The notes below the pieces were generated by a model. That model did not search any database. It saw only the letters and a list, made by a program, of their open reading frames with translations, and was not told where the DNA came from. A stretch of 64,000 nt of DNA from Rhodothermales bacterium. GTDB taxonomy: Bacteria; Bacteroidota; Rhodothermia; Rhodothermales; JANQRZ01. The translations under genes and the position numbers were made by a program. This document shows positions 1-64,000 of the stretch, in pieces. The stretch lies in NCBI GenBank assembly GCA_028284265.1, contig JANQRZ010000017.1, forward strand, positions 1 to 64,000, read 5' to 3'. Each line of letters starts with the position of its first letter. Position 1 is the first letter of the stretch.

Positions 1-120
1 GATTTCGAGGAGGGTCTCGTCGAGTTCGACCTCGTCGCCGACGGCCTTGGACCAGGTGAGCACGGTGCCTTCCATCACGCTTTCGCCCATCTTGGGCATG
101 ACGACATCGATCTTTGCCAT
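1..120 (-). CDS. 2-oxo acid dehydrogenase E2 (dihydrolipoamide acyltransferase), N-terminus only
   Basis: The reverse strand reads from an ATG at 120 into MAKIDVVMPKMGESVMEGTV, followed by a W-K-GDEVE-DE-LLEI stretch. This is the start of a lipoyl (biotinyl-lipoyl) domain as found at the N-terminus of the E2 subunit of pyruvate, 2-oxoglutarate or branched-chain 2-oxo acid dehydrogenase complexes. The first 40 codons are present; the lipoylated lysine (usually in ETDK) and the catalytic domain lie beyond the left edge. Which complex it serves cannot be told from this fragment. A biotin carboxyl carrier is unlikely, because the MPKMGESVxEGT pattern is typical of E2. Confidence 0.8.
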   Translation of the reverse strand, partial: MAKIDVVMPKMGESVMEGTVLTWSKAVGDEVELDETLLEI

Positions 121-243
121 GAGTGTTCGGGTGCTGGGTGGGGCAGAAGAGAAAGAGAACACAGAATATACAGCCGGAGGCGGGGGCCACCGGGACAACT
201 AGGGCGTACCACCGCGTCGGCGCGGCGTTCCTTGCAGCAGAGC

Positions 244-975
244 TTAGGCGAGGAGGGCGCTGTAGAATGCGGCGGCTCGCTCGGCGATCTCCGGCGGTTC
301 GCCGTTCAGGTTGAGGCTGTCGTCCTCGCCGGAGGCGACGGCATCGGCAAAAGCGGCCCCGACTTCGCGTGCTTCTTGGTCGCCTGCGTCGTCGGGCACG
401 CCGTAGCCTACGGCGTGGTCGGCGGTGAGGCGTACGTCTACCTCGGCGTCATCGGGCGTGTAGACCGTCTTCGTGTCGCCGAATAGGTCGCGGTCGGCGA
501 ACTCGTTTTTCAGCAGCATTGGCACATAGCCCGCGATCCAGCCGACGGCGTGGACCACGTCCGGGGCCCAGCCGAGGTTCTCGACGGTGGTGAGGGCGGC
601 CCGCCCGAAGTAGAGCGCCCGCTCGGCGTTGTCCTCGAATAGTTCCTCGGTCCTCCGGTCCCGGAAGAGGCCTTTGCGTTTGAAGTAATGGACGTTGTCC
701 ATGAAGTAGACTTGGAGCCGGATGCCGGGAATCGAAGCCACCTTCACCTTGAGCGTCTCCGTCGTCTCGCCCACCGAGATGTCGCTGCCGGAGAGTCGGA
801 TGACCTCGTGAAGCCGGTTGCGCCGTTCCGACACGGTCCCGTAGCGCGGCATGATGATCCGGGTCTCGACCCCGGCGTGTTCCTGGAGGTGCTCAGGTAG
901 ATCGCGGGCGAGTTGGGCGGCCTCGGTGGAGGTGGAGAACGGGGCCACTTCGCCTGCTACGAACAAAACTCTCAT
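244..975 (-). CDS. Glycogen/starch synthase-like protein, GT5 catalytic N-domain only
   Basis: The 243-residue product starts MRVLFVAGEVAPFSTSTEAA, the form of the ADP-glucose-binding N-domain of GT5 glycogen synthases, where K-x-G-G-L-A-D is usual. Here that loop reads FSTSTEAAQLARDLP, so the KTGGLGD lysine is absent. Later blocks (RIIMPRYG, VYFMDNVHYFKRKGLF, PDVVHAVGWIAGYVPMLLK) match the family. Full GlgA is about 480 residues with a second GT-B domain, which is missing here with no sign of a frameshift. Short GT5-only proteins are common in Bacteroidota. Catalytic activity is doubtful; a role in cell-wall or glycogen metabolism is inferred only from homology. It is divergent from the patatin gene, with the IS1 element now sitting between them. 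Confidence 0.75.
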   Translation of the reverse strand: MRVLFVAGEVAPFSTSTEAAQLARDLPEHLQEHAGVETRIIMPRYGTVSERRNRLHEVIRLSGSDISVGETTETLKVKVASIPGIRLQVYFMDNVHYFKRKGLFRDRRTEELFEDNAERALYFGRAALTTVENLGWAPDVVHAVGWIAGYVPMLLKNEFADRDLFGDTKTVYTPDDAEVDVRLTADHAVGYGVPDDAGDQEAREVGAAFADAVASGEDDSLNLNGEPPEIAERAAAFYSALLA

Positions 976-1098
976 GCGGACGCTCGATTCGGAAGAGGTC
1001 GGTCCAGCAGTGCGTTGGAGACATGCACGGCTACCGAAGGAAAGGGATCAAAACAGCGCTAAAGGTACGAAATAGCGACCCCCTCTGGCAAACTGGCA

Positions 1099-1106
1099 AG
1101 TGGTTG
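1099..1106. repeat. Left target-site duplication AGTGGTTG of the IS1-family element
   Basis: The 8 bases AGTGGTTG directly precede the left inverted repeat and recur at 3926-3933 directly after the right one. An 8-9 bp duplication is normal for IS1-family transposition. Confidence 0.85.
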
Positions 1107-1126
1107 GGTAGTGGGTCAGTTTGAAA
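1107..1126. repeat. Left terminal inverted repeat of IS1-family element
   Basis: GGTAGTGGGTCAGTTTGAAA, identical to the reverse complement of 3906-3925. The transposase stop codon (1128-1130) lies just inside it. Confidence 0.9.
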
Positions 1127-1127
1127 G

Positions 1128-2015
1128 TTACCCCTCCGATTTCTTGTACGGGCCGCGTGTCCGGTCGACTTTCGCTTCCTCCTCCTCTAGCAGCTTCACG
1201 ATGTCCGACACTTCCCACAGTCGCTTCGTTACCCTCGCCTCCATCGCGGGCGTGACCCGGAGCGTCGTGTGGACGCGGCAAAAGTTGTAGTACATGAAAT
1301 GGAGGGCGACGGCGTGCGCGTGGTTCTCCACCTTCTTTGAGAAGCCGTTGGTGAGCCGGGTAAACCGGCGCATGTGCATCCGCATCGTGAGGTTCTGGCG
1401 CTCCACATGGGAAGTCGATACCGCCCGCTCGTCAGGGTTGCCGATGAACGCCCGCTTCTCCGATCCGATGCACTTGCGCGGGCTGTACTTCCCGCCCCAA
1501 CTGTCCGGGGCCGCGCCGTAGACCTTGACGAGTTGGGCGTAGTCCACAGCGAACCCGAACGCCCCGTGAACGGCTTCCAAGTACGGCGCGTTGCCGTCCG
1601 ACGTGAGTTGCATCCGGTTCCTCACCCGGCTCGCTAGATCGTCCATGAACGCGGCGGCGTACTCGGCATCGCGCCCGCCGACAAGCCAACTCATAACCAG
1701 CTTCGTATCGGAGTCGATAGCCGTCCATGTCCACACGTCGCCCGCGCCTTCCGGGGCGGCTTTCGCCGTTGCCACGTTCTTCCGCTTCGCGTAGCAGAAC
1801 GACCATATCTCGTCAACCTGAACCCGCCGACAGATAAGCCCCCGAAACACCCGGTCCTGATACTCGGCACAGACCCGGCCCGCGTCCACCAAGAGCTTCG
1901 ACACGGTGTTTTTGCTGACCCCGGTGATGCGGGAGATAGACCGCATCGAACTGCCCTCACAGAGCATATGGAGGATTTGTGTTCGGGTTCTTATGTCTAG
2001 CTTGTTCATGGACAT
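1128..2015 (-). CDS. IS1-family transposase
   Basis: The 295-residue protein has an N-terminal helix-turn-helix (about residues 10-48, MRSISRITGVSKNTVSKLL) followed by a DDE nuclease core. The catalytic acidic residues are most likely D68 in VQVDEIWSF, D140 in LTSDG and E205 in HVERQN; the ERQNLTMRMHMRRFTRLTN block is characteristic of the long IS1-type transposases of Proteobacteria, Bacteroidota and Cyanobacteria. Unlike IS1 of E. coli it is a single uninterrupted frame, so no programmed frameshift is needed. An in-frame ATG also exists at 2009. The stop codon lies 21 bp from the left end of the element. It is preceded by a GAGGG six bases from the ATG and by a 10-bp inverted repeat that may limit its expression. 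Confidence 0.92.
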   Translation of the reverse strand: MSMNKLDIRTRTQILHMLCEGSSMRSISRITGVSKNTVSKLLVDAGRVCAEYQDRVFRGLICRRVQVDEIWSFCYAKRKNVATAKAAPEGAGDVWTWTAIDSDTKLVMSWLVGGRDAEYAAAFMDDLASRVRNRMQLTSDGNAPYLEAVHGAFGFAVDYAQLVKVYGAAPDSWGGKYSPRKCIGSEKRAFIGNPDERAVSTSHVERQNLTMRMHMRRFTRLTNGFSKKVENHAHAVALHFMYYNFCRVHTTLRVTPAMEARVTKRLWEVSDIVKLLEEEEAKVDRTRGPYKKSEG

Positions 2016-2026
2016 AATGTACCCTC

Positions 2027-2054
2027 TAGGTGTGACATCAACACGTCACACCTA
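2027..2054. promoter_or_regulatory. Inverted repeat upstream of transposase (operator or RBS-occluding hairpin)
   Basis: TAGGTGTGAC (2027-2036) and GTCACACCTA (2045-2054) are perfect 10-bp arms around an 8-base spacer, 11 bp before the transposase ATG and just after the stop of the 124-aa gene. No T-run follows on the transcribed strand, so it fits an operator or a translation-blocking hairpin better than a terminator. Confidence 0.55.
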
Positions 2055-2085
2055 AGCATATCGGTCAGACTAAATTAGCGTATTT

Positions 2086-2460
2086 CTACGCCGCCAAAGC
2101 GAGCCGAGTGATCGGCGTTACCTGGACGCGCTTCGGCACCTTCCCCATCGTAAAGCCGTCCAACCGACAGAGGAAATCGCCCTCGTAACGCTCCACCGAA
2201 TAGACGAGGTGGAAGTTCGGCAACAGAGGGCTGACGGCGGTGCTCACGACGGAGTAAGCACAAGCGCCGGGGATAAGCATCCGGTCAGCGATCCGACGGT
2301 GGAAGCTCTCGCCAGCGACGTACTCCAAGCAGTAGCGCCACAGCAGCTCTTCGTCGGGATCGGTGAGCGAGTAGAGGAAGTTTTCGACACGCCGACTCGG
2401 GATGAAGTGTCCGAAGCGAGGCGCGTGCTGGAGAAAAATGCGGGTCTGGCGGGGCTTCAT
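2086..2460 (-). CDS. Hypothetical 124-residue cargo protein of the IS1 element
   Basis: I do not recognise a family. From the ATG at 2460 the product begins MKPRQTRIFLQHAPRFGHF and contains a mixed hydrophobic/charged globular sequence with aromatic residues (LWRYCLEYVAGESFHRRIADRM, split between 55 and 75) and no membrane segment or signal peptide. The frame stays open further upstream to 2589, but that extension is basic, proline-rich and lacks a better start. It lies 70 bp before the transposase on the same strand and 240 bp after the winged-helix gene. It may belong to the element's regulatory or accessory set; that is inference from position only. Confidence 0.5.
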   Translation of the reverse strand: MKPRQTRIFLQHAPRFGHFIPSRRVENFLYSLTDPDEELLWRYCLEYVAGESFHRRIADRMLIPGACAYSVVSTAVSPLLPNFHLVYSVERYEGDFLCRLDGFTMGKVPKRVQVTPITRLALAA

Positions 2461-2562
2461 GGGGATTCTTGGCGTCTTTGCGCCGCGTCCCCGGTTGTGA
2501 ACTGTCAACCTTCGTATATTCGGTACACGAACGCCAACAACGCGCACCGGGAACGGTCGCGG

Positions 2563-2724
2563 ATGTTGAATGAGGTCACCGCCGATCACCGGGACTGGAA
2601 AACCAAGATCACGGCGGGCCTCAAAATCACGTCAGAGGGGGTGCCATTCGGCATCCCTTCTGTGCTTTATGGGGGCTTGGGCATCGTCATATCTGTGGGT
2701 GCGCTATTCAGCGCCAAGGTGTGA
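2563..2724 (+). CDS. Possible 53-residue single-span membrane protein
   Basis: An ATG at 2563 opens a short frame with a charged N-half (LNEVTADHRDWKTKITAG) and a hydrophobic C-terminal segment (VPFGIPSVLYGGLGIVISVG). It is the only gene-like plus-strand frame inside the IS1 element and occupies the gap between two minus-strand cargo genes, overlapping the end of the winged-helix gene by 21 bp. The pattern resembles small toxin or anchor peptides, but nothing beyond hydrophobicity supports this. It may be chance. Confidence 0.25.
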   Translation: MLNEVTADHRDWKTKITAGLKITSEGVPFGIPSVLYGGLGIVISVGALFSAKV

Positions 2725-3345
2725 AGCCATCCAGCCATTGCCGTTCGGGGAACGGTCGAAGTCCAACTCGTCAGCCTTCGGTTTTGGCTCTGGTTCAGAT
2801 TCAAGCTCGTCGGTTGTGACGATGCGGTAGTGATTGTACCGTCGCCCACGCGGGGACTCAACTCGCTCTAGTACCCCTGCCTTGATGTAACGCCTGATAC
2901 GGTGTTCGACAGACGGCTGCGTAACCTCAATGCCCTTGCCTATGATGCGCTCGTAAAGAGCAAGGCGCTGACCATCGGGGCCTAGCTCCTCAATGCCCCG
3001 GAATAGTTCTAGGTCGGCCCGGTCGCGCATCGCTATGTCGGAATCCATCGCCGCCCGAACGCTAGGCGTCATTTCCTCAGAATCGGGGTCGAAAGGCTCC
3101 TCAGACTCCGCCTCCTTTGCGATGTCTGGCTGGCCCGCCCCCAGCAAGGGGTTGAGGCTTGAGAGCAGAGAGGCAGAAGGCGCTGCCAACCCGATCATTT
3201 CCGCGAGGCCGGACTGCGCCTCAATGGCTTGGTTATAGCGCCCAAGCAGTTCACCGTGCTGCTCTAGCAAAGAGCGCACTTCCTGCTCGATGGATTCGCG
3301 CGTTTGGGTCGCGTCCTCGTAGTACTTCTTATAGAGAGGGTTCAT
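2704..3345 (-). CDS. Winged-helix domain cargo protein of the IS1 element
   Basis: The 213-residue product has an N-terminal helical, coiled-coil-like section (residues 1-50), an acidic linker (about 75-95) and a C-terminal winged-helix pattern: the block VTQPSVEHRIRRYIKAGVLE followed by a wing with basic residues (ESPRGRRYNHYRI). A C-terminal tail of alternating E-P and K-P follows. It is probably a DNA-binding regulator or maintenance protein of the element; it does not match a known resistance determinant. Upstream lie three CTTTGA units at exact 10-bp spacing that could be its binding site. The N-terminal part is unlike any family I know. Confidence 0.6.
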   Translation of the reverse strand: MNPLYKKYYEDATQTRESIEQEVRSLLEQHGELLGRYNQAIEAQSGLAEMIGLAAPSASLLSSLNPLLGAGQPDIAKEAESEEPFDPDSEEMTPSVRAAMDSDIAMRDRADLELFRGIEELGPDGQRLALYERIIGKGIEVTQPSVEHRIRRYIKAGVLERVESPRGRRYNHYRIVTTDELESEPEPKPKADELDFDRSPNGNGWMASHLGAE

Positions 3346-3444
3346 GTGTCAGCCCGCCGAAAGCGGCCCCGGTTGACGGTGCATTGGGAGCCAAATTACG
3401 ACGGGCGCAGAGCTATGGCAACCTCTACGCTCTTAGTCTGCGCT

Positions 3445-3470
3445 CTTTGATGCACTTTGATGCACTTTGA
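3445..3470. repeat. Short tandem direct repeat (CTTTGATGCA, 10-bp period)
   Basis: CTTTGATGCA occurs at 3445-3454 and 3455-3464, followed by CTTTGA at 3465. The 10-bp period places each copy on the same face of the helix. It lies about 100 bp upstream of the winged-helix gene, in the space between it and the 74-aa gene. Confidence 0.6.
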
Positions 3471-3608
3471 AACCCCTTCAAGGTGAACGGATTGACACCG
3501 CCGGGCGGAATAGTTAACTCAGAATCACCCTGAATCGTCTGTATTGCGCGCTCCGGTGACGCGCTTACCACTTATGCCCACGTTACCCACAACCCATATT
3601 TATTTCGG

Positions 3609-3635
3609 GTTTCGCTACAATCTTCCTAGCGAAAC
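3609..3635 (-). terminator. Hairpin after the 74-aa cargo gene
   Basis: GTTTCGCTA (3609-3617) pairs with TAGCGAAAC (3627-3635) across a 9-base loop, beginning one base beyond the stop codon at 3637. On the minus strand it is followed by AAATAAATA rather than a T-run, so it is a stem-loop of uncertain strength. Confidence 0.45.
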
Positions 3636-3636
3636 A

Positions 3637-3861
3637 TCATCCGTCGCGCTTCCACCGCGCTTCCGCCGCCCGCTTCGCAATCTCTTTCCGGCGCTCCGGC
3701 GTCAGCTTCTCCGCCCGCTTCTTGCCCCCGGCCTTGCCCGCCTTCCGCGCCCGTTCCTCCTCTGGCGTGAGGCAGTCGTCAACCTCACCTGTGGCGATGT
3801 CCGTAACCAGCTTCGCTAACTGGTTCGCATCGCGGGGCCGTTTGGCTTTGCCGTTCTTCAT
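3637..3861 (-). CDS. Small basic Ala/Lys/Arg-rich protein (74 aa), IS1 cargo
   Basis: The product has an N-terminal block KRPRDANQLAKLVTDIATGE and a C-terminal block of repeated K-A-G and A-E-x-R motifs ending KEIAKRAAEARWKRDG. Small proteins with this two-block layout are widespread and often annotated as hypothetical or histone-H1-like; the C-terminal part resembles nucleic-acid-binding tails. It is the first gene inside the right end of the element, reading toward the transposase, with its start about 45 bp from the right inverted repeat. A role in binding the element's DNA or RNA is inference. Confidence 0.7.
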   Translation of the reverse strand: MKNGKAKRPRDANQLAKLVTDIATGEVDDCLTPEEERARKAGKAGGKKRAEKLTPERRKEIAKRAAEARWKRDG

Positions 3862-3905
3862 GCGGGAGTATACGACGCGGGGTTCCCGTCGTTTCGGTCG
3901 CTACT

Positions 3906-3925
3906 TTTCAAACTGACCCACTACC
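3906..3925. repeat. Right terminal inverted repeat of IS1-family element
   Basis: TTTCAAACTGACCCACTACC is the exact reverse complement of 1107-1126. Confidence 0.9.
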
Positions 3926-3933
3926 AGTGGTTG
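3926..3933. repeat. Right target-site duplication AGTGGTTG
   Basis: Identical to 1099-1106; marks the outer boundary of the IS1-family element. Confidence 0.85.
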
Positions 3934-3989
3934 GTCGGGTCCGAAACTGTCGTGGGTCATGTCGGTTGATTCGCGCCCCGGCTCTTCCC

Positions 3990-4919
3990 ATGTCTACCAT
4001 GTCGCCCTCCTCTCTGCCTGCCGACACGCTTGGGTTCGCCTTTGGCGGCGGCGGCGTGCGTGGATGGGCTCACATCGGTGTGTTGACCGTACTGGAGCGC
4101 TACGGTCTGCGGGCCGACCTCGTGGCTGGGTGCAGCGCAGGCGCGGTTACGGCGGCTTACTATGCCGCAGGTTTCTCGGCCGAGCGCCTCGCTGAAGTCA
4201 TGCGGAGTCAGCGGACGCGCGCGCTTTTCTCACTCCGGTTCGACCGATACGGACTCGTTTCCGCTGACGACTTTGCCGAGATGCTCCGCGGCCACCTCGG
4301 CGACCGTCGCATCGAAGACCTCGACCTGCCGCTCTACATCGTCACCACAGAACTGGAGACGGGCAAGGAGGTGATCCTTGACCGGGGACCACTTGTGGAG
4401 TCGATCCTTGCCTCATGTGCGCTACCGGGCATCTTTGCCCCCGTCCGCATCGGCGGTCGGCTGCTGATTGACGGAGGGGTGTGCAACAATGTCCCGGTCT
4501 CGGCGCTCGTCAACCACGGCGCGGCCTACACCGTAGGCGTCCAACTCTATAAGCGCATCGGTGCGCTCCACCCGCTCGGCGATGGTACGCTCGATGAGCC
4601 GGACGACGAGGTGGAGCAGAAGGTGGGCCTCGGGTTGTGGGCCGAGCAGTTTCGCCAGCGTTTTAGTCGTGCACAGGACGACCGGCCGAACGGCCTCGAA
4701 GTGGTCCAGCGGGCGCTCGATATCATGATGGCCCAGCTTGAGGGATTCCGGCTTCAAACCTACCGCCCGGACGTGCTTGTTGTCCCGCAGGTCGGTGCGC
4801 TTGGGCTTTTCTCCTTCAGCCAAGAGAAGGAGATCATCTTCCAAGCCGGGGTGGAGGCCGCCGAGCAGAAAGCCTCCGAACTAGAACGCCTCGCCCAGCG
4901 TGTCCAGCAGGGGCGCTGA
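3990..4919 (+). CDS. Patatin-like phospholipase (RssA/NTE type)
   Basis: A serine lipid hydrolase with a Ser-Asp dyad. From the ATG at 3990 (309 aa) the oxyanion-hole loop GFAFGGGGVRGWAHIG comes first, then the nucleophile motif GCSAG with S49, then the catalytic D161 in LIDGGVCNNVP. Length and spacing fit bacterial RssA/YlbK-type patatins. The frame extends upstream to 3927, but that part would be encoded by the IS target duplication and flank, so the internal ATG (another lies at 3999) is preferred. No signal peptide is seen, suggesting a cytoplasmic or membrane-peripheral enzyme. The IS1 element sits 64 bp upstream and may have replaced or altered its promoter. Confidence 0.9.
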   Translation: MSTMSPSSLPADTLGFAFGGGGVRGWAHIGVLTVLERYGLRADLVAGCSAGAVTAAYYAAGFSAERLAEVMRSQRTRALFSLRFDRYGLVSADDFAEMLRGHLGDRRIEDLDLPLYIVTTELETGKEVILDRGPLVESILASCALPGIFAPVRIGGRLLIDGGVCNNVPVSALVNHGAAYTVGVQLYKRIGALHPLGDGTLDEPDDEVEQKVGLGLWAEQFRQRFSRAQDDRPNGLEVVQRALDIMMAQLEGFRLQTYRPDVLVVPQVGALGLFSFSQEKEIIFQAGVEAAEQKASELERLAQRVQQGR

Positions 4920-4988
4920 GGAATCGAGAACATCGCGTTCGCTGTGGTTTTATCTTCCCTCTCACCGTCTCCGCTATCTACTACCGCC

Positions 4989-5636
4989 ATGCACACCACC
5001 CTCCGCTATATCTGGATTCTCCCCACCGTCCTCCTCCTCACCGCCTGCGGCAACGTCGGCGATGCGCCCGAGGCGCAGACCGGCGAGGCCGTCACCGTCG
5101 CCGAGTCAGAAGGCGAGGCGCTGCCCATCGACACCACACAGAGCGCCATCAACTGGCGCGCCGCGAAAGTCACCCGTGCGCACGACGGCGGCTTCAACAT
5201 GTTCACCGGTACCGTCTCTGTCGCGGACAACAACGTGACGGGCATCGATGTCGCCATCGACACGCGCTCGATCTGGAGCGACACCGAGCGGCTGACCGGC
5301 CACCTCATGAGCGCCGACTTTTTCGATGTAGAGACCTACCCCGAGGCGCAGTTTCAGGCCGACCAGATTACGCCGGTCGACTCGGCGGGCGCGACGCACC
5401 TCGTGACGGGCAACCTCACGATGCATGGGCAGACGCACGCCGTCACCTTCCCGGCCTCGATCACCGTCGCGGACAACACCGTGCAAGCCACCGCCGACTT
5501 CATCATCAACCGCACCAACTGGGGTATCAACTACACCGGGGCTGCCGACGATCTCATCGAGAATGACGTGCGGCTGATCCTCAACGTCAGCGCTGCCGCT
5601 CCGACCATGACTGCCGAGGCCGAAGCAGACGCTTAG
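4989..5636 (+). CDS. YceI-family lipoprotein
   Basis: The 215-residue product starts with a lipoprotein signal peptide (hydrophobic core then LLLTAC, lipidated Cys near residue 20). The rest matches the YceI lipocalin-like domain: the strand block ALPIDTTQSAINWRAAKV, then SIWSDTERLTGHLMSADFF, then VTGNLTMHGQTHAVTFPA and NRTNWGINY near the C-terminus. YceI proteins bind isoprenoid or other amphiphilic ligands in the periplasm; the ligand here is unknown. It lies 69 bp after the patatin gene on the same strand. A long GC-rich hairpin follows and separates it from the convergent M1 peptidase. Confidence 0.92.
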   Translation: MHTTLRYIWILPTVLLLTACGNVGDAPEAQTGEAVTVAESEGEALPIDTTQSAINWRAAKVTRAHDGGFNMFTGTVSVADNNVTGIDVAIDTRSIWSDTERLTGHLMSADFFDVETYPEAQFQADQITPVDSAGATHLVTGNLTMHGQTHAVTFPASITVADNTVQATADFIINRTNWGINYTGAADDLIENDVRLILNVSAAAPTMTAEAEADA

Positions 5637-5650
5637 AGCAGCGAGATATA

Positions 5651-5693
5651 CCCGCCGGGGTCATCGCGAAAGCGAGATGAAGGCCCCGGCGGG
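5651..5693. terminator. GC-rich hairpin between convergent yceI and M1 peptidase genes
   Basis: CCCGCCGGGG (5651-5660) pairs with CCCCGGCGGG (5684-5693); inside, TCATC and GATGA pair as well. It lies 14 bp after the YceI stop and 24 bp from the peptidase stop. No T-run is present; a bidirectional terminator role is inferred. Confidence 0.6.
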
Positions 5694-5717
5694 TAGCAAG
5701 GCGCTAGCAAGACGGCG

Positions 5718-8700
5718 TCATAGGCCCGCTTCGATCCCGATCAACCACCGGAAGCCGAACGCCTCTTCGTCCGGCCCGATGCGCTCCGGCTCGCTCGCCC
5801 ACACGGGAAACTTGGCGACGAGGTGCAGTCCGCGCAGCACGTCCGACTGGGCGACCACGCTTGCGAAGCGAGAAAAGCCCGCGTACTGAGTGAGCGCCCC
5901 GACATCGTAGCGCACGCCGAGCCCGGCATCGGCGACGAAGTCGTCGAGGTCGAAGTTGGCGACGCTAGACGTCACCGCTCCGAATCCACTGAAGACCTCC
6001 AGTCGGAGCGGGGCGAGGAGGGCCTGCATCTCTTGGCTCTGGCCTGCGAAGCGCACGGGCAACCGGAGCGCCAGAGTCCCGGCGAGCAACTCGTTTCCGG
6101 CAATGCGCTGGTTCTGAGGCGGGCTGACGAACGGGAAGTCCGTCGGGAGCGGGTACGGCTTACGCAGCAGGTACGCTGTCGGCCCGATGCCGGAGAGCGC
6201 GAAGAAGTGCCCGTCGGCCTGCGGATTGCCCGGGACGGCGGCGAGCACGCGGTAGGCATCGCTCCGCCACGCCGTCTCCACCGACGAGGCCCCGAGGCGG
6301 AACTGCTTCTGCGGACTCAGCCGATTCGACCCTAGCCCGACCGCGAAGCGCGCCACGCCTTCGAGCGGCCCGAGGCCTGTCGTCTTCGTTGCCGTCACGA
6401 GCAGCCGGTTGGCGTTCAGCGACGAGACAGCGTCGGGGCCGGGGAAGCTGTCTTCGTACTGCCCCGTCGCCCCGCCGATCTCGACGGACGCGGTGAACTC
6501 GTTCCGGGCGTCGCCGACGCGGTAGTCGAGCCGGGCCGAGAGCAGGTGGTCCTCGCCGAATCCCGTGTCGAGGCCGTAGGCATCAGTGAAGTCGAAGTCG
6601 GCGGGAAAGGGGGAGATAGGATCGAAGTCCTCGAAGGCGCGGTCGGTCGTGCGGTGCTGGTGGCCGAGGGTGAAGGTGAGGGTGTGGTCCCACGAGTGCA
6701 GCGTCGGGTAGCGCCCGAGCACTTTCGTCAGCGACACCCGGTTCTCCAGAATCCCGAGGTGCTTTTCGAAGCCGAGCCGCAGTTCGTCGAGCGGCCCGAG
6801 GCCGTAAAGTCGCCGGGTGACGACCGCGCTGTAGTCAATCCCATCTAACAGAGACGCACCGAACGCCTCGCCGGGCGATGGGAAGGGAGGTGGAAACGGG
6901 TCGTCGCTGGGTGGGATGAGTGGCAGGCTTTCGAGATCGAAGCCTTGCCGATCATCGGCGATTACTTGTGGCCAGAGGGTGAGGCCGAGTTGGAGCGAGC
7001 CTCGGTCGTTCGGCCACACGCTCCGAAGCTGCGCGCCGATGCCGATGCCGTAGTCGTGCGAGTAGGCGGTGATCGAGGAGAGTGCGTAGGTCGTCGCGTT
7101 CGAGGCTGGGTTGGGCTGGGCATAGAGTCCGGCGAACCGGCGCGGCACGTCCGAGCCGAAACGCCGGATGCGATTGTTCGACGGGTCGAAGTCGAGCATC
7201 CGGTTGTCGGGGTCGATCTGCACCTCGCGCACGTCGCCGTCCACGGTGAGCGTGTACGTCGGCGAGGTCCACGGCCACGGGTCGGCGGCGGTCCACGATT
7301 CGGGTACCGCCTTGTGTCCGTGCATGACCGTCGGCGGGACCGTCATCCATTGCTCGGTCCCATCGGCGAAGCGGAGGCGAAGGTCCACAGGGAGGACGCC
7401 CGGCTCCTTGCGCTCCAGCGTGATCGTGGAGTTAAACCCTGAAGGAGCGCGCTCCACGTTGAGCGAGGTGGCGGCATAGTCGTAGCGCGCGGCCCCATTG
7501 AGGAACTGCTCGAAGAGCCAGTCGAGTTGGAGGCCACTCACGTCCTGCGCCACGGCGAGTACGTCGGCAGGGTAGGGGTGACGGAAGGTGAAGCGGCGGA
7601 CGTACTCGCGGAGAAACTCGTCGCGCAGGTCGTCGCCCATCACGTAGCCGAGCAGGTCGGCGAGGGCTTCGCCTGCGGAGTACGACCCCGCGCCGTAGCC
7701 GGTGTTCGTCTCGAACCAGTCGGACGGTGTGTTGGGCCGTTCGTAGAGACCGAGCCGCTGGAGTTGGGCGATGCGCGCCCGCGCTCCGGCGTGGCTGACC
7801 GGGCCGGGCGGCGCGAGGCCCTGCACGACGAGAACGTGCCGCAACGCCTCGCTGTCGACCAAGCCGGTGAACCCCTCGTCCATCCACGCGAAGTCGCTCT
7901 CGTTCGACCCAACCATACCGTAGAACCACATATGGCCCAGTTCGTGCGCAGTCACGCCGAGGGCCGAGACAGGCGACCGCCGCCCGGTGATGAGCGTCAG
8001 CATCGGGTACTCCATCCCGCCATCGCCGCCTTGTGCGACCGTGAACTGCGGCCACGCATACGGGCCGAGGCGCGCGCTAAACCATCGCACCATTTCTGCT
8101 GTGCCCTCGCCGAGGCGTTGCCACCCGGCAGCCACGGCGGGTTCGTAGAGCAGATGGACCGTGACCGGTTCGCTCCGTCCCGGCACGTCGTTGACGAGGT
8201 GCTGCTCATAGACATAGTCTGGGTCAGCAGCCCACGCGAAGTCGTGGACCTGCTCGGCGCGGAAGTGCCACGTCATCGAGTCGGCAGCAGTGGCGGGGCC
8301 AGGGTTCATCGGGCCGAGGCCCGGTGGCTGGTCGTAACCGTGCCCGACCTCGTCCGGGTTTTGGAGCACGCCCGTCGCGCCGACGACATACTCGGCGGGC
8401 AGCGTGAGCCGCACGTCGAACGTCCCGAACGGTGCGTAGAACTCGCGTCCGATGTACGGATCGGCGTGCCAGCCGATGGCGTCGTAGGCCGCCATCTTCG
8501 GGTACCACTGCGCCATCGAATAGTCGATGCCCTCGCGACTATCGCGTCCGCTGCGCCGCGTCTGAAGCGGCACCTGCGAGGTGAACGCCATCTCGAAGAC
8601 GGTCGAGCGACCCGGCAGGATCGGTCGGGCGAGGTCTACTTCGAGAACTGTGTCCTCTACCCGATACGTGACCGCTTGGCCGTCCTGCGTGAGCGAGCGG

Positions 8701-9017
8701 ACGCGGTGCCAGCCGATCTCATCCGGCCCAAGATTGAAGATGCGCGGCACGACGCGACCGTCGGGGTCGGGGAGCACGCGGTTGCGCTCGGCCATCATCG
8801 AGGTCGGCTGGAAGGCGTTGAAGTAGAGGTGGTAGTAGACCTGCCGGAGCGTGTCTGGCGAGTTATTAGAATAGACAAGCCGCTGCTGGCCGTGGAGGCG
8901 GTGGCGGTCGGCTTGGAGGTGGATGTCCATCTCGTAGGCGACAGCTTGCTGCCACGGTGCGGACTGCTGGGCGAGAGCGGGGGCCGTGAGTAGAACGAAG
9001 AGGAAGGCGAAGCGCAT
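5718..9017 (-). CDS. M1-family metallopeptidase with C-terminal outer-membrane barrel-like region
   Basis: The product (1099 aa from the ATG at 9017) starts with signal peptide MRFAFLFVLLTAPALA. The N-terminal half is an M1 aminopeptidase-like gluzincin: exopeptidase motif in GGMEYPMLTLITG, zinc motif HELGH (H358, E359, H362) and third ligand E381 in WMDEGFT, giving the classical HExxH-x18-E spacing. After residue ~680 the sequence changes to about 400 residues of alternating strands and turns ending FGFRWLIGIEAGL, resembling an outer-membrane beta-barrel. Most M1 enzymes stop at 550-900 residues, so this appears to be a surface- or membrane-anchored version. The upstream frame extension to 9200 lacks signal character and is rejected. 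Confidence 0.88.
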   Translation of the reverse strand: MRFAFLFVLLTAPALAQQSAPWQQAVAYEMDIHLQADRHRLHGQQRLVYSNNSPDTLRQVYYHLYFNAFQPTSMMAERNRVLPDPDGRVVPRIFNLGPDEIGWHRVRSLTQDGQAVTYRVEDTVLEVDLARPILPGRSTVFEMAFTSQVPLQTRRSGRDSREGIDYSMAQWYPKMAAYDAIGWHADPYIGREFYAPFGTFDVRLTLPAEYVVGATGVLQNPDEVGHGYDQPPGLGPMNPGPATAADSMTWHFRAEQVHDFAWAADPDYVYEQHLVNDVPGRSEPVTVHLLYEPAVAAGWQRLGEGTAEMVRWFSARLGPYAWPQFTVAQGGDGGMEYPMLTLITGRRSPVSALGVTAHELGHMWFYGMVGSNESDFAWMDEGFTGLVDSEALRHVLVVQGLAPPGPVSHAGARARIAQLQRLGLYERPNTPSDWFETNTGYGAGSYSAGEALADLLGYVMGDDLRDEFLREYVRRFTFRHPYPADVLAVAQDVSGLQLDWLFEQFLNGAARYDYAATSLNVERAPSGFNSTITLERKEPGVLPVDLRLRFADGTEQWMTVPPTVMHGHKAVPESWTAADPWPWTSPTYTLTVDGDVREVQIDPDNRMLDFDPSNNRIRRFGSDVPRRFAGLYAQPNPASNATTYALSSITAYSHDYGIGIGAQLRSVWPNDRGSLQLGLTLWPQVIADDRQGFDLESLPLIPPSDDPFPPPFPSPGEAFGASLLDGIDYSAVVTRRLYGLGPLDELRLGFEKHLGILENRVSLTKVLGRYPTLHSWDHTLTFTLGHQHRTTDRAFEDFDPISPFPADFDFTDAYGLDTGFGEDHLLSARLDYRVGDARNEFTASVEIGGATGQYEDSFPGPDAVSSLNANRLLVTATKTTGLGPLEGVARFAVGLGSNRLSPQKQFRLGASSVETAWRSDAYRVLAAVPGNPQADGHFFALSGIGPTAYLLRKPYPLPTDFPFVSPPQNQRIAGNELLAGTLALRLPVRFAGQSQEMQALLAPLRLEVFSGFGAVTSSVANFDLDDFVADAGLGVRYDVGALTQYAGFSRFASVVAQSDVLRGLHLVAKFPVWASEPERIGPDEEAFGFRWLIGIEAGL

Positions 9018-9212
9018 AAGGGAGACGTCAGGCGAGAGCGAGCGCAAGGTAGGCGTGACCATAAGAGGACGCAACGACGATGATGTGTACGGCACGCCGG
9101 ATGCGTTCAGTGAACCTAGTCGTGCTACTGCACGCAGTGCATACCCTATCTTGGGGGACCACAACGTCGCCACACGTTGACCCGTGCCCGCGCCGACCAA
9201 CCCTTTCCTGCC

Positions 9213-9521
9213 GTGACCAAAGCCGATCTCGTAGACCGCATCGCCGAAGGCACCGGGCTGACCAAGCTCGAAACCGAGGCCGTCATCGACGGCTTCATGA
9301 TCACCGTCCGCGAAGCCCTCGAAGCCGATGAGTCGGTGGAGCTACGCGGGTTCGGGTCGTTTCGGGTGAAGGAGCGTGCGGCTCGCACGGCCCGCAACCC
9401 GCAGACCGATGAGCCGGTGGCGGTGCCGCGCCACTTTGTACCGGTCTTCAAGGCATCGCAGGAGTTCCGGCGCATCGTGAATGAGGCCCACCTTGCCGCC
9501 GAGCGACGGGCGAGGGGCTAG
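9213..9521 (+). CDS. HU/IHF-family DNA-binding protein
   Basis: A 102-residue nucleoid protein. The GTG at 9213 gives the usual family start (VTKADLVDRIAEGTGLTK); a TTG at 9177 would add an atypical N-terminal tail. The family motif GFGSFRVKERAARTARNPQT (beta-arm region) and the tail VPVFKASQEFRRIVN are present. HU/IHF dimers bend DNA and shape the nucleoid. It is divergent from the M1 peptidase gene, with about 195 bp between, and is followed after 119 bp by the zinc-ribbon/TPR gene. Confidence 0.93.
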   Translation: MTKADLVDRIAEGTGLTKLETEAVIDGFMITVREALEADESVELRGFGSFRVKERAARTARNPQTDEPVAVPRHFVPVFKASQEFRRIVNEAHLAAERRARG

Positions 9522-9640
9522 GGCGTGGAGAGCGGGGAGGGCTTGGAGAGCAAGGTCGCTGCATTCCTCGTGCTCTTCTCTTGCTTCTCCCTCCGTTCCC
9601 TCCTTTCTTTCCCACCCCCTCCACGCTGAAAAAGTCCGCG

Positions 9641-10762
9641 ATGAACCCTCCCGTCTGCCCGGCCTGCGGTGCCCGCCTCGCATCCGGTTCCACGCACTGC
9701 GACCTCTGCGGCCACACGCTCGGCGACGAGCCGGTGGCAGAGCAAGAACACACGCCCGATCCAGAACCTGTCGCCGCTCCGCCCGAGCCAGCGGTTCCTG
9801 CCGAGACGCCGGGTGAGGAGGCTGGGCCTTTCTGCACGAACTGCGGAACGAAAAACCCCGCTTATGCCCGGTTTTGCTACCAGTGCGGTCAGGCCCTCGT
9901 GACCACGGAGGCACCCGAAGGTGCTGTCCCGGCAGGCAGCGTGCCGGTTGTGGAGACGACGCCCGTCGTGCCCGTCTCAACGGCTGCTGCTTCGGCCACA
10001 GGTGCTCCCGCACGCCCCCCCTCCGACGCCGGGAAGCGAGCGCTCACACTCGTCGGAGCAGCGGTACTGGCTGTGCTCGTGCTCTTCTTCATCACCCAGG
10101 CCAGTTCGGACGGACCGAACACGACGCCCTCGACGCCAACGGGCACGACGACCCCACCTCCGGCTCCGACGGCTCCCGCGCTATCGGCAGAAGTAGAGGC
10201 TCAGGTTGCGGCACTTGAAGATGAGATCGAAGCCGCCACGGGCGACGAGCGGCTGGCGAAGCAGGAGGAACTCGCAGCGCTCTACGCTCGCAACGGGGCC
10301 TTCGCGCTGGCCGCCCCGGTGCAGCAGGAGGTCGCCGAGGCGCGGCAGACGGCGCTCGCATGGGCCGATGCGGGGTCCCTCTACCTCGCCCACATGCTCC
10401 GCACGCAAGGCCCCGATCGCACCACCTACGCCCAACTCGCAGCCCAGAACTACGAGCGCTCTGTTGCCCTCGACGATACCGACCTTGACGTGCGAACCGA
10501 CCTCGCGACGGCGTATCTCAACGACGGGCAGAACCCAATGCAGGCCGTCGAGACGGTGAAGGAGGTGCTCGCCGAAGACCCCGACCACGTCCGGGCCAAC
10601 TTCAATTTCGGGCTGATGCTGGCGCAGATCAACCGGACAGACCAGGCGCAGGAGCAGTTCGAGAAAGTCATCGGCTTGACCGAGTCGGGCGATCCTGTCC
10701 GGCAGCGCGCCGAGCAGGAACTGGACCGCCTCCAGGGGGCGTCCGGCACCGCGAGCGGATGA
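9641..10762 (+). CDS. Zinc-ribbon, transmembrane and TPR protein
   Basis: The 373-residue product starts with two zinc ribbons: CPACGARL...CDLCG (residues 6-25) and CTNCGTKN...CYQCG (about 65-86). A Pro/Ala-rich linker follows, then one membrane helix (ALTLVGAAVLAVLVLFFITQ, about 137-156) and a C-terminal domain with coiled-coil and TPR repeats (YAQLAAQNYERSVALDDTDL; HVRANFNFGLMLAQINRTDQ). It is probably an inner-membrane scaffold with cytoplasmic zinc ribbons. It overlaps modA by 4 bp (ATGA), so they are translationally coupled; a link with molybdate uptake is unexpected and unexplained. Confidence 0.8.
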   Translation: MNPPVCPACGARLASGSTHCDLCGHTLGDEPVAEQEHTPDPEPVAAPPEPAVPAETPGEEAGPFCTNCGTKNPAYARFCYQCGQALVTTEAPEGAVPAGSVPVVETTPVVPVSTAAASATGAPARPPSDAGKRALTLVGAAVLAVLVLFFITQASSDGPNTTPSTPTGTTTPPPAPTAPALSAEVEAQVAALEDEIEAATGDERLAKQEELAALYARNGAFALAAPVQQEVAEARQTALAWADAGSLYLAHMLRTQGPDRTTYAQLAAQNYERSVALDDTDLDVRTDLATAYLNDGQNPMQAVETVKEVLAEDPDHVRANFNFGLMLAQINRTDQAQEQFEKVIGLTESGDPVRQRAEQELDRLQGASGTASG

Positions 10763-11535
10763 TCCGGGTCCGCTGGGTCGGAATCTGGACTGTCGCTCTG
10801 ATCGGGTACTGGTTCGCCGGATGCCGACCGCAGCTAGAGCGAGAGGTGTTACTCATCTTCGCCGCAGCGTCGCTCACGGACGTGATGCATGAGATGGAGG
10901 CACAATTCGAGACACTGCATTCCGAGGTGGATGTAGTGGTGAGCGTCGGCGCGTCGTCCCTGCTAACGCGGCAGATCGAGCAGGGTGCCCCCGCCGATGT
11001 GTTGCTCTCGGCAAGCCCGGTGTGGACCGGATACCTAGACAACAGGTTTCGGCTCCGTGCTCCGGCACGGCCCCTCGTCAGCAACCACCTTGTCGTCATC
11101 GGTCAGGATGAGGTTGCACCGCTCGGGAGCCTCGCCGACCTGAAGCGCTTCGAGCGTATCGCTCTCGCTGATCCCGCGCACGTTCCGGCGGGCCAGTACG
11201 CCCGCGACGGGCTGGAACAAGCTGGCTTGTGGACGGATCTCGCCGAGCAGATCGTTCCAATGCTCGACGTGCGGGCCGTAGTCGCAGCGGTGCAGACCGG
11301 CGCGGCTCCGGTCGGCATCGTCTATGCTTCGGACGTGCGGGCGGCCTCAGGGGTGCATGTTCTCCTCGACTGGCCGGAGCAGTTTGCGCCAGACATTCGC
11401 TATACCGTGGCTGTTCCGGTGACGGCTCCGCACCCGGAGCACGCCGAAGCGTTCGTGGCGTTCATCCGGGCCGCAGAGCGTGAGGTCGTGTGGCAGCGCT
11501 TCGGCTTTGGTCCACGCGATGAGGTTCGGCCATGA
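10759..11535 (+). CDS. modA: Molybdate ABC transporter substrate-binding protein
   Basis: A 258-residue periplasmic binding protein with a lipoprotein-like signal (GYWFAGC). Family features are LLIFAAASLTDVMHEMEAQF, VVVSVGASSLLTRQIEQGAP and ADVLLSAS near the N-terminus, ALADPAHVPAGQYARDGLE in the middle and VGIVYASDV toward the C-terminus, as in ModA. It binds molybdate or tungstate and delivers it to ModB. It overlaps the preceding gene and modB by 4 bp each, so the three genes are translated as one operon. Confidence 0.93.
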   Translation: MIRVRWVGIWTVALIGYWFAGCRPQLEREVLLIFAAASLTDVMHEMEAQFETLHSEVDVVVSVGASSLLTRQIEQGAPADVLLSASPVWTGYLDNRFRLRAPARPLVSNHLVVIGQDEVAPLGSLADLKRFERIALADPAHVPAGQYARDGLEQAGLWTDLAEQIVPMLDVRAVVAAVQTGAAPVGIVYASDVRAASGVHVLLDWPEQFAPDIRYTVAVPVTAPHPEHAEAFVAFIRAAEREVVWQRFGFGPRDEVRP

Positions 11536-12176
11536 GCGAAGCCGAGTGGGGTGCCGTCGTGCTCTCGCTCCGTGTTGCATGCATTGCGACGGCGGTGAGC
11601 TTACCTATCGGGACGGCGTTGGCCTACGGGCTGGCGCGGCGGCGAGGGGCGGTGCCACTGATCGTCGAGAACCTCGTGCAGCTTCCGCTCGTGCTGCCGC
11701 CCGTCGTGACAGGCTACGGGTTACTAGTTCTCTTCTCAGACAACGTTGCCTTCTCATGGATCGCCGCGACCGTCGCTGCCGGGGTGATGGGCTTTCCGCT
11801 CCTCGTTCAGACGGCGCGGGTGGCATTCGAGGCGGTGGACCCGGAATGGGAGGAGGCCGCCCGTGTGGACGGCGCGACGCGCTGGAGTGTGTTCCGGCAG
11901 GTGACGCTGCCGCTCGCCGCGCGCGGGATCGCCGCCGGAGCCGCGCTCGCCTTCGCCCGAGCGCTGGGCGAGTTCGGCGCGACCATCGTCGTGGCGGGCA
12001 ATATTCCCGGACGAACGCAGACCATCCCGCTCGCCATCTTTTCCGAGTTGAACAGCGTTGGCGGCGAGGGGGCGGTATTGCGGCTTGTCGGGGTGTCGGT
12101 TGTGCTCTCAGTAGGGAGCCTCGTCGTCTACACGCTGCTCACTCGCCGTCTCCATCGCCCCGACCGCAACGCCTAA
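11532..12176 (+). CDS. modB: Molybdate ABC transporter permease
   Basis: A 214-residue inner-membrane permease with about five hydrophobic helices and the cytoplasmic EAA loop (EEAARVDGATRWSVFRQVTL, then ARALGEFGATIVVAGNIPG), typical of ModB. It forms the channel for molybdate taken from ModA. No ModC ATPase follows: the next gene (12252-12887) is a convergent oxidoreductase. The ATPase must therefore come from elsewhere in the genome, or the system is incomplete. A weak inverted repeat (AGAAGCTG at 12176-12183, CAGCTTCT at 12246-12253) may end both transcripts. Confidence 0.93.
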   Translation: MSEAEWGAVVLSLRVACIATAVSLPIGTALAYGLARRRGAVPLIVENLVQLPLVLPPVVTGYGLLVLFSDNVAFSWIAATVAAGVMGFPLLVQTARVAFEAVDPEWEEAARVDGATRWSVFRQVTLPLAARGIAAGAALAFARALGEFGATIVVAGNIPGRTQTIPLAIFSELNSVGGEGAVLRLVGVSVVLSVGSLVVYTLLTRRLHRPDRNA

Positions 12177-12251
12177 GAAGCTGCTTGAGGAAGGAGCGCG
12201 ACGCCGCAGTGGATGGCCACAGCCGACCGCAGGCCGCGACCCAAACAGCTT

Positions 12252-12887
12252 CTAATCAGTCAGCAGTTTGAAGGCGTGGTTGCGGGACTTCGCTCGCATC
12301 GCGTGGGTGATCCAGATAATGGCGAGCGCGTCGAGGTGACGCGACATCTCGATCCCGCCGAGGTCTACTGCTTCCCACCCGAAGGCGTCAAGCACTTCGG
12401 CGGCGGTCTTCTTCGCGCCGTCGTCGTTGCCTGCAATGAACATCGTTGGCGGGCCGCCCTCCAGTTCGGGGTTCACCATCTGATCGGCCCCGACGGTGTT
12501 GAAGCACTTGACGATGTGGGCGTCGGGGAGCCACGCTTGCACGCGCTCACCGGACGAGTCCTCGCCATGCACGGCGAGGCGGAGGGTGCCGTCGGAGAAG
12601 TCGAGCGGGTTGGTCGCGTCGAGGATCGTTTTGCCTGCGAAGTGGTCGCGACCGGCAAGGCGAATTGCGTTTTCGACGCCGTCCCAGCCGACCGCTAGGA
12701 CGAGGATGTGGCCGAAGGCCGCCGCGTCGTTGAAGGTGGTGACGGTCGCGCCCGTGTCCGAAGCCCACGTTTGGAGATCGTCGCGGTCAGGGGAGCGGGT
12801 GCCGAGGCGGACGTCGTGGCCGCCCGCGGCGAAGCCTGCGCCGAGGGTGCGGCCCACATCGCCGGAGCCGAGAATGCCAATGTTCAT
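12252..12887 (-). CDS. NADPH-dependent F420 reductase-like NAD(P)-binding oxidoreductase
   Basis: A 211-residue Rossmann protein starting MNIGILGSGDVGRTLGAGFA, with the dinucleotide motif GxGxxG at residues 7-12 and basic residues after strand 2 (LGTRSPDR) that favour NADPH. The blocks VLAVGWDGVENAIRLAG, KTILDATNPLDF and AHIVKCFNTVGADQM are typical of the F420:NADPH reductase-like family. Cofactor F420 use is not demonstrated; in bacteria without F420, members act on other substrates. It stands alone, convergent with modB and divergent from the histidine kinase gene. Confidence 0.85.
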   Translation of the reverse strand: MNIGILGSGDVGRTLGAGFAAGGHDVRLGTRSPDRDDLQTWASDTGATVTTFNDAAAFGHILVLAVGWDGVENAIRLAGRDHFAGKTILDATNPLDFSDGTLRLAVHGEDSSGERVQAWLPDAHIVKCFNTVGADQMVNPELEGGPPTMFIAGNDDGAKKTAAEVLDAFGWEAVDLGGIEMSRHLDALAIIWITHAMRAKSRNHAFKLLTD

Positions 12888-13063
12888 GACGGTTGGGGAT
12901 AGAGGAAGAAACAGGGTAGGGTGGCACGCACGGTGGTTGCTTTTGGCTCCGCGCTTTTTGCGCTATCCTTGCATGCAGCAGAGGTCGATAGGGTCGGCGG
13001 CGTATACAATCTGTCTCAGTCAGACTTTCCCTATGGACGTCGTCGCCGAAAACGATACGTGGA

Positions 13064-14791
13064 ATGACTAGACCCCCGATCGACTATTCACGGTTCCACA
13101 TTGCCTTCATCATCCTCGTAGGCATGACGGGGCTGTGTATCAATCTGGTGCTCAGTAGCCAGTTGTCCCGTGCTGATCTCATGGCAATGATCGCTCTCTA
13201 CGGAGGCATCATTCTGGTAGGCATCGCGACGGCGCGCGTGTCCGCTCTCAGGAGGTGGTCTGGACAAACGATCATTGCGCTGACCTACATAGGCACGGGC
13301 TTCGATCTCGCTGTTTCACTAGGGGGAGGAATCGATAGCGATCTGCTCTGGACGATGCTGGTGCCGACCATCGGTTGCACCCTCGTGGGGATGCTTTCGC
13401 GGAAATGGTGGGGCGTGTTGCCCTACGCAGCGTTCACCTGCCTCGTGATTCTTTTGACGGCCATCTTCGGGGTGCTCTCCAACGCCGATGCTGTCATCAT
13501 CACGACGTGTACGCTAGTGATAGCACTGGCCGTCACAGCTACCACAGCGATTCGTCTCCAGACGGAGCGAGCCTTGACTCGCCTCAACCAAGACTATGCG
13601 GTCGCCCGAGAGGAGGCCGAGGCGGCTACTCGCCTCAAATCGGAGTTCTTGGCGACGATGAGTCACGAGATTCGGACGCCGATGAACGGGATTGTCGGCA
13701 TGGCCGACCTCATTGCGGACACGCCTCTCACGGATGAGCAGCAGGAATCGATCGATATCATCCGAACGAGCGCCGGGGCCCTGCTCAACATCATCAATGA
13801 TGTGCTTGACCTGTCGAAAATAGAGGCGGGAAGCGTTGAGGTCGAGTCTGTGCGTTTCGCGCCCGCCGAACTCGCCCAGCAGGCGCTCGATGTGGTTCAC
13901 GTTCAGGCGACTGAGCGGGGTCTCCAGCTTCACCTTGAGGTGGCGACTGGCCTTGCCCCGAATGCGCTCGGCGATCCGACGAAGGTGCGCCAAGTGTTGC
14001 TCAATCTGCTCTCGAACGCAGTCAAGTTTACGCACCGAGGGAGCGTCACCTTGCGCGTCGGGCGCGATGGAAGCCAGTTGCAGTTCGAGGTCGTGGACAC
14101 TGGAATCGGGATGAGTCAGGAGGAGCTGGGGGTTGTATTCGACAGCTTCACCCAAGCGGATGCCTCGACGACGCGCGAGTACGGCGGCACCGGGCTAGGT
14201 CTGACCATCTCCCAGCGCCTAGCGGTCTTGATGGGAGGAACGCTGACCGCGGCCAGCGAGCGCGGGCAAGGGTCTACGTTCACGCTTTGCATCGAAGCGC
14301 CGGTCGCCGACAGCCTACAGCACAGCTCTCCACTCGTCGCCACGGCGCTGGCCGAGGCACCGCAGGCGCTCCCAGAGCACGGCCTCCGGGTACTCGTTGC
14401 TGAGGACGATGTGGTCAACCAGACGGTGGTTCGCCACCTGCTGGCTCGGCTCGGCATCCAGGCTGACATCGTCGGGGACGGTGCGCAGGCGCTGAGCACG
14501 CTGTTGGAGGCGGCTGAGGTATCGGCTCCCTACGACCTCGTGCTGATGGACATTCAGATGCCCACCCTCGATGGACTTGCTGCGACACGCCGCATCCGCA
14601 CGGACTTGGCTGCGGAGGTGCAGCCGACGATCTTGGCACTGACGGCAAACGCCATGGAAGGCGATCGGGAACAGTGCCTCGACGCTGGAGCGGATGGCTA
14701 TCTCACCAAGCCGATTCGCCGCTTGCAGCTAGCAGAGCAGATCGCCCGAGTACGACCGGTCGACGTACACACCAAGGTCGGAGTGAAGTAG
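13064..14791 (+). CDS. Hybrid sensor histidine kinase with C-terminal receiver domain
   Basis: The 575-residue protein has five to six N-terminal membrane helices (residues 12-165), a short coiled coil, a HisKA domain with phospho-acceptor H201 in SHEIRTPMNG, and a GHKL ATPase domain with N box (QVLLNLLSNAVKFTH), G1 (DTGIGM), F and G2 (GGTGLGL) motifs. A receiver domain follows (about 442-570) with acceptor D496 in LMDIQMP and switch lysine in YLTKPI. No extracytoplasmic domain is evident, so the signal is probably sensed within the membrane. No response regulator lies next to it; its output partner is unknown. Confidence 0.95.
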   Translation: MTRPPIDYSRFHIAFIILVGMTGLCINLVLSSQLSRADLMAMIALYGGIILVGIATARVSALRRWSGQTIIALTYIGTGFDLAVSLGGGIDSDLLWTMLVPTIGCTLVGMLSRKWWGVLPYAAFTCLVILLTAIFGVLSNADAVIITTCTLVIALAVTATTAIRLQTERALTRLNQDYAVAREEAEAATRLKSEFLATMSHEIRTPMNGIVGMADLIADTPLTDEQQESIDIIRTSAGALLNIINDVLDLSKIEAGSVEVESVRFAPAELAQQALDVVHVQATERGLQLHLEVATGLAPNALGDPTKVRQVLLNLLSNAVKFTHRGSVTLRVGRDGSQLQFEVVDTGIGMSQEELGVVFDSFTQADASTTREYGGTGLGLTISQRLAVLMGGTLTAASERGQGSTFTLCIEAPVADSLQHSSPLVATALAEAPQALPEHGLRVLVAEDDVVNQTVVRHLLARLGIQADIVGDGAQALSTLLEAAEVSAPYDLVLMDIQMPTLDGLAATRRIRTDLAAEVQPTILALTANAMEGDREQCLDAGADGYLTKPIRRLQLAEQIARVRPVDVHTKVGVK

Positions 14792-14839
14792 GACATTGCA
14801 GTGCGGCGTAGCTTGGGTCTCCGCTTTCTCTAGCATCGC

Positions 14840-16003
14840 ATGATTCTTTCCGATCTCGACACGCCGCGTCTGCTCGTGGAGCAGCCTCGCCTCGACGCTA
14901 ACCTCCGCCGGATGCAGGAGCGGGCCGACGCGCAGAGCGTCGCACTCCGACCACACCTCAAGACCCACAAGTCCGTCGCCATCGCACGGCGGCAGATCCA
15001 AGGCGGCGCACGCGGTATCACCGTCGCCAAGCCCGAAGAGGCCGAGGTGTTCGCCGAGGCCGGGTTCGGGGATATCCGGCTTGCGTACTGCGTCGTCGGC
15101 GAGGCGAAGTGGACGCGGCTCTATCGGCTGATGGAACGCGGGGTGCGCGTCTCGTTCTGCGTCGATACGGTCGAAGGGGCGCGGCGGGCCTCAGCCTTCT
15201 TCGCAGAACGCGATACCGAAGCCGAGGTGCTGATTGAGGTGGATACCGGGTACGGGCGCTGCGGCGTCGCGTGGGATCACCCTGAGGCTCCGGTGTTGGC
15301 GAAGGCTGTCCGCGATCTGCCCGGCCTCCGGCTCGTCGGTCTCCTCACCCACGCCGGAAACGCCTACGCTGGCCCGAACGAAGGCGAGACGAAACAGGCT
15401 GCCCTGATCCGCACGATGCAGAAGGAGCGCGACCGAATGCTCGATCTCGCTACTCGTCTCCACGATGCTGGGATGCTCGATGCCGACGCCGAGTTGTCCA
15501 TCGGCTCGACGCCGACAATGAGGGTCTTCGAGAACACCGAGCGGGGTCCGTTCACGATCACCGAGATCCGCCCCGGCAACTACGTCTTCCACGACATGGA
15601 GCAGGTCGCCCTCGGCTCGGCGACGCTCGCCGACTGCGCGCTCACTGTACTCGCCACCGTCATCTCCAAGCAGCCCGACGAGCGCGGCGGCTCGCGCCTC
15701 TTCCTCGACACAGGCAAGAAGGTGTTCACGAGCGACACCGGCTATGGCACGTACGGCTTCGGCGTGCTGCTCTACAACCCCGAGCGGATGGTCGCCCTGC
15801 CGCACGCCGACCTCTTCGCGCTCTCCGAGGAGCACGGCTGGGTCCGCGTCCCCGGTGCGACCACGCTCGACGTCGGCGACCGCGTCCGCATCGTCCCGAA
15901 CCACGCCTGCGTCGCGGTCAACACGCAGGAGGAACTGGTGGTCGTCGATGGGGAGGCGGTCGTCGAGCGGTGGCCGGTCGATGCGCGCGGGGCCGTGCGA
16001 TGA
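14840..16003 (+). CDS. D-serine dehydratase/D-threonine aldolase-like PLP enzyme
   Basis: A 387-residue fold-type III PLP enzyme. The alanine-racemase-like barrel carries the PLP lysine in PHLKTHKS (K41 or K44), and the C-terminal beta domain carries the zinc-binding H355-x-C357 of PNHAC, the hallmark of the DSD1/D-threonine aldolase family. Zn plus PLP enzymes of this group split or deaminate D-3-hydroxyamino acids such as D-threonine or D-serine. Substrate cannot be decided here. Its stop codon overlaps the start of the next gene (ATGA), so they form an operon, possibly linking D-amino acids with wall turnover. Confidence 0.88.
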   Translation: MILSDLDTPRLLVEQPRLDANLRRMQERADAQSVALRPHLKTHKSVAIARRQIQGGARGITVAKPEEAEVFAEAGFGDIRLAYCVVGEAKWTRLYRLMERGVRVSFCVDTVEGARRASAFFAERDTEAEVLIEVDTGYGRCGVAWDHPEAPVLAKAVRDLPGLRLVGLLTHAGNAYAGPNEGETKQAALIRTMQKERDRMLDLATRLHDAGMLDADAELSIGSTPTMRVFENTERGPFTITEIRPGNYVFHDMEQVALGSATLADCALTVLATVISKQPDERGGSRLFLDTGKKVFTSDTGYGTYGFGVLLYNPERMVALPHADLFALSEEHGWVRVPGATTLDVGDRVRIVPNHACVAVNTQEELVVVDGEAVVERWPVDARGAVR

Positions 16004-16707
16004 AGCGATGGGCGGTGCGGTTGGGGATCGCTCTGATCGTGCTGTGGGGTATCGTCTGGTTCGGGAATGATGTGCTTCGGGCGGTCGAGTCGGACGCGCC
16101 GAGCGTGAGTCACGGCACGGCATCGGACGGGTGGCTGGAGCACGGCAAGCGGCTGCCCTCGGCGGGCGAAAACTTCCGCACGTACTCGCGCCTCGGCGCA
16201 CTGCTCGGTCGGAACGCCGTGCATGAGCGTGTCCACGACGCCATCCTCGATTCATACGCCACACTCGCTGCCGACTCCAAGACGGCAGCGCTGCGATTCG
16301 TCTACGGCGAAACCGGCTGGCCGTCGGGCGGGTCGTTCCGACCGCATAAGACACACCGCAACGGGCTGTCGGTCGACTTCATGACACCGGTCGTGAGCGA
16401 GGCCGGTCGTAGTGTGCCGCTGCCAACCTCAGTGTTCAATCTCTGGGGCTACCGGGAGGAGTTCGACGCAGAGGGGCGACTCGGCGATTTGAGGATCGAC
16501 TACGAGGCGCTCGGGTTCCATCTGCTTGCGCTCGACCGGGTGGCGCAGACAAACGGACTTCGCATCCGCCGCGTCATCTTCGATCCGCAGCTTCAACCCT
16601 ATCTCTTCGAGGCCATGCCGGAGGTAAGACGGCTATCGTTCTCCGAGCGCCGCTCGTGGGTCCGCCACGATGAGCACTACCACATCGATTTCGAGATGGA
16701 TGGCTGA
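16000..16707 (+). CDS. Penicillin-insensitive murein endopeptidase-like protein (MepA/M15-like)
   Basis: The 235-residue product has an N-terminal membrane anchor or signal (residues 4-22) and the metal-binding set of LAS peptidases: H119 and D126 in THRNGLSVDF and H226-x-H228 in EHYHIDFEMD. This is the arrangement of MepA, which cleaves DD- and LD-crosslinks in peptidoglycan. The region between is divergent from MepA and has no disulfide cysteines. It is translationally coupled to the upstream PLP enzyme. It is probably periplasmic; substrate is inferred. Confidence 0.75.
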   Translation: MKRWAVRLGIALIVLWGIVWFGNDVLRAVESDAPSVSHGTASDGWLEHGKRLPSAGENFRTYSRLGALLGRNAVHERVHDAILDSYATLAADSKTAALRFVYGETGWPSGGSFRPHKTHRNGLSVDFMTPVVSEAGRSVPLPTSVFNLWGYREEFDAEGRLGDLRIDYEALGFHLLALDRVAQTNGLRIRRVIFDPQLQPYLFEAMPEVRRLSFSERRSWVRHDEHYHIDFEMDG

Positions 16708-16776
16708 CAAGGGCGGGATCGCCCCGGCGGGGGTGAGGGTATATTGCGGCCTATACTCCACGAACGCACGGAACCG

Positions 16777-17526
16777 ATGGCAGGACACAATAAGTGGTCG
16801 AAGGTCAAGCGCAAGAAGGGCGTCGCCGACGCGCGGCGCTCCAAAATCTGGGCGCGCATCACGCGCGACATGATGATCGCGGCCCGCGAAGGCGGCGGCG
16901 ACCCGAACATGAACCCGCGCCTTGCGCTCGGCATTGAGAAGGCGAAGGCCGAGAACATGCCGAAGGACAACATCGAGCGCGCCATCAAGCGCGGCACGGG
17001 GGAGATCGAGGGCGCGGACTACGAGGAGATGACCTACGAGGGCTACGCCCCCGGCGGCGTTGCCATCTTCGTCGAGTGTCTGACCGACAACACCAACCGC
17101 ACCGTCGCCGACGTGCGCCACGCCTTCTCGAAGCACGGCGGCAACCTCGGCACGAGTGGCTCGGTCGGGTATCTCTTCGACCGCAAAGGGCTCTTCGAGA
17201 TCGACGCTGCGGGGCAGGATGAGGACGACCTGTTTATGCTCGTCGCCGAAGCCGGGGCCGAAGACCTGAGGCAGGAAGACGGCCACTTCGTCGTCACGAC
17301 CCCGATGGAGGCGTTCGCCGCCGTGCAGGACGCGCTTGAAGGCGCAGGCATCAAACCCGCTGAGGCTGGCCTTGTCCGCCTCCCGACGACCACGACGAGT
17401 CTCAGCGCGGACGATGCGGCGAAGGTGCTTCGCCTCGTGGATGCACTCGAAGAGTTGCAAGACGTACAGGACGTGTTCACGACGCTGGAGATGGACGAGG
17501 CCACGCTTTCTGCCCTGTCCGACTAA
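16777..17526 (+). CDS. yebC: YebC/PmpR/TACO1-family protein
   Basis: The 249-residue product starts at the usual MAGHNKWSKVKRKKGVADAR and carries the family blocks EAKAENMPKDNIERAIKRGTG-like region and GGNLGTSGSVGYLFDRKG. YebC proteins are described as transcriptional regulators and, more recently, as aids for translating proline-rich stretches. The upstream in-frame TTG (16744) is not used because the conserved start is at 16777. It lies 151 bp before ruvC, a common pairing, although a palindromic repeat has been inserted between them. Confidence 0.95.
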   Translation: MAGHNKWSKVKRKKGVADARRSKIWARITRDMMIAAREGGGDPNMNPRLALGIEKAKAENMPKDNIERAIKRGTGEIEGADYEEMTYEGYAPGGVAIFVECLTDNTNRTVADVRHAFSKHGGNLGTSGSVGYLFDRKGLFEIDAAGQDEDDLFMLVAEAGAEDLRQEDGHFVVTTPMEAFAAVQDALEGAGIKPAEAGLVRLPTTTTSLSADDAAKVLRLVDALEELQDVQDVFTTLEMDEATLSALSD

Positions 17527-17543
17527 AGGCCTTTCGGACTGAC

Positions 17544-17651
17544 TGTCATTGCGAGGAGCGAAGCGACGTGGCAATCTCCTGACCAAGTCTCATTCCTCAG
17601 GAGATTGGCTACGCCGAGCCTTCGGGTTGCTTCGCTACGCTCGCAATGACA
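17544..17651. repeat. REP-like palindromic repeat between yebC and ruvC
   Basis: TGTCATTGCGAG (17544-17555) pairs with CTCGCAATGACA (17640-17651), and inner segments GAGCGAAGCGACGTGGCAATCTCCTGA-like and their complement pair as well, giving one long stem-loop. The TCATTGCGAGGAGCGAAGCGA pattern is a widely dispersed bacterial repeat type. It almost fills the gap between the two genes. Confidence 0.75.
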
Positions 17652-17677
17652 AGTCTTGATTGTAGAACTGAACCAGC

Positions 17678-18211
17678 ATGATCATCCTCGGCATCGATCC
17701 CGGCACGCGGCACACGGGCTTCGGCGTGCTCAACGTTGAGGGGAAGCGTGAGACGGTGCTCGACTACGGCACGGTCGATCCGCCCGCGAAGCTCGACCTG
17801 ATGGTGCGGCTCCAGAAAATCGGCGAGGCGGTGGATGCGCTGATCGAAAAGCACACGCCGGACGAGTTGGCGATTGAGATGCCATTCATGGGGAAGAACG
17901 CGCAGGCGATGCTCAAGCTCGGGCAGGTGCAGGGGTTCGTGATGAAGGCCGCGCTCGACCACCAGATTCCGGTCACGCAATATGCCCCGCGCGAGATCAA
18001 AAAGGCTGTCGTCGGCAACGGCAACGCGGCGAAGGAGCAGGTCTGGTTCATGCTCCGCGCCCAACTCGACCTGACCGAAGACCGAGGCCTCGACGCCTCC
18101 GACGCCCTCGCTGTCGCCCTCTGCCACGCCCGCCGCGTCGAGGCCGGACCGACGGGCAAGTTCAAGTCGTGGGCCAGCTTTGTCGCTGCCAACCCTGATC
18201 GGATAGCTTAG
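17678..18211 (+). CDS. ruvC: Holliday junction endonuclease RuvC
   Basis: A 177-residue RNase H-fold resolvase. The four acidic active-site residues are visible: D7 in ILGIDPGT, E67 in AIEMPF, and D139 and D142 in LDASDALAVALCH. Length matches the family. RuvC cuts Holliday junctions together with RuvAB during recombinational repair; RuvAB is not in the window. The C-terminal tail after ALCHARR is about 25 residues longer than the minimal core. Confidence 0.96.
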   Translation: MIILGIDPGTRHTGFGVLNVEGKRETVLDYGTVDPPAKLDLMVRLQKIGEAVDALIEKHTPDELAIEMPFMGKNAQAMLKLGQVQGFVMKAALDHQIPVTQYAPREIKKAVVGNGNAAKEQVWFMLRAQLDLTEDRGLDASDALAVALCHARRVEAGPTGKFKSWASFVAANPDRIA

Positions 18212-18277
18212 ACTTTCGTCTAGTGCGTCTCTGCGTCGGACTGTGCGGACTTTACCTCTCGGCGGAGTTTCTCCTTC

Positions 18278-18724
18278 TCAATTGCTTCGAGTAGCTCGTG
18301 TCGCTCTATCTGATTGCGCTCTATTCGCATCAATAGCAGCACGAGGCATATGGTTTAGGCTAACTCCCCACCCTCCTCCCGGTTGGTCTGGATTGAGCGA
18401 GGCGTAACCAAGCGTTACTCCGAGGTCAAGACTAAAGCTAAACGGACTGGATAGGCGGAAGAAGAGGTAGGGCCCCGCGATAGCGAAAAGCTCGAACGGA
18501 GCCCAAATCTGTAGAATTTGCACGGCCCACGTTGTGATCGAAAGCGGTAATCCTAGGGGCCGTTCGCGCCACAACTCAAATCCTGCCCAGAGGCTTAGAG
18601 TCCAAAATGCCAAGCCGAAGAAGACAGGGATAGTGAGACGGTCTCCAAGCAAGGGTAATGTGAAGGCAAGGCCAAATCCTCCGACGATAATCTCGGTCCC
18701 GGCTACAGTACGAAGGATAGACAT
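18278..18724 (-). CDS. Hypothetical four-helix integral membrane protein
   Basis: A 148-residue product with four hydrophobic segments (about 8-24, 30-47, 59-76, 79-95) and a polar C-terminal tail. The ATG at 18724 gives a start that enters the first helix after a short Thr/Val segment. I do not recognise a family; base composition is slightly less GC-rich than its neighbours, which could indicate transfer. It is convergent with ruvC. Confidence 0.6.
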   Translation of the reverse strand: MSILRTVAGTEIIVGGFGLAFTLPLLGDRLTIPVFFGLAFWTLSLWAGFELWRERPLGLPLSITTWAVQILQIWAPFELFAIAGPYLFFRLSSPFSFSLDLGVTLGYASLNPDQPGGGWGVSLNHMPRAAIDANRAQSDRATRATRSN

Positions 18725-18780
18725 ACGTTCATAAAATGAAACGGGTCAATAACTGGGGGTACCGCTGGCTCCTTATTTGT

Positions 18781-19056
18781 CTATCGATAGCCGCGCTCCT
18801 CGTCGCGGGCGCGGACGACGCGGGCTGTCTCTTCCACGTCGAGTGCACCGCCGCTGAGGTCGTGGGCTAGCTCGGCGATCTGCTGGTCCTTCTCCGGGGC
18901 CTGCCCCCACTCCGGGTGCGCCTGCTCGATGACCGATACCAAAATGCGGAGATACGGGTATCGGTCCTCCTCCGAGGTTAATTCCGCGACAGCCTGCGCG
19001 TAAAGTTGAGCGTTGCGCCCGACCTGCCGATCAATAATTTTGTCGTTGTATTGCAT
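18781..19056 (-). CDS. DUF4290-like protein
   Basis: From the ATG at 19056 the product (91 aa) begins MQYNDKIIDRQVGRNAQLYA and continues with EDRYPYLRILVSVIEQAHPE, matching the start and layout of DUF4290 proteins of Bacteroidota (MxYNTxRxxLxxPEYGRNIQ). Function is unknown. An upstream in-frame ATG at 19143 would add 29 residues not seen in the family. The family's restriction to Bacteroidota-like phyla helps to place the organism. Confidence 0.65.
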   Translation of the reverse strand: MQYNDKIIDRQVGRNAQLYAQAVAELTSEEDRYPYLRILVSVIEQAHPEWGQAPEKDQQIAELAHDLSGGALDVEETARVVRARDEERGYR

Positions 19057-19185
19057 CGCCGAAGCCCCGCCAGACGTGAAGAGATGAGCGGCCTGCGCCG
19101 CCCCGCCTATACCGAAGGGCGCGCCGAATGGTTCTGTTTCCACCGGAAACAGGCCGTAGTTTACGCGCCCGCTCCGTCATTCCCC

Positions 19186-19476
19186 ATGGAACCCTCTGCC
19201 TTTTTCCGACGAGACCGCCCGGCCTACCGGCTGGAGTTGTTGCCGACGGTGTACCCGTACTTCCGCAAGGCGCGGCATGGGGCACCGCTCAACGTCGGCG
19301 ACTTGGTCTACTATGGTCCGTCGCCGACCTTCTACGGTATCGGCGAGGTGATGCACGTCTCGGAGCAGTTCATCGCGGTAGACTTCCGGGGCACGGGCGA
19401 GTTCGGCATCCACGAGGAAGCGATGGAGCCGCAGTACCTCCTGCCGATTCCCGAGGACCGGGTGGGGCTGCTCTGA
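19186..19476 (+). CDS. Hypothetical 96-residue protein
   Basis: The ATG at 19186 gives MEPSAFFRRDRPAYRLELLP followed by a compact, beta-rich sequence (LNVGDLVYYGPSPTFYGIGE; EQFIAVDFRGTGEFGI) that could form a small SH3-like barrel. I do not recognise a family. It is divergent from the DUF4290 gene with 129 bp between; the longer upstream frame overlaps that gene and is not favoured. No signal peptide. Confidence 0.55.
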   Translation: MEPSAFFRRDRPAYRLELLPTVYPYFRKARHGAPLNVGDLVYYGPSPTFYGIGEVMHVSEQFIAVDFRGTGEFGIHEEAMEPQYLLPIPEDRVGLL

Positions 19477-19536
19477 GGACGGCGGAGGGCAATCGGTAGG
19501 CCGCTGCGCCTGATTTATCGAAGATCCCTAGTCTTG

Positions 19537-19641
19537 GTCATCCCGAGCGAAGTCGAGGGATCTTTCCGGGAAAACGGTTTGCAGGGTGGCAGCGCCGTGC
19601 CCGGAGAGATCTCTCCACTCGCTACGCTCGGTCGAGATGAC
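19537..19641. repeat. REP-like palindromic repeat before ABC exporter genes
   Basis: GTCATCCCGAGCGAAGTCGA at 19537 is an imperfect reverse complement of the segment ending CGGTCGAGATGAC at 19641, with AGGGATCT and AGAGATCT pairing inside. It is a long stem-loop related in style to, but different in sequence from, the repeat at 17544-17651. Confidence 0.65.
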
Positions 19642-19751
19642 AGGATTGAATAGTTCTAACAGAGCGAGGCGCAAGCTGGCATCATGCCTCGCTTGTAACT
19701 TTCGACTCGGTCGCCCGAATTAGGATTCCGCCTCATCCATCGCACCGCTAT

Positions 19752-20684
19752 ATGTCCAGGCTCATCGTCGACACCGTCACCAAGCGCTACGGGGCGCACC
19801 TCGCCGTCGACGGCGTCTCGTTCGAGGTGGAGCCGGGGCGGATCTTCGGCGTGCTTGGGCCGAACGGGGCGGGGAAGACCTCGACGATTCGGATGATCAC
19901 CTACATCACGAGTCCCGACGAGGGCCGGATCACGTTCGGCGGCGAGCCGGTCGGTCCGGCGTCGCAGCAGCGGATGGGGTATCTGCCCGAAGAGCGCGGT
20001 CTCTACCGCAAGATGAAAGTCGGCGAGCAACTCGTCTATCTCGGCCAACTCAAAGGGTTGTCCAAGAGCGAGGCGCGTGATGCCGCCCGACGCTGGCTCG
20101 ACCGTTTCGACGCGCGTAGTTGGGCGAGCAAAAAAGTTGAGGAGCTGTCGAAGGGGATGCAGCAGAAAGTCCAGTTCATCGCTACCATCCTCCACGACCC
20201 GCAGCTTCTCATCTTCGACGAGCCGTTCTCCGGCCTCGACCCAATCAACGCGGCGCTGCTGCAAGACATCATCCTCGAGCTCCGCGAGGCGGGCCGAACG
20301 ATCCTGTTCGCCAGCCACCGGATGGAGCAGGTCGAGCAGTTGTGTGACGATCTTTTCCTCATTGCCAACGGGCGCGAGGTGCTGCACGGCTCGCTCCGCG
20401 ATGTGAAGCGGTCCTTTGGCAAGAACACCGTCACCATGGAGTTCAGCGGCGGCGACGGGTTTCTTGACCAACTCGAAGAGCGCGAGGCGATCCGCGTCCG
20501 CTCGCGCACGGCGGGCCACGCCGAGTTCCGGCTCCTCGGCGAGACGACCGCGCGGCAGGTCCTCGAAACCGCCCTCCCTCGCGTCGATGAACTCTACCGC
20601 TTCGAGCTGAACGAGCCGCCGCTCTCGGAGATCTTCGTGATGGCGGTCAACGGTCAGTCGCCCGATACCCTCGAACCTGCTTGA
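19752..20684 (+). CDS. ABC transporter ATP-binding protein, NatA type
   Basis: The 310-residue ATPase has Walker A GPNGAGKTS (near 38), Q-loop region, signature LSKGMQQKV and Walker B LLIFDEPFSGLDP, then a switch histidine (FASHRMEQV) and an extra C-terminal domain of about 90 residues, as in NatA and related exporters. It energises the permease encoded immediately downstream, whose start codon overlaps its stop by one base (TGATG). The exported substrate is unknown: NatAB systems move sodium, but many relatives export antibiotics or peptides. Confidence 0.93.
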   Translation: MSRLIVDTVTKRYGAHLAVDGVSFEVEPGRIFGVLGPNGAGKTSTIRMITYITSPDEGRITFGGEPVGPASQQRMGYLPEERGLYRKMKVGEQLVYLGQLKGLSKSEARDAARRWLDRFDARSWASKKVEELSKGMQQKVQFIATILHDPQLLIFDEPFSGLDPINAALLQDIILELREAGRTILFASHRMEQVEQLCDDLFLIANGREVLHGSLRDVKRSFGKNTVTMEFSGGDGFLDQLEEREAIRVRSRTAGHAEFRLLGETTARQVLETALPRVDELYRFELNEPPLSEIFVMAVNGQSPDTLEPA

Positions 20685-21982
20685 TGAACAAGATCCCGCT
20701 CATCGCCCGGAGTGAATACCTCCGCCGGGTCCGTACCAAGACCTTCATCATCGCCACGGTCCTCGCGCCGGTGATGCTGCTCGCGCTGATCGCCGTGTCG
20801 GTCGGCGTGGGCGTGCTGACGCAGGAGGGCGGGGCGCGGACGGTCACGATCATTGACGAGACAGAGGCCGGATTGGGCGATGCGCTGGCCGAGCGGCTGC
20901 CGGACAACTACTCGGCGATGGTCGAAGCTGCGCCGCTCGACAGCTTGCGCGCCCGTGTGGAGCGCGGCGTGCTCGATGGCTACTTCGTGCTTCCGGCGGG
21001 TCTGCTCGATGGTGAGGAAGAGGCGGCCTTCTACTCCGAAGGCGTCGGCGGCTTCTCGTCGCAGATGCGCTTGCAGCGGGCAGTCGAGGACGTGGTGCGG
21101 CGGGCACGACTCCGGGCGACGGGTGCGTCGGATGACGTGCTGCAAGCGGCAGAGGCAGGCGTCCCGATGCGGATGGTCGCGCTCACCGAGGAAGGTGAGG
21201 CCGAGGACACGTCGTGGGTCTATTCTGGAATCGGCTATGCGATGGGATTCATCATCTACATCGCCATGTTCGTCTACGGCGCGATGGTGATGCGTGGGGT
21301 GATCGAGGAGAAGACCAACCGGATCGTCGAGGTGGTGGCGTCGAGCGCGAAGCCGTTTCAACTCATGATGGGGAAGGTGCTCGGGATCGGGGCGGTCGGG
21401 CTGACACAGTTCGTGCTGTGGGTCGTGCTTGCCCTCGCCGGACTGTTCGTCGCGGGAACGGTCCTCGGGACGATGGTTGACCCCACAACGCTGGCCGGAA
21501 CTGAGGGCGCCGAGATGCAAGAGCTTCCGTTCGATCCGTCGAACTTCAGCCTCGCCGATATCCCGTTCGATCTCATCGCCTATTTCCTGCTCTTCTTCCT
21601 TGGTGGATATCTGCTCTACGGCAGCCTCTTCGCGGCGGTCGGCTCGGCGGTGGAGCAGGAGAGCGATGCCCAGAGCCTCCAAGCGCCGATCCTCATTCCG
21701 GTCATCCTGCCCGCGCTCTTCCTCCCGTTCATCGCCGACAACCCCGACGCTCCGGCCTCGGTGGTTCTCTCGCTCATTCCGTTCTTCTCGCCGATCCTGA
21801 TGGTGGTCCGGGCCGCAGCGACAGACGTTCCGTTCTGGCAGATGGCGCTCGCGCTCGGCCTTCTCGCGGCGGCATTCATCGCGACGATCTGGCTGGCGAG
21901 CCGGATCTATCGGGTGGGCATTTTGATGTACGGGAAGAAGGCGAGCTTCAAAGATTTGGCGCGGTGGGTGCGTTACGCCTGA
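20684..21982 (+). CDS. ABC transporter permease, NatB type
   Basis: The 432-residue permease has an N-terminal membrane helix (about 19-43), a large extracytoplasmic domain of about 150 residues (45-180), then five to six helices (about 185-410). The block GVIEEKTNRIVEVVASSAKP is typical of ABC-2 NatB-like permeases. The ATG at 20684 overlaps the upstream stop codon; a TTG one codon earlier is less likely. It works with the NatA-like ATPase. Confidence 0.92.
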   Translation: MNKIPLIARSEYLRRVRTKTFIIATVLAPVMLLALIAVSVGVGVLTQEGGARTVTIIDETEAGLGDALAERLPDNYSAMVEAAPLDSLRARVERGVLDGYFVLPAGLLDGEEEAAFYSEGVGGFSSQMRLQRAVEDVVRRARLRATGASDDVLQAAEAGVPMRMVALTEEGEAEDTSWVYSGIGYAMGFIIYIAMFVYGAMVMRGVIEEKTNRIVEVVASSAKPFQLMMGKVLGIGAVGLTQFVLWVVLALAGLFVAGTVLGTMVDPTTLAGTEGAEMQELPFDPSNFSLADIPFDLIAYFLLFFLGGYLLYGSLFAAVGSAVEQESDAQSLQAPILIPVILPALFLPFIADNPDAPASVVLSLIPFFSPILMVVRAAATDVPFWQMALALGLLAAAFIATIWLASRIYRVGILMYGKKASFKDLARWVRYA

Positions 21983-22050
21983 GGAATCCCCGGCGGCTTG
22001 CGCGTTGCAGGTCCGCTCTGTCACCTTTCGGCGCTTCGGCGTCACCTCAG

Positions 22051-22809
22051 ATGGTTCGCTCTACGCTTCTCCTCTTTGCTTTTGTTGTCTCGCTCGCCTT
22101 GGCTCCGATGGTGTCGGCGCAGCAGGCCCAGCGGCTCGACCCCAACGGCACGCGCCTTTTTCTCTCGCCGACGGCGCGGACGATGCCGCAGGGGCAAGGC
22201 CGGTTCTCGGACTACATGGTGTTCTTCCCGTCCGTCGCCTACGGCTTCACCAACTGGTTCGACGCCTCGGCGGGCATCTCGCTCCTGCCCGGCTCATCGA
22301 CGCAGATTCTCACGATCAACACGAAAGCGCAGGTTTATGACGGCGAGCGCGTGGATGTCGCCGTGGGCAACCTGTTTCTGACGCCGGTTGGCGAGGGGAC
22401 AGGCGAGGGGTTTGGCGGGACGGCCTATGGCCTCATCACGGTCGGCTCGGCCCGCAATGCCCTGACGGTTGGCACCTATGTCGCCTATGCCGGGGCCGAT
22501 ACGGGCAGCACAACGTGCAACGGCGACGTATGCGAGACCGAGGACAATTTCGATGTCGAGTTCGCCGATGGGGTGCTCGTCGTGCTGGGCGGGGAGGCGC
22601 AGGTCTCGAACTCGGTCAAGCTGATCTCGGAGAACTATTTTGGCTTCGGCGATGGCGAGTCGGGCGGGGTTGTCTCCGGCGGCGTCCGCTTCTTCGGCGA
22701 TCACCTCGCGGTCGACTTCGCTTTGTTCCGGCTCGTCGGGGAAGGCAGTGACATCGATGGCTTCTCGTTCATTCCCTACGTCGGCTTCGCGTACAACTTT
22801 GGGCGATAA
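22051..22809 (+). CDS. Hypothetical outer-membrane beta-barrel protein
   Basis: A 252-residue product with signal peptide (MVRSTLLLFAFVVSLALAPM, then VSAQQ) and a mature part of alternating short strands rich in Gly and aromatic residues, ending VGFAYNFGR with a near-terminal Phe. This fits an outer-membrane barrel of 8-12 strands. Family unknown. An upstream extension overlapping the permease is rejected, since the signal peptide starts at 22051. It is convergent with the Y1 transposase, 13 bp apart. Confidence 0.72.
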   Translation: MVRSTLLLFAFVVSLALAPMVSAQQAQRLDPNGTRLFLSPTARTMPQGQGRFSDYMVFFPSVAYGFTNWFDASAGISLLPGSSTQILTINTKAQVYDGERVDVAVGNLFLTPVGEGTGEGFGGTAYGLITVGSARNALTVGTYVAYAGADTGSTTCNGDVCETEDNFDVEFADGVLVVLGGEAQVSNSVKLISENYFGFGDGESGGVVSGGVRFFGDHLAVDFALFRLVGEGSDIDGFSFIPYVGFAYNFGR

Positions 22810-22822
22810 ACCAGAGGTAGAT

Positions 22823-23395
22823 TCACCACGATTGATGTGTCGGGTGCATCCGGTCGAGGTGCCACCGGAGCGGGTTGTCACGGATGTATTGACGAGCGAG
22901 ATCTAACTCGTGCTCATTGCGAAGGACGCGCTCGAAGTAATTGCGCTGCCATGCGAATTCAGGGCACCCGTTCAGTCGGATGCGCCGCGTACCCCGGGCC
23001 TTGAACGCTCGCACGATTTTGCCCAGCGGGTCGCCTTCAGTCCTCATTGAAATCCACCGATCGTCGGGCGTAGGGGTTTGATTAATCAAACCCCTACGGT
23101 GCCGGTTGGCGTCCGGGGCGGATGTATCCACAATGCTGATGATGCCGTGAATGTGGTTGGGCATCACCACGAATGCATCGAGACGGATGTTGGGGTAGTG
23201 GCGAGGCAGATCGTCCCATACGGATTGCACGATTCGTCCAGACTCAGACAAGACCATCAGTCCGTCCTCCACCTCGCCGAAGAGGCACAGGCGGTGCTGC
23301 ACGCAGAGCGTGACGAAATACGCGCCCGGCTGTGAGTAATCGTAGCCGGGTAGCCGGATCGAGCGGCGGCGATGGTGAGCGGTATCGTAGGGCAT
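22823..23395 (-). CDS. REP-associated tyrosine transposase (RAYT, IS200/IS605-like Y1 family)
   Basis: From the ATG at 23395 the 190-residue protein carries the metal-binding HUH motif in VVMPNHIHGII and a candidate catalytic tyrosine in LARQYIRDNPLRW. The blocks YFVTLCVQHRLCLFGEV at the start and NYFERVLRNEHELD toward the end match RAYTs, which are domesticated single-strand DNA transposases that act on REP-type palindromes. No IS ends were seen. Between the HUH motif and the DPLGKIVRAFK block is an insert, RRGLINQTPT, encoded by a perfect 30-bp palindrome (23069-23098). An upstream start (23443) is possible but adds a basic tail. Confidence 0.88.
   Translation of the reverse strand: MPYDTAHHRRRSIRLPGYDYSQPGAYFVTLCVQHRLCLFGEVEDGLMVLSESGRIVQSVWDDLPRHYPNIRLDAFVVMPNHIHGIISIVDTSAPDANRHRRGLINQTPTPDDRWISMRTEGDPLGKIVRAFKARGTRRIRLNGCPEFAWQRNYFERVLRNEHELDLARQYIRDNPLRWHLDRMHPTHQSW
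23069..23098. repeat. Perfect 30-bp palindrome inside the RAYT gene
   Basis: CGTAGGGG-N14-CCCCTACG, where the 14 inner bases TTTGATTAATCAAA are themselves palindromic. It is in frame with the transposase. A second 30-bp sequence with the same outer 8-bp ends lies at 33292-33321. Confidence 0.85.
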
Positions 23396-23493
23396 CGCCC
23401 AATAGACGCGGGCTGGCCTGCGTTGTAACCTTGTCCTGCTCATCTGCCTTGCGTCGGGCAGGAGAATGGGCTACTCTTCGACCAGCCCGATCC

Positions 23494-26400
23494 ATGCTCG
23501 CTATGCCTCACCGTTTCCTCGTGCCGATTGTCCTTGCCGCCGCGCTCCTCGCGGGAGGCTGGCCGGGCGTGGCCGAGGCGCAGTATTTCCGCTTCGGCAA
23601 GAACAAGGTCCAGTACGAAAACCTCGACTGGCAGTACCTCCAGAGCACGCACTTCGACGTGTTCTACTACGAGCCGGGCGGGCGCGCCCTCGCCGACTTC
23701 ACCGCCCGCGCCGCCGAAGACGCCTACGCGCAGATCAGCGATCTCTTCGGATACCGGATCACGGACCGGATTCCGCTGCTCGTCTACCAGAGCCACAACG
23801 ACTTCGTCGTCACGAATGCCGTCAACCTGCCGACCTACTCCGAGGGCATCGGCGGCGTCACCGAGTTGTTCAAGAACCGCGTTGCCATCCCGTTCACGGG
23901 CGACTACCGCGACTTCCGCCGGGTGATCCACCACGAGCTGGTCCACGCTGTCATCAATGATATGTTTTACGGCGGCTCGATCCAGTCGATCATCCAGAAC
24001 GGCATCCGGCTTCAGATTCCGCTGTGGTTCAACGAGGGCCTGGCCGAATACTCGGCGCTCGGGTGGGACACGAACTCTGACATGTTCGTCCGCGACGCCA
24101 TCGTGAACGACTACCTCGCACCCATCGAGCGGCTCGGCGGGTACTTCGCCTACCGGGGCGGGCAGGCCGTGTGGGACTACGTCGCCGCACAGTACGGCCG
24201 GGAGAAGATCACCGAGATCCTCCAGCGCCTCCGCGTCAGCCGGTCGGTCGGCGGCTCCTTCAAGCGCGCCACCGGGCTTGACCTCGACGACCTCTCCGAG
24301 CGCTGGCACAACACGCTCAAAGCCGTCTACTTCCCCGAGGTCGCCGCGCGCGAAGACCTCGACCAGATTGCCAAGGCCCTCGTCACCGACGAGAACGGTG
24401 GGTTCTACAACACAAGCCCGGCGATCTCGCCGCAGGGCGACCGCGTGGCCTTCCTCACGGCGAAGGGTGCGCTGTTCGACGTGTACGTCGTCTCTACGAC
24501 CGGCGACGAGGAGCCACGCAAGATCATCGACGGACAGAACAACCCGCAGTTCGAGAGCCTGCGGATTCTGACACCGGGTCTCTCGTGGGGACCGAACGGG
24601 GACCGCCTCGCCGTCGCCGTCAAGAGCGGGCAGAGCGATGCCATCGCCATCGTGGACGTGGCAACCCGCGAGGCGGTTCACTACCGCGTGCCGGAGATAG
24701 ACGCCATCGTGAGCGTGAAGTGGAGTCCGACCGGGGAGCGGATCGCGTTCGAGGGCACCGCTGGGCCGCAGTCGGATATCTACGTGCTCGACCTCGACAC
24801 GGGCGAGACGATGAACTACACCGCCGACATCTTTTCCGATCAAGAACCAGCGTGGGCACCTGACGGGCGCTCGCTCGTCTTCCACTCGGATCGGGGGCGC
24901 TACGTCCGCACGGGTCGCCACACCGCCGAGACGTTCGACCTCCTCAACCACGACTATGCCCAGTTCGACCTCTACCGCCTCGACCTCGACGCGCCGGGCC
25001 GCCTCGACCGGTTGACCGACGATGAGAACTGGGACGACCAGAGCGCGGCGTTCGGCTCTGACCCCGACCGGCTGCTGTTTGTCTCCGACCGAAACGGGGT
25101 CTACAACCTCTGGGAGCAGACTCTCTCGACCGGAGTCGAGCGTCCGCTGACTGACCTGATGACCGGCGTCACCCAGGTCAGCCTCAGCGCCGACGGCTCG
25201 CGCGCCGCGCTCGTCGCACTCAAGGAAGGCGTCCCGTCGATCTACCTCCTTCGCGATCCGTTCGGGCGGGAGATCGAGACCGACACGCTCCGCCCGACCG
25301 TGTGGGCACAGCGCGTTGAGGGTACGGTAACGGAGGTCGCCCCGGCGGTCGCCATCGCCAGCGGGAGCACGCTCGATGGTAACCCGATTCTCCGCGAGGC
25401 CGCCAACGAAGCGCCCTTCCTCGCCGACCCGATGCGGAAGCGGCGGCTGCCGGAAGACCTCATCGCTTCCGCCGACCCGCTCGGTACGAACGGGCACGGC
25501 GGTACGAACGGCGGTTTCGTGTTCGACGACACACTGCCGGACGTTGGGGAAGAGGCCGAGGGTGCGCCCGACTCGACGGCCTACGGCGAGGTCCGGGTCG
25601 ACTTTCGCAACTACGAGTTCTCCGAAGCCTTCGAGGAGGCACAGCGGCGGCGCGAGGAGCGCATCCGCCCGCGCTTCGAGCTAACAGACAACCTGAACGA
25701 GGACGGGTCTTTCAAGGAGAAGCGCTACCAGCTCCGGTTCACGCCGGACATTGTCTACGGCAACGTCGGCTACGACGCCATCTTCGGCGTGCAGAGCGTC
25801 ACCCAGATGCTCTTCTCCGACATGCTCGGCAACCACCAGATCTTCGCCGCGACGAACCTCATTATCGACCTCCGCAACTCGGACTACCTGCTTTCCTACC
25901 GCTACCTCCCGCGCCGGACGGACTTCGCGCTCACCGGCTTCCACCTCGCCCGCCAACTCACTGACTTCTCGCGCGAGACGGTTTTTCGCTACCGCAACTA
26001 CGGCCTCACCGTCTCGGCGTCGTACCCGCTCGACAAGTTCCGCCGCGTCGAGGGCGACGTGTCGCTGCTCGGGACCTCGCTGACGGACCTTGTGGACCCG
26101 GCGCTCCAGTCGCGCAGCCGCTTCTTCCTCTACCCCTCGGTGACGTACACCGTGGACGGTACCGAGCCAGGCTTCCTGTTTCCGTCCGGCGGTCGTCGGT
26201 ACGCGCTCCGGCTCGCGGGCAGTCCGGGCGGGTCGGTGACGTTCGCCACGTTGCTCGGCGATGCGCGGCAGTACGTCGGGCTGGGGCGGTTCTACTCGTT
26301 CGCGTTCCGCGCGTCGGCAGGGATATCGTTCGGGTCAAACCCGCAGCGGTTCTATGCGGCGGGTGTGCAGAACTGGATCAACCCTCGCTTCCAGAGCATC

Positions 26401-26802
26401 CCCATCGACGACGAGAACGACTTCGTCTTCGGAACGCCCGTGCTGCCGTTACGCGGGTTTGGGATCGACGAACGGAGTGGCTCACGCTTCGGCCTCGTCA
26501 ACGCCGAGTTCCGGTTCCCGCTCTTCGCTGCGATTCTCCCCGGCCCGATTCCGGTTCTCCCGCTCTACAACCTGCAAGGCACCGCCTTCCTCGACGCGGG
26601 CGTGGTCTATTCCGACGACTTCAATCTCCGGGCACTGAACGAGGACGGACAGGAGGTACTGGACGATCTCCTCGTCGGTGCGGGCGTCGGGCTGCGGACA
26701 ATCTTGCTCGGCTACCCGCTCCGGCTCGACTGGGCGTGGCCCTACGACGGGCGCGGCTTTGGCGACGCACAGGTCTACTTCTCTATTGGTCTGGACTTCT
26801 GA
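23494..26802 (+). CDS. Metallopeptidase-beta-propeller-outer-membrane-barrel fusion protein
   Basis: The 1102-residue product starts MLAMPHRFLVPIVLAAALLA (signal peptide; ATG at 23503 is equally possible). A gluzincin-like peptidase domain (about 35-290) follows with HELVH (H147, E148, H151) and downstream WFNEGLAEYSAL, giving HExxH plus a glutamate as in the peptidase MA clan. Residues ~300-660 hold WD40-like/TolB-like propeller blades (SWGPNGDRLAVAV, KWSPTGERIAFEG, AWAPDGRSLVFHSDRG). The last 300 residues resemble the BamA-type surface-antigen barrel, ending QVYFSIGLDF. It is probably an outer-membrane protein with periplasmic or surface peptidase and propeller domains. Substrate unknown. 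Confidence 0.85.
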   Translation: MLAMPHRFLVPIVLAAALLAGGWPGVAEAQYFRFGKNKVQYENLDWQYLQSTHFDVFYYEPGGRALADFTARAAEDAYAQISDLFGYRITDRIPLLVYQSHNDFVVTNAVNLPTYSEGIGGVTELFKNRVAIPFTGDYRDFRRVIHHELVHAVINDMFYGGSIQSIIQNGIRLQIPLWFNEGLAEYSALGWDTNSDMFVRDAIVNDYLAPIERLGGYFAYRGGQAVWDYVAAQYGREKITEILQRLRVSRSVGGSFKRATGLDLDDLSERWHNTLKAVYFPEVAAREDLDQIAKALVTDENGGFYNTSPAISPQGDRVAFLTAKGALFDVYVVSTTGDEEPRKIIDGQNNPQFESLRILTPGLSWGPNGDRLAVAVKSGQSDAIAIVDVATREAVHYRVPEIDAIVSVKWSPTGERIAFEGTAGPQSDIYVLDLDTGETMNYTADIFSDQEPAWAPDGRSLVFHSDRGRYVRTGRHTAETFDLLNHDYAQFDLYRLDLDAPGRLDRLTDDENWDDQSAAFGSDPDRLLFVSDRNGVYNLWEQTLSTGVERPLTDLMTGVTQVSLSADGSRAALVALKEGVPSIYLLRDPFGREIETDTLRPTVWAQRVEGTVTEVAPAVAIASGSTLDGNPILREAANEAPFLADPMRKRRLPEDLIASADPLGTNGHGGTNGGFVFDDTLPDVGEEAEGAPDSTAYGEVRVDFRNYEFSEAFEEAQRRREERIRPRFELTDNLNEDGSFKEKRYQLRFTPDIVYGNVGYDAIFGVQSVTQMLFSDMLGNHQIFAATNLIIDLRNSDYLLSYRYLPRRTDFALTGFHLARQLTDFSRETVFRYRNYGLTVSASYPLDKFRRVEGDVSLLGTSLTDLVDPALQSRSRFFLYPSVTYTVDGTEPGFLFPSGGRRYALRLAGSPGGSVTFATLLGDARQYVGLGRFYSFAFRASAGISFGSNPQRFYAAGVQNWINPRFQSIPIDDENDFVFGTPVLPLRGFGIDERSGSRFGLVNAEFRFPLFAAILPGPIPVLPLYNLQGTAFLDAGVVYSDDFNLRALNEDGQEVLDDLLVGAGVGLRTILLGYPLRLDWAWPYDGRGFGDAQVYFSIGLDF

Positions 26803-26805
26803 GTG

Positions 26806-27246
26806 ATGGGTCCGCTGCTACGGTTCGCCCTCAAGACTGGTGTGGTCCAACTGCATCCTCGCCATGTTGATGCGTTCCGCGAACGAGAGGATGTGGCGAT
26901 GCTGATTCGTGCGGCAGCCGACCGGTGGTTTCGAGTTCGACTCGCTGCCATCAGAGCATTGGCTGAGGTCGGTGGAAGAGAAGCCATCACTCCTATCCGA
27001 AAGGCTCTCCGCGACCCCGTCAAAGAGGTAGCCCTTGTAGCTATCGAACTGCTGGTACGCTTGGATGCCGGAAGCGCAGAAGCGGTAGCTGGGGCTGAAG
27101 CCTATTGGGCAGCGCGTGCGCGGCGAAAAAATGAGCCGCTTCCGACAGTTGAAGGCAAACTCATAGACGGCGAGAAGCTAAGGCGCTTCCAAGAGTTTAA
27201 GCGCAAAGTGCTAGCTCAAGCGGGGAAAGGGCAGTTCTATGGCTAG
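26806..27246 (+). CDS. HEAT-repeat protein
   Basis: A 146-residue all-helical product with HEAT-like repeats around residues 25-85 (DRWFRVRLAAIRALAEVGGR; RKALRDPVKEVALVAIELL) and a basic C-terminal tail. HEAT proteins act as binding scaffolds. The ATG at 26806 follows the preceding stop by 3 bp, so it may be co-transcribed with the large surface protein. It has no signal peptide, so it is presumably cytoplasmic. Convergent with the anti-sigma-like gene, stops 4 bp apart. Confidence 0.7.
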   Translation: MGPLLRFALKTGVVQLHPRHVDAFREREDVAMLIRAAADRWFRVRLAAIRALAEVGGREAITPIRKALRDPVKEVALVAIELLVRLDAGSAEAVAGAEAYWAARARRKNEPLPTVEGKLIDGEKLRRFQEFKRKVLAQAGKGQFYG

Positions 27247-27250
27247 CCTC

Positions 27251-27718
27251 TCAAGTGCTAGTCCTATCGTCGTTGCCGTTGAGGAGCTTCGTGAGGCAGA
27301 CCTCGCTGATGCGCCCGCGCTGGCGGTACTCGACCTCGTCCACGAGGCGGTGCATGAGGGCCACGCCGAAGCCGCCTTTCCAGCGCTCGGCGGCGGCTCG
27401 CTGGATGTCCGGCGGCTGGTACTTCGAGCGGTCGAACGGGATGCCCCGGTGGCGGATGATGACCATGAAGCGGCCCTTCTCCAGTATTGTCGCCACCTCT
27501 ACCTCGCCCCGCTCGTGGCCGTAGGCGTGCTCAATGGCGTTGGCGCACGCCTCATCAACCGCAAGCTGCACCTCGCCGGCAGCCTGGTCCGACAGCCCGG
27601 CGTCGCGGGTGCGCTGGTCCACGAACTGGCGGACCCGCGCCAGATAGCGCGTGGCACTCGGGATCGTGAGGGTGGGCAGGGCAGCGGGCATCTCGGTACG
27701 CTCAGGCAGCGTCGGCAT
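27251..27718 (-). CDS. Anti-sigma factor-like GHKL serine kinase (RsbW/SpoIIAB type)
   Basis: A 155-residue GHKL ATPase with N box VDEACANAIEHAYG and a G2-like block GGFGVALMHRLVDEVEY. The G1 motif, usually DxGxxFD, reads HRGIPFD: the first Asp is His. Proteins of this size phosphorylate STAS anti-anti-sigma proteins and bind sigma factors. Its start (27718) overlaps the end of the STAS gene by 17 bp; another ATG lies at 27691. Together with the STAS and PP2C genes it forms a partner-switching module. The sigma factor or other target is not in the window. Confidence 0.88.
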   Translation of the reverse strand: MPTLPERTEMPAALPTLTIPSATRYLARVRQFVDQRTRDAGLSDQAAGEVQLAVDEACANAIEHAYGHERGEVEVATILEKGRFMVIIRHRGIPFDRSKYQPPDIQRAAAERWKGGFGVALMHRLVDEVEYRQRGRISEVCLTKLLNGNDDRTST

Positions 27719-28061
27719 TGAAGCGCTCGACGGCCTCGGCCTCGGAGTCGGTGATGTCGAACAGGACGGGGAAGCCGAGCAGGTCGAAGACGTTGTAGAC
27801 GCGGGGCTGGAGCGCGGCGATCTTGATATCGCCGCCCTGCTCGCGGACCTCTTCGATGTAGGCCATGAACACGCCCAGTCCGGCGGACGAGATGTACTGG
27901 AGGTCACCGCCGTGGACGATGATGCGCGGGCGCTGATCGTCGATGCACTTCTGGAAGGCGGCTTCCAGTTCGCCCGACGTGTGCGCGTCAAGTTCGCCCT
28001 TGAGGTCGAGGACGCAGACGTGCTCGTCGGGGGTGCGGAAGGTGACGGAGAAGGAACTCAC
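27702..28061 (-). CDS. STAS-domain anti-sigma factor antagonist
   Basis: A 119-residue SpoIIAA/RsbV-like protein. The phosphorylatable serine lies in DLQYISSAGLGVFMAYIEEV, the signature of the family, and the C-terminal block FDLLGFPVLFDITDSEAEAV is also typical. It would be phosphorylated by the downstream kinase and dephosphorylated by the upstream PP2C enzyme. It starts 44 bp after the phosphatase gene and overlaps the kinase gene. Confidence 0.93.
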   Translation of the reverse strand: MSSFSVTFRTPDEHVCVLDLKGELDAHTSGELEAAFQKCIDDQRPRIIVHGGDLQYISSAGLGVFMAYIEEVREQGGDIKIAALQPRVYNVFDLLGFPVLFDITDSEAEAVERFNADAA

Positions 28062-28105
28062 AGTTGGAAGGGTCGGAGGGTGAATAGCAGGAAGAGTGGC
28101 AAGAA

Positions 28106-30415
28106 CTAGGCCGAGCCGTCAGCATCGAGCGTGGCGGTTTCGATAGGTGTGGGGGCGGAGGGGCCGTCCCACTTGACGACGACGAGGGTGAGATCGTCGC
28201 CCCACACGTCGTGACCTGCGAAGTTGTAGAGGTCGGATAGGAGCGCGTCGCGTAGGGCCTTCGGTTCGAGGGTGCGGTGCTTGGCGACGGCGTCGGCGAG
28301 GCGCTCGTAGCCATACTCATCGCCCGTTCCACCCCGGTCCCGCGTTTCGACGAGACCGTCGCTGTAGAGCACGAAGGTGTCGCCGGGCTGAAGCTGAATC
28401 TGCTCCTCGGTGAGCGCCCGTCGGAAGAGCGGCCCGCGGTCCATCCCCAGTCCGAGGCCCCCGGCGCGCAGGAGCGACACGGTCCCATCGGCGCGGGCAA
28501 GGGCGACGGGGCAGTGACCAGCACGGGCGAAGGTGAAGACGCCGTCCTCGGTGTTCAGAATTCCGTACACCGCCGTGATGAACGCATTCTTGCCAAGCGA
28601 CCCCGCGAGGGCCTCGTTGGCTTGGGCCAGCAACTCAGCAGGCGACTGCGTCAGGCGGCTGGCGGACTGAAAGATGCCCTTCAACTCGGCCATGTAGAAC
28701 GCCGCGCTCGTGCCCTTGCCCGACACGTCGCCGACGATCACGCCGAGGCAGTGCGGCCCGATGCGGACGAAGTCGTAGTAGTCGCCGCAGACTTCTTGGG
28801 CTGGGACGCTCGTGGCCGAGAGCGAGACGCCGTCGAGTTCGGGCAGATTCTGAGGCAGGAGCCGCCGCTGGACCTCGCGGGCAATCGCCAGCTCGCGCTC
28901 CAGCCGCTCGCGTTCCAGCCGCTCGGCGAAGAGGTCCGCGTTGTTGAGGGCGAGGGCGGCCTGTCCGGCGAACGTAGCGAGAGCGCCCACGTCGTCTTCT
29001 TCGAAGCCTTCCGAGACGGCGCGGGTGGCGAAGAGTGCACCCATCGGCTCTTCGTGCGCGACGAGCGGCAGGACGAGGAGACTGCCCAGCCCGTCGCCGG
29101 GGCGGGCGCGGACGCGGTGGTCCGCCGGCGCTTGTCGTAACAGCAGCGGTTCACCCGAATCGAGCGCGTCGCGGGCGAGGACTTCGTAATCGGTGAGGGC
29201 TTTGATTTGCACGGGCGTGAGGCCGAGCGCGGCGGTGATCCGGGGTGCGAGCGAGCCACTGCCCTCGTCGATTAGGGCAAGCCACGCAGCTTGCGCAACC
29301 CCGGCTTCGACCGGGGCACCGGCAATCGTATCGACGAGCTTGTCGCGGTCGAAGACCTCACCGGAGAGGCGGGCGAGGGCTTGGAGAGCCTCCATCTCGC
29401 CGGTTTTCTGCTGGAGTGCTGCTGCCGTGGGCAGGTGGAAGAGCAGCGAGAGCACGGCGGTGGTGGCATAGAGTATCCCGAACCCGAAGGCCATCGTCAC
29501 GAACTGGCTCAAGGGTTGAGAGAAGATCGCGGCGAGCGTCAGGTCTGCTCCGAACTCCAGTCCTATCTCGGAGCCGGTTTCGACGCCGCGCCCGGCATAG
29601 TCCAAGAGCAGAGCCAAGAAGACGATCAGCCCCATACACAGCCCGAGCGTTGCCATCTTCTGCCGGAATGGGAGGTAGACGATCCACGCCAGCCGGAACG
29701 CATTGAGCACCATCAAGACGACAGCGACGGCGACCAGCGCGATGTGCAGCCAGTTCTCATTCGCCGCGTCGGTTGCCCCGTCGCTCACGAGCACAAGCGA
29801 GGCGGCGACCATCGTGCCGAGCATGAAGCGCCAGTTGCGAACGCTCCCGGTGGTGCGCTTGAAGAGGATGAGGGTTCGCAGCGAAATCAGCAGGATGAGC
29901 GCCACCGCGACCTCGACGAGGGCTAGGGTGCTGATCTGGAGTACATCCCCGAAGCCGTCGGGCACCCCCGTGGCGGGGTCTACGTCGACCTCGCCCCCGA
30001 GAAGCATCAGGCTGGCGGCGGTACCCAAGCCCAAGGCGGCGGCGATGAACGGGTGCCACAGCGCACGAACCGGGTTGTACGACCGGCTGCCGAGCGTGTC
30101 GGCCAGCAGCAGCGCCGCCAGCCCGATGCAGGCCACCACGCCGATGTTGACCAGCACGAGCATCGTCTGCGACGACGGCTTGCCGACAGACGCGATGACA
30201 ACGTGGTGGACCACGAGCAGCACGAAGCCGAGCGCGACAAGCGACCACAGAAGGACCCGGCGTGCCCGTCCCGCCGTCAGGGCCGGTCGGACGTGCGCGA
30301 GCGAGAGTGACGGGAGCTGCACGGTAGGCGGGAGGGCCTCGGGCTGGGTGAACGGGCGGACCGTATGCGTATCGAACAAACCGGCCCCGATGTTGCACCG
30401 GCGCTCCAGCTTCAT
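28106..30415 (-). CDS. Membrane SpoIIE/RsbU-type PP2C phosphatase with GAF domain
   Basis: The 769-residue protein has about eight membrane helices (residues 53-340), a GAF domain (about 350-490) and a C-terminal PP2C phosphatase with the SpoIIE metal-binding motifs VCGDYYDF, GVIVGDVSGKG, LYSDGLVETRD and WGDDLTLVVV. The linker ERLERERLERELAIAREVQR is the coiled coil seen in RsbU-like phosphatases. It would dephosphorylate the STAS protein in response to a membrane or GAF-sensed signal and so release the partner of the GHKL kinase. First gene of the three-gene operon. Confidence 0.93.
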   Translation of the reverse strand: MKLERRCNIGAGLFDTHTVRPFTQPEALPPTVQLPSLSLAHVRPALTAGRARRVLLWSLVALGFVLLVVHHVVIASVGKPSSQTMLVLVNIGVVACIGLAALLLADTLGSRSYNPVRALWHPFIAAALGLGTAASLMLLGGEVDVDPATGVPDGFGDVLQISTLALVEVAVALILLISLRTLILFKRTTGSVRNWRFMLGTMVAASLVLVSDGATDAANENWLHIALVAVAVVLMVLNAFRLAWIVYLPFRQKMATLGLCMGLIVFLALLLDYAGRGVETGSEIGLEFGADLTLAAIFSQPLSQFVTMAFGFGILYATTAVLSLLFHLPTAAALQQKTGEMEALQALARLSGEVFDRDKLVDTIAGAPVEAGVAQAAWLALIDEGSGSLAPRITAALGLTPVQIKALTDYEVLARDALDSGEPLLLRQAPADHRVRARPGDGLGSLLVLPLVAHEEPMGALFATRAVSEGFEEDDVGALATFAGQAALALNNADLFAERLERERLERELAIAREVQRRLLPQNLPELDGVSLSATSVPAQEVCGDYYDFVRIGPHCLGVIVGDVSGKGTSAAFYMAELKGIFQSASRLTQSPAELLAQANEALAGSLGKNAFITAVYGILNTEDGVFTFARAGHCPVALARADGTVSLLRAGGLGLGMDRGPLFRRALTEEQIQLQPGDTFVLYSDGLVETRDRGGTGDEYGYERLADAVAKHRTLEPKALRDALLSDLYNFAGHDVWGDDLTLVVVKWDGPSAPTPIETATLDADGSA

Positions 30416-30557
30416 CGGATTCGGGATACTCCGAAGGGGGCGCCGGGCACGGCATTAATATAGCGCCGTAGCGCGTAGATGGAGAGGGCAACTTCCTCTC
30501 CGTTCCCCCGTAGAGCGCGGACATACTCCAATTCCCCACTTTGCCAGTTCTGACCCC

Positions 30558-32426
30558 ATGACGCGCCGTAGCGTCTCCAGCCTTCTCCTCATCGTCCTGA
30601 TTGTTCTGGGCGTTGCTCTTGCAATTCGTGCCGGGATCGGACATGACCGCGATCATGGCTTCGTGGACTTCGGCGAAGGCTGGGACGCCGATGAGCTTCG
30701 CCACCAAGCCTTCCGGCTGGACCAGACGGCCCGCGTTGCCGTTACCGCGACGGGGTCGTTCGAGACCGCGTCGGCGCTCGCGGCCTACGGCTGGATCGTG
30801 CGCCGTGACGACCGGAGCGTGGTGTGGCAGATGACAGCCGACAACGCGACCCGGGAGCGGGGCTCGCTCGCTACGACCGCTGACACGATCATGCTGGACG
30901 CGGGTACCTACGATGCGTACTTCACGACGTATGGCGACCCCCTTCTGCCCGTCGAAGAGGGCGATTCCTTCGTAGAGCGCGTGAGCGAGTTGCTCCGCTT
31001 CGGCAACCGGGCGTGGACCTCGGACGAAAGCAAATGGCGCTTCCGGCTGAACCTAGTAGACGATGTCGGCGGCATCGCCGATCACCTCCACGGCGACGAA
31101 CGTGATGCTACCCCGAAGGACCCCAATCTCGTCTGGGCCGGTGGCCCGGCCAACCGCAGCGAGACGCTCACCCACGTCTTTGAGGTCCGCCAGCCCGCTA
31201 CGGTGCGCATCGAAGCGCTGGGTGAGATTTTCAACGGTCCTGTAGACACCGGCTGGATCGACGACCTCTCGACCGGCGACCGGGTCTGGACGATGGATGA
31301 AACCAATACCGAGTGGGCCGGTGGCTCCGTCAAGAACCGGCGTTTCAGCGGTACGCTCGATCTGACCTCCGGCCTCTACCGGGCCACCTACGAGTCCGAC
31401 AACTCCCACCACCCCGGCCGCTGGCGCGCCAACCCGCCGCTTGACCCGGCCGCCTACGGGTTGTTTCTCTACGCCGACGACTCAGAGAGCGTGGTGGCTT
31501 TCGACCCGTGGAGTCGGCTACCGAAGGTGGTCGAGATGACAGGCGTGGGGGACGATGCACTGGAGACGGCGATGTTCACGCTGGAGGCACCGCTCCAGGC
31601 ATGGATCTACGCCGAGGGCGAGATGACAAAGAGTTCGTCCTACGATCACGCATGGCTCATCCGCGATGGCGAAGGGGTGGTCTGGGAAATGAACTACAAA
31701 CGCACGCGGCACGCGGGCGGCGCGGAGCGGAACCGCATCGAGGAAGCCAGCCTCACCCTCGCCCCCGGCAGCTACACGCTCCATATGGAGACCGACGGCA
31801 CCCACAGCCCCGACGGTTGGTACAGCGACAAACCTGAATACCCCGAGCGGTGGGGCGTTACCCTCTTTGCTCTCGACGAGAACTTCGGGTCCGTTGCTGT
31901 TGAGCGCCGCAGCGAGTGGGGGGGGGAGGACCGCGGGCCGACGCCGCCGCGGAGCATGGACGGGACGCTGCCCGTGCTTCTCGCGCCGCTCCGCAACAAC
32001 GAGGACGTAGAGCGCACTTTTACCCTCGACGAGGAGACGGAACTACACATCTACGCTCTCGGCGAGATTCTTCCGTCCGGTCGGTTCGACTATGGGTGGA
32101 TCACGAACGACGAGGACCACGTCTGGGAGATGACACGGTCGAACACACAGCCGGGTGGCGGGGCGCGCAAAAACCGGCTGTTCGATGGCACGATCACGCT
32201 CCCGGCAGGTACTTACACCGTCCACTTCAAGACTGACGACTCGCACGCCTTCGGGCGGTTCAACGAAGGGTCCCCGACCGATCCGTCGGCGTGGGGCATC
32301 ACCGTCAAGCGTCCGGAAGTCGTGACTCCGCCTGCGCCGCCAACGCCTCCGGTAGTACCAGATACAACGCAGATGTTGTCTCCGCCGTTGAATGCGGCCC
32401 CGAACCCGCCGCTGTCGGATGCGTAG
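30558..32426 (+). CDS. Secreted or anchored protein with four tandem ~130-residue repeats
   Basis: A 622-residue product with an N-terminal hydrophobic signal-anchor (residues 6-24) and four tandem repeats, roughly 50-165, 205-310, 335-440 and 485-590. Repeats share a pattern: ALGEI (or equivalents), then GWI/AWLI, then VWxM, a G-G-x-x-K-N-R block, L-x-x-G-x-Y, TDDSH-like and finally P-x-x-WG-x-T. Examples are YGWITNDEDHVWEMTRSNTQ and YDHAWLIRDGEGVVWEMNYK. This suggests four beta-sandwich domains resembling bacterial pre-peptidase or carbohydrate-binding folds. The C-terminus is Pro-rich. I do not recognise a named family; function unknown. Confidence 0.8.
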   Translation: MTRRSVSSLLLIVLIVLGVALAIRAGIGHDRDHGFVDFGEGWDADELRHQAFRLDQTARVAVTATGSFETASALAAYGWIVRRDDRSVVWQMTADNATRERGSLATTADTIMLDAGTYDAYFTTYGDPLLPVEEGDSFVERVSELLRFGNRAWTSDESKWRFRLNLVDDVGGIADHLHGDERDATPKDPNLVWAGGPANRSETLTHVFEVRQPATVRIEALGEIFNGPVDTGWIDDLSTGDRVWTMDETNTEWAGGSVKNRRFSGTLDLTSGLYRATYESDNSHHPGRWRANPPLDPAAYGLFLYADDSESVVAFDPWSRLPKVVEMTGVGDDALETAMFTLEAPLQAWIYAEGEMTKSSSYDHAWLIRDGEGVVWEMNYKRTRHAGGAERNRIEEASLTLAPGSYTLHMETDGTHSPDGWYSDKPEYPERWGVTLFALDENFGSVAVERRSEWGGEDRGPTPPRSMDGTLPVLLAPLRNNEDVERTFTLDEETELHIYALGEILPSGRFDYGWITNDEDHVWEMTRSNTQPGGGARKNRLFDGTITLPAGTYTVHFKTDDSHAFGRFNEGSPTDPSAWGITVKRPEVVTPPAPPTPPVVPDTTQMLSPPLNAAPNPPLSDA

Positions 32427-32456
32427 GGTCGTCTTCTGACCTTCCTGCGCTATCCC

Positions 32457-33296
32457 ATGAAAACGGTTGAACTGGTCCTCCGCGTCCCGGAGCGCTACCA
32501 CGAGTTTCTCATCGCCGAACTGTCCGACCTCGACTTCGAGAGCTTCGCCGAGGACAATGACCGGCTGCGAGCCTATGCCCCAGCGACCCGCTGGAATGCC
32601 GCGAGCCGCGAACAGGTCGAGCACTGGCTCCGCACTCGCGACCTTCCAGACACTTTTGAGGAGCGCATCGTCGAAGACGAAAACTGGAATGCCCGGTGGG
32701 AGGAGACTATCCGACCTCTCGCTGTCGGGCGCTTCCTTATCAAACCGACGTGGGCCGAGGTGCCGCCCGAGCACGCCGACAAGGTGTTGCTAGAGATCGA
32801 TCCGAAGATGAGTTTCGGGACTGGCTATCACGAGAGTACGCGGCTCGCCCTCCGCTTCTTGCCCGGTCTCCTCGATGGAGGGGAAGCGGTCCTTGATGCA
32901 GGCACAGGCACGGGCGTTCTCGGCATCGCCGCGCTCAAGCTCGGCGCGGCCTCGGCGCTCGGATTCGACATCGATCCGTGGGCCTCGACCAATGCAACGG
33001 AGAACGCCCTCCTCAACGGCGTCGCTGACCGCTTCGAGGTCCGCGAAGGATCGCTCGATGTCGTGCCGGAGTCAGGCTTCGAGTTGGTCTTCGCCAACAT
33101 CAACCGGAACGTGCTCGTGGACCTGCTGCCTGGCTTCGCTGCCAAGCTCGCACCGCATGGCCGACTTGTTCTCGCCGGACTGCTTCGAACAGATCGGGAG
33201 ATGATGGCTGAGGCGATCCATCAGGCCGGATTGCACCTCTACGACGAGGCCACCGAGAACGAATGGTGGAGCGCAGTGGTGAAGAAAGAAGCGTAG
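32457..33296 (+). CDS. prmA: Ribosomal protein L11 methyltransferase
   Basis: The 279-residue product has the small N-terminal domain of PrmA and a SAM-dependent methyltransferase domain with motif I VLDAGTGTGVLGIAALKLGA, the preceding MSFGTGYHESTRLALRFL block and NINRNVLVDLLP. PrmA trimethylates L11 in the large ribosomal subunit. The stop codon TAG is the start of the 30-bp palindrome at 33292-33321 (GCGTAGGGG), so the repeat abuts or contributes the end of the gene. Confidence 0.95.
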   Translation: MKTVELVLRVPERYHEFLIAELSDLDFESFAEDNDRLRAYAPATRWNAASREQVEHWLRTRDLPDTFEERIVEDENWNARWEETIRPLAVGRFLIKPTWAEVPPEHADKVLLEIDPKMSFGTGYHESTRLALRFLPGLLDGGEAVLDAGTGTGVLGIAALKLGAASALGFDIDPWASTNATENALLNGVADRFEVREGSLDVVPESGFELVFANINRNVLVDLLPGFAAKLAPHGRLVLAGLLRTDREMMAEAIHQAGLHLYDEATENEWWSAVVKKEA

Positions 33297-33321
33297 GGGC
33301 ACGGCGTACCGTGCCCCTACG
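33292..33321. terminator. 30-bp hairpin repeat CGTAGGGG-N14-CCCCTACG at the prmA stop codon
   Basis: 13-bp arms CGTAGGGGCACGG (33292-33304) and its complement (33309-33321) with a 4-base loop. It overlaps the prmA stop and ends 7 bp before the stop of the convergent T9SS gene, so it may terminate both transcripts. The outer 8 bp and the total length are the same as for the palindrome in the RAYT gene. Confidence 0.8.
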
Positions 33322-33327
33322 AAGCGT

Positions 33328-34899
33328 CTATTTCAGCAGCAGCATCCGTCGGGTTTGCACCTGATCGATTGCCCGCAGCACCGCGACGTAGACGCCCGCC
33401 GCGAGGTCGTTGGCGTTCCACTCGGCCCGGTAGCGCCCGGCGGCCTGTGGGCCATCGGTTAGCACAGCTACCTGTCGGCCCATCACGTCGTAGACGGTCA
33501 GCGAGACGTGTCCGGCCTGTGGAAGGGCATACTCGATGGTCGTCAAGGTGGCGAAGGGGTTCGGGTAGTTCGTTGCCAGTTCGAGTCTACTGGGGGTTGC
33601 GCCTTCGATGGGTTCGGTCGCCACGGTCAGGTCGAGGTCGGCGGCCCAGATGATGGCGTTCTCCAAGAGCTGGATGCCTGCGCCCGTCGCTTCGCCCAGC
33701 CCGTCAGCGTCGGCGAAGAACCCGACGCGGCGAGCGGGGGCCGTGCCGCTGACCATCATCGCGCCCTCGTCGTAGGCGAACAGCACCGGCTGCCCGTCGG
33801 CGGTGCCGACCGTGACGGCCTCGCCGCCCGGTTGCCCGAATGTCATCGGTGAGTCCTGGGCGTAGACCGTCGTGTCGCCGAGCACGAAATCGACTGCAAT
33901 CGGGTGCATGTCGTTGGTGATTTCGAGGTTCGTCACCGCGCCCGTCGAGCCGAAGGCGGAAGCGGCGGTCAGGCGGAGGTCGTCGTAGAGTGCCGGTTCC
34001 CAGAGGATGAGTGGCACGTCGGTCTGGTCATAGTTCGCCGTCAGAGCGGCGGGATCGACGGAGCCGGAGATGAGGATGATTTCTTTCTCCTCGGCGTCCG
34101 CATTCGTGGCGACTTCGTCGGAGCGGACGAGCACATCGAAGCCGAGCGAGACGAGCAGGCCCTCCACGTTCAGGTCGGCAAAGCTGGGTTCGTTTGCGTC
34201 GTCGATGATGAGAAGCGCGTCGCCGCTGTCGGGGTCACCGCCGCCATCGGTAGGACTGCCGTCGAGGTTGCAGAAATACAGATCATCGAGCGTGGCCGTG
34301 CTGCCGACCGTTGGGAGGTCTCCACTCGGGAACGTGCCGTTCACAATGGAAAAGACGACGGAACCGCGCGAGGGTGTCGCCCCGGAGACGTAGGTGAAGG
34401 GCTTGATGAACAGGGTCCAGTCGGAGGCGTTCTCGGTGATGAAACCGTCTCCTGACACCTGGTTTAGAACGGCGACAGGCTCTTCCTCACCGACGGTCAG
34501 GAACGTCCCAAGCAGGATCTTGTCGCCGCCCAGCAGCGAGGCTTTGTAGTAGCCGCAGAAGGCTTCGTGCCGCTGCGACGCAGGGAAGGTGGCATTGTCG
34601 AAGCTTGGGTTGTCACGGCAGACTGCCGACGGTGCACACGTTTCCATCGCCGGGGTGATCGGAATCTGCGGGAAGTCCGGCACGGGAATGACACTCATCT
34701 GCGCGGCGAAGGGGCCGCTCCGTGCATTGCCTACCGGGTCCACCGTGCGGAAGGTCATCTCTTCATCATTGCCCACGAGCCACCCGACTGGGTCGAGGGC
34801 GTTCCACACGTCGAAGCTGGCATTGGGGACCCGGTCCGTCTGCGCCGAGGCAGGTGCGACAAGGGCCAAGAGGACGGCGAGGAGTAGAGAACGCTTCAT
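33328..34899 (-). CDS. Secreted protein with type IX secretion sorting domain
   Basis: The 523-residue product has a signal peptide (MKRSLLLAVLLALVAPASAQ) and a C-terminal sorting domain of about 80 residues: LELATNYPNPFATLTTIEYA, then VSLTVYDVMGRQVAVLTDGP and ending VQTRRMLLLK. This is the T9SS type A domain. The middle has a jelly-roll-like section (about 20-210, cysteines at CAPSAVC and FCGYY) and a second domain (about 225-430). I cannot assign an enzyme activity. It is predicted to be exported by Sec and then by T9SS to the surface. Confidence 0.85.
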   Translation of the reverse strand: MKRSLLLAVLLALVAPASAQTDRVPNASFDVWNALDPVGWLVGNDEEMTFRTVDPVGNARSGPFAAQMSVIPVPDFPQIPITPAMETCAPSAVCRDNPSFDNATFPASQRHEAFCGYYKASLLGGDKILLGTFLTVGEEEPVAVLNQVSGDGFITENASDWTLFIKPFTYVSGATPSRGSVVFSIVNGTFPSGDLPTVGSTATLDDLYFCNLDGSPTDGGGDPDSGDALLIIDDANEPSFADLNVEGLLVSLGFDVLVRSDEVATNADAEEKEIILISGSVDPAALTANYDQTDVPLILWEPALYDDLRLTAASAFGSTGAVTNLEITNDMHPIAVDFVLGDTTVYAQDSPMTFGQPGGEAVTVGTADGQPVLFAYDEGAMMVSGTAPARRVGFFADADGLGEATGAGIQLLENAIIWAADLDLTVATEPIEGATPSRLELATNYPNPFATLTTIEYALPQAGHVSLTVYDVMGRQVAVLTDGPQAAGRYRAEWNANDLAAGVYVAVLRAIDQVQTRRMLLLK

Positions 34900-35013
34900 C
34901 AGTCTGAGGGCTGTGTTTAGGTAGATTCCGAGCCGGCTTGCCGCAAGCGCACCGGCGCAGTGTCAAATTGCGCTGCATGACGTCTCCTTTCAATCGCATG
35001 ATGATGTGATTCC

Positions 35014-35901
35014 ATGACCCGCATTGCTACCATCGACGTAGGGACCAACACGGCGCTCCTGCTTATAGCTGACGTAGGCGACGGGCGTCTGGAGATTGTC
35101 CGTGAGGTGGACCGCTACGTCCGGCTCGGGCAGGGCGTGGACGCGAACCGCCGCCTCGCGCCCGAAGCGGTGGCGCGCGTCGTGGCAGCGCTCGCCGACT
35201 TCAAAGCCGTCGCCGACGACCTCGGAGCCGAGACCGTCGTGATCGGTGCGACGAGCGCCTCGCGGGATGCTGGCAACCTCGACGAGTTGATGGAGCAAGT
35301 CCGCGCCCTCGGTCTAGATTACCGGGTGATCTCCGGCAAGGAGGAAGCACTCTGGACGTTCCGCGCTGCGTGCTCGGCCTACCCGGACTTGGGTACGGTT
35401 TGCGTCGTGGATATCGGGGGCGGCTCGACGGAGGTCGTTGTCGGGCGGGCCGATGCCGAGGAGCCTCGACGGGTGAGTGTGGACATCGGCTCGGTGCGGC
35501 TGACCGAGCGGTGCTTTCCCGATCTCCCGCCATCGCCCGAGGCCATTGAAGCGGCGGAAGCGATGGCGAGCGATGCATTCGCACGGTTGAGCGTCGACCC
35601 GGCGCTGCCGCTCCTCGGCTCGTCGGGGACCGTCCGCGTACTCGGCGCGCTTGCCCAACCCGGTGAACCGACGGCTCCGGTATCTGCGGAGACCGTCCGG
35701 GTTTGGAGGGACAAGCTGCTCGGACTATCCGCCGCCGAAGTGCTCGCGCTCAACCCCGACCTGCTCTCAGGGCGGGCCGATGTCTACGCCGCCGGAGTCC
35801 TCATCCTCGATGCTTTCATGCAGCGCTTCGGATTCGAGGCGATCCATCCGAGTCCGCGCGGGCTGCGCCACGGCCTTGCGCTCCGGTGGATGGGGGCGTG
35901 A
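35014..35901 (+). CDS. Ppx/GppA-family phosphatase
   Basis: The 295-residue product has the ASKHA ATPase fold pattern of exopolyphosphatases and pppGpp phosphohydrolases: IDVGTNTALLLIAD at residues 7-20, VVIGATSASRDAGN, and VVDIGGGSTEVVVG in the middle. Ppx degrades polyphosphate and GppA converts pppGpp to ppGpp; the short length (no C-terminal HD domain) fits Ppx1-type single-domain enzymes. The stop codon TGA is the first part of a dispersed repeat (35900-36000). Confidence 0.9.
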   Translation: MTRIATIDVGTNTALLLIADVGDGRLEIVREVDRYVRLGQGVDANRRLAPEAVARVVAALADFKAVADDLGAETVVIGATSASRDAGNLDELMEQVRALGLDYRVISGKEEALWTFRAACSAYPDLGTVCVVDIGGGSTEVVVGRADAEEPRRVSVDIGSVRLTERCFPDLPPSPEAIEAAEAMASDAFARLSVDPALPLLGSSGTVRVLGALAQPGEPTAPVSAETVRVWRDKLLGLSAAEVLALNPDLLSGRADVYAAGVLILDAFMQRFGFEAIHPSPRGLRHGLALRWMGA

Positions 35902-36000
35902 CCCCCCGCTTCTGTCGCTATCACTGCGCTCAAAGCGACAGAAGCTGCCCCCCTTCAAGGGGGACAACTCGACGAGCGGCAGCGAGGAGAGTAGGGGGTC
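35900..36000. repeat. Dispersed palindromic repeat bounded by GACCCCC/GGGGGTC, copy 1
   Basis: Begins at the ppx stop codon (GCGTGACCCCC) and ends GTAGGGGGTC at 36000. The centre is CCCCCTTCAAGGGGG, and AGCGACAGAAGC pairs with GCTTCTGTCGCT to its left. A second copy with the same ends and centre lies at 54573-54660. Confidence 0.75.
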
Positions 36001-36077
36001 CGTGAGGACCGCGTGGAGGCGGAACCCGCGCCCGCCCGCGCCGTGAACCGCTGCCCCCTTCGTAACTGCACGCCGCC

Positions 36078-37184
36078 ATGACACAAGAACAAGTTCTCGA
36101 CGCCCTCTCGAACGTCATCGAGCCCGACCTCGGCAAAGACCTCGTCACGCTCGGCATGGTGAAGGATGTCAAGGTCAGCGGGCATCAGGTGGGGTTCACC
36201 GTCGTCCTCACTACGCCCGCGTGTCCGCTCAAGGAGCAGATCCGCAGCGCGTGCGTCAAGGCCGTCCACGAACTCGTCGATGCTGATGCTGAGGTGACGG
36301 TGAACATGACCTCGAATGTGACGAGTAGGCAAGGTCCGGCAGCGGGGCCGGGGAGGCAGCCGGGCGTGCTCGGTGAGATCAAGAACATCATCGCCGTTGC
36401 CTCCGGCAAGGGGGGGGTCGGCAAGAGCACGGTCGCGGCAAACCTCGCGGTGGCGCTCGCGCAGGAAGGCGCGGCGGTCGGTCTTGTGGACACCGACATC
36501 TACGGCCCATCGGTCCCGCTTATGTTTGGGATCGATCCGAGCGAGAAGCCGCACGTCAATGAGGAGCGGAAGATCATCCCGCTCGAAAAGCACGGCGTCA
36601 AACTCCTCTCGATGGGCTTCCTCGTGGACGAGACCCAAGCTGTCGTATGGCGGGGGCCGATGGTGTCGTCTGCCGTCCGCCAATTCCTGAATGATGCTGA
36701 GTGGGGTGCGCTCGACTATCTCGTGCTCGACCTCCCACCGGGCACCGGGGATATCCAGCTTACGATTGTTCAGACCGTCCCGCTGACGGGAGCCGTGCTT
36801 GTCTCGACGCCGCAGGAGGTGGCGCTCGCGGACGTTCGCAAGGGCGCGGCGATGTTCGGCAATGTCAACGTTCCAGTGCTCGGGGTCGTTGAGAACATGG
36901 CGTACTTCACGCCACCCGACCTGCCCGACCGGAAGTACTACCTCTTCGGTGAAGGCGGGGCACGGCGGCTCGCCGAAGACCTCGGCCTTCCGCTTCTCGG
37001 CGAAGTGCCTATCGAGCAAGTCACCCGTGAGAGTGGCGACCGAGGCACGCCCATCGTCGCCGCGCAGCCGGAGAGCGCGAGCGCGAAGGCATTTCGCCGC
37101 ATCGCTGAGCTTACCGCGCAGCAGGTCTCGATCCGCAACGCTGACCTCCCCGCGACGCAGCCCATCGAAATCCTGTATCGTTGA
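36078..37184 (+). CDS. mrp: Mrp/NBP35-family P-loop ATPase with MIP18 N-domain
   Basis: The 368-residue product has an N-terminal MIP18/DUF59 domain (about 1-85, with LTTPACPLKEQIR) and a ParA/MinD-like ATPase domain with deviant Walker A GKGGVGKSTVAAN (near residue 113) and LVLDLPPGTGDIQLTI. Mrp/ApbC proteins carry and insert Fe-S clusters. The C-terminal CxxC that binds the bridging cluster is absent: the position reads ENMAYFTPPDLPDRKYY. This variant is common in Bacteroidota-type Mrp. A NifU-like gene follows after 50 bp. Confidence 0.93.
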   Translation: MTQEQVLDALSNVIEPDLGKDLVTLGMVKDVKVSGHQVGFTVVLTTPACPLKEQIRSACVKAVHELVDADAEVTVNMTSNVTSRQGPAAGPGRQPGVLGEIKNIIAVASGKGGVGKSTVAANLAVALAQEGAAVGLVDTDIYGPSVPLMFGIDPSEKPHVNEERKIIPLEKHGVKLLSMGFLVDETQAVVWRGPMVSSAVRQFLNDAEWGALDYLVLDLPPGTGDIQLTIVQTVPLTGAVLVSTPQEVALADVRKGAAMFGNVNVPVLGVVENMAYFTPPDLPDRKYYLFGEGGARRLAEDLGLPLLGEVPIEQVTRESGDRGTPIVAAQPESASAKAFRRIAELTAQQVSIRNADLPATQPIEILYR

Positions 37185-37234
37185 ACCCGCGCTCTCACCG
37201 CGCGTTACACTTTGTCCTTTGACTGCTGCCCATT

Positions 37235-37504
37235 ATGCCTGAGACCCTCGCTCATACCGACCCCGCGCTCCATCAGCGCATCGAGGAGACGCTCGACCAG
37301 ATTCGGCCCTACCTGATGGCTGATGGCGGCAGCGTCCGCCTCCAGAACGTCACCGACGACTTCGTGGTCGAACTAGAACTGCTCGGTGCGTGCGGGACGT
37401 GCCCGATGAGTATGATGACGCTCCGCGCCGGGATCGAGCAGGCGCTCAAGCGCTCCGTCCCCGAGGTCACCCGCGTGGAGGCCGTCACGCCCGCCGCGAT
37501 GTAG
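37235..37504 (+). CDS. NifU-like Fe-S scaffold protein
   Basis: An 89-residue protein equal to the C-terminal domain of NifU/NfuA, with the cluster-binding CGTCPMSMMTLRAGIE (Cys pair in CxxC). It carries or delivers 4Fe-4S clusters. Next to Mrp, it probably forms an Fe-S assembly pair. A strong intrinsic terminator follows at 37528-37560. Confidence 0.93.
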   Translation: MPETLAHTDPALHQRIEETLDQIRPYLMADGGSVRLQNVTDDFVVELELLGACGTCPMSMMTLRAGIEQALKRSVPEVTRVEAVTPAAM

Positions 37505-37527
37505 AGCGGAGGTGCCTAGTGATCGAG

Positions 37528-37560
37528 AAGCCCCGACGACTATACTGGTCGTCGGGGCTT
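37528..37560 (+). terminator. Rho-independent terminator of the mrp-nifU operon
   Basis: AAGCCCCGACGAC and GTCGTCGGGGCTT form a 13-bp perfect stem with a 7-base loop, followed by CTTT, 24 bp after the NifU-like stop codon. Confidence 0.88.
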
Positions 37561-37583
37561 CTTTGTGCAGAAGCGACCGGGAA

Positions 37584-37609
37584 CAATTAATTGTTGCAAC
37601 AATTAATTG
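37584..37609. promoter_or_regulatory. 26-bp perfect palindrome, candidate operator
   Basis: Two copies of CAATTAATTG in inverted arrangement around TTGCAA form a perfect 26-bp palindrome with no loop, the most AT-rich stretch nearby. It ends 33 bp before the chosen start of the SnoaL-like gene. Such sites bind dimeric regulators of MarR or TetR type; no regulator gene is adjacent. Confidence 0.6.
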
Positions 37610-37642
37610 ATTTCCATGCCGTCTCACTCAACCCCTAAACCC

Positions 37643-38008
37643 ATGTCTCTCCGCCAGCACGTCGACGACCTCAACCAGATGATTCTGAATGGAGCCATCA
37701 TGGACGCCTTCGAGAAGTACTACGCCGAAAACGTCGTGATGAGCGAAAACAACCAAGACCACCGGCGCGGCAAAGATGCCAACCGCGAATACGAACAACA
37801 GTTTGTGGACGGTGTCAAGGCATTCCACGGAGCCGAGATTCGGAGTTCCGCCGTGAACGAGACCGGCCCCGGCACGGGCACTACGTTCTCCGAGTGGTTC
37901 ATGCACTTCGACCATGAGCACTTCGGCGACGACGCCCGCTTGGAGCAGGTGGCGGTTCAGAAGTGGGAGAACGGTCAGATTATCGAGGAGACGTTCTATC
38001 ACGGCTAG
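37643..38008 (+). CDS. SnoaL-like (NTF2-fold) protein
   Basis: From the ATG at 37643 the product (121 aa) starts MSLRQHVDDLNQMILNGAIM and contains AFEKYYAENVVMSENNQD and FSEWFMHFDHEHF, the layout of NTF2-like SnoaL-fold proteins. Many such proteins are small ligand-binding or stress proteins. An ATG at 37616 would place the start only 7 bp after the palindrome at 37584-37609; the later ATG matches the family start better. The palindrome suggests regulated expression. Confidence 0.8.
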   Translation: MSLRQHVDDLNQMILNGAIMDAFEKYYAENVVMSENNQDHRRGKDANREYEQQFVDGVKAFHGAEIRSSAVNETGPGTGTTFSEWFMHFDHEHFGDDARLEQVAVQKWENGQIIEETFYHG

Positions 38009-38034
38009 ACGCTTGGTCTACTCTAGGCTCCCCG

Positions 38035-38058
38035 CAGCATCGTCGGGAGGCGATGCTG
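38035..38058. terminator. Hairpin between convergent SnoaL-like and DUF2461 genes
   Basis: CAGCATCG (38035-38042) pairs with CGATGCTG (38051-38058) across an 8-base loop; CCCG and CGGG extend it with one mismatch. No T-run. Confidence 0.5.
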
Positions 38059-38069
38059 TCGGGAGACCT

Positions 38070-38765
38070 TCAGGCCGGTTCCATCGCCTCCCACCCGAAG
38101 GCTAGCAGCGGCAGCATCGAGCGTGCCGTGTCAACGAGGGTGTCGGAAAAGTCAGGCGACATCAGTTCGTCGTCTGACACGTCGCGCTGAACGAGGAGCG
38201 ACTTGGCCTTCAGCCACTCGGCCAGTCCTGAATCGTCTTCCACCTCAAACCCGCGCGGCATCCGCTTGAGCGATTCGCGTGCGTAGATCGGGTGTCCGGC
38301 GGCATCCATCTGCTCGACGATGTCGAGGAAGCTGCTAGGGCTGGCGACCATCTGCCCGCGCCACCGGCGGAGCAGGGCGGTCTCGGGTTGCCAGTAGCCG
38401 CCCGCGATAAATGACGCCCCCGGCTCGACGTGGAGGTAGACGCCGCCGGGGTCTTTGCGTCCGCCGCTCCGCGAAAGCACTGCCCCGACGTGGGTTTTGT
38501 ACGGCTGCTTGTTCTTCGAGAAGCGTGTGTCGCGATAGATGCGGAAGATCGAGCGCTTCGGGTCTCCGGTCAGCGGGAGGCCGTGCAGCGGGGCGCGCCG
38601 CGACACGTCGGCGATGAGGCAGCGCATCGGCCAGAGCACCTCGTCATCGAACGTCTCTTTGCGAGGTTTGAACCACTCGCGCTCGTTGTGGCGCTTGAGG
38701 TCGCGGAGGAACTGGAGGCCCTCGGCGCGGAAGCCGGGGAAGGGCGGAAGGTCGGTCGGCGGCAT
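38070..38765 (-). CDS. DUF2461-domain protein
   Basis: From the ATG at 38765 the 231-residue product carries the family blocks FLRDLKRHNEREWFKPRKE and RIYRDTRFSKNKQPYKTHVG and GGVYLHVEPGASFIAGGYWQ. DUF2461 proteins are widespread and uncharacterised. The earlier start at 38837 would overlap the kinase gene's 3' end and adds residues not seen in the family. It lies 69 bp downstream of the Ser/Thr kinase on the same strand. Confidence 0.88.
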   Translation of the reverse strand: MPPTDLPPFPGFRAEGLQFLRDLKRHNEREWFKPRKETFDDEVLWPMRCLIADVSRRAPLHGLPLTGDPKRSIFRIYRDTRFSKNKQPYKTHVGAVLSRSGGRKDPGGVYLHVEPGASFIAGGYWQPETALLRRWRGQMVASPSSFLDIVEQMDAAGHPIYARESLKRMPRGFEVEDDSGLAEWLKAKSLLVQRDVSDDELMSPDFSDTLVDTARSMLPLLAFGWEAMEPA

Positions 38766-38833
38766 GGCGGAATAAACGGGCGGGATAGAAGTGAAGGGCT
38801 GGCAAGCTACGCCGCAGGAGTGCCGAGGGCCTG

Positions 38834-41470
38834 TCACTCCTCCTCGCTCAACGCCTCCGCTTCGATGACGCGTCCCCGCGAGGTGAAAAAGTCCACGAGC
38901 CGATCCAACGCGGCCTCGGTGAAGGCGTGGTCGTCGCCGAGTGACTCTTGCACTACCCGATAGCTGGCGACGAGGAGCGATTCGGCCTCGGCGTCCTGCC
39001 CGAGCCGCCCGAGCGCATCGCCGAGGATGCTGGCGGTATTGGCTCGGTCGGGACTGTCGGATGGAAGAAGGGCGGCTCGGATGTCGTGGGCTTCGCGGGC
39101 GAGGGGTACGGCCTCACGGTTGCGCTCCTGCCGGAGCAGAAGGACTGCCATGTTCTGGAGGCCGAAGGCGAGGTAGGGGTGGCCCGGTGGGAGCCCGGCG
39201 CGCCACGTCTCGATGGCGCGCCGGTAGAGTCGTTCGGCCTCGTCGATGTTGCCTTGCTGCCGCCTGAGGAGTGCCATGTTGTTGAGCTGGATGCCGACGT
39301 TGGGGTGGGTCGGGCCGAAGGTGGCTTCGGCGCGGGTGAGGGCGTCCTGTTGCAAGGCGGCGGCCTCGTCATAGAGGCCCAACTCTGCCTTGGCCGAGGC
39401 GAGGTTGTTCATGGCATAGGCCACGTCATAATGCTCGTCGCCCTTGAGTGCGCGGTAGAGCGCGAGCGCCTCTTCGTGCAAGGCGACGGCCTCGTCGTGG
39501 TCGCCGAGGTCATCGCGTAGGATGCCAAGGTTGGAGAGCGCCTGCGGTACGCTGGGGTGGTCGTCGCCGTGGTTGGCGCGGAAGATAGCGAGTTGGCGAC
39601 GGTAGAGTGGTTCGGCCTCGTCGCTCTGGCCGAGGTCAGCGAGGAGGGTAGCGAGGTTGCCGAGGCTGAGGGCGACCTCGTCGTGGTCGGGGCCGCGCAA
39701 GTCTTCCTCCAGCGCGAGGGACTGGCGGAGCAGCGGTTCCGCTCCCTCGTAGTCACCATTCTCCCAGAGGAGGACACCGAGGTCACTCAGGCGGGCGGCG
39801 GTACGGGTATCGCGCTCGCCGAAGAGGGCGCGGTCGGTGGCAAGGGCGAGGCGGAAGAGCGAGTCCGCCGCCTCGAAGTCGCCGTTCTGCTGGAGGGTTT
39901 TGGCGAGGCCGCCCTGGGTCTCGGCGACGTCCACATGACGTGCGCCATAGAGTTGCTCGCGGAGCGTGAGAGCGCGACGGAATTGAGGCCCGGCTTCGTC
40001 ATAGAGGCCCAACTCCCGGTAGGTGACGCCGAGCGTGTGACGGACGGCGGCTTCCACCGCTGGCTCGTCACGGAGTTGGTCCGCGATCCGCGCCTCGGTT
40101 CGGTCGAGCACATCCACGACGCGGACCTCGCGCCCGTCCTCGTAGGGGTCCGGCGCGGCGAGCATATCGAGGAGGAAGCTATTGACGGTCTCGGCTTTGG
40201 CGGCCTCCGTCCGGGCTATCTGCGCCTGCCACAGCGCGAGGCCTGCTCCGGCGAGAAGGGCGAGCACGACGAGGGCCGCCGCCGCCGTCCCGACGCGGTG
40301 GCGCTCGATGAACTTGCGGGCGCGGTAGCCCGCCGTTGCGGGGCGGGCCGTGACGGGGAGGCCGTTCAGGTGACGCCGGAGGTCGTCGGCGAGCGCATCG
40401 GCTCCGAGGTAGCGCTGGCCCGGTTCTTTGGCGAGCGCCTTGAGGATGATCGTATCGAGGTCGCCGCGCAGCCGCTGGGCGGCAGAGAGGTCTGCGTCGT
40501 ATTCGGCGGGTTGAACGGAGGCCGAGGGGCGCGTCGGGGCGGTGTCGCAGATCGTCCGCTCGATATCGCTCGGCGAGAGGCCGGTCACGTCGTAGGGCCG
40601 TGTTCCGGTGAGGAGTTCATAGAGGAGCACGCCGAGTGCATAGACATCGGTGGCGGTTGTGACGGTCTCGCCGCGCACCTGCTCCGGGGCCGCATACTCC
40701 GGCGTCATCACCCGCATCCCGGTCCGCGTCAGCGCCTCGCTGGGGTCTTCCTCTTCGATCAGTTTGGCGATGCCGAAGTCGAGGAGCTTTACCTGAGGGG
40801 CCCCGCGCTCGTCTTCGGCGACGAGGATGTTCGAGGGTTTGAGGTCGCGGTGGACGACGAGGTTGTGATGGGCGTAGGCGACGGCCTCGCAGACCTGAAG
40901 AAAGAGTCGGACCCGCGCCTCGACCGAGAGCCGCGCCTGCTCGGCATAGGCCGTCAGTGTCTTGCCATCGACGAACTCCATCGCCAGCCACGGCATCTCC
41001 CGACCGAGCGTACCCGCGTCGGTCACACCGCCATCGAGGAGGCGGGCGACGTGCGGGTGCTCCAGCCGGGCGAGGATCTGCCGTTCGGCGCGGAAGCGCT
41101 CGGCGGACCCGGCGGAGGCCAACCCCGGCGGTAGCAGCTTGAGCGCTACCGTCTGCTCGAACGCTCCGTCAGCGCGTTCGGCCCGGTAGACCGCCCCCAT
41201 GCCGCCGCGCCCGACCTCTTCCGAAAGCCGGTACGGTCCAATGTGGGTGTCCAGCGCATCGGGGCGAACGTCGGCTCCGAAGGCTGGCTCCTCAAAGCGG
41301 TCAGCGGCCTCGGCCTCGTCGTGCGCCACGAGGAGCGCTTCGAGGTCAGCGCGGAGGTCCGGGTCGTCGAGCCGGTCGAGGAAGGCGAGGCGCTCTGCGC
41401 CGTCGAGGGCCGCAGCATCGGGGAGGAGCGCCTTGAGGCGTTCCCAGCGGACAGGTTCGGTCGAGGCCAT
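38834..41470 (-). CDS. Membrane Ser/Thr protein kinase with C-terminal TPR repeats
   Basis: The 878-residue product (ATG at 41470) has a Hanks-type kinase domain (about 78-345): glycine loop VGRGGMGAVYRA, ATP lysine in VALKLLPPG, catalytic loop VHRDLKPSN and DFG in LLDFGIAKL. One membrane helix (about 385-405) is followed by a chain of TPR repeats (about 450-870), e.g. DYEGAEPLLRQSLALEEDLR and HPSVPQALSNLGILRDDLGD. This layout is common in Rhodothermota, Planctomycetota and Acidobacteriota. TPRs on the outer side could sense or scaffold partners; targets are unknown. Confidence 0.93.
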   Translation of the reverse strand: MASTEPVRWERLKALLPDAAALDGAERLAFLDRLDDPDLRADLEALLVAHDEAEAADRFEEPAFGADVRPDALDTHIGPYRLSEEVGRGGMGAVYRAERADGAFEQTVALKLLPPGLASAGSAERFRAERQILARLEHPHVARLLDGGVTDAGTLGREMPWLAMEFVDGKTLTAYAEQARLSVEARVRLFLQVCEAVAYAHHNLVVHRDLKPSNILVAEDERGAPQVKLLDFGIAKLIEEEDPSEALTRTGMRVMTPEYAAPEQVRGETVTTATDVYALGVLLYELLTGTRPYDVTGLSPSDIERTICDTAPTRPSASVQPAEYDADLSAAQRLRGDLDTIILKALAKEPGQRYLGADALADDLRRHLNGLPVTARPATAGYRARKFIERHRVGTAAAALVVLALLAGAGLALWQAQIARTEAAKAETVNSFLLDMLAAPDPYEDGREVRVVDVLDRTEARIADQLRDEPAVEAAVRHTLGVTYRELGLYDEAGPQFRRALTLREQLYGARHVDVAETQGGLAKTLQQNGDFEAADSLFRLALATDRALFGERDTRTAARLSDLGVLLWENGDYEGAEPLLRQSLALEEDLRGPDHDEVALSLGNLATLLADLGQSDEAEPLYRRQLAIFRANHGDDHPSVPQALSNLGILRDDLGDHDEAVALHEEALALYRALKGDEHYDVAYAMNNLASAKAELGLYDEAAALQQDALTRAEATFGPTHPNVGIQLNNMALLRRQQGNIDEAERLYRRAIETWRAGLPPGHPYLAFGLQNMAVLLLRQERNREAVPLAREAHDIRAALLPSDSPDRANTASILGDALGRLGQDAEAESLLVASYRVVQESLGDDHAFTEAALDRLVDFFTSRGRVIEAEALSEEE

Positions 41471-41630
41471 AGCGTGGGGTTGATCAGTGAGCCTTCGGTG
41501 ATGATACCCGTATGATAGATATGAAGCAATGCCACCATCATCGACAGGAGGGGCACCGGCGTGAGCCGATTCGGGAAGGAATCCCGTCTTGATAAGCGAA
41601 CCCGCTTTACTTACTTCGATCCCTCCGACC

Positions 41631-42827
41631 ATGACACGCCTCTTTCTTCTTCCGCTTCTCCTCCTCCTCGCCGCCTGCGGCTCCGACTATGAAGGTGACT
41701 ACGCCGACGACCCCTATGGCGACTCCTACGGCGACCCCTATGCCGATGGGGCCTACGCCGACGGGGCTTATCCGCACGATGCCTACGCCGACGGCCCGTA
41801 CCAGCAAGGTCCGCCGCCGGGTGGAGCCTATCAGCCGGTCGCTGCCGGTCCCGGTGCTGCGGGCGGCCAGCGCGTGACGATTATGGACCGGGGGCTCCAG
41901 ATGCCGCGCGGCACTCAGATGGTGGCGCAGGGCTGGAACCTCACGCAGAACCTCGCCACCGATCCGAACACCGGCCAGCCCGTGAGCCAGCAGCTCGATA
42001 TCCACGGGCCGCGCGGTGAACTCATCCGCAGCCTCGGCCTCGCGCCCTATGGCCCGATGGTAGGCAGCGACTTCGAGCAGACGTGGCGGCAGCTCGCCCA
42101 GCGCGGTGTACAGCTTGGCAATGCCTCCTTCGGTCAGATGCAGCGCAGCCCGTCCACCGAAGCGCTGAGCGTCTACCGCCGCGCCGTGGAGATGGGCGGG
42201 CGCAAGGGCTTCCGCGTCGAGGCGCTCGAAGCGCCGGTGCAGGGCACCAGCAACGGACAGGCCATACAGGGCTTTGTCTATGTCATCCGGTTCACGTCGC
42301 CCCAGATGCCCGGTGGTGTGCTGCAGGCCTCGGCGGTTCTCAGCACGGCAGACCTCCTCCCGCAGACGCTTCAGGTCTTCGCGCAGATGGCGAACAGCTA
42401 CCAGCCGAACCCGCAGTTTGAGCAGCGCATGGAGCAGATCAACCAGGCCGTCATGCAGCGCCAGACCGCGCAGCACCAGCAGCGGATGTCGGCCAATCAG
42501 GCTCAGTTCAACGCCCACCAGCAGCGCATGGCCGCCAACTCTGCCGCCTTCGATATGCACAACCAGTCGTGGCAGAACCAGCAGCGCTCCAACGACGAGA
42601 TGCACCGCCGCACCATCAACGGCATCGCGGGCACGGTCGATCTCTACGACGCGAACACCGGGCAGTCGTACTACGGGGCCGAGAGCGGGTACGACTCCTA
42701 CTGGACCGACCCGAGCGGCAACGTCGTCGGCGCGCAGGGCTACGACAACCCCGACCCGATGCGGTACAACCAAGCCACCGACTACGATGACCTCTACGAT
42801 CAGGGTGGCTACGACGACGGATGGTAG
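41631..42827 (+). CDS. Lipoprotein with Tyr/Asp/Gly-rich repeats
   Basis: The 398-residue product has a lipoprotein signal (LLLLLAAC, lipidated Cys near 16). A low-complexity stretch follows (about 17-60) built of DPYGDSYGDPYADGAYADGA-like units, then a globular section (70-245) and a Gln/Met-rich helical region (about 250-335, HQQRMSANQAQFNAHQQRM). The C-terminus is again Tyr/Gly/Asp-rich. I do not recognise a family. It is probably anchored in the outer or inner membrane. It is divergent from the Ser/Thr kinase gene, 160 bp apart. Confidence 0.75.
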   Translation: MTRLFLLPLLLLLAACGSDYEGDYADDPYGDSYGDPYADGAYADGAYPHDAYADGPYQQGPPPGGAYQPVAAGPGAAGGQRVTIMDRGLQMPRGTQMVAQGWNLTQNLATDPNTGQPVSQQLDIHGPRGELIRSLGLAPYGPMVGSDFEQTWRQLAQRGVQLGNASFGQMQRSPSTEALSVYRRAVEMGGRKGFRVEALEAPVQGTSNGQAIQGFVYVIRFTSPQMPGGVLQASAVLSTADLLPQTLQVFAQMANSYQPNPQFEQRMEQINQAVMQRQTAQHQQRMSANQAQFNAHQQRMAANSAAFDMHNQSWQNQQRSNDEMHRRTINGIAGTVDLYDANTGQSYYGAESGYDSYWTDPSGNVVGAQGYDNPDPMRYNQATDYDDLYDQGGYDDGW

Positions 42828-42842
42828 GTCGCCAGACAGACC

Positions 42843-43003
42843 GGCTGTGTTTGATGGGTCGGAGTGAAGCCGAGCGAGAGACCTCGGCTCGCCCCGCAAG
42901 GCGCGCGAAGCAGCCGTAGCCCCTCGCTAAGGCGATGCAGCGCAACGCAGCAGGGTGGGTCGAGGGCCACGCGCAGGCCGATCTGAACCCGTCAAACACA
43001 GCC
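42843..43003. repeat. 161-bp element with inverted ends GGCTGTGTTTGA
   Basis: GGCTGTGTTTGA (42843-42854) and TCAAACACAGCC (42992-43003) are perfect 12-bp inverted ends with further partial pairing (GGGT/ACCC). The inside is GC-rich and contains no ORF. It lies right after the lipoprotein gene. It could be a miniature inverted-repeat element or a very large terminator stem; no target duplication was seen. Confidence 0.5.
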
Positions 43004-43020
43004 TAAGGTGAAGGAACAGC

Positions 43021-43054
43021 GTCCGGCTCCGGGGATCCGCCCTCGGAGCCGGAC
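43021..43054. terminator. Hairpin before the DJ-1/PfpI stop codon
   Basis: GTCCGGCTCCG (43021-43031) pairs with CGGAGCCGGAC (43044-43054); 13 bp from the minus-strand stop at 43068. Likely ends one or both convergent transcripts. Confidence 0.6.
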
Positions 43055-43067
43055 GTGCGTCTAAGCG

Positions 43068-43778
43068 CTACGCTTCGAGGGCTTCGATGACGAGGCGGGC
43101 GGTCTCCGCGCCGGAGTGCTGCTGCTGGCCCGTGATGAGGTGCCCGTCCCTCGTAGCGAACGCGGTCCACGGAGCCTTGGTCACGAACGTCGCGCCCTGC
43201 GCCGTGGCCTCGTCCTCGATGCGGAACGGCATCACCTTCTGCCCGACCATCGCATCGGCTTGGTCTTCCTCCGAGTTGGCGAAGCCGGTGAGCGTCTTGC
43301 CCCGGAGGAAGGGTGTGCCGTCGTCGTTCTTGACGTAGAGCAGCGCCGAGGTGCCGTGACAGAGCGCTGCCGTCGGCTTGTCCGCGTCGTAGAACCGGCG
43401 GATCGCCGCGTGCAGGTTCGTCGCCTTGTCGAAGGTGAACATCGGGGCCTGCCCGCCGCAGACGACGATGGCATCGTAGGCATCGAGGTCGAGGCTGCCG
43501 AGCGCGGGCGTGTCAGCGAGGAGGGCGCGGAAGTCGGGGCGGTCGAGGTAGGTCTTCGAAAGCGTGTCGTCGGCGGAGTAGCCGCTGGCGTCGTCGGGAT
43601 CGCTTAGGGCATCGACCTCGACGGGGCCGCCGTTCGAGCTGGCGATGGTGATGTCGTAGCCCTGCTGCTGGAAGGCGTCGTAGGGGTGAATCAACTCCGA
43701 TGCCCAGAAACCGACGGGGCCGCCGACGGTCGTGGAGGTAGACGGGTTCGAGACGATCATCAGGATGTGCTTGCTCAT
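43068..43778 (-). CDS. DJ-1/PfpI-family protein (Hsp31/type-1 glutamine amidotransferase-like)
   Basis: The 236-residue product (ATG at 43778) has the nucleophile elbow AALCHGTSALL with C140 and an upstream GFWASELIHPYDAFQQQG block containing the conserved Glu. It fits the Hsp31-like branch, whose members act as glyoxalase III, deglycase or chaperone. Reaction here is not determinable. It is divergent from the HxlR regulator gene across 99 bp, suggesting regulation by that protein. Confidence 0.92.
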   Translation of the reverse strand: MSKHILMIVSNPSTSTTVGGPVGFWASELIHPYDAFQQQGYDITIASSNGGPVEVDALSDPDDASGYSADDTLSKTYLDRPDFRALLADTPALGSLDLDAYDAIVVCGGQAPMFTFDKATNLHAAIRRFYDADKPTAALCHGTSALLYVKNDDGTPFLRGKTLTGFANSEEDQADAMVGQKVMPFRIEDEATAQGATFVTKAPWTAFATRDGHLITGQQQHSGAETARLVIEALEA

Positions 43779-43877
43779 AGCGTAGTGGGGACGGGTTGCA
43801 TGTGACAGGGTGAGGTACAATTTGTATCTTTACTTTCTGTAGGTCAAGAACGCACTAAAAAGTAGGGTACCCACCTT

Positions 43878-44216
43878 GTGGTAAGTATTCACACCTTCAC
43901 CTTCCGGGATCGCTCCTTCTCGTGCCCCGTTGAACTCTGCCTGAGCACCATCGGCAGCAAGTGGGCCGCGCTCATCCTCTGGCACCTCCGCGATAGCACG
44001 CTGCGCTACTCCGAGTTGCGCCGTCGCCTGCCCGGTGTCTCGCACAAGATGCTGGCACAGCGCCTCCGCGAACTCGAAGCCGATGGCCTCGTGAGCCGCA
44101 CCGTCTATCCGGTCGTGCCGCCGAAGACGGAGTACACGCTGACCGACGAGGGGCAGCGCCTCCTGCCCGCGCTACGGGCGATGCAGCAGTGGGGCGTGCA
44201 GTACAAGGAGGCGTAG
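43878..44216 (+). CDS. HxlR-family transcriptional regulator
   Basis: A 112-residue winged-helix protein starting at GTG 43878, with the N-terminal redox-type cysteine C16 in SFSCPVEL, then IGSKWAALILWHLRD, the recognition block YSELRRRLPGVSHKMLAQRL and LEADGLVSRTVYPVVPPKTE. HxlR proteins respond to electrophiles, quinones or aldehydes. It faces the DJ-1/PfpI gene; the intergenic stretch has TACAATTTGTA at about 43815-43825, an AT-rich near-palindrome that is a candidate operator. Confidence 0.9.
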   Translation: MVSIHTFTFRDRSFSCPVELCLSTIGSKWAALILWHLRDSTLRYSELRRRLPGVSHKMLAQRLRELEADGLVSRTVYPVVPPKTEYTLTDEGQRLLPALRAMQQWGVQYKEA

Positions 44217-44228
44217 GTCGCCCTGCGG

Positions 44229-45431
44229 CTAGACGGCATGCGCGCTGTGCCGCCACGCGAGGTAGGCCATGAACCCCGGCCCGAGGCGGAGGGCGTCCTC
44301 GTCGATCGTGAAGCGCGGCGTGTGGAGGCCGTGCGTGATGCCCTTGGCCTCGTTGCCGACGCCGAGCACGTAAAACGCCCCCGGCATCTGCTGCGTGTAG
44401 AACGCGAAGTCCTCCGACGCGAACCACTGTGGCAGGTCCACCACCCGCTCTTCGCTGATATAATCCACGGCAGCGGCGCGCACCTCGGCGGCGAGCGCCG
44501 GGTCGTTGGTGAGTGCCGGGTAGCCGACGACGATCTCGACCTCGCACGTCGCGCCGAAGGCAGCGGCGGTCTGCTCGGCGATGCGGCGGATCAGGTCGTG
44601 CGCCCGGAAGCGCCACGTCTCGTCCATCGCCCGGAAGGTGCCTTCGATACGGACCTCGTCGGGAATCACGTTCGTCGCGCCGTCGGCGACGATCTTGCCG
44701 AAGGAGAGGATGCTCGGCACGTCGGGCGGGCTGTTGCGGCTGATGACGCTCTGGAGGGCGGTGAGAACGTGCGCCTGCACGAGCACGGCGTCGGCGGCGA
44801 GGCTATGCGGGGCAGCGGCGTGTCCGCCCTCGCCCCGGATTGTGAGATAGACCTCGTCGGCGCTCGCCATGAAATCGCCCCCACGGACACCGATGGTCCC
44901 GACGGGCATCTGCGGAAAAACATGCTGCCCGACGATGGCCTCGGGCGCGGGCATGCCATTCGCTTCGAGCGCACCCTCTTCGATCATCACGCTTGCGCCG
45001 CCGGGGGTTTTCTCCTCGCTCGGCTGGAAGAGGAGGCGGACGCTCCCGTGGAGGTCGTCGCGGATAGCGTGAAGAATCTTCGCCGTGCCGAGGAGCGAGG
45101 CCGTGTGGGCGTCGTGCCCGCAGGCGTGCATCTTCCCGTCGTGCTCGGAGACGAAGTCGAAGGTGTTGGCCTCGTGGATAGGGAGCGCGTCCATGTCGGC
45201 GCGGAGCGCGAACGCCGGGCCGGGCTGTCCGCCTTCGATGGTGGCGACGACGCCGGTTTTCGCCACGCCCGTTCGTACCTTCACGCCGTCGAGCGCGCCG
45301 AGGGTCTCAGCCACGAGCGCAGCGGTCTCATGCTCCTCGAAGGCCAGCTCAGGCTTCCGGTGGATGCGCCGTCGGAGCGCGACGATCTCGTCGAACAGTT
45401 CAGCGTTTAGGGCCTGGATGCGTTCTTTCAT
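44229..45431 (-). CDS. M20-family amidohydrolase (hippurate hydrolase/N-acyl amino acid deacylase type)
   Basis: The 400-residue product (ATG at 45431) has the metal-binding blocks ALRADMDALPIHE and KMHACGHDAHTASLLG, then LLFQPSEEKTPGG, the dimerisation lid with GGHAAAPHSLAADA and the C-terminal LPQWFASEDFAFYTQQMPGA. This is the M20D subfamily that removes acyl groups from amino acids. Substrate unknown. No signal peptide. The upstream extension to 45527 is rejected. It is convergent with the HxlR gene (12 bp). Confidence 0.93.
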   Translation of the reverse strand: MKERIQALNAELFDEIVALRRRIHRKPELAFEEHETAALVAETLGALDGVKVRTGVAKTGVVATIEGGQPGPAFALRADMDALPIHEANTFDFVSEHDGKMHACGHDAHTASLLGTAKILHAIRDDLHGSVRLLFQPSEEKTPGGASVMIEEGALEANGMPAPEAIVGQHVFPQMPVGTIGVRGGDFMASADEVYLTIRGEGGHAAAPHSLAADAVLVQAHVLTALQSVISRNSPPDVPSILSFGKIVADGATNVIPDEVRIEGTFRAMDETWRFRAHDLIRRIAEQTAAAFGATCEVEIVVGYPALTNDPALAAEVRAAAVDYISEERVVDLPQWFASEDFAFYTQQMPGAFYVLGVGNEAKGITHGLHTPRFTIDEDALRLGPGFMAYLAWRHSAHAV

Positions 45432-45543
45432 CGGGACAGGGGCAGGTGGCCCGGGAAAATACACGCGCTCGGAGAGGTTGTACCGAGCCGCCCCTTGCTC
45501 GTATGATGAGGGATATAGTCTTCTCACGTAGACCCCCGCTCCG

Positions 45544-47745
45544 ATGCTACGTCGCTACGTTTGCCTCGCGCTGTTCTTCATCGCTCCGCTCGTCGCCCAA
45601 GGGCAGGCCGCACAGGATATCATCCTCCAGGCCCCCGATGCGACGACGGTTGAGATCGACCGGGACGAGTGGGGTGTACCGCACATCACCGCCGAGACCG
45701 AGGCCGCCGCGTTCTTCGGGCAGGGCTTCGCCGCGGCGCAGGACCGGCTCTTCCAGATGGAGAACTTCTGGCGCGCCGCGACGGGCCGCCTCGCCGAAGC
45801 GTTCGGGCCTGGCTTCCTCGAGACCGACCAGCAGGTCCGCACGGTCTTCTACACGCCTGCCGAGCGGCAGGCACAGTTCGACGCGCTCCCCGACGACATC
45901 CAGACGATGCTGACGAGCTTCAAGGACGGCATCAACGCCTACATCGACTCGGTCGCGGCCAACCCATCGGTCTATGAGCCGGTCGAGTACACCCAACTCC
46001 CGTTCACCCTCATCGGGATTGAGACTTGGGACGAGGACAAGATGGTCGCCCTCATGCAGTTTTTCATGCGCCGGTTCGGCGAGGCCGGGGGCGAAGAACT
46101 GACCCGGCTCGCCGAACTGACGGCGAACGGGCAGAAGTGGTTCGATGAGAACCGCCCCATCAACGACCCGACGGCCCCGACGACGATCCCCGACGATGTG
46201 CCGCGCCCGCCTGTCGTGCATGAGGTGGCCTACCGCGGTCCGGTCGTGGACCCGGCGCTCGCCGCCAAGGTCGTCGCCCGGCGTGAGCGCGTCGACCGTC
46301 GGCTCGACCAGATCGGTGTGCCGCGCAAGTTTGGATCGTATGCCGCACTCATCGGGGCGTCGCAGTCGGCTCCTGGCGACGTGCTGCTGCTCGGGGCGCC
46401 GCAGATGGGTGAGCCCGCTGTGTCGGCCCCCGGCGACCCGGAACGGGCCGTGACATGGGAATCCAAACTGCTCGTCGGTGAGGCGAGTGACCCCGCGCTC
46501 CACATCGCCGGGATGACGGTGCCGGGCATCCCGGGCGTCATCATCGGCCGCAACGCCGATCGCGCCTGGACGCTCACCAGCGGCGTCTCAGACAACGTCG
46601 ACACGTTCGTCGAGGCGACCGAGGATAATACCCTCACGCGCTACTTCTTCGACGGCGGGTTCGTGGACTACGAGGTGATCGAAGAGACGATCCTTGTGCT
46701 CGGGGCGGCGCCGGTCATGTTCACCCACCATCGAAGCGTCCACGGACCAGTCTACACGACCGATCTCGACAACCAGCAGGCCTTCACCTGGCAGTACACC
46801 TTCTGGAACCAGGAACTCGACATGATGACGGCGTTCTACGACCTGTGGAAAGCTGAGACTGAGGCCGACGTGGACGCCGTGGGAGCCGCCGTCCCGATGT
46901 CGTTTAATCTCTTCCTCAACAACAAGGCGCAGGACATCCGCTTCTGGCACATCGGCTTTTACCCCGACCGCCCGGATGGGACCGATCCGCGCCTCCCGCT
47001 CGTCGGCGACGGCTCGCAGGAGTGGGACGGCATCCGGCCCTTCGAGGAGCTCCCGCAGGACGAGAATCCGTCCCAGGGCTACTACGTCAACTGGAACAAC
47101 AAGCCGTCCTCCGACTGGGATCACGGCGACATCATGCCGTGGTTCTCTGGGGCCGGGCGGACCTACGACGGCGTGCTCGACATCGAGGCCTACGTGACGG
47201 CAAACGCGCCGCTCGCCTTCGACGAGATGAAGGGCATCCACCCGGTCATCGATGCGAGCGAATACCCCGGTACCTACCAGCAGGTCGTCCAGTTCAGCCC
47301 CACCGGCAGCCGTGCCGAGAACATGATCCCGCCCGGGCAGAGCGCGTTCTTCAACAACGTCGGGGCGCCCAGCCCCCACGTGGCCGACCAGTGGCCGCTC
47401 TACCAGACCTACGAGATGAAGGACTTCACCTTCATCGGCGCGAACCCAGTGGCGAGCGAGCCGGGCGCGACGCCGGGTGTGGCACCGCGCCTCGGAGCCG
47501 TCTACCCGAACCCGCCGGTCGGCGAGGTCGCCCGCATCGTTGTTGAGATGCCGTCGGCCGGGATGGTTCAGCTTGAGGTCATCGACGTGCTCGGTCGCAC
47601 GGTTGCCACGCTTCGGGATGGAGTGATGGCCGAGGGCACGCACGAGGTCGAGGTCAGCACAAAGGGTCTTGGTAGTGGCGTCTACTTCGTCCGCCTCCGC
47701 GCCGACGGTCAGACGCAGACGCGCAAGCTGACGGTCGTCCGATAG
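45544..47745 (+). CDS. Penicillin acylase-family hydrolase with T9SS sorting domain
   Basis: The 733-residue product has a signal peptide (MLRRYVCLALFFIAPLVAQG), an alpha-subunit-like part beginning EWGVPHITAETEAAAFFGQG with AAAQDRLFQMENFWR, and a beta-subunit-like part starting at the probable Ntn nucleophile S265 in KFGSYAALIG, followed by LLLGAPQMG. C-terminal residues about 650-733 form a T9SS type A sorting domain (RLGAVYPNP ... VIDVLGRTVATLRDG, ending RKLTVVR). Self-cleavage into two chains is expected from the family. Acylases of this group cleave amides, including acyl-homoserine lactones; the substrate is unknown. It is predicted to reach the cell surface. Confidence 0.88.
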   Translation: MLRRYVCLALFFIAPLVAQGQAAQDIILQAPDATTVEIDRDEWGVPHITAETEAAAFFGQGFAAAQDRLFQMENFWRAATGRLAEAFGPGFLETDQQVRTVFYTPAERQAQFDALPDDIQTMLTSFKDGINAYIDSVAANPSVYEPVEYTQLPFTLIGIETWDEDKMVALMQFFMRRFGEAGGEELTRLAELTANGQKWFDENRPINDPTAPTTIPDDVPRPPVVHEVAYRGPVVDPALAAKVVARRERVDRRLDQIGVPRKFGSYAALIGASQSAPGDVLLLGAPQMGEPAVSAPGDPERAVTWESKLLVGEASDPALHIAGMTVPGIPGVIIGRNADRAWTLTSGVSDNVDTFVEATEDNTLTRYFFDGGFVDYEVIEETILVLGAAPVMFTHHRSVHGPVYTTDLDNQQAFTWQYTFWNQELDMMTAFYDLWKAETEADVDAVGAAVPMSFNLFLNNKAQDIRFWHIGFYPDRPDGTDPRLPLVGDGSQEWDGIRPFEELPQDENPSQGYYVNWNNKPSSDWDHGDIMPWFSGAGRTYDGVLDIEAYVTANAPLAFDEMKGIHPVIDASEYPGTYQQVVQFSPTGSRAENMIPPGQSAFFNNVGAPSPHVADQWPLYQTYEMKDFTFIGANPVASEPGATPGVAPRLGAVYPNPPVGEVARIVVEMPSAGMVQLEVIDVLGRTVATLRDGVMAEGTHEVEVSTKGLGSGVYFVRLRADGQTQTRKLTVVR

Positions 47746-47763
47746 CGTCTCGCAGAAACGCAC

Positions 47764-47799
47764 GAAGCCCCGAATCGGCAGTGGCTGATTCGGGGCTTC
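47764..47799 (+). terminator. Rho-independent terminator after the acylase gene
   Basis: GAAGCCCCGAATC and GATTCGGGGCTTC form a 13-bp perfect stem with a 10-base loop, followed by TGTTT. It lies 18 bp after the stop and just before the 3' end of the opposing tRNA gene. Confidence 0.85.
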
Positions 47800-47808
47800 T
47801 GTTTGGAG

Positions 47809-47881
<73 letters not shown>

Positions 47882-47964
47882 AGAGGTGGCCCGCTCGTGA
47901 GCGGGGCTGGAATATACGGAGCCTGCGCCGCGCTGCTGAGGGGGAAACTTGGTGAAGACACCGC

Positions 47965-49872
47965 CTATCGGTAGCCTGCGGCCTGCAACTCGAACAACTC
48001 GGCGTAGCGCCCCCCAGCGGCGAGCAGGTCCTCGTGCGTCCCGATCTCCTCCAACTGCCCGCCGCCGAGGACGAGGATGCGGTCGGCCATGCGAACCGTC
48101 GAGAAGCGGTGCGAGATGAGGACGGCGGACTTGCCCTCAGTGAGGTCCTTGAAGCGTTGGAAGACCTCGTATTCGGCACGGGCGTCGAGTGCGGCGGTCG
48201 GCTCATCCAAGATGAGAAGTTGAGCGTCGCGCATGTAAGCACGCCCGAGGGCGACCTTCTGCCACTCGCCGCCCGAAAGGTCCACGCCGGTCTTGAACCG
48301 ACGCCCGACGACCTGGTCGTAGCGCTCGGGCAGCTTCTCGATCACCGAGTCGGCGAGGCTTCGCTGGGCGGCGTCTTCGACGCGGGGCCGGTCCTCGCGC
48401 TCTTCGATTCGCCCGACCGCAATGTTCTCGGCAGCCGTCAGGTGGTAGCGGACGAAGTCTTGGAAGATGACGCCGATGTTGGCCCGCACGTCGGCGAGGT
48501 CGTAGTCGCGGAGGTCGTGTCCGTCGAGCAGGATGCGGCCCTCGTCGGGGTCGTAGAGCCGGGCGAGGAGTTTGACGAGCGTGGTCTTGCCTGCCCCGTT
48601 CTCGCCGACGAGTGCGAGTGCCTCGCCCGCCCGAAGCTCGAATGAGAGGTCGCGCAGAATCCACCGCTCGGAGCCGGGGTAGCGGAAGCCGACGCCCTCG
48701 AACCGGAACCCCTCGCGGACCCGGTCGGGGAACGGACGCGGGTTCTCGGGCGAGGCGACCTGCGGCGTGATCTCGAAGAACGAAAAGAGGTCGTCGAGGT
48801 AGAGCGCCTGCCCGGCGACGGTCGAGAAGCTGGTGAGCAGTCCTTCGAGCAGCGAGCGGAGACGACCGAACGACCCCGCGAGGAAGGTGAGGTCGCCGAT
48901 CGTGAAGTCGCCCCGGACGGTGCGGAAGACGATCACGGCGTAGGCGACGTAGTAGCCCAGTGAGCCGACAGCGGCGAGGACCGCGCCCCACCCGGCACGG
49001 CGGATGGCGAGCGTCCGGTTCGCCCGGTAGAAGGCATCGGCGAGGGTGCGGTAGCGCTCGGTCAGGAAGTCGTTGAGGCCGAAAATCTTGACCTCTTTCG
49101 CGGTCTCGTCGGACGCCCCAGTGTAGCGGAGATAGTCGAGCGTCCGCCGCTCCGGCGTCCATGCGTAGGTGAGCGAGTAGGACTGCGCGTTGAAGTGTGC
49201 CTCGCCGAGAAACGCCGGAACGAGCGCGAGCACCAAGAGCGCGATCAGCCACGGCGCGTAGACCACCAAGCCGACCCCGAAGGTGGCAATCGTGATGAGG
49301 TTCTGCGCTTGGTTGAACACTTGGCTCATCAGCACCATCCTGCCGGTTGTCTGGCGGCGTGCGCGTTCTAGCTTATCGTAGAAGTCGGCATCCTCGAAGT
49401 GGGCGAGATCGAGCGTCGCGGCGTGGGCCATGAGGCGCACGCTGGTCTCGTTCGTGAACAGGTCGCCGAGGAGGCCGTCAAGCAGCGCCACAGCGCGTCC
49501 GAGTGCGTCGGACAGGATCGCCAGCCCGAACTCGACGAGGAGGAGCGAGGTGAGCCGCAGACTCGGCTCGGTGTCGAACCACTGGCTGAGGGTGCCGACC
49601 GAGTACGACCCTGTCGTCAGCGTCACCACGTCGTCGATGATGAGCTTGCCGACGTAGAGCATCGCCACCGGCAGAATGGCCCGGACGAGGCGGATCACGA
49701 GGTTGCCCGCCGTCATCCACGGGCTGACGGCCCACACGAGCCGGAACAGCGGCGGGAGGTTGCGGAGCGCGCCGAACCGTTCGCGCAGCGACAGCGGTTC
49801 CTCGTTCGCTGCGCCATGCCGTCCGCGTGGGGCCGCTGACCTGTTCGATGATCCAACCGAAAACAACGCCAT
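47965..49872 (-). CDS. ABC transporter, fused membrane and ATPase domains
   Basis: The 635-residue half-transporter (ATG at 49872) has a membrane domain with about six helices (residues 35-370) and a C-terminal ATPase: Walker A VGENGAGKTTLVKLL, Q-loop IFQDFVRYH, signature DLSGGEWQKVALGRAY and Walker B LLILDEPTAALD with switch histidine in LISHRFSTV. It is a type IV (MsbA-like) exporter acting as a homodimer; the substrate is not predictable. The GTG at 49884 is an alternative start four codons earlier. Confidence 0.93.
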   Translation of the reverse strand: MALFSVGSSNRSAAPRGRHGAANEEPLSLRERFGALRNLPPLFRLVWAVSPWMTAGNLVIRLVRAILPVAMLYVGKLIIDDVVTLTTGSYSVGTLSQWFDTEPSLRLTSLLLVEFGLAILSDALGRAVALLDGLLGDLFTNETSVRLMAHAATLDLAHFEDADFYDKLERARRQTTGRMVLMSQVFNQAQNLITIATFGVGLVVYAPWLIALLVLALVPAFLGEAHFNAQSYSLTYAWTPERRTLDYLRYTGASDETAKEVKIFGLNDFLTERYRTLADAFYRANRTLAIRRAGWGAVLAAVGSLGYYVAYAVIVFRTVRGDFTIGDLTFLAGSFGRLRSLLEGLLTSFSTVAGQALYLDDLFSFFEITPQVASPENPRPFPDRVREGFRFEGVGFRYPGSERWILRDLSFELRAGEALALVGENGAGKTTLVKLLARLYDPDEGRILLDGHDLRDYDLADVRANIGVIFQDFVRYHLTAAENIAVGRIEEREDRPRVEDAAQRSLADSVIEKLPERYDQVVGRRFKTGVDLSGGEWQKVALGRAYMRDAQLLILDEPTAALDARAEYEVFQRFKDLTEGKSAVLISHRFSTVRMADRILVLGGGQLEEIGTHEDLLAAGGRYAELFELQAAGYR

Positions 49873-50014
49873 GCCCCGGCACACTCCGCACCCGGTACGA
49901 GGTTTCAGGAGGGGTCAGCTATGGGGTTCTCACGAGTTCATCACATCGGGCTGGGGGCGAAACCTGTGACGACAGGCCGCGTCAAGGCTTCTTACACCCA
50001 GATTCCTGCACGCC

Positions 50015-50953
50015 ATGCGTTTATTCGGCTACACCTTCCTGCTCGCTCTTCTGCTCCCGACGTTCGCGCTCGCCCAGAGCACGGCGACGTACCGCGTGAC
50101 CTTCGAGAGTGCTTGGAGCGCAGATACGCATCCTGACGGCTTCCCGCCGGACCCGCACTACTCGCCACTCATCGGCGCGGCGCACAACGAGGCGGCCTCG
50201 CTCTGGACCGTCGGTGGCCTTGCCTCGCCGGGGATCGAGCAGATGGCGGAGACCGGCGGCACGTCGCAGCTTCGCGGCGAGGTGGACGGCCTGATCGGTG
50301 AAGGCACGGCGCTTTCGGTTCTGTCGGGTGCAGGTATCGACTCGCCGGGTTCGACCTCTTTTACCTTTGATCTGACGGAGGACTACGCCCTCGTCTCGCT
50401 TGTCACGATGGTTGCGCCTAGCCCGGACTGGTTCGTTGGGGTCAGCGGATTGAATCTGCGCGAGGGTGGGGACTGGACCGAGGAGCGCGTCGTGGACCTG
50501 TTCGCGTACGACGCGGGCACCGACAGCGGCGAAGATTACACCTCGCCGAATCAGGACACCAATCCCGCTGAGCCGATCTTCCGCATCGAGGAGGCCCCGT
50601 TCGTGGTGAACAGCGAACTGGTACCGCTCGGAACATTCACCTTCCGGCTTCTCAGCACCGTCTCAAACGAAGAGGTAGTCCCCGTTTCTGCCTTCGCGCT
50701 CGACGCCCTCGCCCCGAACCCGGCCACCTCCCGCTCCGCGTTCCAACTCCACCTCGATCAGTCGCAGTCCGTGCGGATCGATGTGTTCGATATCCTCGGC
50801 CGCCGCATCGAGACACTGCATGAGGGCACGCTCGCAGCGGGTATCCATCCGTTTGCGCTCGACGTGAGCAGGCTGGCGCGAGGTCTCTACATGGTCCGCG
50901 CTCGCGGAGCCGAGGCACAGGTGACGCGCCGTCTCGTCGTGCAGGGACGATAG
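50015..50953 (+). CDS. Spondin-domain protein with T9SS sorting domain
   Basis: The 312-residue product has a signal peptide (MRLFGYTFLLALLLPTFALA), a spondin-N-like domain (about 22-220: YRVTFESAWSADTHPDGFPP, then HYSPLIGAAHNE, later APSPDWFVGVSGLNL) and a C-terminal T9SS type A sorting domain (about 230-312: DALAPNPATSRSAFQLHLD, then VFDILGRRIETLHEG). Spondin domains bind glycans or matrix in animals; in bacteria function is unknown. It should be surface exposed. Its stop codon directly abuts that of the convergent 1166-residue protein. Confidence 0.85.
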   Translation: MRLFGYTFLLALLLPTFALAQSTATYRVTFESAWSADTHPDGFPPDPHYSPLIGAAHNEAASLWTVGGLASPGIEQMAETGGTSQLRGEVDGLIGEGTALSVLSGAGIDSPGSTSFTFDLTEDYALVSLVTMVAPSPDWFVGVSGLNLREGGDWTEERVVDLFAYDAGTDSGEDYTSPNQDTNPAEPIFRIEEAPFVVNSELVPLGTFTFRLLSTVSNEEVVPVSAFALDALAPNPATSRSAFQLHLDQSQSVRIDVFDILGRRIETLHEGTLAAGIHPFALDVSRLARGLYMVRARGAEAQVTRRLVVQGR

Positions 50954-53900
50954 CTAGAACACCGCGCTGAGTTGGACGCGGACGTTGTGGATCACGGGGG
51001 CCTCGCTTGGTGCGCGGCCCTCGTAGTTCAGGCTCGCCCGGAGGAAGCGGTTGAGGGTGTACTGCCCGCTCACGCTCCACAGGTACGATACTCCTGCCCC
51101 GCGTCGCTCGGTGAGTTCGAACGCCGCCTGTCCGACCGTTGCGTCGCCGTCGAGGCGCACGTCGGCGCGCTCGCCTTGGAGAAAGAGCTGGAGCCGGTTG
51201 GCCGCTGCGAAGCGGGCGCGGACAGGGAGGATGAGGATGCGCGCTACATTCGTCTCGCCGCTCACGTCGCGGTTGCGGGCGTAGCGGACGCCGCCAGTCA
51301 GCGAAACGCCCCGGCTGAACCGCCATGTTGCCTCCGGCTCCACTTCGACGCCTCGAATGTCGAACCGCCGCGAGGCGAAGGGACTGTCGGACTCATTGCG
51401 TTCCAGCGCGCCGCGTAGCTCGCCGCTGAGGGGACCAGTGATTACGGCGCGAGCTTCTGCCTCGATGCCTTGGATGCGTCGTCGCTCCAAGCCCGTGGCG
51501 AGGCGGTTCGTGCTGCGGAGGTGCTGGCCGAAAAGCCGCCCGCCGTAGCGCGGCTCGCCCCGGAAGAACGCAAACTCCTGCCCGACGCGGAAGCGCCCGT
51601 TGAGCGTCGTGACCTCATCCTGAAGCACGCCGGGGTCGAGGAGGTAGACGCGGGTGAGGTCGGCCTCTTCGCTCTTCTCCTGCACGTCGAGCGTCGTGAG
51701 GGAGGTGACCTTCGACAAGACGCTCCGCCAGCCGGTCGCGTCGTCACCGAACAGGCGGGATGGATCGAGGCGGAGCCGGAAGCGGCCCTGCACGCCGATG
51801 GTTGGGATCAACTCGTCGCCGGGGACGAAGGTGCGGACGTACTGGCCTTCGAGCGGCGTGACCTCCTCGCGGAACTCGTCGAGTTGTTGCACTCCGTCGC
51901 CGTTGGCGTCCTCCCACACGTACTCACCCAACTCCGGACCGACGAGCAGGTAGATTTCTTGGAGCACCGGCGAGCGCTCGGTCTGCGCTTCGTAGACGGT
52001 GTTAAGTTCGACAGCGCGGGCGAGCGGGGTCCAGCGGTTCGTCCACCGGAGGACGAGGCTTTCGTTATCGCCGAAGCCGGTTTGCTCGAACGCCTCGGTC
52101 GCTTCGCGGAGGCGGTAGGCGATCTGCGCCTCGGTGGTGTACGTCGCCGACGGGCGGAAGCGGAGGTCGGTCTGGGCCGTGGTGATGGTGGCAGCGTCGG
52201 CGAACGATCCGGCGAGCGGCTGCTCCTCGTCGCGCCATTCGACGGACGCTCCAGCGGTGAGGGTCGGGCTGCTCCACGCGAGGCCGGGGCGGACCTCGGT
52301 GAAGGCGATGGCGTCCACCACAAGGCTGTCGGTGCCGAGCGCCTGCTGGTCCCGCCGCTCCTGCTCGACCTCGACAAACGGGATGAGTCGATCACCGAGC
52401 AGCGGGTAGTCGAGCCGTCCGCGTTGCCGGAGCCAGCGCCCCTCTTCGCGTGCAAAGCCGTTTTCGGAATCCACGACATCGAGCCGGTACGACAGCCCTG
52501 GCCACCGTTCGCGCTGGAACGCTGCGTCGAGTCCTCCGCGCTGCCCGTCGAACAAGTCGCCGAGTTCGATCCGCCCAGCCTCGACTTGAACGAAGGTGTT
52601 ATCGCCACTCGCCCAGCGGACGAACCCCTCGGCGGTCGTCTCGGCGAGGGTGTCGATCCCGACGAACCCCGACCCCGCTTGCGCGAGGTTCCAGGTCCGG
52701 TTGAACTCGACGGGCCGGATGCGGCTGAACGGTCGGAAGGCAGCGCCCTTCTGCCGGACGACGACCTCGGCGGACAGTGCGCCCGCGTCGAGGTCGCCGA
52801 AGCGGAGCGGCGTCGGCTGGAGTCGGAGGCCGCCGTACCCTGCGCTACCACCCTCACCGCCGAGGGCGTCGAGGCTGTTCGGGTCGCTGGTCGAGCGGGC
52901 GATCTCGCCAAAGACTTCGAGGCCGGGCAGCGGCTCGACGCTCGCTTGCAGGTCGAGGACTTGCTGGAGGGTTGGTTTGGGGAGGAGGCGAAGCGGGACG
53001 TAGTCGCCGCCCGTCGGGCCGACCCATTCGTAGAGGATGCCGTTGACGGCGCGGCCCGCCCGGCGGTAGTCACCGGTGCCCGGCTCGACGCGGGAGAAGC
53101 GGACGCGGAAGACGGAGTCGGCCTCGGCGGTGGCGGGGACAAAGATCGAGAAGGTCTGACCGTCGAGGAGCGTGTCCTGCCGGGCGTAGAGCACGAACGG
53201 GCTTTCGGGATCGAACGGCACTGGCTCGGCCCCGGAGCGTACGGCTGGGTCGAGGCCCGAGGCTTCGATCAGGTCGAGGTCGGCCTCGGTCAGCCCCAAC
53301 TCATCGGCGAAAGCGGCCCCGTCGGACTCGCGCAGGAGCGTGCCACGGACGCGGAGGCGCTCGGTCCCATCGTCCCGCGCCCACAGCCGCGCCTCGGCCT
53401 CGGTCCCGATGACCGTCCGGGTGAACTCGCTCGTGGTGTACTCGAAGTCGACCGTGATCCGGTGCTCGGCGGTGATGAGGCGGCGCGGGGTGAACGTGAC
53501 CTCGCCCGTCGCGTAGTCAATCACATAGTCATTCGCTTCGCCGCGCGTGAGGAGTTGCCCGTCGAGGTACACCCGCTCCGACCCGGCGATGACGATGATG
53601 AATTGCTCGCCGTCACGCCCGAGGAGGCGGTACGGTCCCTGCACGCCTTCAAGGGCGGGGAGGTCTTGGCTCTGGAACAGCCCGCGTGCCGTCGCTCCGG
53701 CGAGGGTGCCGCTGAAGACCGAGGAGGCATTGGCGCTGATAGCTGCGCCTTGGAGCTTGCGGACGTAGGGTGCGAACTCGGTCCCGGTGAAGGCGAGGTC
53801 GATGTCGCCGAGGCGGGCCTGCCCGCGCCGCGTGTCGAGTTGGACGTAGACCCGGTCGAAGTCGGAGAGCCGTTGCGTGGTACCCTCGGGCTGGATGGGT

Positions 53901-54454
53901 GTGTTCTCATCGGTGAGGACGGCCTGCACCTCGACGCCATCGGCGACCTCGCCCGACAATTCCATCCGCAAGCCGGACTCAATCGACACATCGCGCCGGT
54001 TGCCCGCGACGATCCCGCGTGAGATCGAGCCGCGCCGCCTCAACCGGGACGTGGTTCCGAAGAGCGGCTCGTCATCTCGCTCGCGTGCTGCTTCGACCAC
54101 CCGCCGCCGCCCGAGGGTGTCTGTCTCTCCGATGCGTCGCCGGGCAATGGGTTGGTCAAACTCCGCGAGCGGCAGCGTCCGGTAGACCGCGACGAGGATG
54201 GACGAGATCTGGGGCGGTGGATCGAGCCGAAGCGTGAGGTCGCCGGTGCGTGCGTTGAGGGTATAGGCCGTCGAGTCGAGCGCCGTGCCGTCGAGCCGGA
54301 GCGTGAGCGTCTGGGGCAAGACGAACGGGCGGAGGGCGAGCGGTTGCCTGAGGTCGAGTGTGTCGCGGAATGCGCCGAGGTCGTCGTCCACCGGCTGTGC
54401 CAGCGCGGGCGCACAGGCGAGCACGAGGAGGAGCAGGACGAGTTGGCGGGGCAT
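50954..54454 (-). CDS. Large predicted outer-membrane/envelope protein of unknown function (1166 aa)
   Basis: From the ATG at 54454 the product begins with signal peptide MPRQLVLLLLVLACAPALA. The N-terminal 300 residues hold a block around SISRGIVAGNRRDVSIESGL, then GEVADGVEVQAVLTDENTPI and DRVYVQLDTRRGQARLGDID, seen in large envelope proteins of Bacteroidota and Chlorobiota. Residues ~450-1166 alternate between beta strands and turns with many Arg/Thr/Tyr, as in a large barrel; the C-terminus ends VIHNVRVQLSAVF with terminal Phe, typical of outer-membrane insertion. I do not know a function. An upstream extension to 54619 overlaps a dispersed repeat and is rejected. Confidence 0.82.
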   Translation of the reverse strand: MPRQLVLLLLVLACAPALAQPVDDDLGAFRDTLDLRQPLALRPFVLPQTLTLRLDGTALDSTAYTLNARTGDLTLRLDPPPQISSILVAVYRTLPLAEFDQPIARRRIGETDTLGRRRVVEAARERDDEPLFGTTSRLRRRGSISRGIVAGNRRDVSIESGLRMELSGEVADGVEVQAVLTDENTPIQPEGTTQRLSDFDRVYVQLDTRRGQARLGDIDLAFTGTEFAPYVRKLQGAAISANASSVFSGTLAGATARGLFQSQDLPALEGVQGPYRLLGRDGEQFIIVIAGSERVYLDGQLLTRGEANDYVIDYATGEVTFTPRRLITAEHRITVDFEYTTSEFTRTVIGTEAEARLWARDDGTERLRVRGTLLRESDGAAFADELGLTEADLDLIEASGLDPAVRSGAEPVPFDPESPFVLYARQDTLLDGQTFSIFVPATAEADSVFRVRFSRVEPGTGDYRRAGRAVNGILYEWVGPTGGDYVPLRLLPKPTLQQVLDLQASVEPLPGLEVFGEIARSTSDPNSLDALGGEGGSAGYGGLRLQPTPLRFGDLDAGALSAEVVVRQKGAAFRPFSRIRPVEFNRTWNLAQAGSGFVGIDTLAETTAEGFVRWASGDNTFVQVEAGRIELGDLFDGQRGGLDAAFQRERWPGLSYRLDVVDSENGFAREEGRWLRQRGRLDYPLLGDRLIPFVEVEQERRDQQALGTDSLVVDAIAFTEVRPGLAWSSPTLTAGASVEWRDEEQPLAGSFADAATITTAQTDLRFRPSATYTTEAQIAYRLREATEAFEQTGFGDNESLVLRWTNRWTPLARAVELNTVYEAQTERSPVLQEIYLLVGPELGEYVWEDANGDGVQQLDEFREEVTPLEGQYVRTFVPGDELIPTIGVQGRFRLRLDPSRLFGDDATGWRSVLSKVTSLTTLDVQEKSEEADLTRVYLLDPGVLQDEVTTLNGRFRVGQEFAFFRGEPRYGGRLFGQHLRSTNRLATGLERRRIQGIEAEARAVITGPLSGELRGALERNESDSPFASRRFDIRGVEVEPEATWRFSRGVSLTGGVRYARNRDVSGETNVARILILPVRARFAAANRLQLFLQGERADVRLDGDATVGQAAFELTERRGAGVSYLWSVSGQYTLNRFLRASLNYEGRAPSEAPVIHNVRVQLSAVF

Positions 54455-54572
54455 CGGTCGTTGGCCGCGAGCGTGCGGACAGAAAGGCAGGAAGTAACGA
54501 ACGACCGGGTCAGCTCCTCGATTGTTGGCAGAGGGCGCTAATCTAGCCTCTCTGTGCGGCACGGGCAAGGCA

Positions 54573-54660
54573 GACCCCCTGCGTTTCTCGTTGCCACTCG
54601 AAACGCTGTCCCCCTTCAAGGGGGACAGTTTCCGAAACGACGTGAAGGAAACAGGGGGTC
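54573..54660. repeat. Dispersed palindromic repeat bounded by GACCCCC/GGGGGTC, copy 2
   Basis: Starts GACCCCCTG (54573-54581), centre GTCCCCCTTCAAGGGGGAC (54608-54626), ends CAGGGGGTC at 54660. On the minus strand it runs on from the csaA stop codon (GCGTGACCCCC), the same junction as ppx and copy 1. Confidence 0.78.
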
Positions 54661-54994
54661 ACGCGATCCGAGTGCCGTCGGCGACGGAGTGTGTCGGAAT
54701 GAGCAGGGTGGTACCCGCTGTCTCGTCCATCACGCCGAGGATCAGTACCTCGGACTTGACGCCTGCGATCCGCTTCGGCGGGAAGTTGACCACCGCGATG
54801 ACTTGAAGACCTACGATCTCTTCCGGCGCATACCGCTCTGTAAGCTGCGCCGAACTCGTCTTCGTACCGAGGGGTCCGAGATCGACCGTCAGCACGTAGG
54901 CCGGAACCCGCGCCTTCGCGTTCACCTCAGCGTGCCGCACCGTACCGACGCGGAGGTCCACCTTGGCGAAGTCGTTGTAGGTAATCTCAATCAT
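54659..54994 (-). CDS. csaA: tRNA-binding protein CsaA
   Basis: A 111-residue OB-fold protein with the family blocks DFAKVDLRVGTV, KARVPAYVLTVDLGPLGTKT, SSAQLTERYAPEEIVGLQVI and VVNFPPKRIAGVKSEVLILG. CsaA binds tRNA-like structures and can act as an export-related chaperone. It overlaps the upstream propeller lipoprotein gene by 4 bp. Its stop codon (54659-54661) is shared with the dispersed repeat at 54573-54660. Confidence 0.93.
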   Translation of the reverse strand: MIEITYNDFAKVDLRVGTVRHAEVNAKARVPAYVLTVDLGPLGTKTSSAQLTERYAPEEIVGLQVIAVVNFPPKRIAGVKSEVLILGVMDETAGTTLLIPTHSVADGTRIA

Positions 54995-55926
54995 CGGAGG
55001 GCGGTTTGGTAAAGCCGGGTGGCAGTGAGTAGCGTGAGACCGTCCTCGGCTCCGGCGACACCGCCGAGCGGTTCAGGGAGATCGAAGGCGAGCACGCGGC
55101 GCTGGCGTCCATCGAGGCCGTAGACGAGGATGTGGCGCGGCAGCACGAGCACGAGCCGGTCGCCGACGATCGCGACGGTGCGAATGTCCCGTGCCACGCC
55201 ATCGGCGATGCGGCGGAGGTACGACCCGAAGGCGTCATAGACGAGCACGGCAGCGTGGCCCCGGTCGGCGACGAACAGGCGTCCGTCGGGGCCGAGGGCG
55301 AGACCGACCGGCTCCCGAAGCGTCCCGTCGCCCGCCTCCAGTCCGCCTACGATATGTACCGACCGGTCTTGGTCACCCCACCGAAGCACGACGCCCCGGA
55401 GTTCCTCGACGGCGAACAATTCGCCTGTGACGGCTGAGGCGACCGCGATGGGACGACCGCCGCCGGTCTCGGCATCGTCGCCATCATCAGCCACGCCAAA
55501 GCGCCCCGAGCGTGGGAGGTCGGTCTCGTCAAGGTTCGACGGCACGCGGAGGGTTTCGAGCAGGCGGTCATCGTTCGAGAAGCGCTGAATCCGCCCATTG
55601 CCCGCATCGGCGATGGTGAGTACAAGGCCGTTCGTCGGGTCTACGTCTGCCGGGTCGAGGAGGGCATAGTCCCCCGTGCCTGGTCCCCCAAGGCGGTTCA
55701 GCGGCAGCCCCTCCGGCGTGAGTGTCACGACCGTCGCCGCTCCGGCGTCCGCGATGTAGAGCCGTCCCGCTGGGTCCGATGCGAGCGCCCTAGCGTCTTC
55801 AAAGACCGGCCCGAACGGCTGCGCGTCGAGCGTATCGCCTACCAGCATCGGGCCAGCCGATTCCGGCGGACGAGCAGCGCACCCGGCGAGCAGAAGGGCA
55901 AGCGTCAGGTAGCGGGCAGATGTCAC
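54991..55926 (-). CDS. NHL-type beta-propeller lipoprotein
   Basis: The 311-residue product has a lipoprotein signal (LALLLAGC, Cys near 16) and NHL-like propeller blades: ALASDPAGRLYIADAGAATV, VLTIADAGNGRIQRFSNDDR and GLALGPDGRLFVADRGHAAV. It is probably a membrane-anchored binding or sensing protein. It overlaps csaA and the upstream lipoprotein gene by 4 bp each, so the three genes are translated together. Confidence 0.85.
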   Translation of the reverse strand: MTSARYLTLALLLAGCAARPPESAGPMLVGDTLDAQPFGPVFEDARALASDPAGRLYIADAGAATVVTLTPEGLPLNRLGGPGTGDYALLDPADVDPTNGLVLTIADAGNGRIQRFSNDDRLLETLRVPSNLDETDLPRSGRFGVADDGDDAETGGGRPIAVASAVTGELFAVEELRGVVLRWGDQDRSVHIVGGLEAGDGTLREPVGLALGPDGRLFVADRGHAAVLVYDAFGSYLRRIADGVARDIRTVAIVGDRLVLVLPRHILVYGLDGRQRRVLAFDLPEPLGGVAGAEDGLTLLTATRLYQTALR

Positions 55927-56420
55927 CGCATCAGACGGCGCATCTCCAGCGTCGCGGTCATGGGCATATCGCCCTCGCCATCGAGGCCGGGGTAGGGCTG
56001 GAGGAGGAGGAGGGCCGCTACGAAGCGGTCGGCCCGCTCGAACTGGTAGCGCTCCATGTCCTGCACTTCCATCACGCCGCCGTTGATTTTTAGGGTGAAA
56101 GGAATGTCATCACGCTCGGTTTCGAGCAGCGTGAACCGGGCGGTAGCTTCACCTGCCTGCACGCAGTTCACGTTGGCCGGACAGCGGTTGTCGGATGAGA
56201 CTTCGTCGAAGCGGATCGTCGCTCCGTCTTCAGCGAGACGAACGGTCTCGCCCGCCTCGATGGCAAACGGCTCGTCGAGTGCGACCTGCCTCGGTTCGTC
56301 GCCTCGTGTGGATTCATCGTCCATCATCTCGTCCGCGTCCATCATTGGTTCATCGCGGGGCGGATTGGAGCAGGCTCCGGCGGTGAGGATGAGGGCGAGG
56401 AGCAGGAGAGCAAAGCGCAT
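55923..56420 (-). CDS. Hypothetical lipoprotein
   Basis: The 165-residue product has a lipoprotein signal (LALILTAGAC) and an acidic Met/Asp-rich spacer, then a globular domain with a Cys pair in SDNRCPANVNCVQAGEATAR. Small periplasmic lipoproteins with this RCPxxxxCxxAG pattern are common in Bacteroidota; function unknown. It is the first gene of the three-gene operon with the propeller lipoprotein and csaA. Confidence 0.78.
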   Translation of the reverse strand: MRFALLLLALILTAGACSNPPRDEPMMDADEMMDDESTRGDEPRQVALDEPFAIEAGETVRLAEDGATIRFDEVSSDNRCPANVNCVQAGEATARFTLLETERDDIPFTLKINGGVMEVQDMERYQFERADRFVAALLLLQPYPGLDGEGDMPMTATLEMRRLMR

Positions 56421-56453
56421 GGGAGGCAGAGAGCTTGGAGGAGAGAGACCTCC

Positions 56454-57458
56454 TCAAACTAGCACTGCCGGTTCTAAAGTAGGAGCGCTTGGGCGACTCG
56501 CCGACGCGAGCGGCATCAGGCCGTCGTCGTAGAACTCAACCTCGAAGTATTCGAGCACGGCCTTCATACGCGCGACTTGCTCACTGCTGAACTGCTTTTG
56601 CCACTTCTGGAGTTGAGCCTCAACGCCTTGAAGGAAGGTGGCTTCGTTGGTGGTAGCGCTCGCCTGCCGGAGTTGGTGCTCGATTCCCGCGGGCATGGAC
56701 GTATTCCACCGGCTCATAATGCGTTCGAGGTTGTCGGCAGGGTTGAGCAGCAGGTGCTCGTAGTGGACGGTGATCCAGCGCTTGTCATTGTCGGGATGGC
56801 GAAGCGTGGGAAGCGTCGTCTGGCACCACTGCGCGAGGAGTACCTCCTCGGTAGTTTCTAGCGTCTGGAGGAAGTCCGCGTGTTCGTGATAGGCATCATT
56901 GAACCGGCCGACCGGCGGTGAGCCGAACCCACGCCATTGCGACGGCGGCTTGTTTCCCCGGAACTGGAAATAGAGAAGCTGCGAGGCGGCGACCGCGAAG
57001 GGGTGCCGGACGAGCAGAATGGGCGGTCGCCGAAATGCAAACTGGTCGGTCAGCCAAGGGAGCAGCGCGTTTCCACGGACGAACTTGACCAGCAGCCGCT
57101 CGGCTTGGGCGAATTCCCGCCACCCGGACTTCTGGCAGGTCCAGGGGTTCATGATCTTCCCGCTTAGGAGTTGCTCAAAGGCGTCATGGGTCTCCTCCCA
57201 AGTGGCATCTTGCGGGATGTGCTGTCGCCACTGGAAGCCAATATCGCGGAAGGCAGGCACCTTCCGAAGGTGGAGCGGCTCCCACACGATGGCCGTGCGG
57301 GGGATACGGTGGAGCAACTCCGTAATCCATGTGCTACCGCCCCGTGGATCGCTGAAGACTAGGAGCGCATCCTCCGGGCGGAAGTTGTTCCGGCGGGCGG
57401 TGCGGCGAAGCTGGAGGTCGGTATAGTGCTGTCGGGCACGTCGGAGATAGGAGCGCAT
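56454..57458 (-). CDS. Sulfotransferase-domain protein, paralogue A
   Basis: The 334-residue product has the PAPS-binding 5' loop in FSDPRGGSTWITELLHRIP (near 35-53) and the 3'-phosphate motif RHPFAVAASQ (near 152-161). It would transfer sulfate from PAPS to a carbohydrate or other acceptor. No signal peptide. It is clearly related to the next gene (57738-58703), sharing long blocks such as WEPLHLRKVPAF and AERLLVKFVRGNALLPWL, so the pair arose by tandem duplication. Confidence 0.88.
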   Translation of the reverse strand: MRSYLRRARQHYTDLQLRRTARRNNFRPEDALLVFSDPRGGSTWITELLHRIPRTAIVWEPLHLRKVPAFRDIGFQWRQHIPQDATWEETHDAFEQLLSGKIMNPWTCQKSGWREFAQAERLLVKFVRGNALLPWLTDQFAFRRPPILLVRHPFAVAASQLLYFQFRGNKPPSQWRGFGSPPVGRFNDAYHEHADFLQTLETTEEVLLAQWCQTTLPTLRHPDNDKRWITVHYEHLLLNPADNLERIMSRWNTSMPAGIEHQLRQASATTNEATFLQGVEAQLQKWQKQFSSEQVARMKAVLEYFEVEFYDDGLMPLASASRPSAPTLEPAVLV

Positions 57459-57737
57459 AGAAGGGAGACGAGGCTGAAGGCATAGAATAGGGCCGAAGCG
57501 CGGGGAGCACTATCGTCGCTTGATATTCTCGTGGGGATATGAGAGACAGGGAGGAATTGAGTTTTCACAGCCCTGTTCGCAACGTGAGGTGATGCCGTTG
57601 GCATGTCGCGACGTGCATGGCTTGTTGTACAGCCAGTTCCCGGTCTGTTATGAACTGTGGGGACCATGGGAATCGCTACGGTACCCCCAAAACACATGGC
57701 AGCGAGGTTTGGTCCCGGAACCGGGGAGCGAAATCCC

Positions 57738-58703
57738 TCAGGCTGGGACTAATGAGCGCCCCGTTCTTGGCTTCCGGTCTCGAAAGTCAACGAGCGGCAT
57801 GGTCCCCTCGTCGTAGAACTCGACCTCGAAGTAATCGAGCACGGCTCGCATACGTGCTACCTGCTCAGTGTCGAACTGGTGTTGCCACTTTCGAAGTTGG
57901 GCGTCGGCTCCCCGGAGAAACGTCGCGTCATCCGTCGTAGAACTGGGCCGTTGAACCTGCTCCAGTAGATCGGCGGAGATCGGCAACTGCCACGCCGTGA
58001 GAATCGACGCTAGGGTATGCTCCGGCGCGGTGAGCAACTCCTCGTAGGCGACAGTGAGCCAGCGCTTGTTGTTGGCGGGATGGCGAAGCAAGGGGAGCGT
58101 AGTGAGGCACCACGTTGCCGTGATGATTTCCTCCCAACTATGCAGAGTCTGTAGGTACGCTGCGTGTTCAGCGTAGACCTCCGAGCGTTGGTCATTTCTG
58201 AAGCGCGCCTTCGGCTTGAACCGCACCGTCTGCGAGGCAGCCACGCCGAACGGGTGGCGGACCAGCAAGACGGGAGGATGCCGGAAGCGGAATTGCTGCG
58301 TCAGCCAAGGCAGCAGGGCGTTGGCCCGGACGAACTTGACTAGCAAGCGCTCTGCCTCGGCGAATGTGCGCCGAGAGGCTCCGCGGCGAATCCACTCGTT
58401 CGAGATCGAGCCTCGGAAAAGGCGCTCAAACGTGTGACGGGCGCCCTCCCATTCCATGTGCTCCGGGATATGCTGCCGCCAGCCGAAGCCGATTTCTCGA
58501 AAGGGCGGGACGTTCCTGATGTGCAGCGGCTCCCAGAGAAGGGCCGTTCGGGGAACCCGACTCAGCGTCTCAGCGAGCCACGAACTGCCACCTCGGGGAG
58601 AGCTGGCAATGATCAGAGCGTCGGCCGGGTCAAAGGGGGCGTAGCGATTCCGGCGAAGGAGTGCCGCGTAGCGCTGGCGGAGGGGCTGCAGGTAGCTAAA
58701 CAT
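57738..58703 (-). CDS. Sulfotransferase-domain protein, paralogue B
   Basis: The 321-residue product carries ASSPRGGSSWLAETLSRVP (PAPS loop, near 33-51) and RHPFGVAASQTV (3'-phosphate loop). The blocks WEPLHIRNVPPFREIGFGWR and AERLLVKFVRANALLPWL match paralogue A. The 279 bp between the two genes contain no ORF and only weak hairpins such as GGTCCCGG...CTGGGAC near 57710-57750. Acceptors may differ: divergence is concentrated in the middle (residues ~165-200), where paralogue A has extra residues. Confidence 0.88.
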   Translation of the reverse strand: MFSYLQPLRQRYAALLRRNRYAPFDPADALIIASSPRGGSSWLAETLSRVPRTALLWEPLHIRNVPPFREIGFGWRQHIPEHMEWEGARHTFERLFRGSISNEWIRRGASRRTFAEAERLLVKFVRANALLPWLTQQFRFRHPPVLLVRHPFGVAASQTVRFKPKARFRNDQRSEVYAEHAAYLQTLHSWEEIITATWCLTTLPLLRHPANNKRWLTVAYEELLTAPEHTLASILTAWQLPISADLLEQVQRPSSTTDDATFLRGADAQLRKWQHQFDTEQVARMRAVLDYFEVEFYDEGTMPLVDFRDRKPRTGRSLVPA

Positions 58704-58842
58704 GGAGAGGTGGGGCCGCAGGCGGACCCCTAACCTAAAGCCGTCGCTCCGAGAAATCCATTAATGCAAGATGATGGCCAGCCAAATATTCCATGCGTAC
58801 CCCTGTTACAGTCGCGTCCGCAGTGTGGTTTTTCTCTGCGTG

Positions 58843-59256
58843 TTACGGTGCGCAGTCAACCTCATACCACCACCCGCCCAGCCTGCTTGGGGAAATAGCT
58901 TCTGCCGAATCGAATTGTGTCGTGTCTGTGTTCAACAGAAATGACCGGCGGCTACCATAGCCGCCTCCCTCCACGGCGCATATCCACCACGTCATTGGCT
59001 CGGGTCCTGCCGGATGTACTCCTACGGCGCTCAGGCGCAAGCGAGCAATGAGGTCCTTGGCTTCCTCCGGTGCGAGAGAACTACCCCGGAGCCAGAGTGA
59101 ATATCCACCAGCCTCTATCCTTAGTTCCGCAAGCCGGTCGAAGGCATCTACGTGTTCGGCGAAAACAAGCGGCTCACGGTCGTATAGCACCGCAACGACA
59201 ACAGCCACTACGGCAGCGGTGACAGCGAAGGCCAAGAGGTACGAGCGGCGGCGCAT
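58843..59256 (-). CDS. Hypothetical small membrane-anchored protein
   Basis: From the ATG at 59256 the 137-residue product starts with basic residues and a strong membrane helix (RRRSYLLAFAVTAAVVAVVV), then a periplasmic domain with single cysteines in WWICAVEGGGYGSRR and VDCAP that could pair. Family unknown. It begins 4 bp after the PorQ-like gene on the same strand and is probably co-transcribed with it. Confidence 0.65.
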   Translation of the reverse strand: MRRRSYLLAFAVTAAVVAVVVAVLYDREPLVFAEHVDAFDRLAELRIEAGGYSLWLRGSSLAPEEAKDLIARLRLSAVGVHPAGPEPMTWWICAVEGGGYGSRRSFLLNTDTTQFDSAEAISPSRLGGWWYEVDCAP

Positions 59257-59260
59257 GAGG

Positions 59261-60238
59261 TCACAGCCGCGTCCGCAATGTGAGGTGGTGCAGGCCGCCG
59301 AACGAACTCCACGCATTGTAGGCGTAGTCGAACCCGACACGCCGGAGGTTCAGGCCGAAGCCAATGCCCAGTCCGGCGAGGTCGAGCCGCTCGCCCGTGC
59401 TCAGGTCTTCGTGGAGCCGGTGGTTGTAGCCGGCGCGCACCGCAAACGGCTTCCCGAGTTGTAGCTCGCCGCCGATCGAGAGGTGGCGGGCGATCTCATT
59501 GAGCGCCGACCCATTTTCGTTCTCGAACGACACGAGGTCGTAGCCCGCGACGGTGATGAGGAGTGGGACGTACTGAAGCTGCTTCGAGACCGAGAACCGG
59601 AGGTCCACGGGCAGCACATCGCCTGTCTCGCCGAAGTCGCCTGTCACGACGCCGAGGTTGCGAAGCGAGGCGCTCAGGGCGAACCCGCGCTCGGGCAGGA
59701 GGTACGTTGCCCCGAGGTCGAGGGCGAAGGCCTGCGCCGAGGCGTCATCAATCGAGGAGAACAGCGCGTGGACGTTCGCACCGAGGCCGATGCGCTCGCC
59801 ATAGGGCCTAGCGTAGCTGACGGTCACGATGGCGTCCGACGCGCCGAAGGTGTCGCCGGTTTGTGTGCCATCGGTGTCGGCGCGCTCGAAGTCGCCGTAG
59901 GAGAGGAAGCGGATCGCTCCGCCGACCGTGCCGGCGAGGCGCTCGACGTGGTGCGCGTAGGCGACGAATCCCGCGTTGATGTCGGCGAGATGGTTGAGGT
60001 AGCTCACCGAGAGTCGACGGTGGCTCGTCGCATCGAGGAGGGCCGGGTTGGCAAACAGGGCGTTCACGTCTTCGCCCGTCCCGGCACCGTAGGCTCCGGC
60101 CAGTGCCGTCGCCCGCGCCGACGGCTCCAGCCGCAGCAGTCCGAACCCGGTCAGCCGACTCGGTTGAGCGAAGGCGTCCGATGCGGCGATAACCAGAAGC
60201 AGGGAGGCAACAACGACGAAACGAGCAAAGCGCGGCAT
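59261..60238 (-). CDS. PorQ/PorV-like outer-membrane barrel protein (T9SS-associated)
   Basis: The 325-residue product (ATG at 60238) has a signal peptide (FVVVASLLLVIAASDAFAQ) and a UPF0164/PorV-type layout: LEPSARATALAGAYGAGTGE, then DVNALFANPALLDATSHRRL and later GAIRFLSYGDFERADTDG. PorQ and PorV are outer-membrane partners of T9SS cargo export. The GTQTGDTFGASD block fits PorQ best. Three T9SS cargo genes in this window (33328, 45544, 50015) depend on such a system. An upstream ATG at 60250 is possible. Confidence 0.78.
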   Translation of the reverse strand: MPRFARFVVVASLLLVIAASDAFAQPSRLTGFGLLRLEPSARATALAGAYGAGTGEDVNALFANPALLDATSHRRLSVSYLNHLADINAGFVAYAHHVERLAGTVGGAIRFLSYGDFERADTDGTQTGDTFGASDAIVTVSYARPYGERIGLGANVHALFSSIDDASAQAFALDLGATYLLPERGFALSASLRNLGVVTGDFGETGDVLPVDLRFSVSKQLQYVPLLITVAGYDLVSFENENGSALNEIARHLSIGGELQLGKPFAVRAGYNHRLHEDLSTGERLDLAGLGIGFGLNLRRVGFDYAYNAWSSFGGLHHLTLRTRL

Positions 60239-60475
60239 AGAGATCAGCACAGGAACGCAGTAAAGAACGAGAGGATACGCGCCGAAACGAGGAACGCGAG
60301 AGCGTCAGGCCGGTGCTTCCGGTATCCTGTTTGCAAAAGCGCGTGGAAACGTAGCCCTGAGCCGATAAGCGCCGCTGGTCGTTGTAGTTTCTGCCAGTCT
60401 GTCCGATGGTGCAGCGGCTAAGGTACGACAGGCTCAAGGCCACATCACGATGCAAAAAAACCGCCCCCGACTTCA

Positions 60476-60512
60476 TTGAGTGATTGGCTGATTCGATTTT
60501 CCAATCACTCAA
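60476..60512. promoter_or_regulatory. Stem-loop in the leader of secA
   Basis: TTGAGTGATTGG (60476-60487) and CCAATCACTCAA (60501-60512) form a perfect 12-bp stem with a 13-base loop, ending 20 bp before the secA start. It may be a regulatory leader hairpin; a T-run does not follow. The remaining 240 bp upstream show a run of A (60453-60460) but no ORF. Confidence 0.55.
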
Positions 60513-60532
60513 TCAGTGAATAGCCCACCCCT

Positions 60533-64000
<3,468 letters not shown>

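Follow-up and report, generated by a model that had tools for sequence, protein, structure and literature searches.

What is a palindromic repeat of the REP type doing inside the coding sequence of the very transposase that is presumed to mobilise such repeats, and is its presence an accident or a feature that has been kept? The question is raised by a REP-associated tyrosine transposase (RAYT) gene in the 64-kb window, the whole stretch of DNA analysed here (Table 1). The sequence CGTAGGGGTTTGATTAATCAAACCCCTACG is a 30-bp palindrome with 0 mismatches between its arms, it is the strongest inverted repeat of the window, and, with its GTAG feet, it is of the REP type. It stands in register with the codons of the minus-strand open reading frame, so that the in-frame segment RRGLINQTPT described in the first-pass annotation is indeed part of the protein. 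As single-stranded DNA the element folds at -13.7 kcal/mol (z=-8.4), and its pattern, with up to 2 mismatches allowed, is matched twice in the window, where shuffled sequence gives an expectation of 0.02. A literature search with GTAGGGGC returned nothing relevant.

Table 1. Coordinates of the RAYT gene, its linker and palindrome, and the related hairpin in the window.
Feature	Position	Strand	Basis or remark
RAYT (TnpA-REP, subclass 2.4 / group 4) gene, 206 aa	22823..23443	-	ORF, NCBIfam REP_Tyr_transpos, motifs and fold match
Unstructured linker from the HuH strand to the helix preceding the Tyr half (residues about 105-139)	23027..23131	-	AlphaFold2 model
In-frame double-foot REP palindrome CGTAGGGG-TTTGATTAATCAAA-CCCCTACG	23069..23098	-	Codes RRGLINQTPT, residues 116-125
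Second GTAG-type hairpin, centre CACGGCGTACCGTG	33292..33321	+	Foot supplies the prmA stop codon

The reading of this Y1 transposase as a RAYT, already proposed in the first-pass annotation, was upheld by profile, motif and fold. REP_Tyr_transpos is the sole NCBIfam match of the protein (E=1.8e-14), with a score of 53.9 bits (60.1 without the linker) that lies below the curated cut-off of 80 bits; this cut-off governs annotation and does not define subclass 2.4. The scores of 67-76 bits for the three group homologues scanned are likewise under it, so the model seems suited to other subclasses. Against Pfam Y1_Tnp, whose cut-off is 23, the protein scores 20.7 with its insert and 26.8 once the linker is removed. 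The HuH residues are found at 97-99 (MPNHIHG), WQ at 165-166 and the catalytic Tyr at 186 (YIRDNP); among 61 homologues, H99, W165, Q166 and Y186 are invariant and H97 is nearly so. The AlphaFold2 model (pLDDT 83) has a strand at 97-104 and a helix at 140-157, with pLDDT below 50 at 112-125 and 129-133, and the residues encoded by the palindrome fall within the unstructured linker that leads from the HuH strand to the next helix. In a fold search of the PDB its best match (E=5.9e-7) was 4er8, in which the E. coli RAYT is bound to a REP hairpin; IS608 and ISDra2 were also matched, and a sequence search of the PDB with the RAYT gave no match. The HuH motif and catalytic Tyr within a Y1 fold are those of a RAYT, or TnpA-REP, of the HuH Y1 transposases.

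Motifs and insertion together assign the protein to subclass 2.4 of Quentin et al. 2018. The motifs of this subclass (NH[IFV]H, WQ and YIxNNP) appear as NHIH, WQ and YIRDNP, with one N->D change; the variable insertion between beta3 and alphaC corresponds to the unstructured residues; and a double-foot REP of the form GT[AG]G...C[TC]AC is carried in frame. Besides YIRDNP in place of YIxNNP, the window RAYT differs in its surroundings, since neither another inverted repeat of equal strength nor a flanking REP was found within about 1.5 kb on either side of the gene. In PMC6006769, REPs within 1 kb of the gene are described for the large majority of subclass 2.4, a trait that is usual rather than defining, and flanking copies are present in 21 of 73 homologues in our sample. 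Both the identity of the gene product, a REP-associated tyrosine (HuH/Y1) transposase of subclass 2.4, and its match to a cognate REP within the gene are almost certain. According to the same paper, double-foot REPs stand in frame between the HuH and the Tyr motifs of subclass 2.4 genes, and the subclass takes in the group 4 RAYTs of Bertels et al. 2017. The phenomenon has therefore been known since 2018, and the in-gene copy is not the oddity that it first appeared to be: an in-frame REP in the linker is the rule in this subclass.

Related systems resemble this arrangement in part. RAYTs of other subclasses bind and cleave REPs as single-stranded DNA (PMC8266576), and the E. coli RAYT/REPtron (4er8; PMC8266576) has the same HuH/Y1 fold and a substrate composed of a GTAG motif beside a hairpin; unlike the window REP, however, E. 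coli REPs flank the gene, are bulged and have a single-ended foot, and no in-gene REP has been reported for them. Rickettsia palindromic elements and intragenic GTAG/CGTC REPs (PMC3733652) are likewise palindromic repeats read in frame in proteins, but their host genes are unrelated, whereas the carrier in the window is the presumed mobilising enzyme. In the IS200/IS605 family (IS608, ISDra2), a related Y1 HuH transposase recognises hairpins beside a guide tetranucleotide, although these hairpins lie outside the gene, at the ends of an element that moves as a whole.

Pattern searches of the 3.69-Mb host genome, which contains a single RAYT gene, indicate that the palindrome belongs to a small repeat family. 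The 30-nt form occurs at 5 sites, against 0 for the reversed control, and GTAGGGG-N2-32-CCCCTAC at 20 sites against 2. The first-pass annotation would have attributed the link to chance had there been just two genomic copies; the genome contains three exact copies of the in-gene 28-mer and one more in which a single base pair is changed with compensation (T-A to C-G), so this is not the case. Its suggestion that the RAYT gene had been hit by a REP copy holds insofar as the same palindrome stands elsewhere in the genome, and fails insofar as a linker REP in frame is a subclass rule and not an accident. The identical 28-mers outside the gene are at C10:132560 and C17:74414; the latter occupies the same place in the relative G001 and is absent from G002. 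At the RAYT locus itself, the alignment of host and G001 covers the RAYT gene only, with the neighbours unaligned. Several host copies are located at the ends of open reading frames, where one or both feet supply TAG stop codons. The copies at C10:132560 and C17:74414 (L013, L135) lie between convergent open reading frames with feet that serve as TAG stops, on both strands at C10:132560.

The hairpin near prmA, CGTAGGGGCACGGCGTACCGTGCCCCTACG, has the same eight-base ends as the in-gene palindrome, as had been pointed out, and its GTAG foot provides the TAG stop of prmA at 33294-33296. Its 13-bp arms enclose an unpaired 4-nt centre, which makes it a hairpin rather than a perfect palindrome. We rejected the proposal that the two form one REP family: the ends agree but the centres differ, and the in-gene centre (TTTGATTAATCAAA) and the prmA centre match palindromes inside different RAYTs elsewhere, the prmA hairpin being at most 2 mismatches from the palindrome inside the RAYTs of G044 and G063. 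It is likely a relic of another palindrome family whose own RAYT is missing from the host genome. Two further hairpins of the window (37526-37562 and 47764-47799) have common ends, GAAGCCCCGA...TCGGGGCTTC, and different centres; they are possibly another palindrome family or terminators.

The correspondence between enzyme and repeat extends to related genomes. Allowing up to 2 mismatches, the window palindrome was found in 2 of 196 related genomes, with 4 and 21 copies, and these are exactly the two whose RAYT carries it. G001 encodes three RAYTs with three different inner palindromes, represented by 21, 19 and 6 genomic copies, and the host, which has one of these three RAYTs, contains 4, 1 and 2 copies of the same palindromes. 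The in-gene palindrome thus matches a genomic repeat family, with one palindrome family per RAYT in the genus. To count copies more widely, we used genomes picked by protein similarity, not by palindrome, and scored exact matches to the 28-nt form only. Exact copies ranged from 0 to 41 per genome. In nine genomes (G044, G116, G178, G205, G214, G221, G222, G225 and G234), one of them a complete genome of 2.35 Mb, the only exact copy is the one inside the RAYT, and six of the nine still have no further copy when one foot mismatch is allowed. The single exact copy of G131 adjoins the RAYT gene, and that of G203 has the sequence of one found immediately beyond the linker in the RAYT reading frame of this genome. 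Five other one-copy genomes (G072, G199, G204, G217 and G227) have their copy elsewhere or unplaced, and their scanned RAYTs have no in-gene palindrome of the exact form.

The comparison was then extended to homologous genes, 137 in all, from relatives and from members of many phyla (Bacteroidota, Chloroflexota, Deinococcota, Pseudomonadota, Desulfobacterota, Nitrospirota, Calditrichota, Bacillota and others, according to record titles). Strong palindromes number 77, of which 74 lie within the HuH-Tyr linker, a region that makes up 22% of gene length; codon-shuffled genes yielded 0. At a looser threshold that admits looped hairpins, the linker holds 101 of the 106 top inverted repeats, and 25 of 136 shuffled genes reach this threshold anywhere. 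The strict threshold leaves 64 of the 137 homologues without a strong linker palindrome, many of them with looped or partial ones. GT[AG]G feet are present at both ends in 62 of 73 genes, and these 73 genes contain 55 distinct palindromes. Of the three frames of the element, the two open ones are in use, in 42 and 12 genes, and the one with TAG is used in none.

Comparison between homologues shows that conservation operates at the DNA level rather than the peptide level. Identical 28-mers are shared by gene pairs whose core DNA is only 49-70% identical, with third-position identity of 30-63%; closer pairs with the same palindrome also exist. In L020/L105 and L045/L120 the identical 28-mer is read in different frames, giving RGTACRAPT and VGARHAVPL in the first pair. 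The alignment of homologues called for in the first-pass annotation finds a palindrome kept at this place while the residues vary, and the peptide is not what is conserved. When palindrome family is mapped on a protein tree built from the core without the linker, 18 changes are required, compared with a mean of 32.4 and a minimum of 28 in 200 shuffles.

Several individual homologues add detail. In L061, L117 and L069 the in-gene feet are altered (GTTG...CAAC, GCAG, GTAAG); GTAG is retained by further copies present in the locus or genome of L061 and L117. The RAYTs of L026, from a relative of the same order, and L085, from Thermus scotoductus, have cores that are 83% identical and nearly the same inner palindromes, a likeness that suggests horizontal transfer. 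The L141 RAYT, which has no inner palindrome, is preceded by an intact CACGGCATGCCGTG palindrome about 77 bp ahead of the matched gene part (G004:C1:1248960). Many linkers that lack a perfect palindrome, among them L048, L056, L060, L063 and L080, code for peptides resembling GQAQGPAPT or GQPQGVAPT; these derive from looped hairpins, GGGCAGGC...GCCTGCCC, that are probably canonical single-foot REPs.

Our findings suggest that the in-gene copy has been kept for a role rather than by chance, and we assign a probability of about 0.72 to its being a kept cognate site, whatever that role is. The elements that are new here, namely the linker positioning across 137 homologues, the persistence of 28-mers in two frames, the tracking of palindrome family with the core tree, the sole copies and the match of one palindrome to each RAYT, all suggest such a site; the one-to-one match, the sole-copy genomes and the DNA-level conservation were not found in the excerpted text of Quentin et al. 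(PMC6006769) or in the other literature searched. In mechanistic terms, the RAYT would carry its own cognate double-foot REP, GTAG-GGG...CCC-CTAC, in frame within the flexible linker between its two catalytic halves. The linker tolerates the palindrome for two reasons: it has no fixed structure, and two of the three reading frames of the element are open. By analogy with the E. coli and Stenotrophomonas RAYTs, in which a GTAG guide stands beside a GC-paired stem, we infer that the hairpin serves as the enzyme's own single-strand substrate, and it may be retained because it functions with the RAYT protein. As to the specific role, the chances are about even that the copy acts as a resident source site, the most likely of the roles considered, which would travel with the transposase gene and from which the few genomic copies would be seeded. 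A resident source copy would explain why copy numbers are low, why the palindrome matches genomic families and why some genomes have a sole copy; the altered feet of some in-gene copies (GTTG, GCAG, GTAAG) better fit decay or self-protection than a source site.

A resident source site has to be weighed against other explanations, the closest of which is self-regulation, whereby the hairpin in the gene or its mRNA would lower RAYT expression by slowing ribosomes or through binding or nicking of its own gene by the RAYT. The 82-nt mRNA stretch folds at -35.3 kcal/mol (z=-4.7), and the title of PMC8450116 reports control of a transposase mRNA in Pseudomonas by 5' UTR structure. The hairpin, however, lies deep in the coding region, where ribosomes unwind RNA, and simple RNA control needs neither GTAG feet nor a match to a genomic family; self-regulation would account for retention but not for the match to genomic repeats, and we regard it as unlikely, if less so than the remaining alternatives. 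A functionless copy would result if REPs inserted throughout the genome and, within the RAYT gene, survived in the disordered linker alone. This agrees with the AlphaFold2 model, with REPs known in other genes, perhaps in flexible linkers (PMC3733652), with the little impact on protein activity suggested by Quentin et al. (PMC6006769), and with ordinary mobility such as the lack in G002 of an intergenic palindrome common to the host (G000) and G001. The tracking of the core tree would also be expected if genomic copies of a RAYT's own family simply kept landing in its linker. The genomic pools are nevertheless tiny, as seen in the exact copy numbers: with 20 copies placed at random in 3.7 Mb, the chance of a hit in any one 600-bp gene is about 0.3%, yet more than half of the homologues are carriers. 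Nine genomes have their sole exact copy in the RAYT gene, and identical 28-mers persist although third positions are near-saturated. Neutral landing is accordingly improbable.

Template switching between the arms, a known route from imperfect to perfect palindromes, could keep the repeat perfect in the absence of any role. Related genes that differ by 1-2 base pairs mostly show changes on both arms, in line with such a process, in a count that includes the uninformative centre bases of odd-length palindromes. Host copies outside the RAYT's own family, on the other hand, are mostly imperfect (2/16 perfect, against 4/4 within it), a comparison that is partly circular because the family is defined by similarity to the perfect palindrome. 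Across genomes, 42/49 in-gene and 5/17 genomic palindromes are perfect; since the in-gene and the genomic set were drawn from different genomes, we keep these figures out of our main evidence. Template switching leaves the fixed position and the match to RAYT phylogeny unexplained, and we consider it quite improbable. Chance resemblance or a coding constraint on RRGLINQTPT has a negligible probability: chance is rejected by the number of matches in the window relative to shuffles, and constraint on the peptide by the two unlike peptides that one identical palindrome encodes in its two frames.

The origin of REP families and the way in which RAYTs are matched to their repeats are open questions in the field. 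A kept cognate site leads to a broader proposal, which we advance tentatively and at slightly less than even odds: genes of subclass 2.4 may keep their own target as a functional in-gene site, with enzyme and substrate carried from place to place on a single gene; this copy may found and specify the REP family, and the target could be read from the open reading frame. If the in-gene palindrome is the target of the enzyme, the sequence of each subclass 2.4 RAYT tells which substrate it acts on, and dozens of enzyme-substrate pairs would become available for binding and cleavage tests and for deriving a recognition code. Genomes with the in-gene copy alone would then represent REP families that are just arising or, alternatively, dying out.
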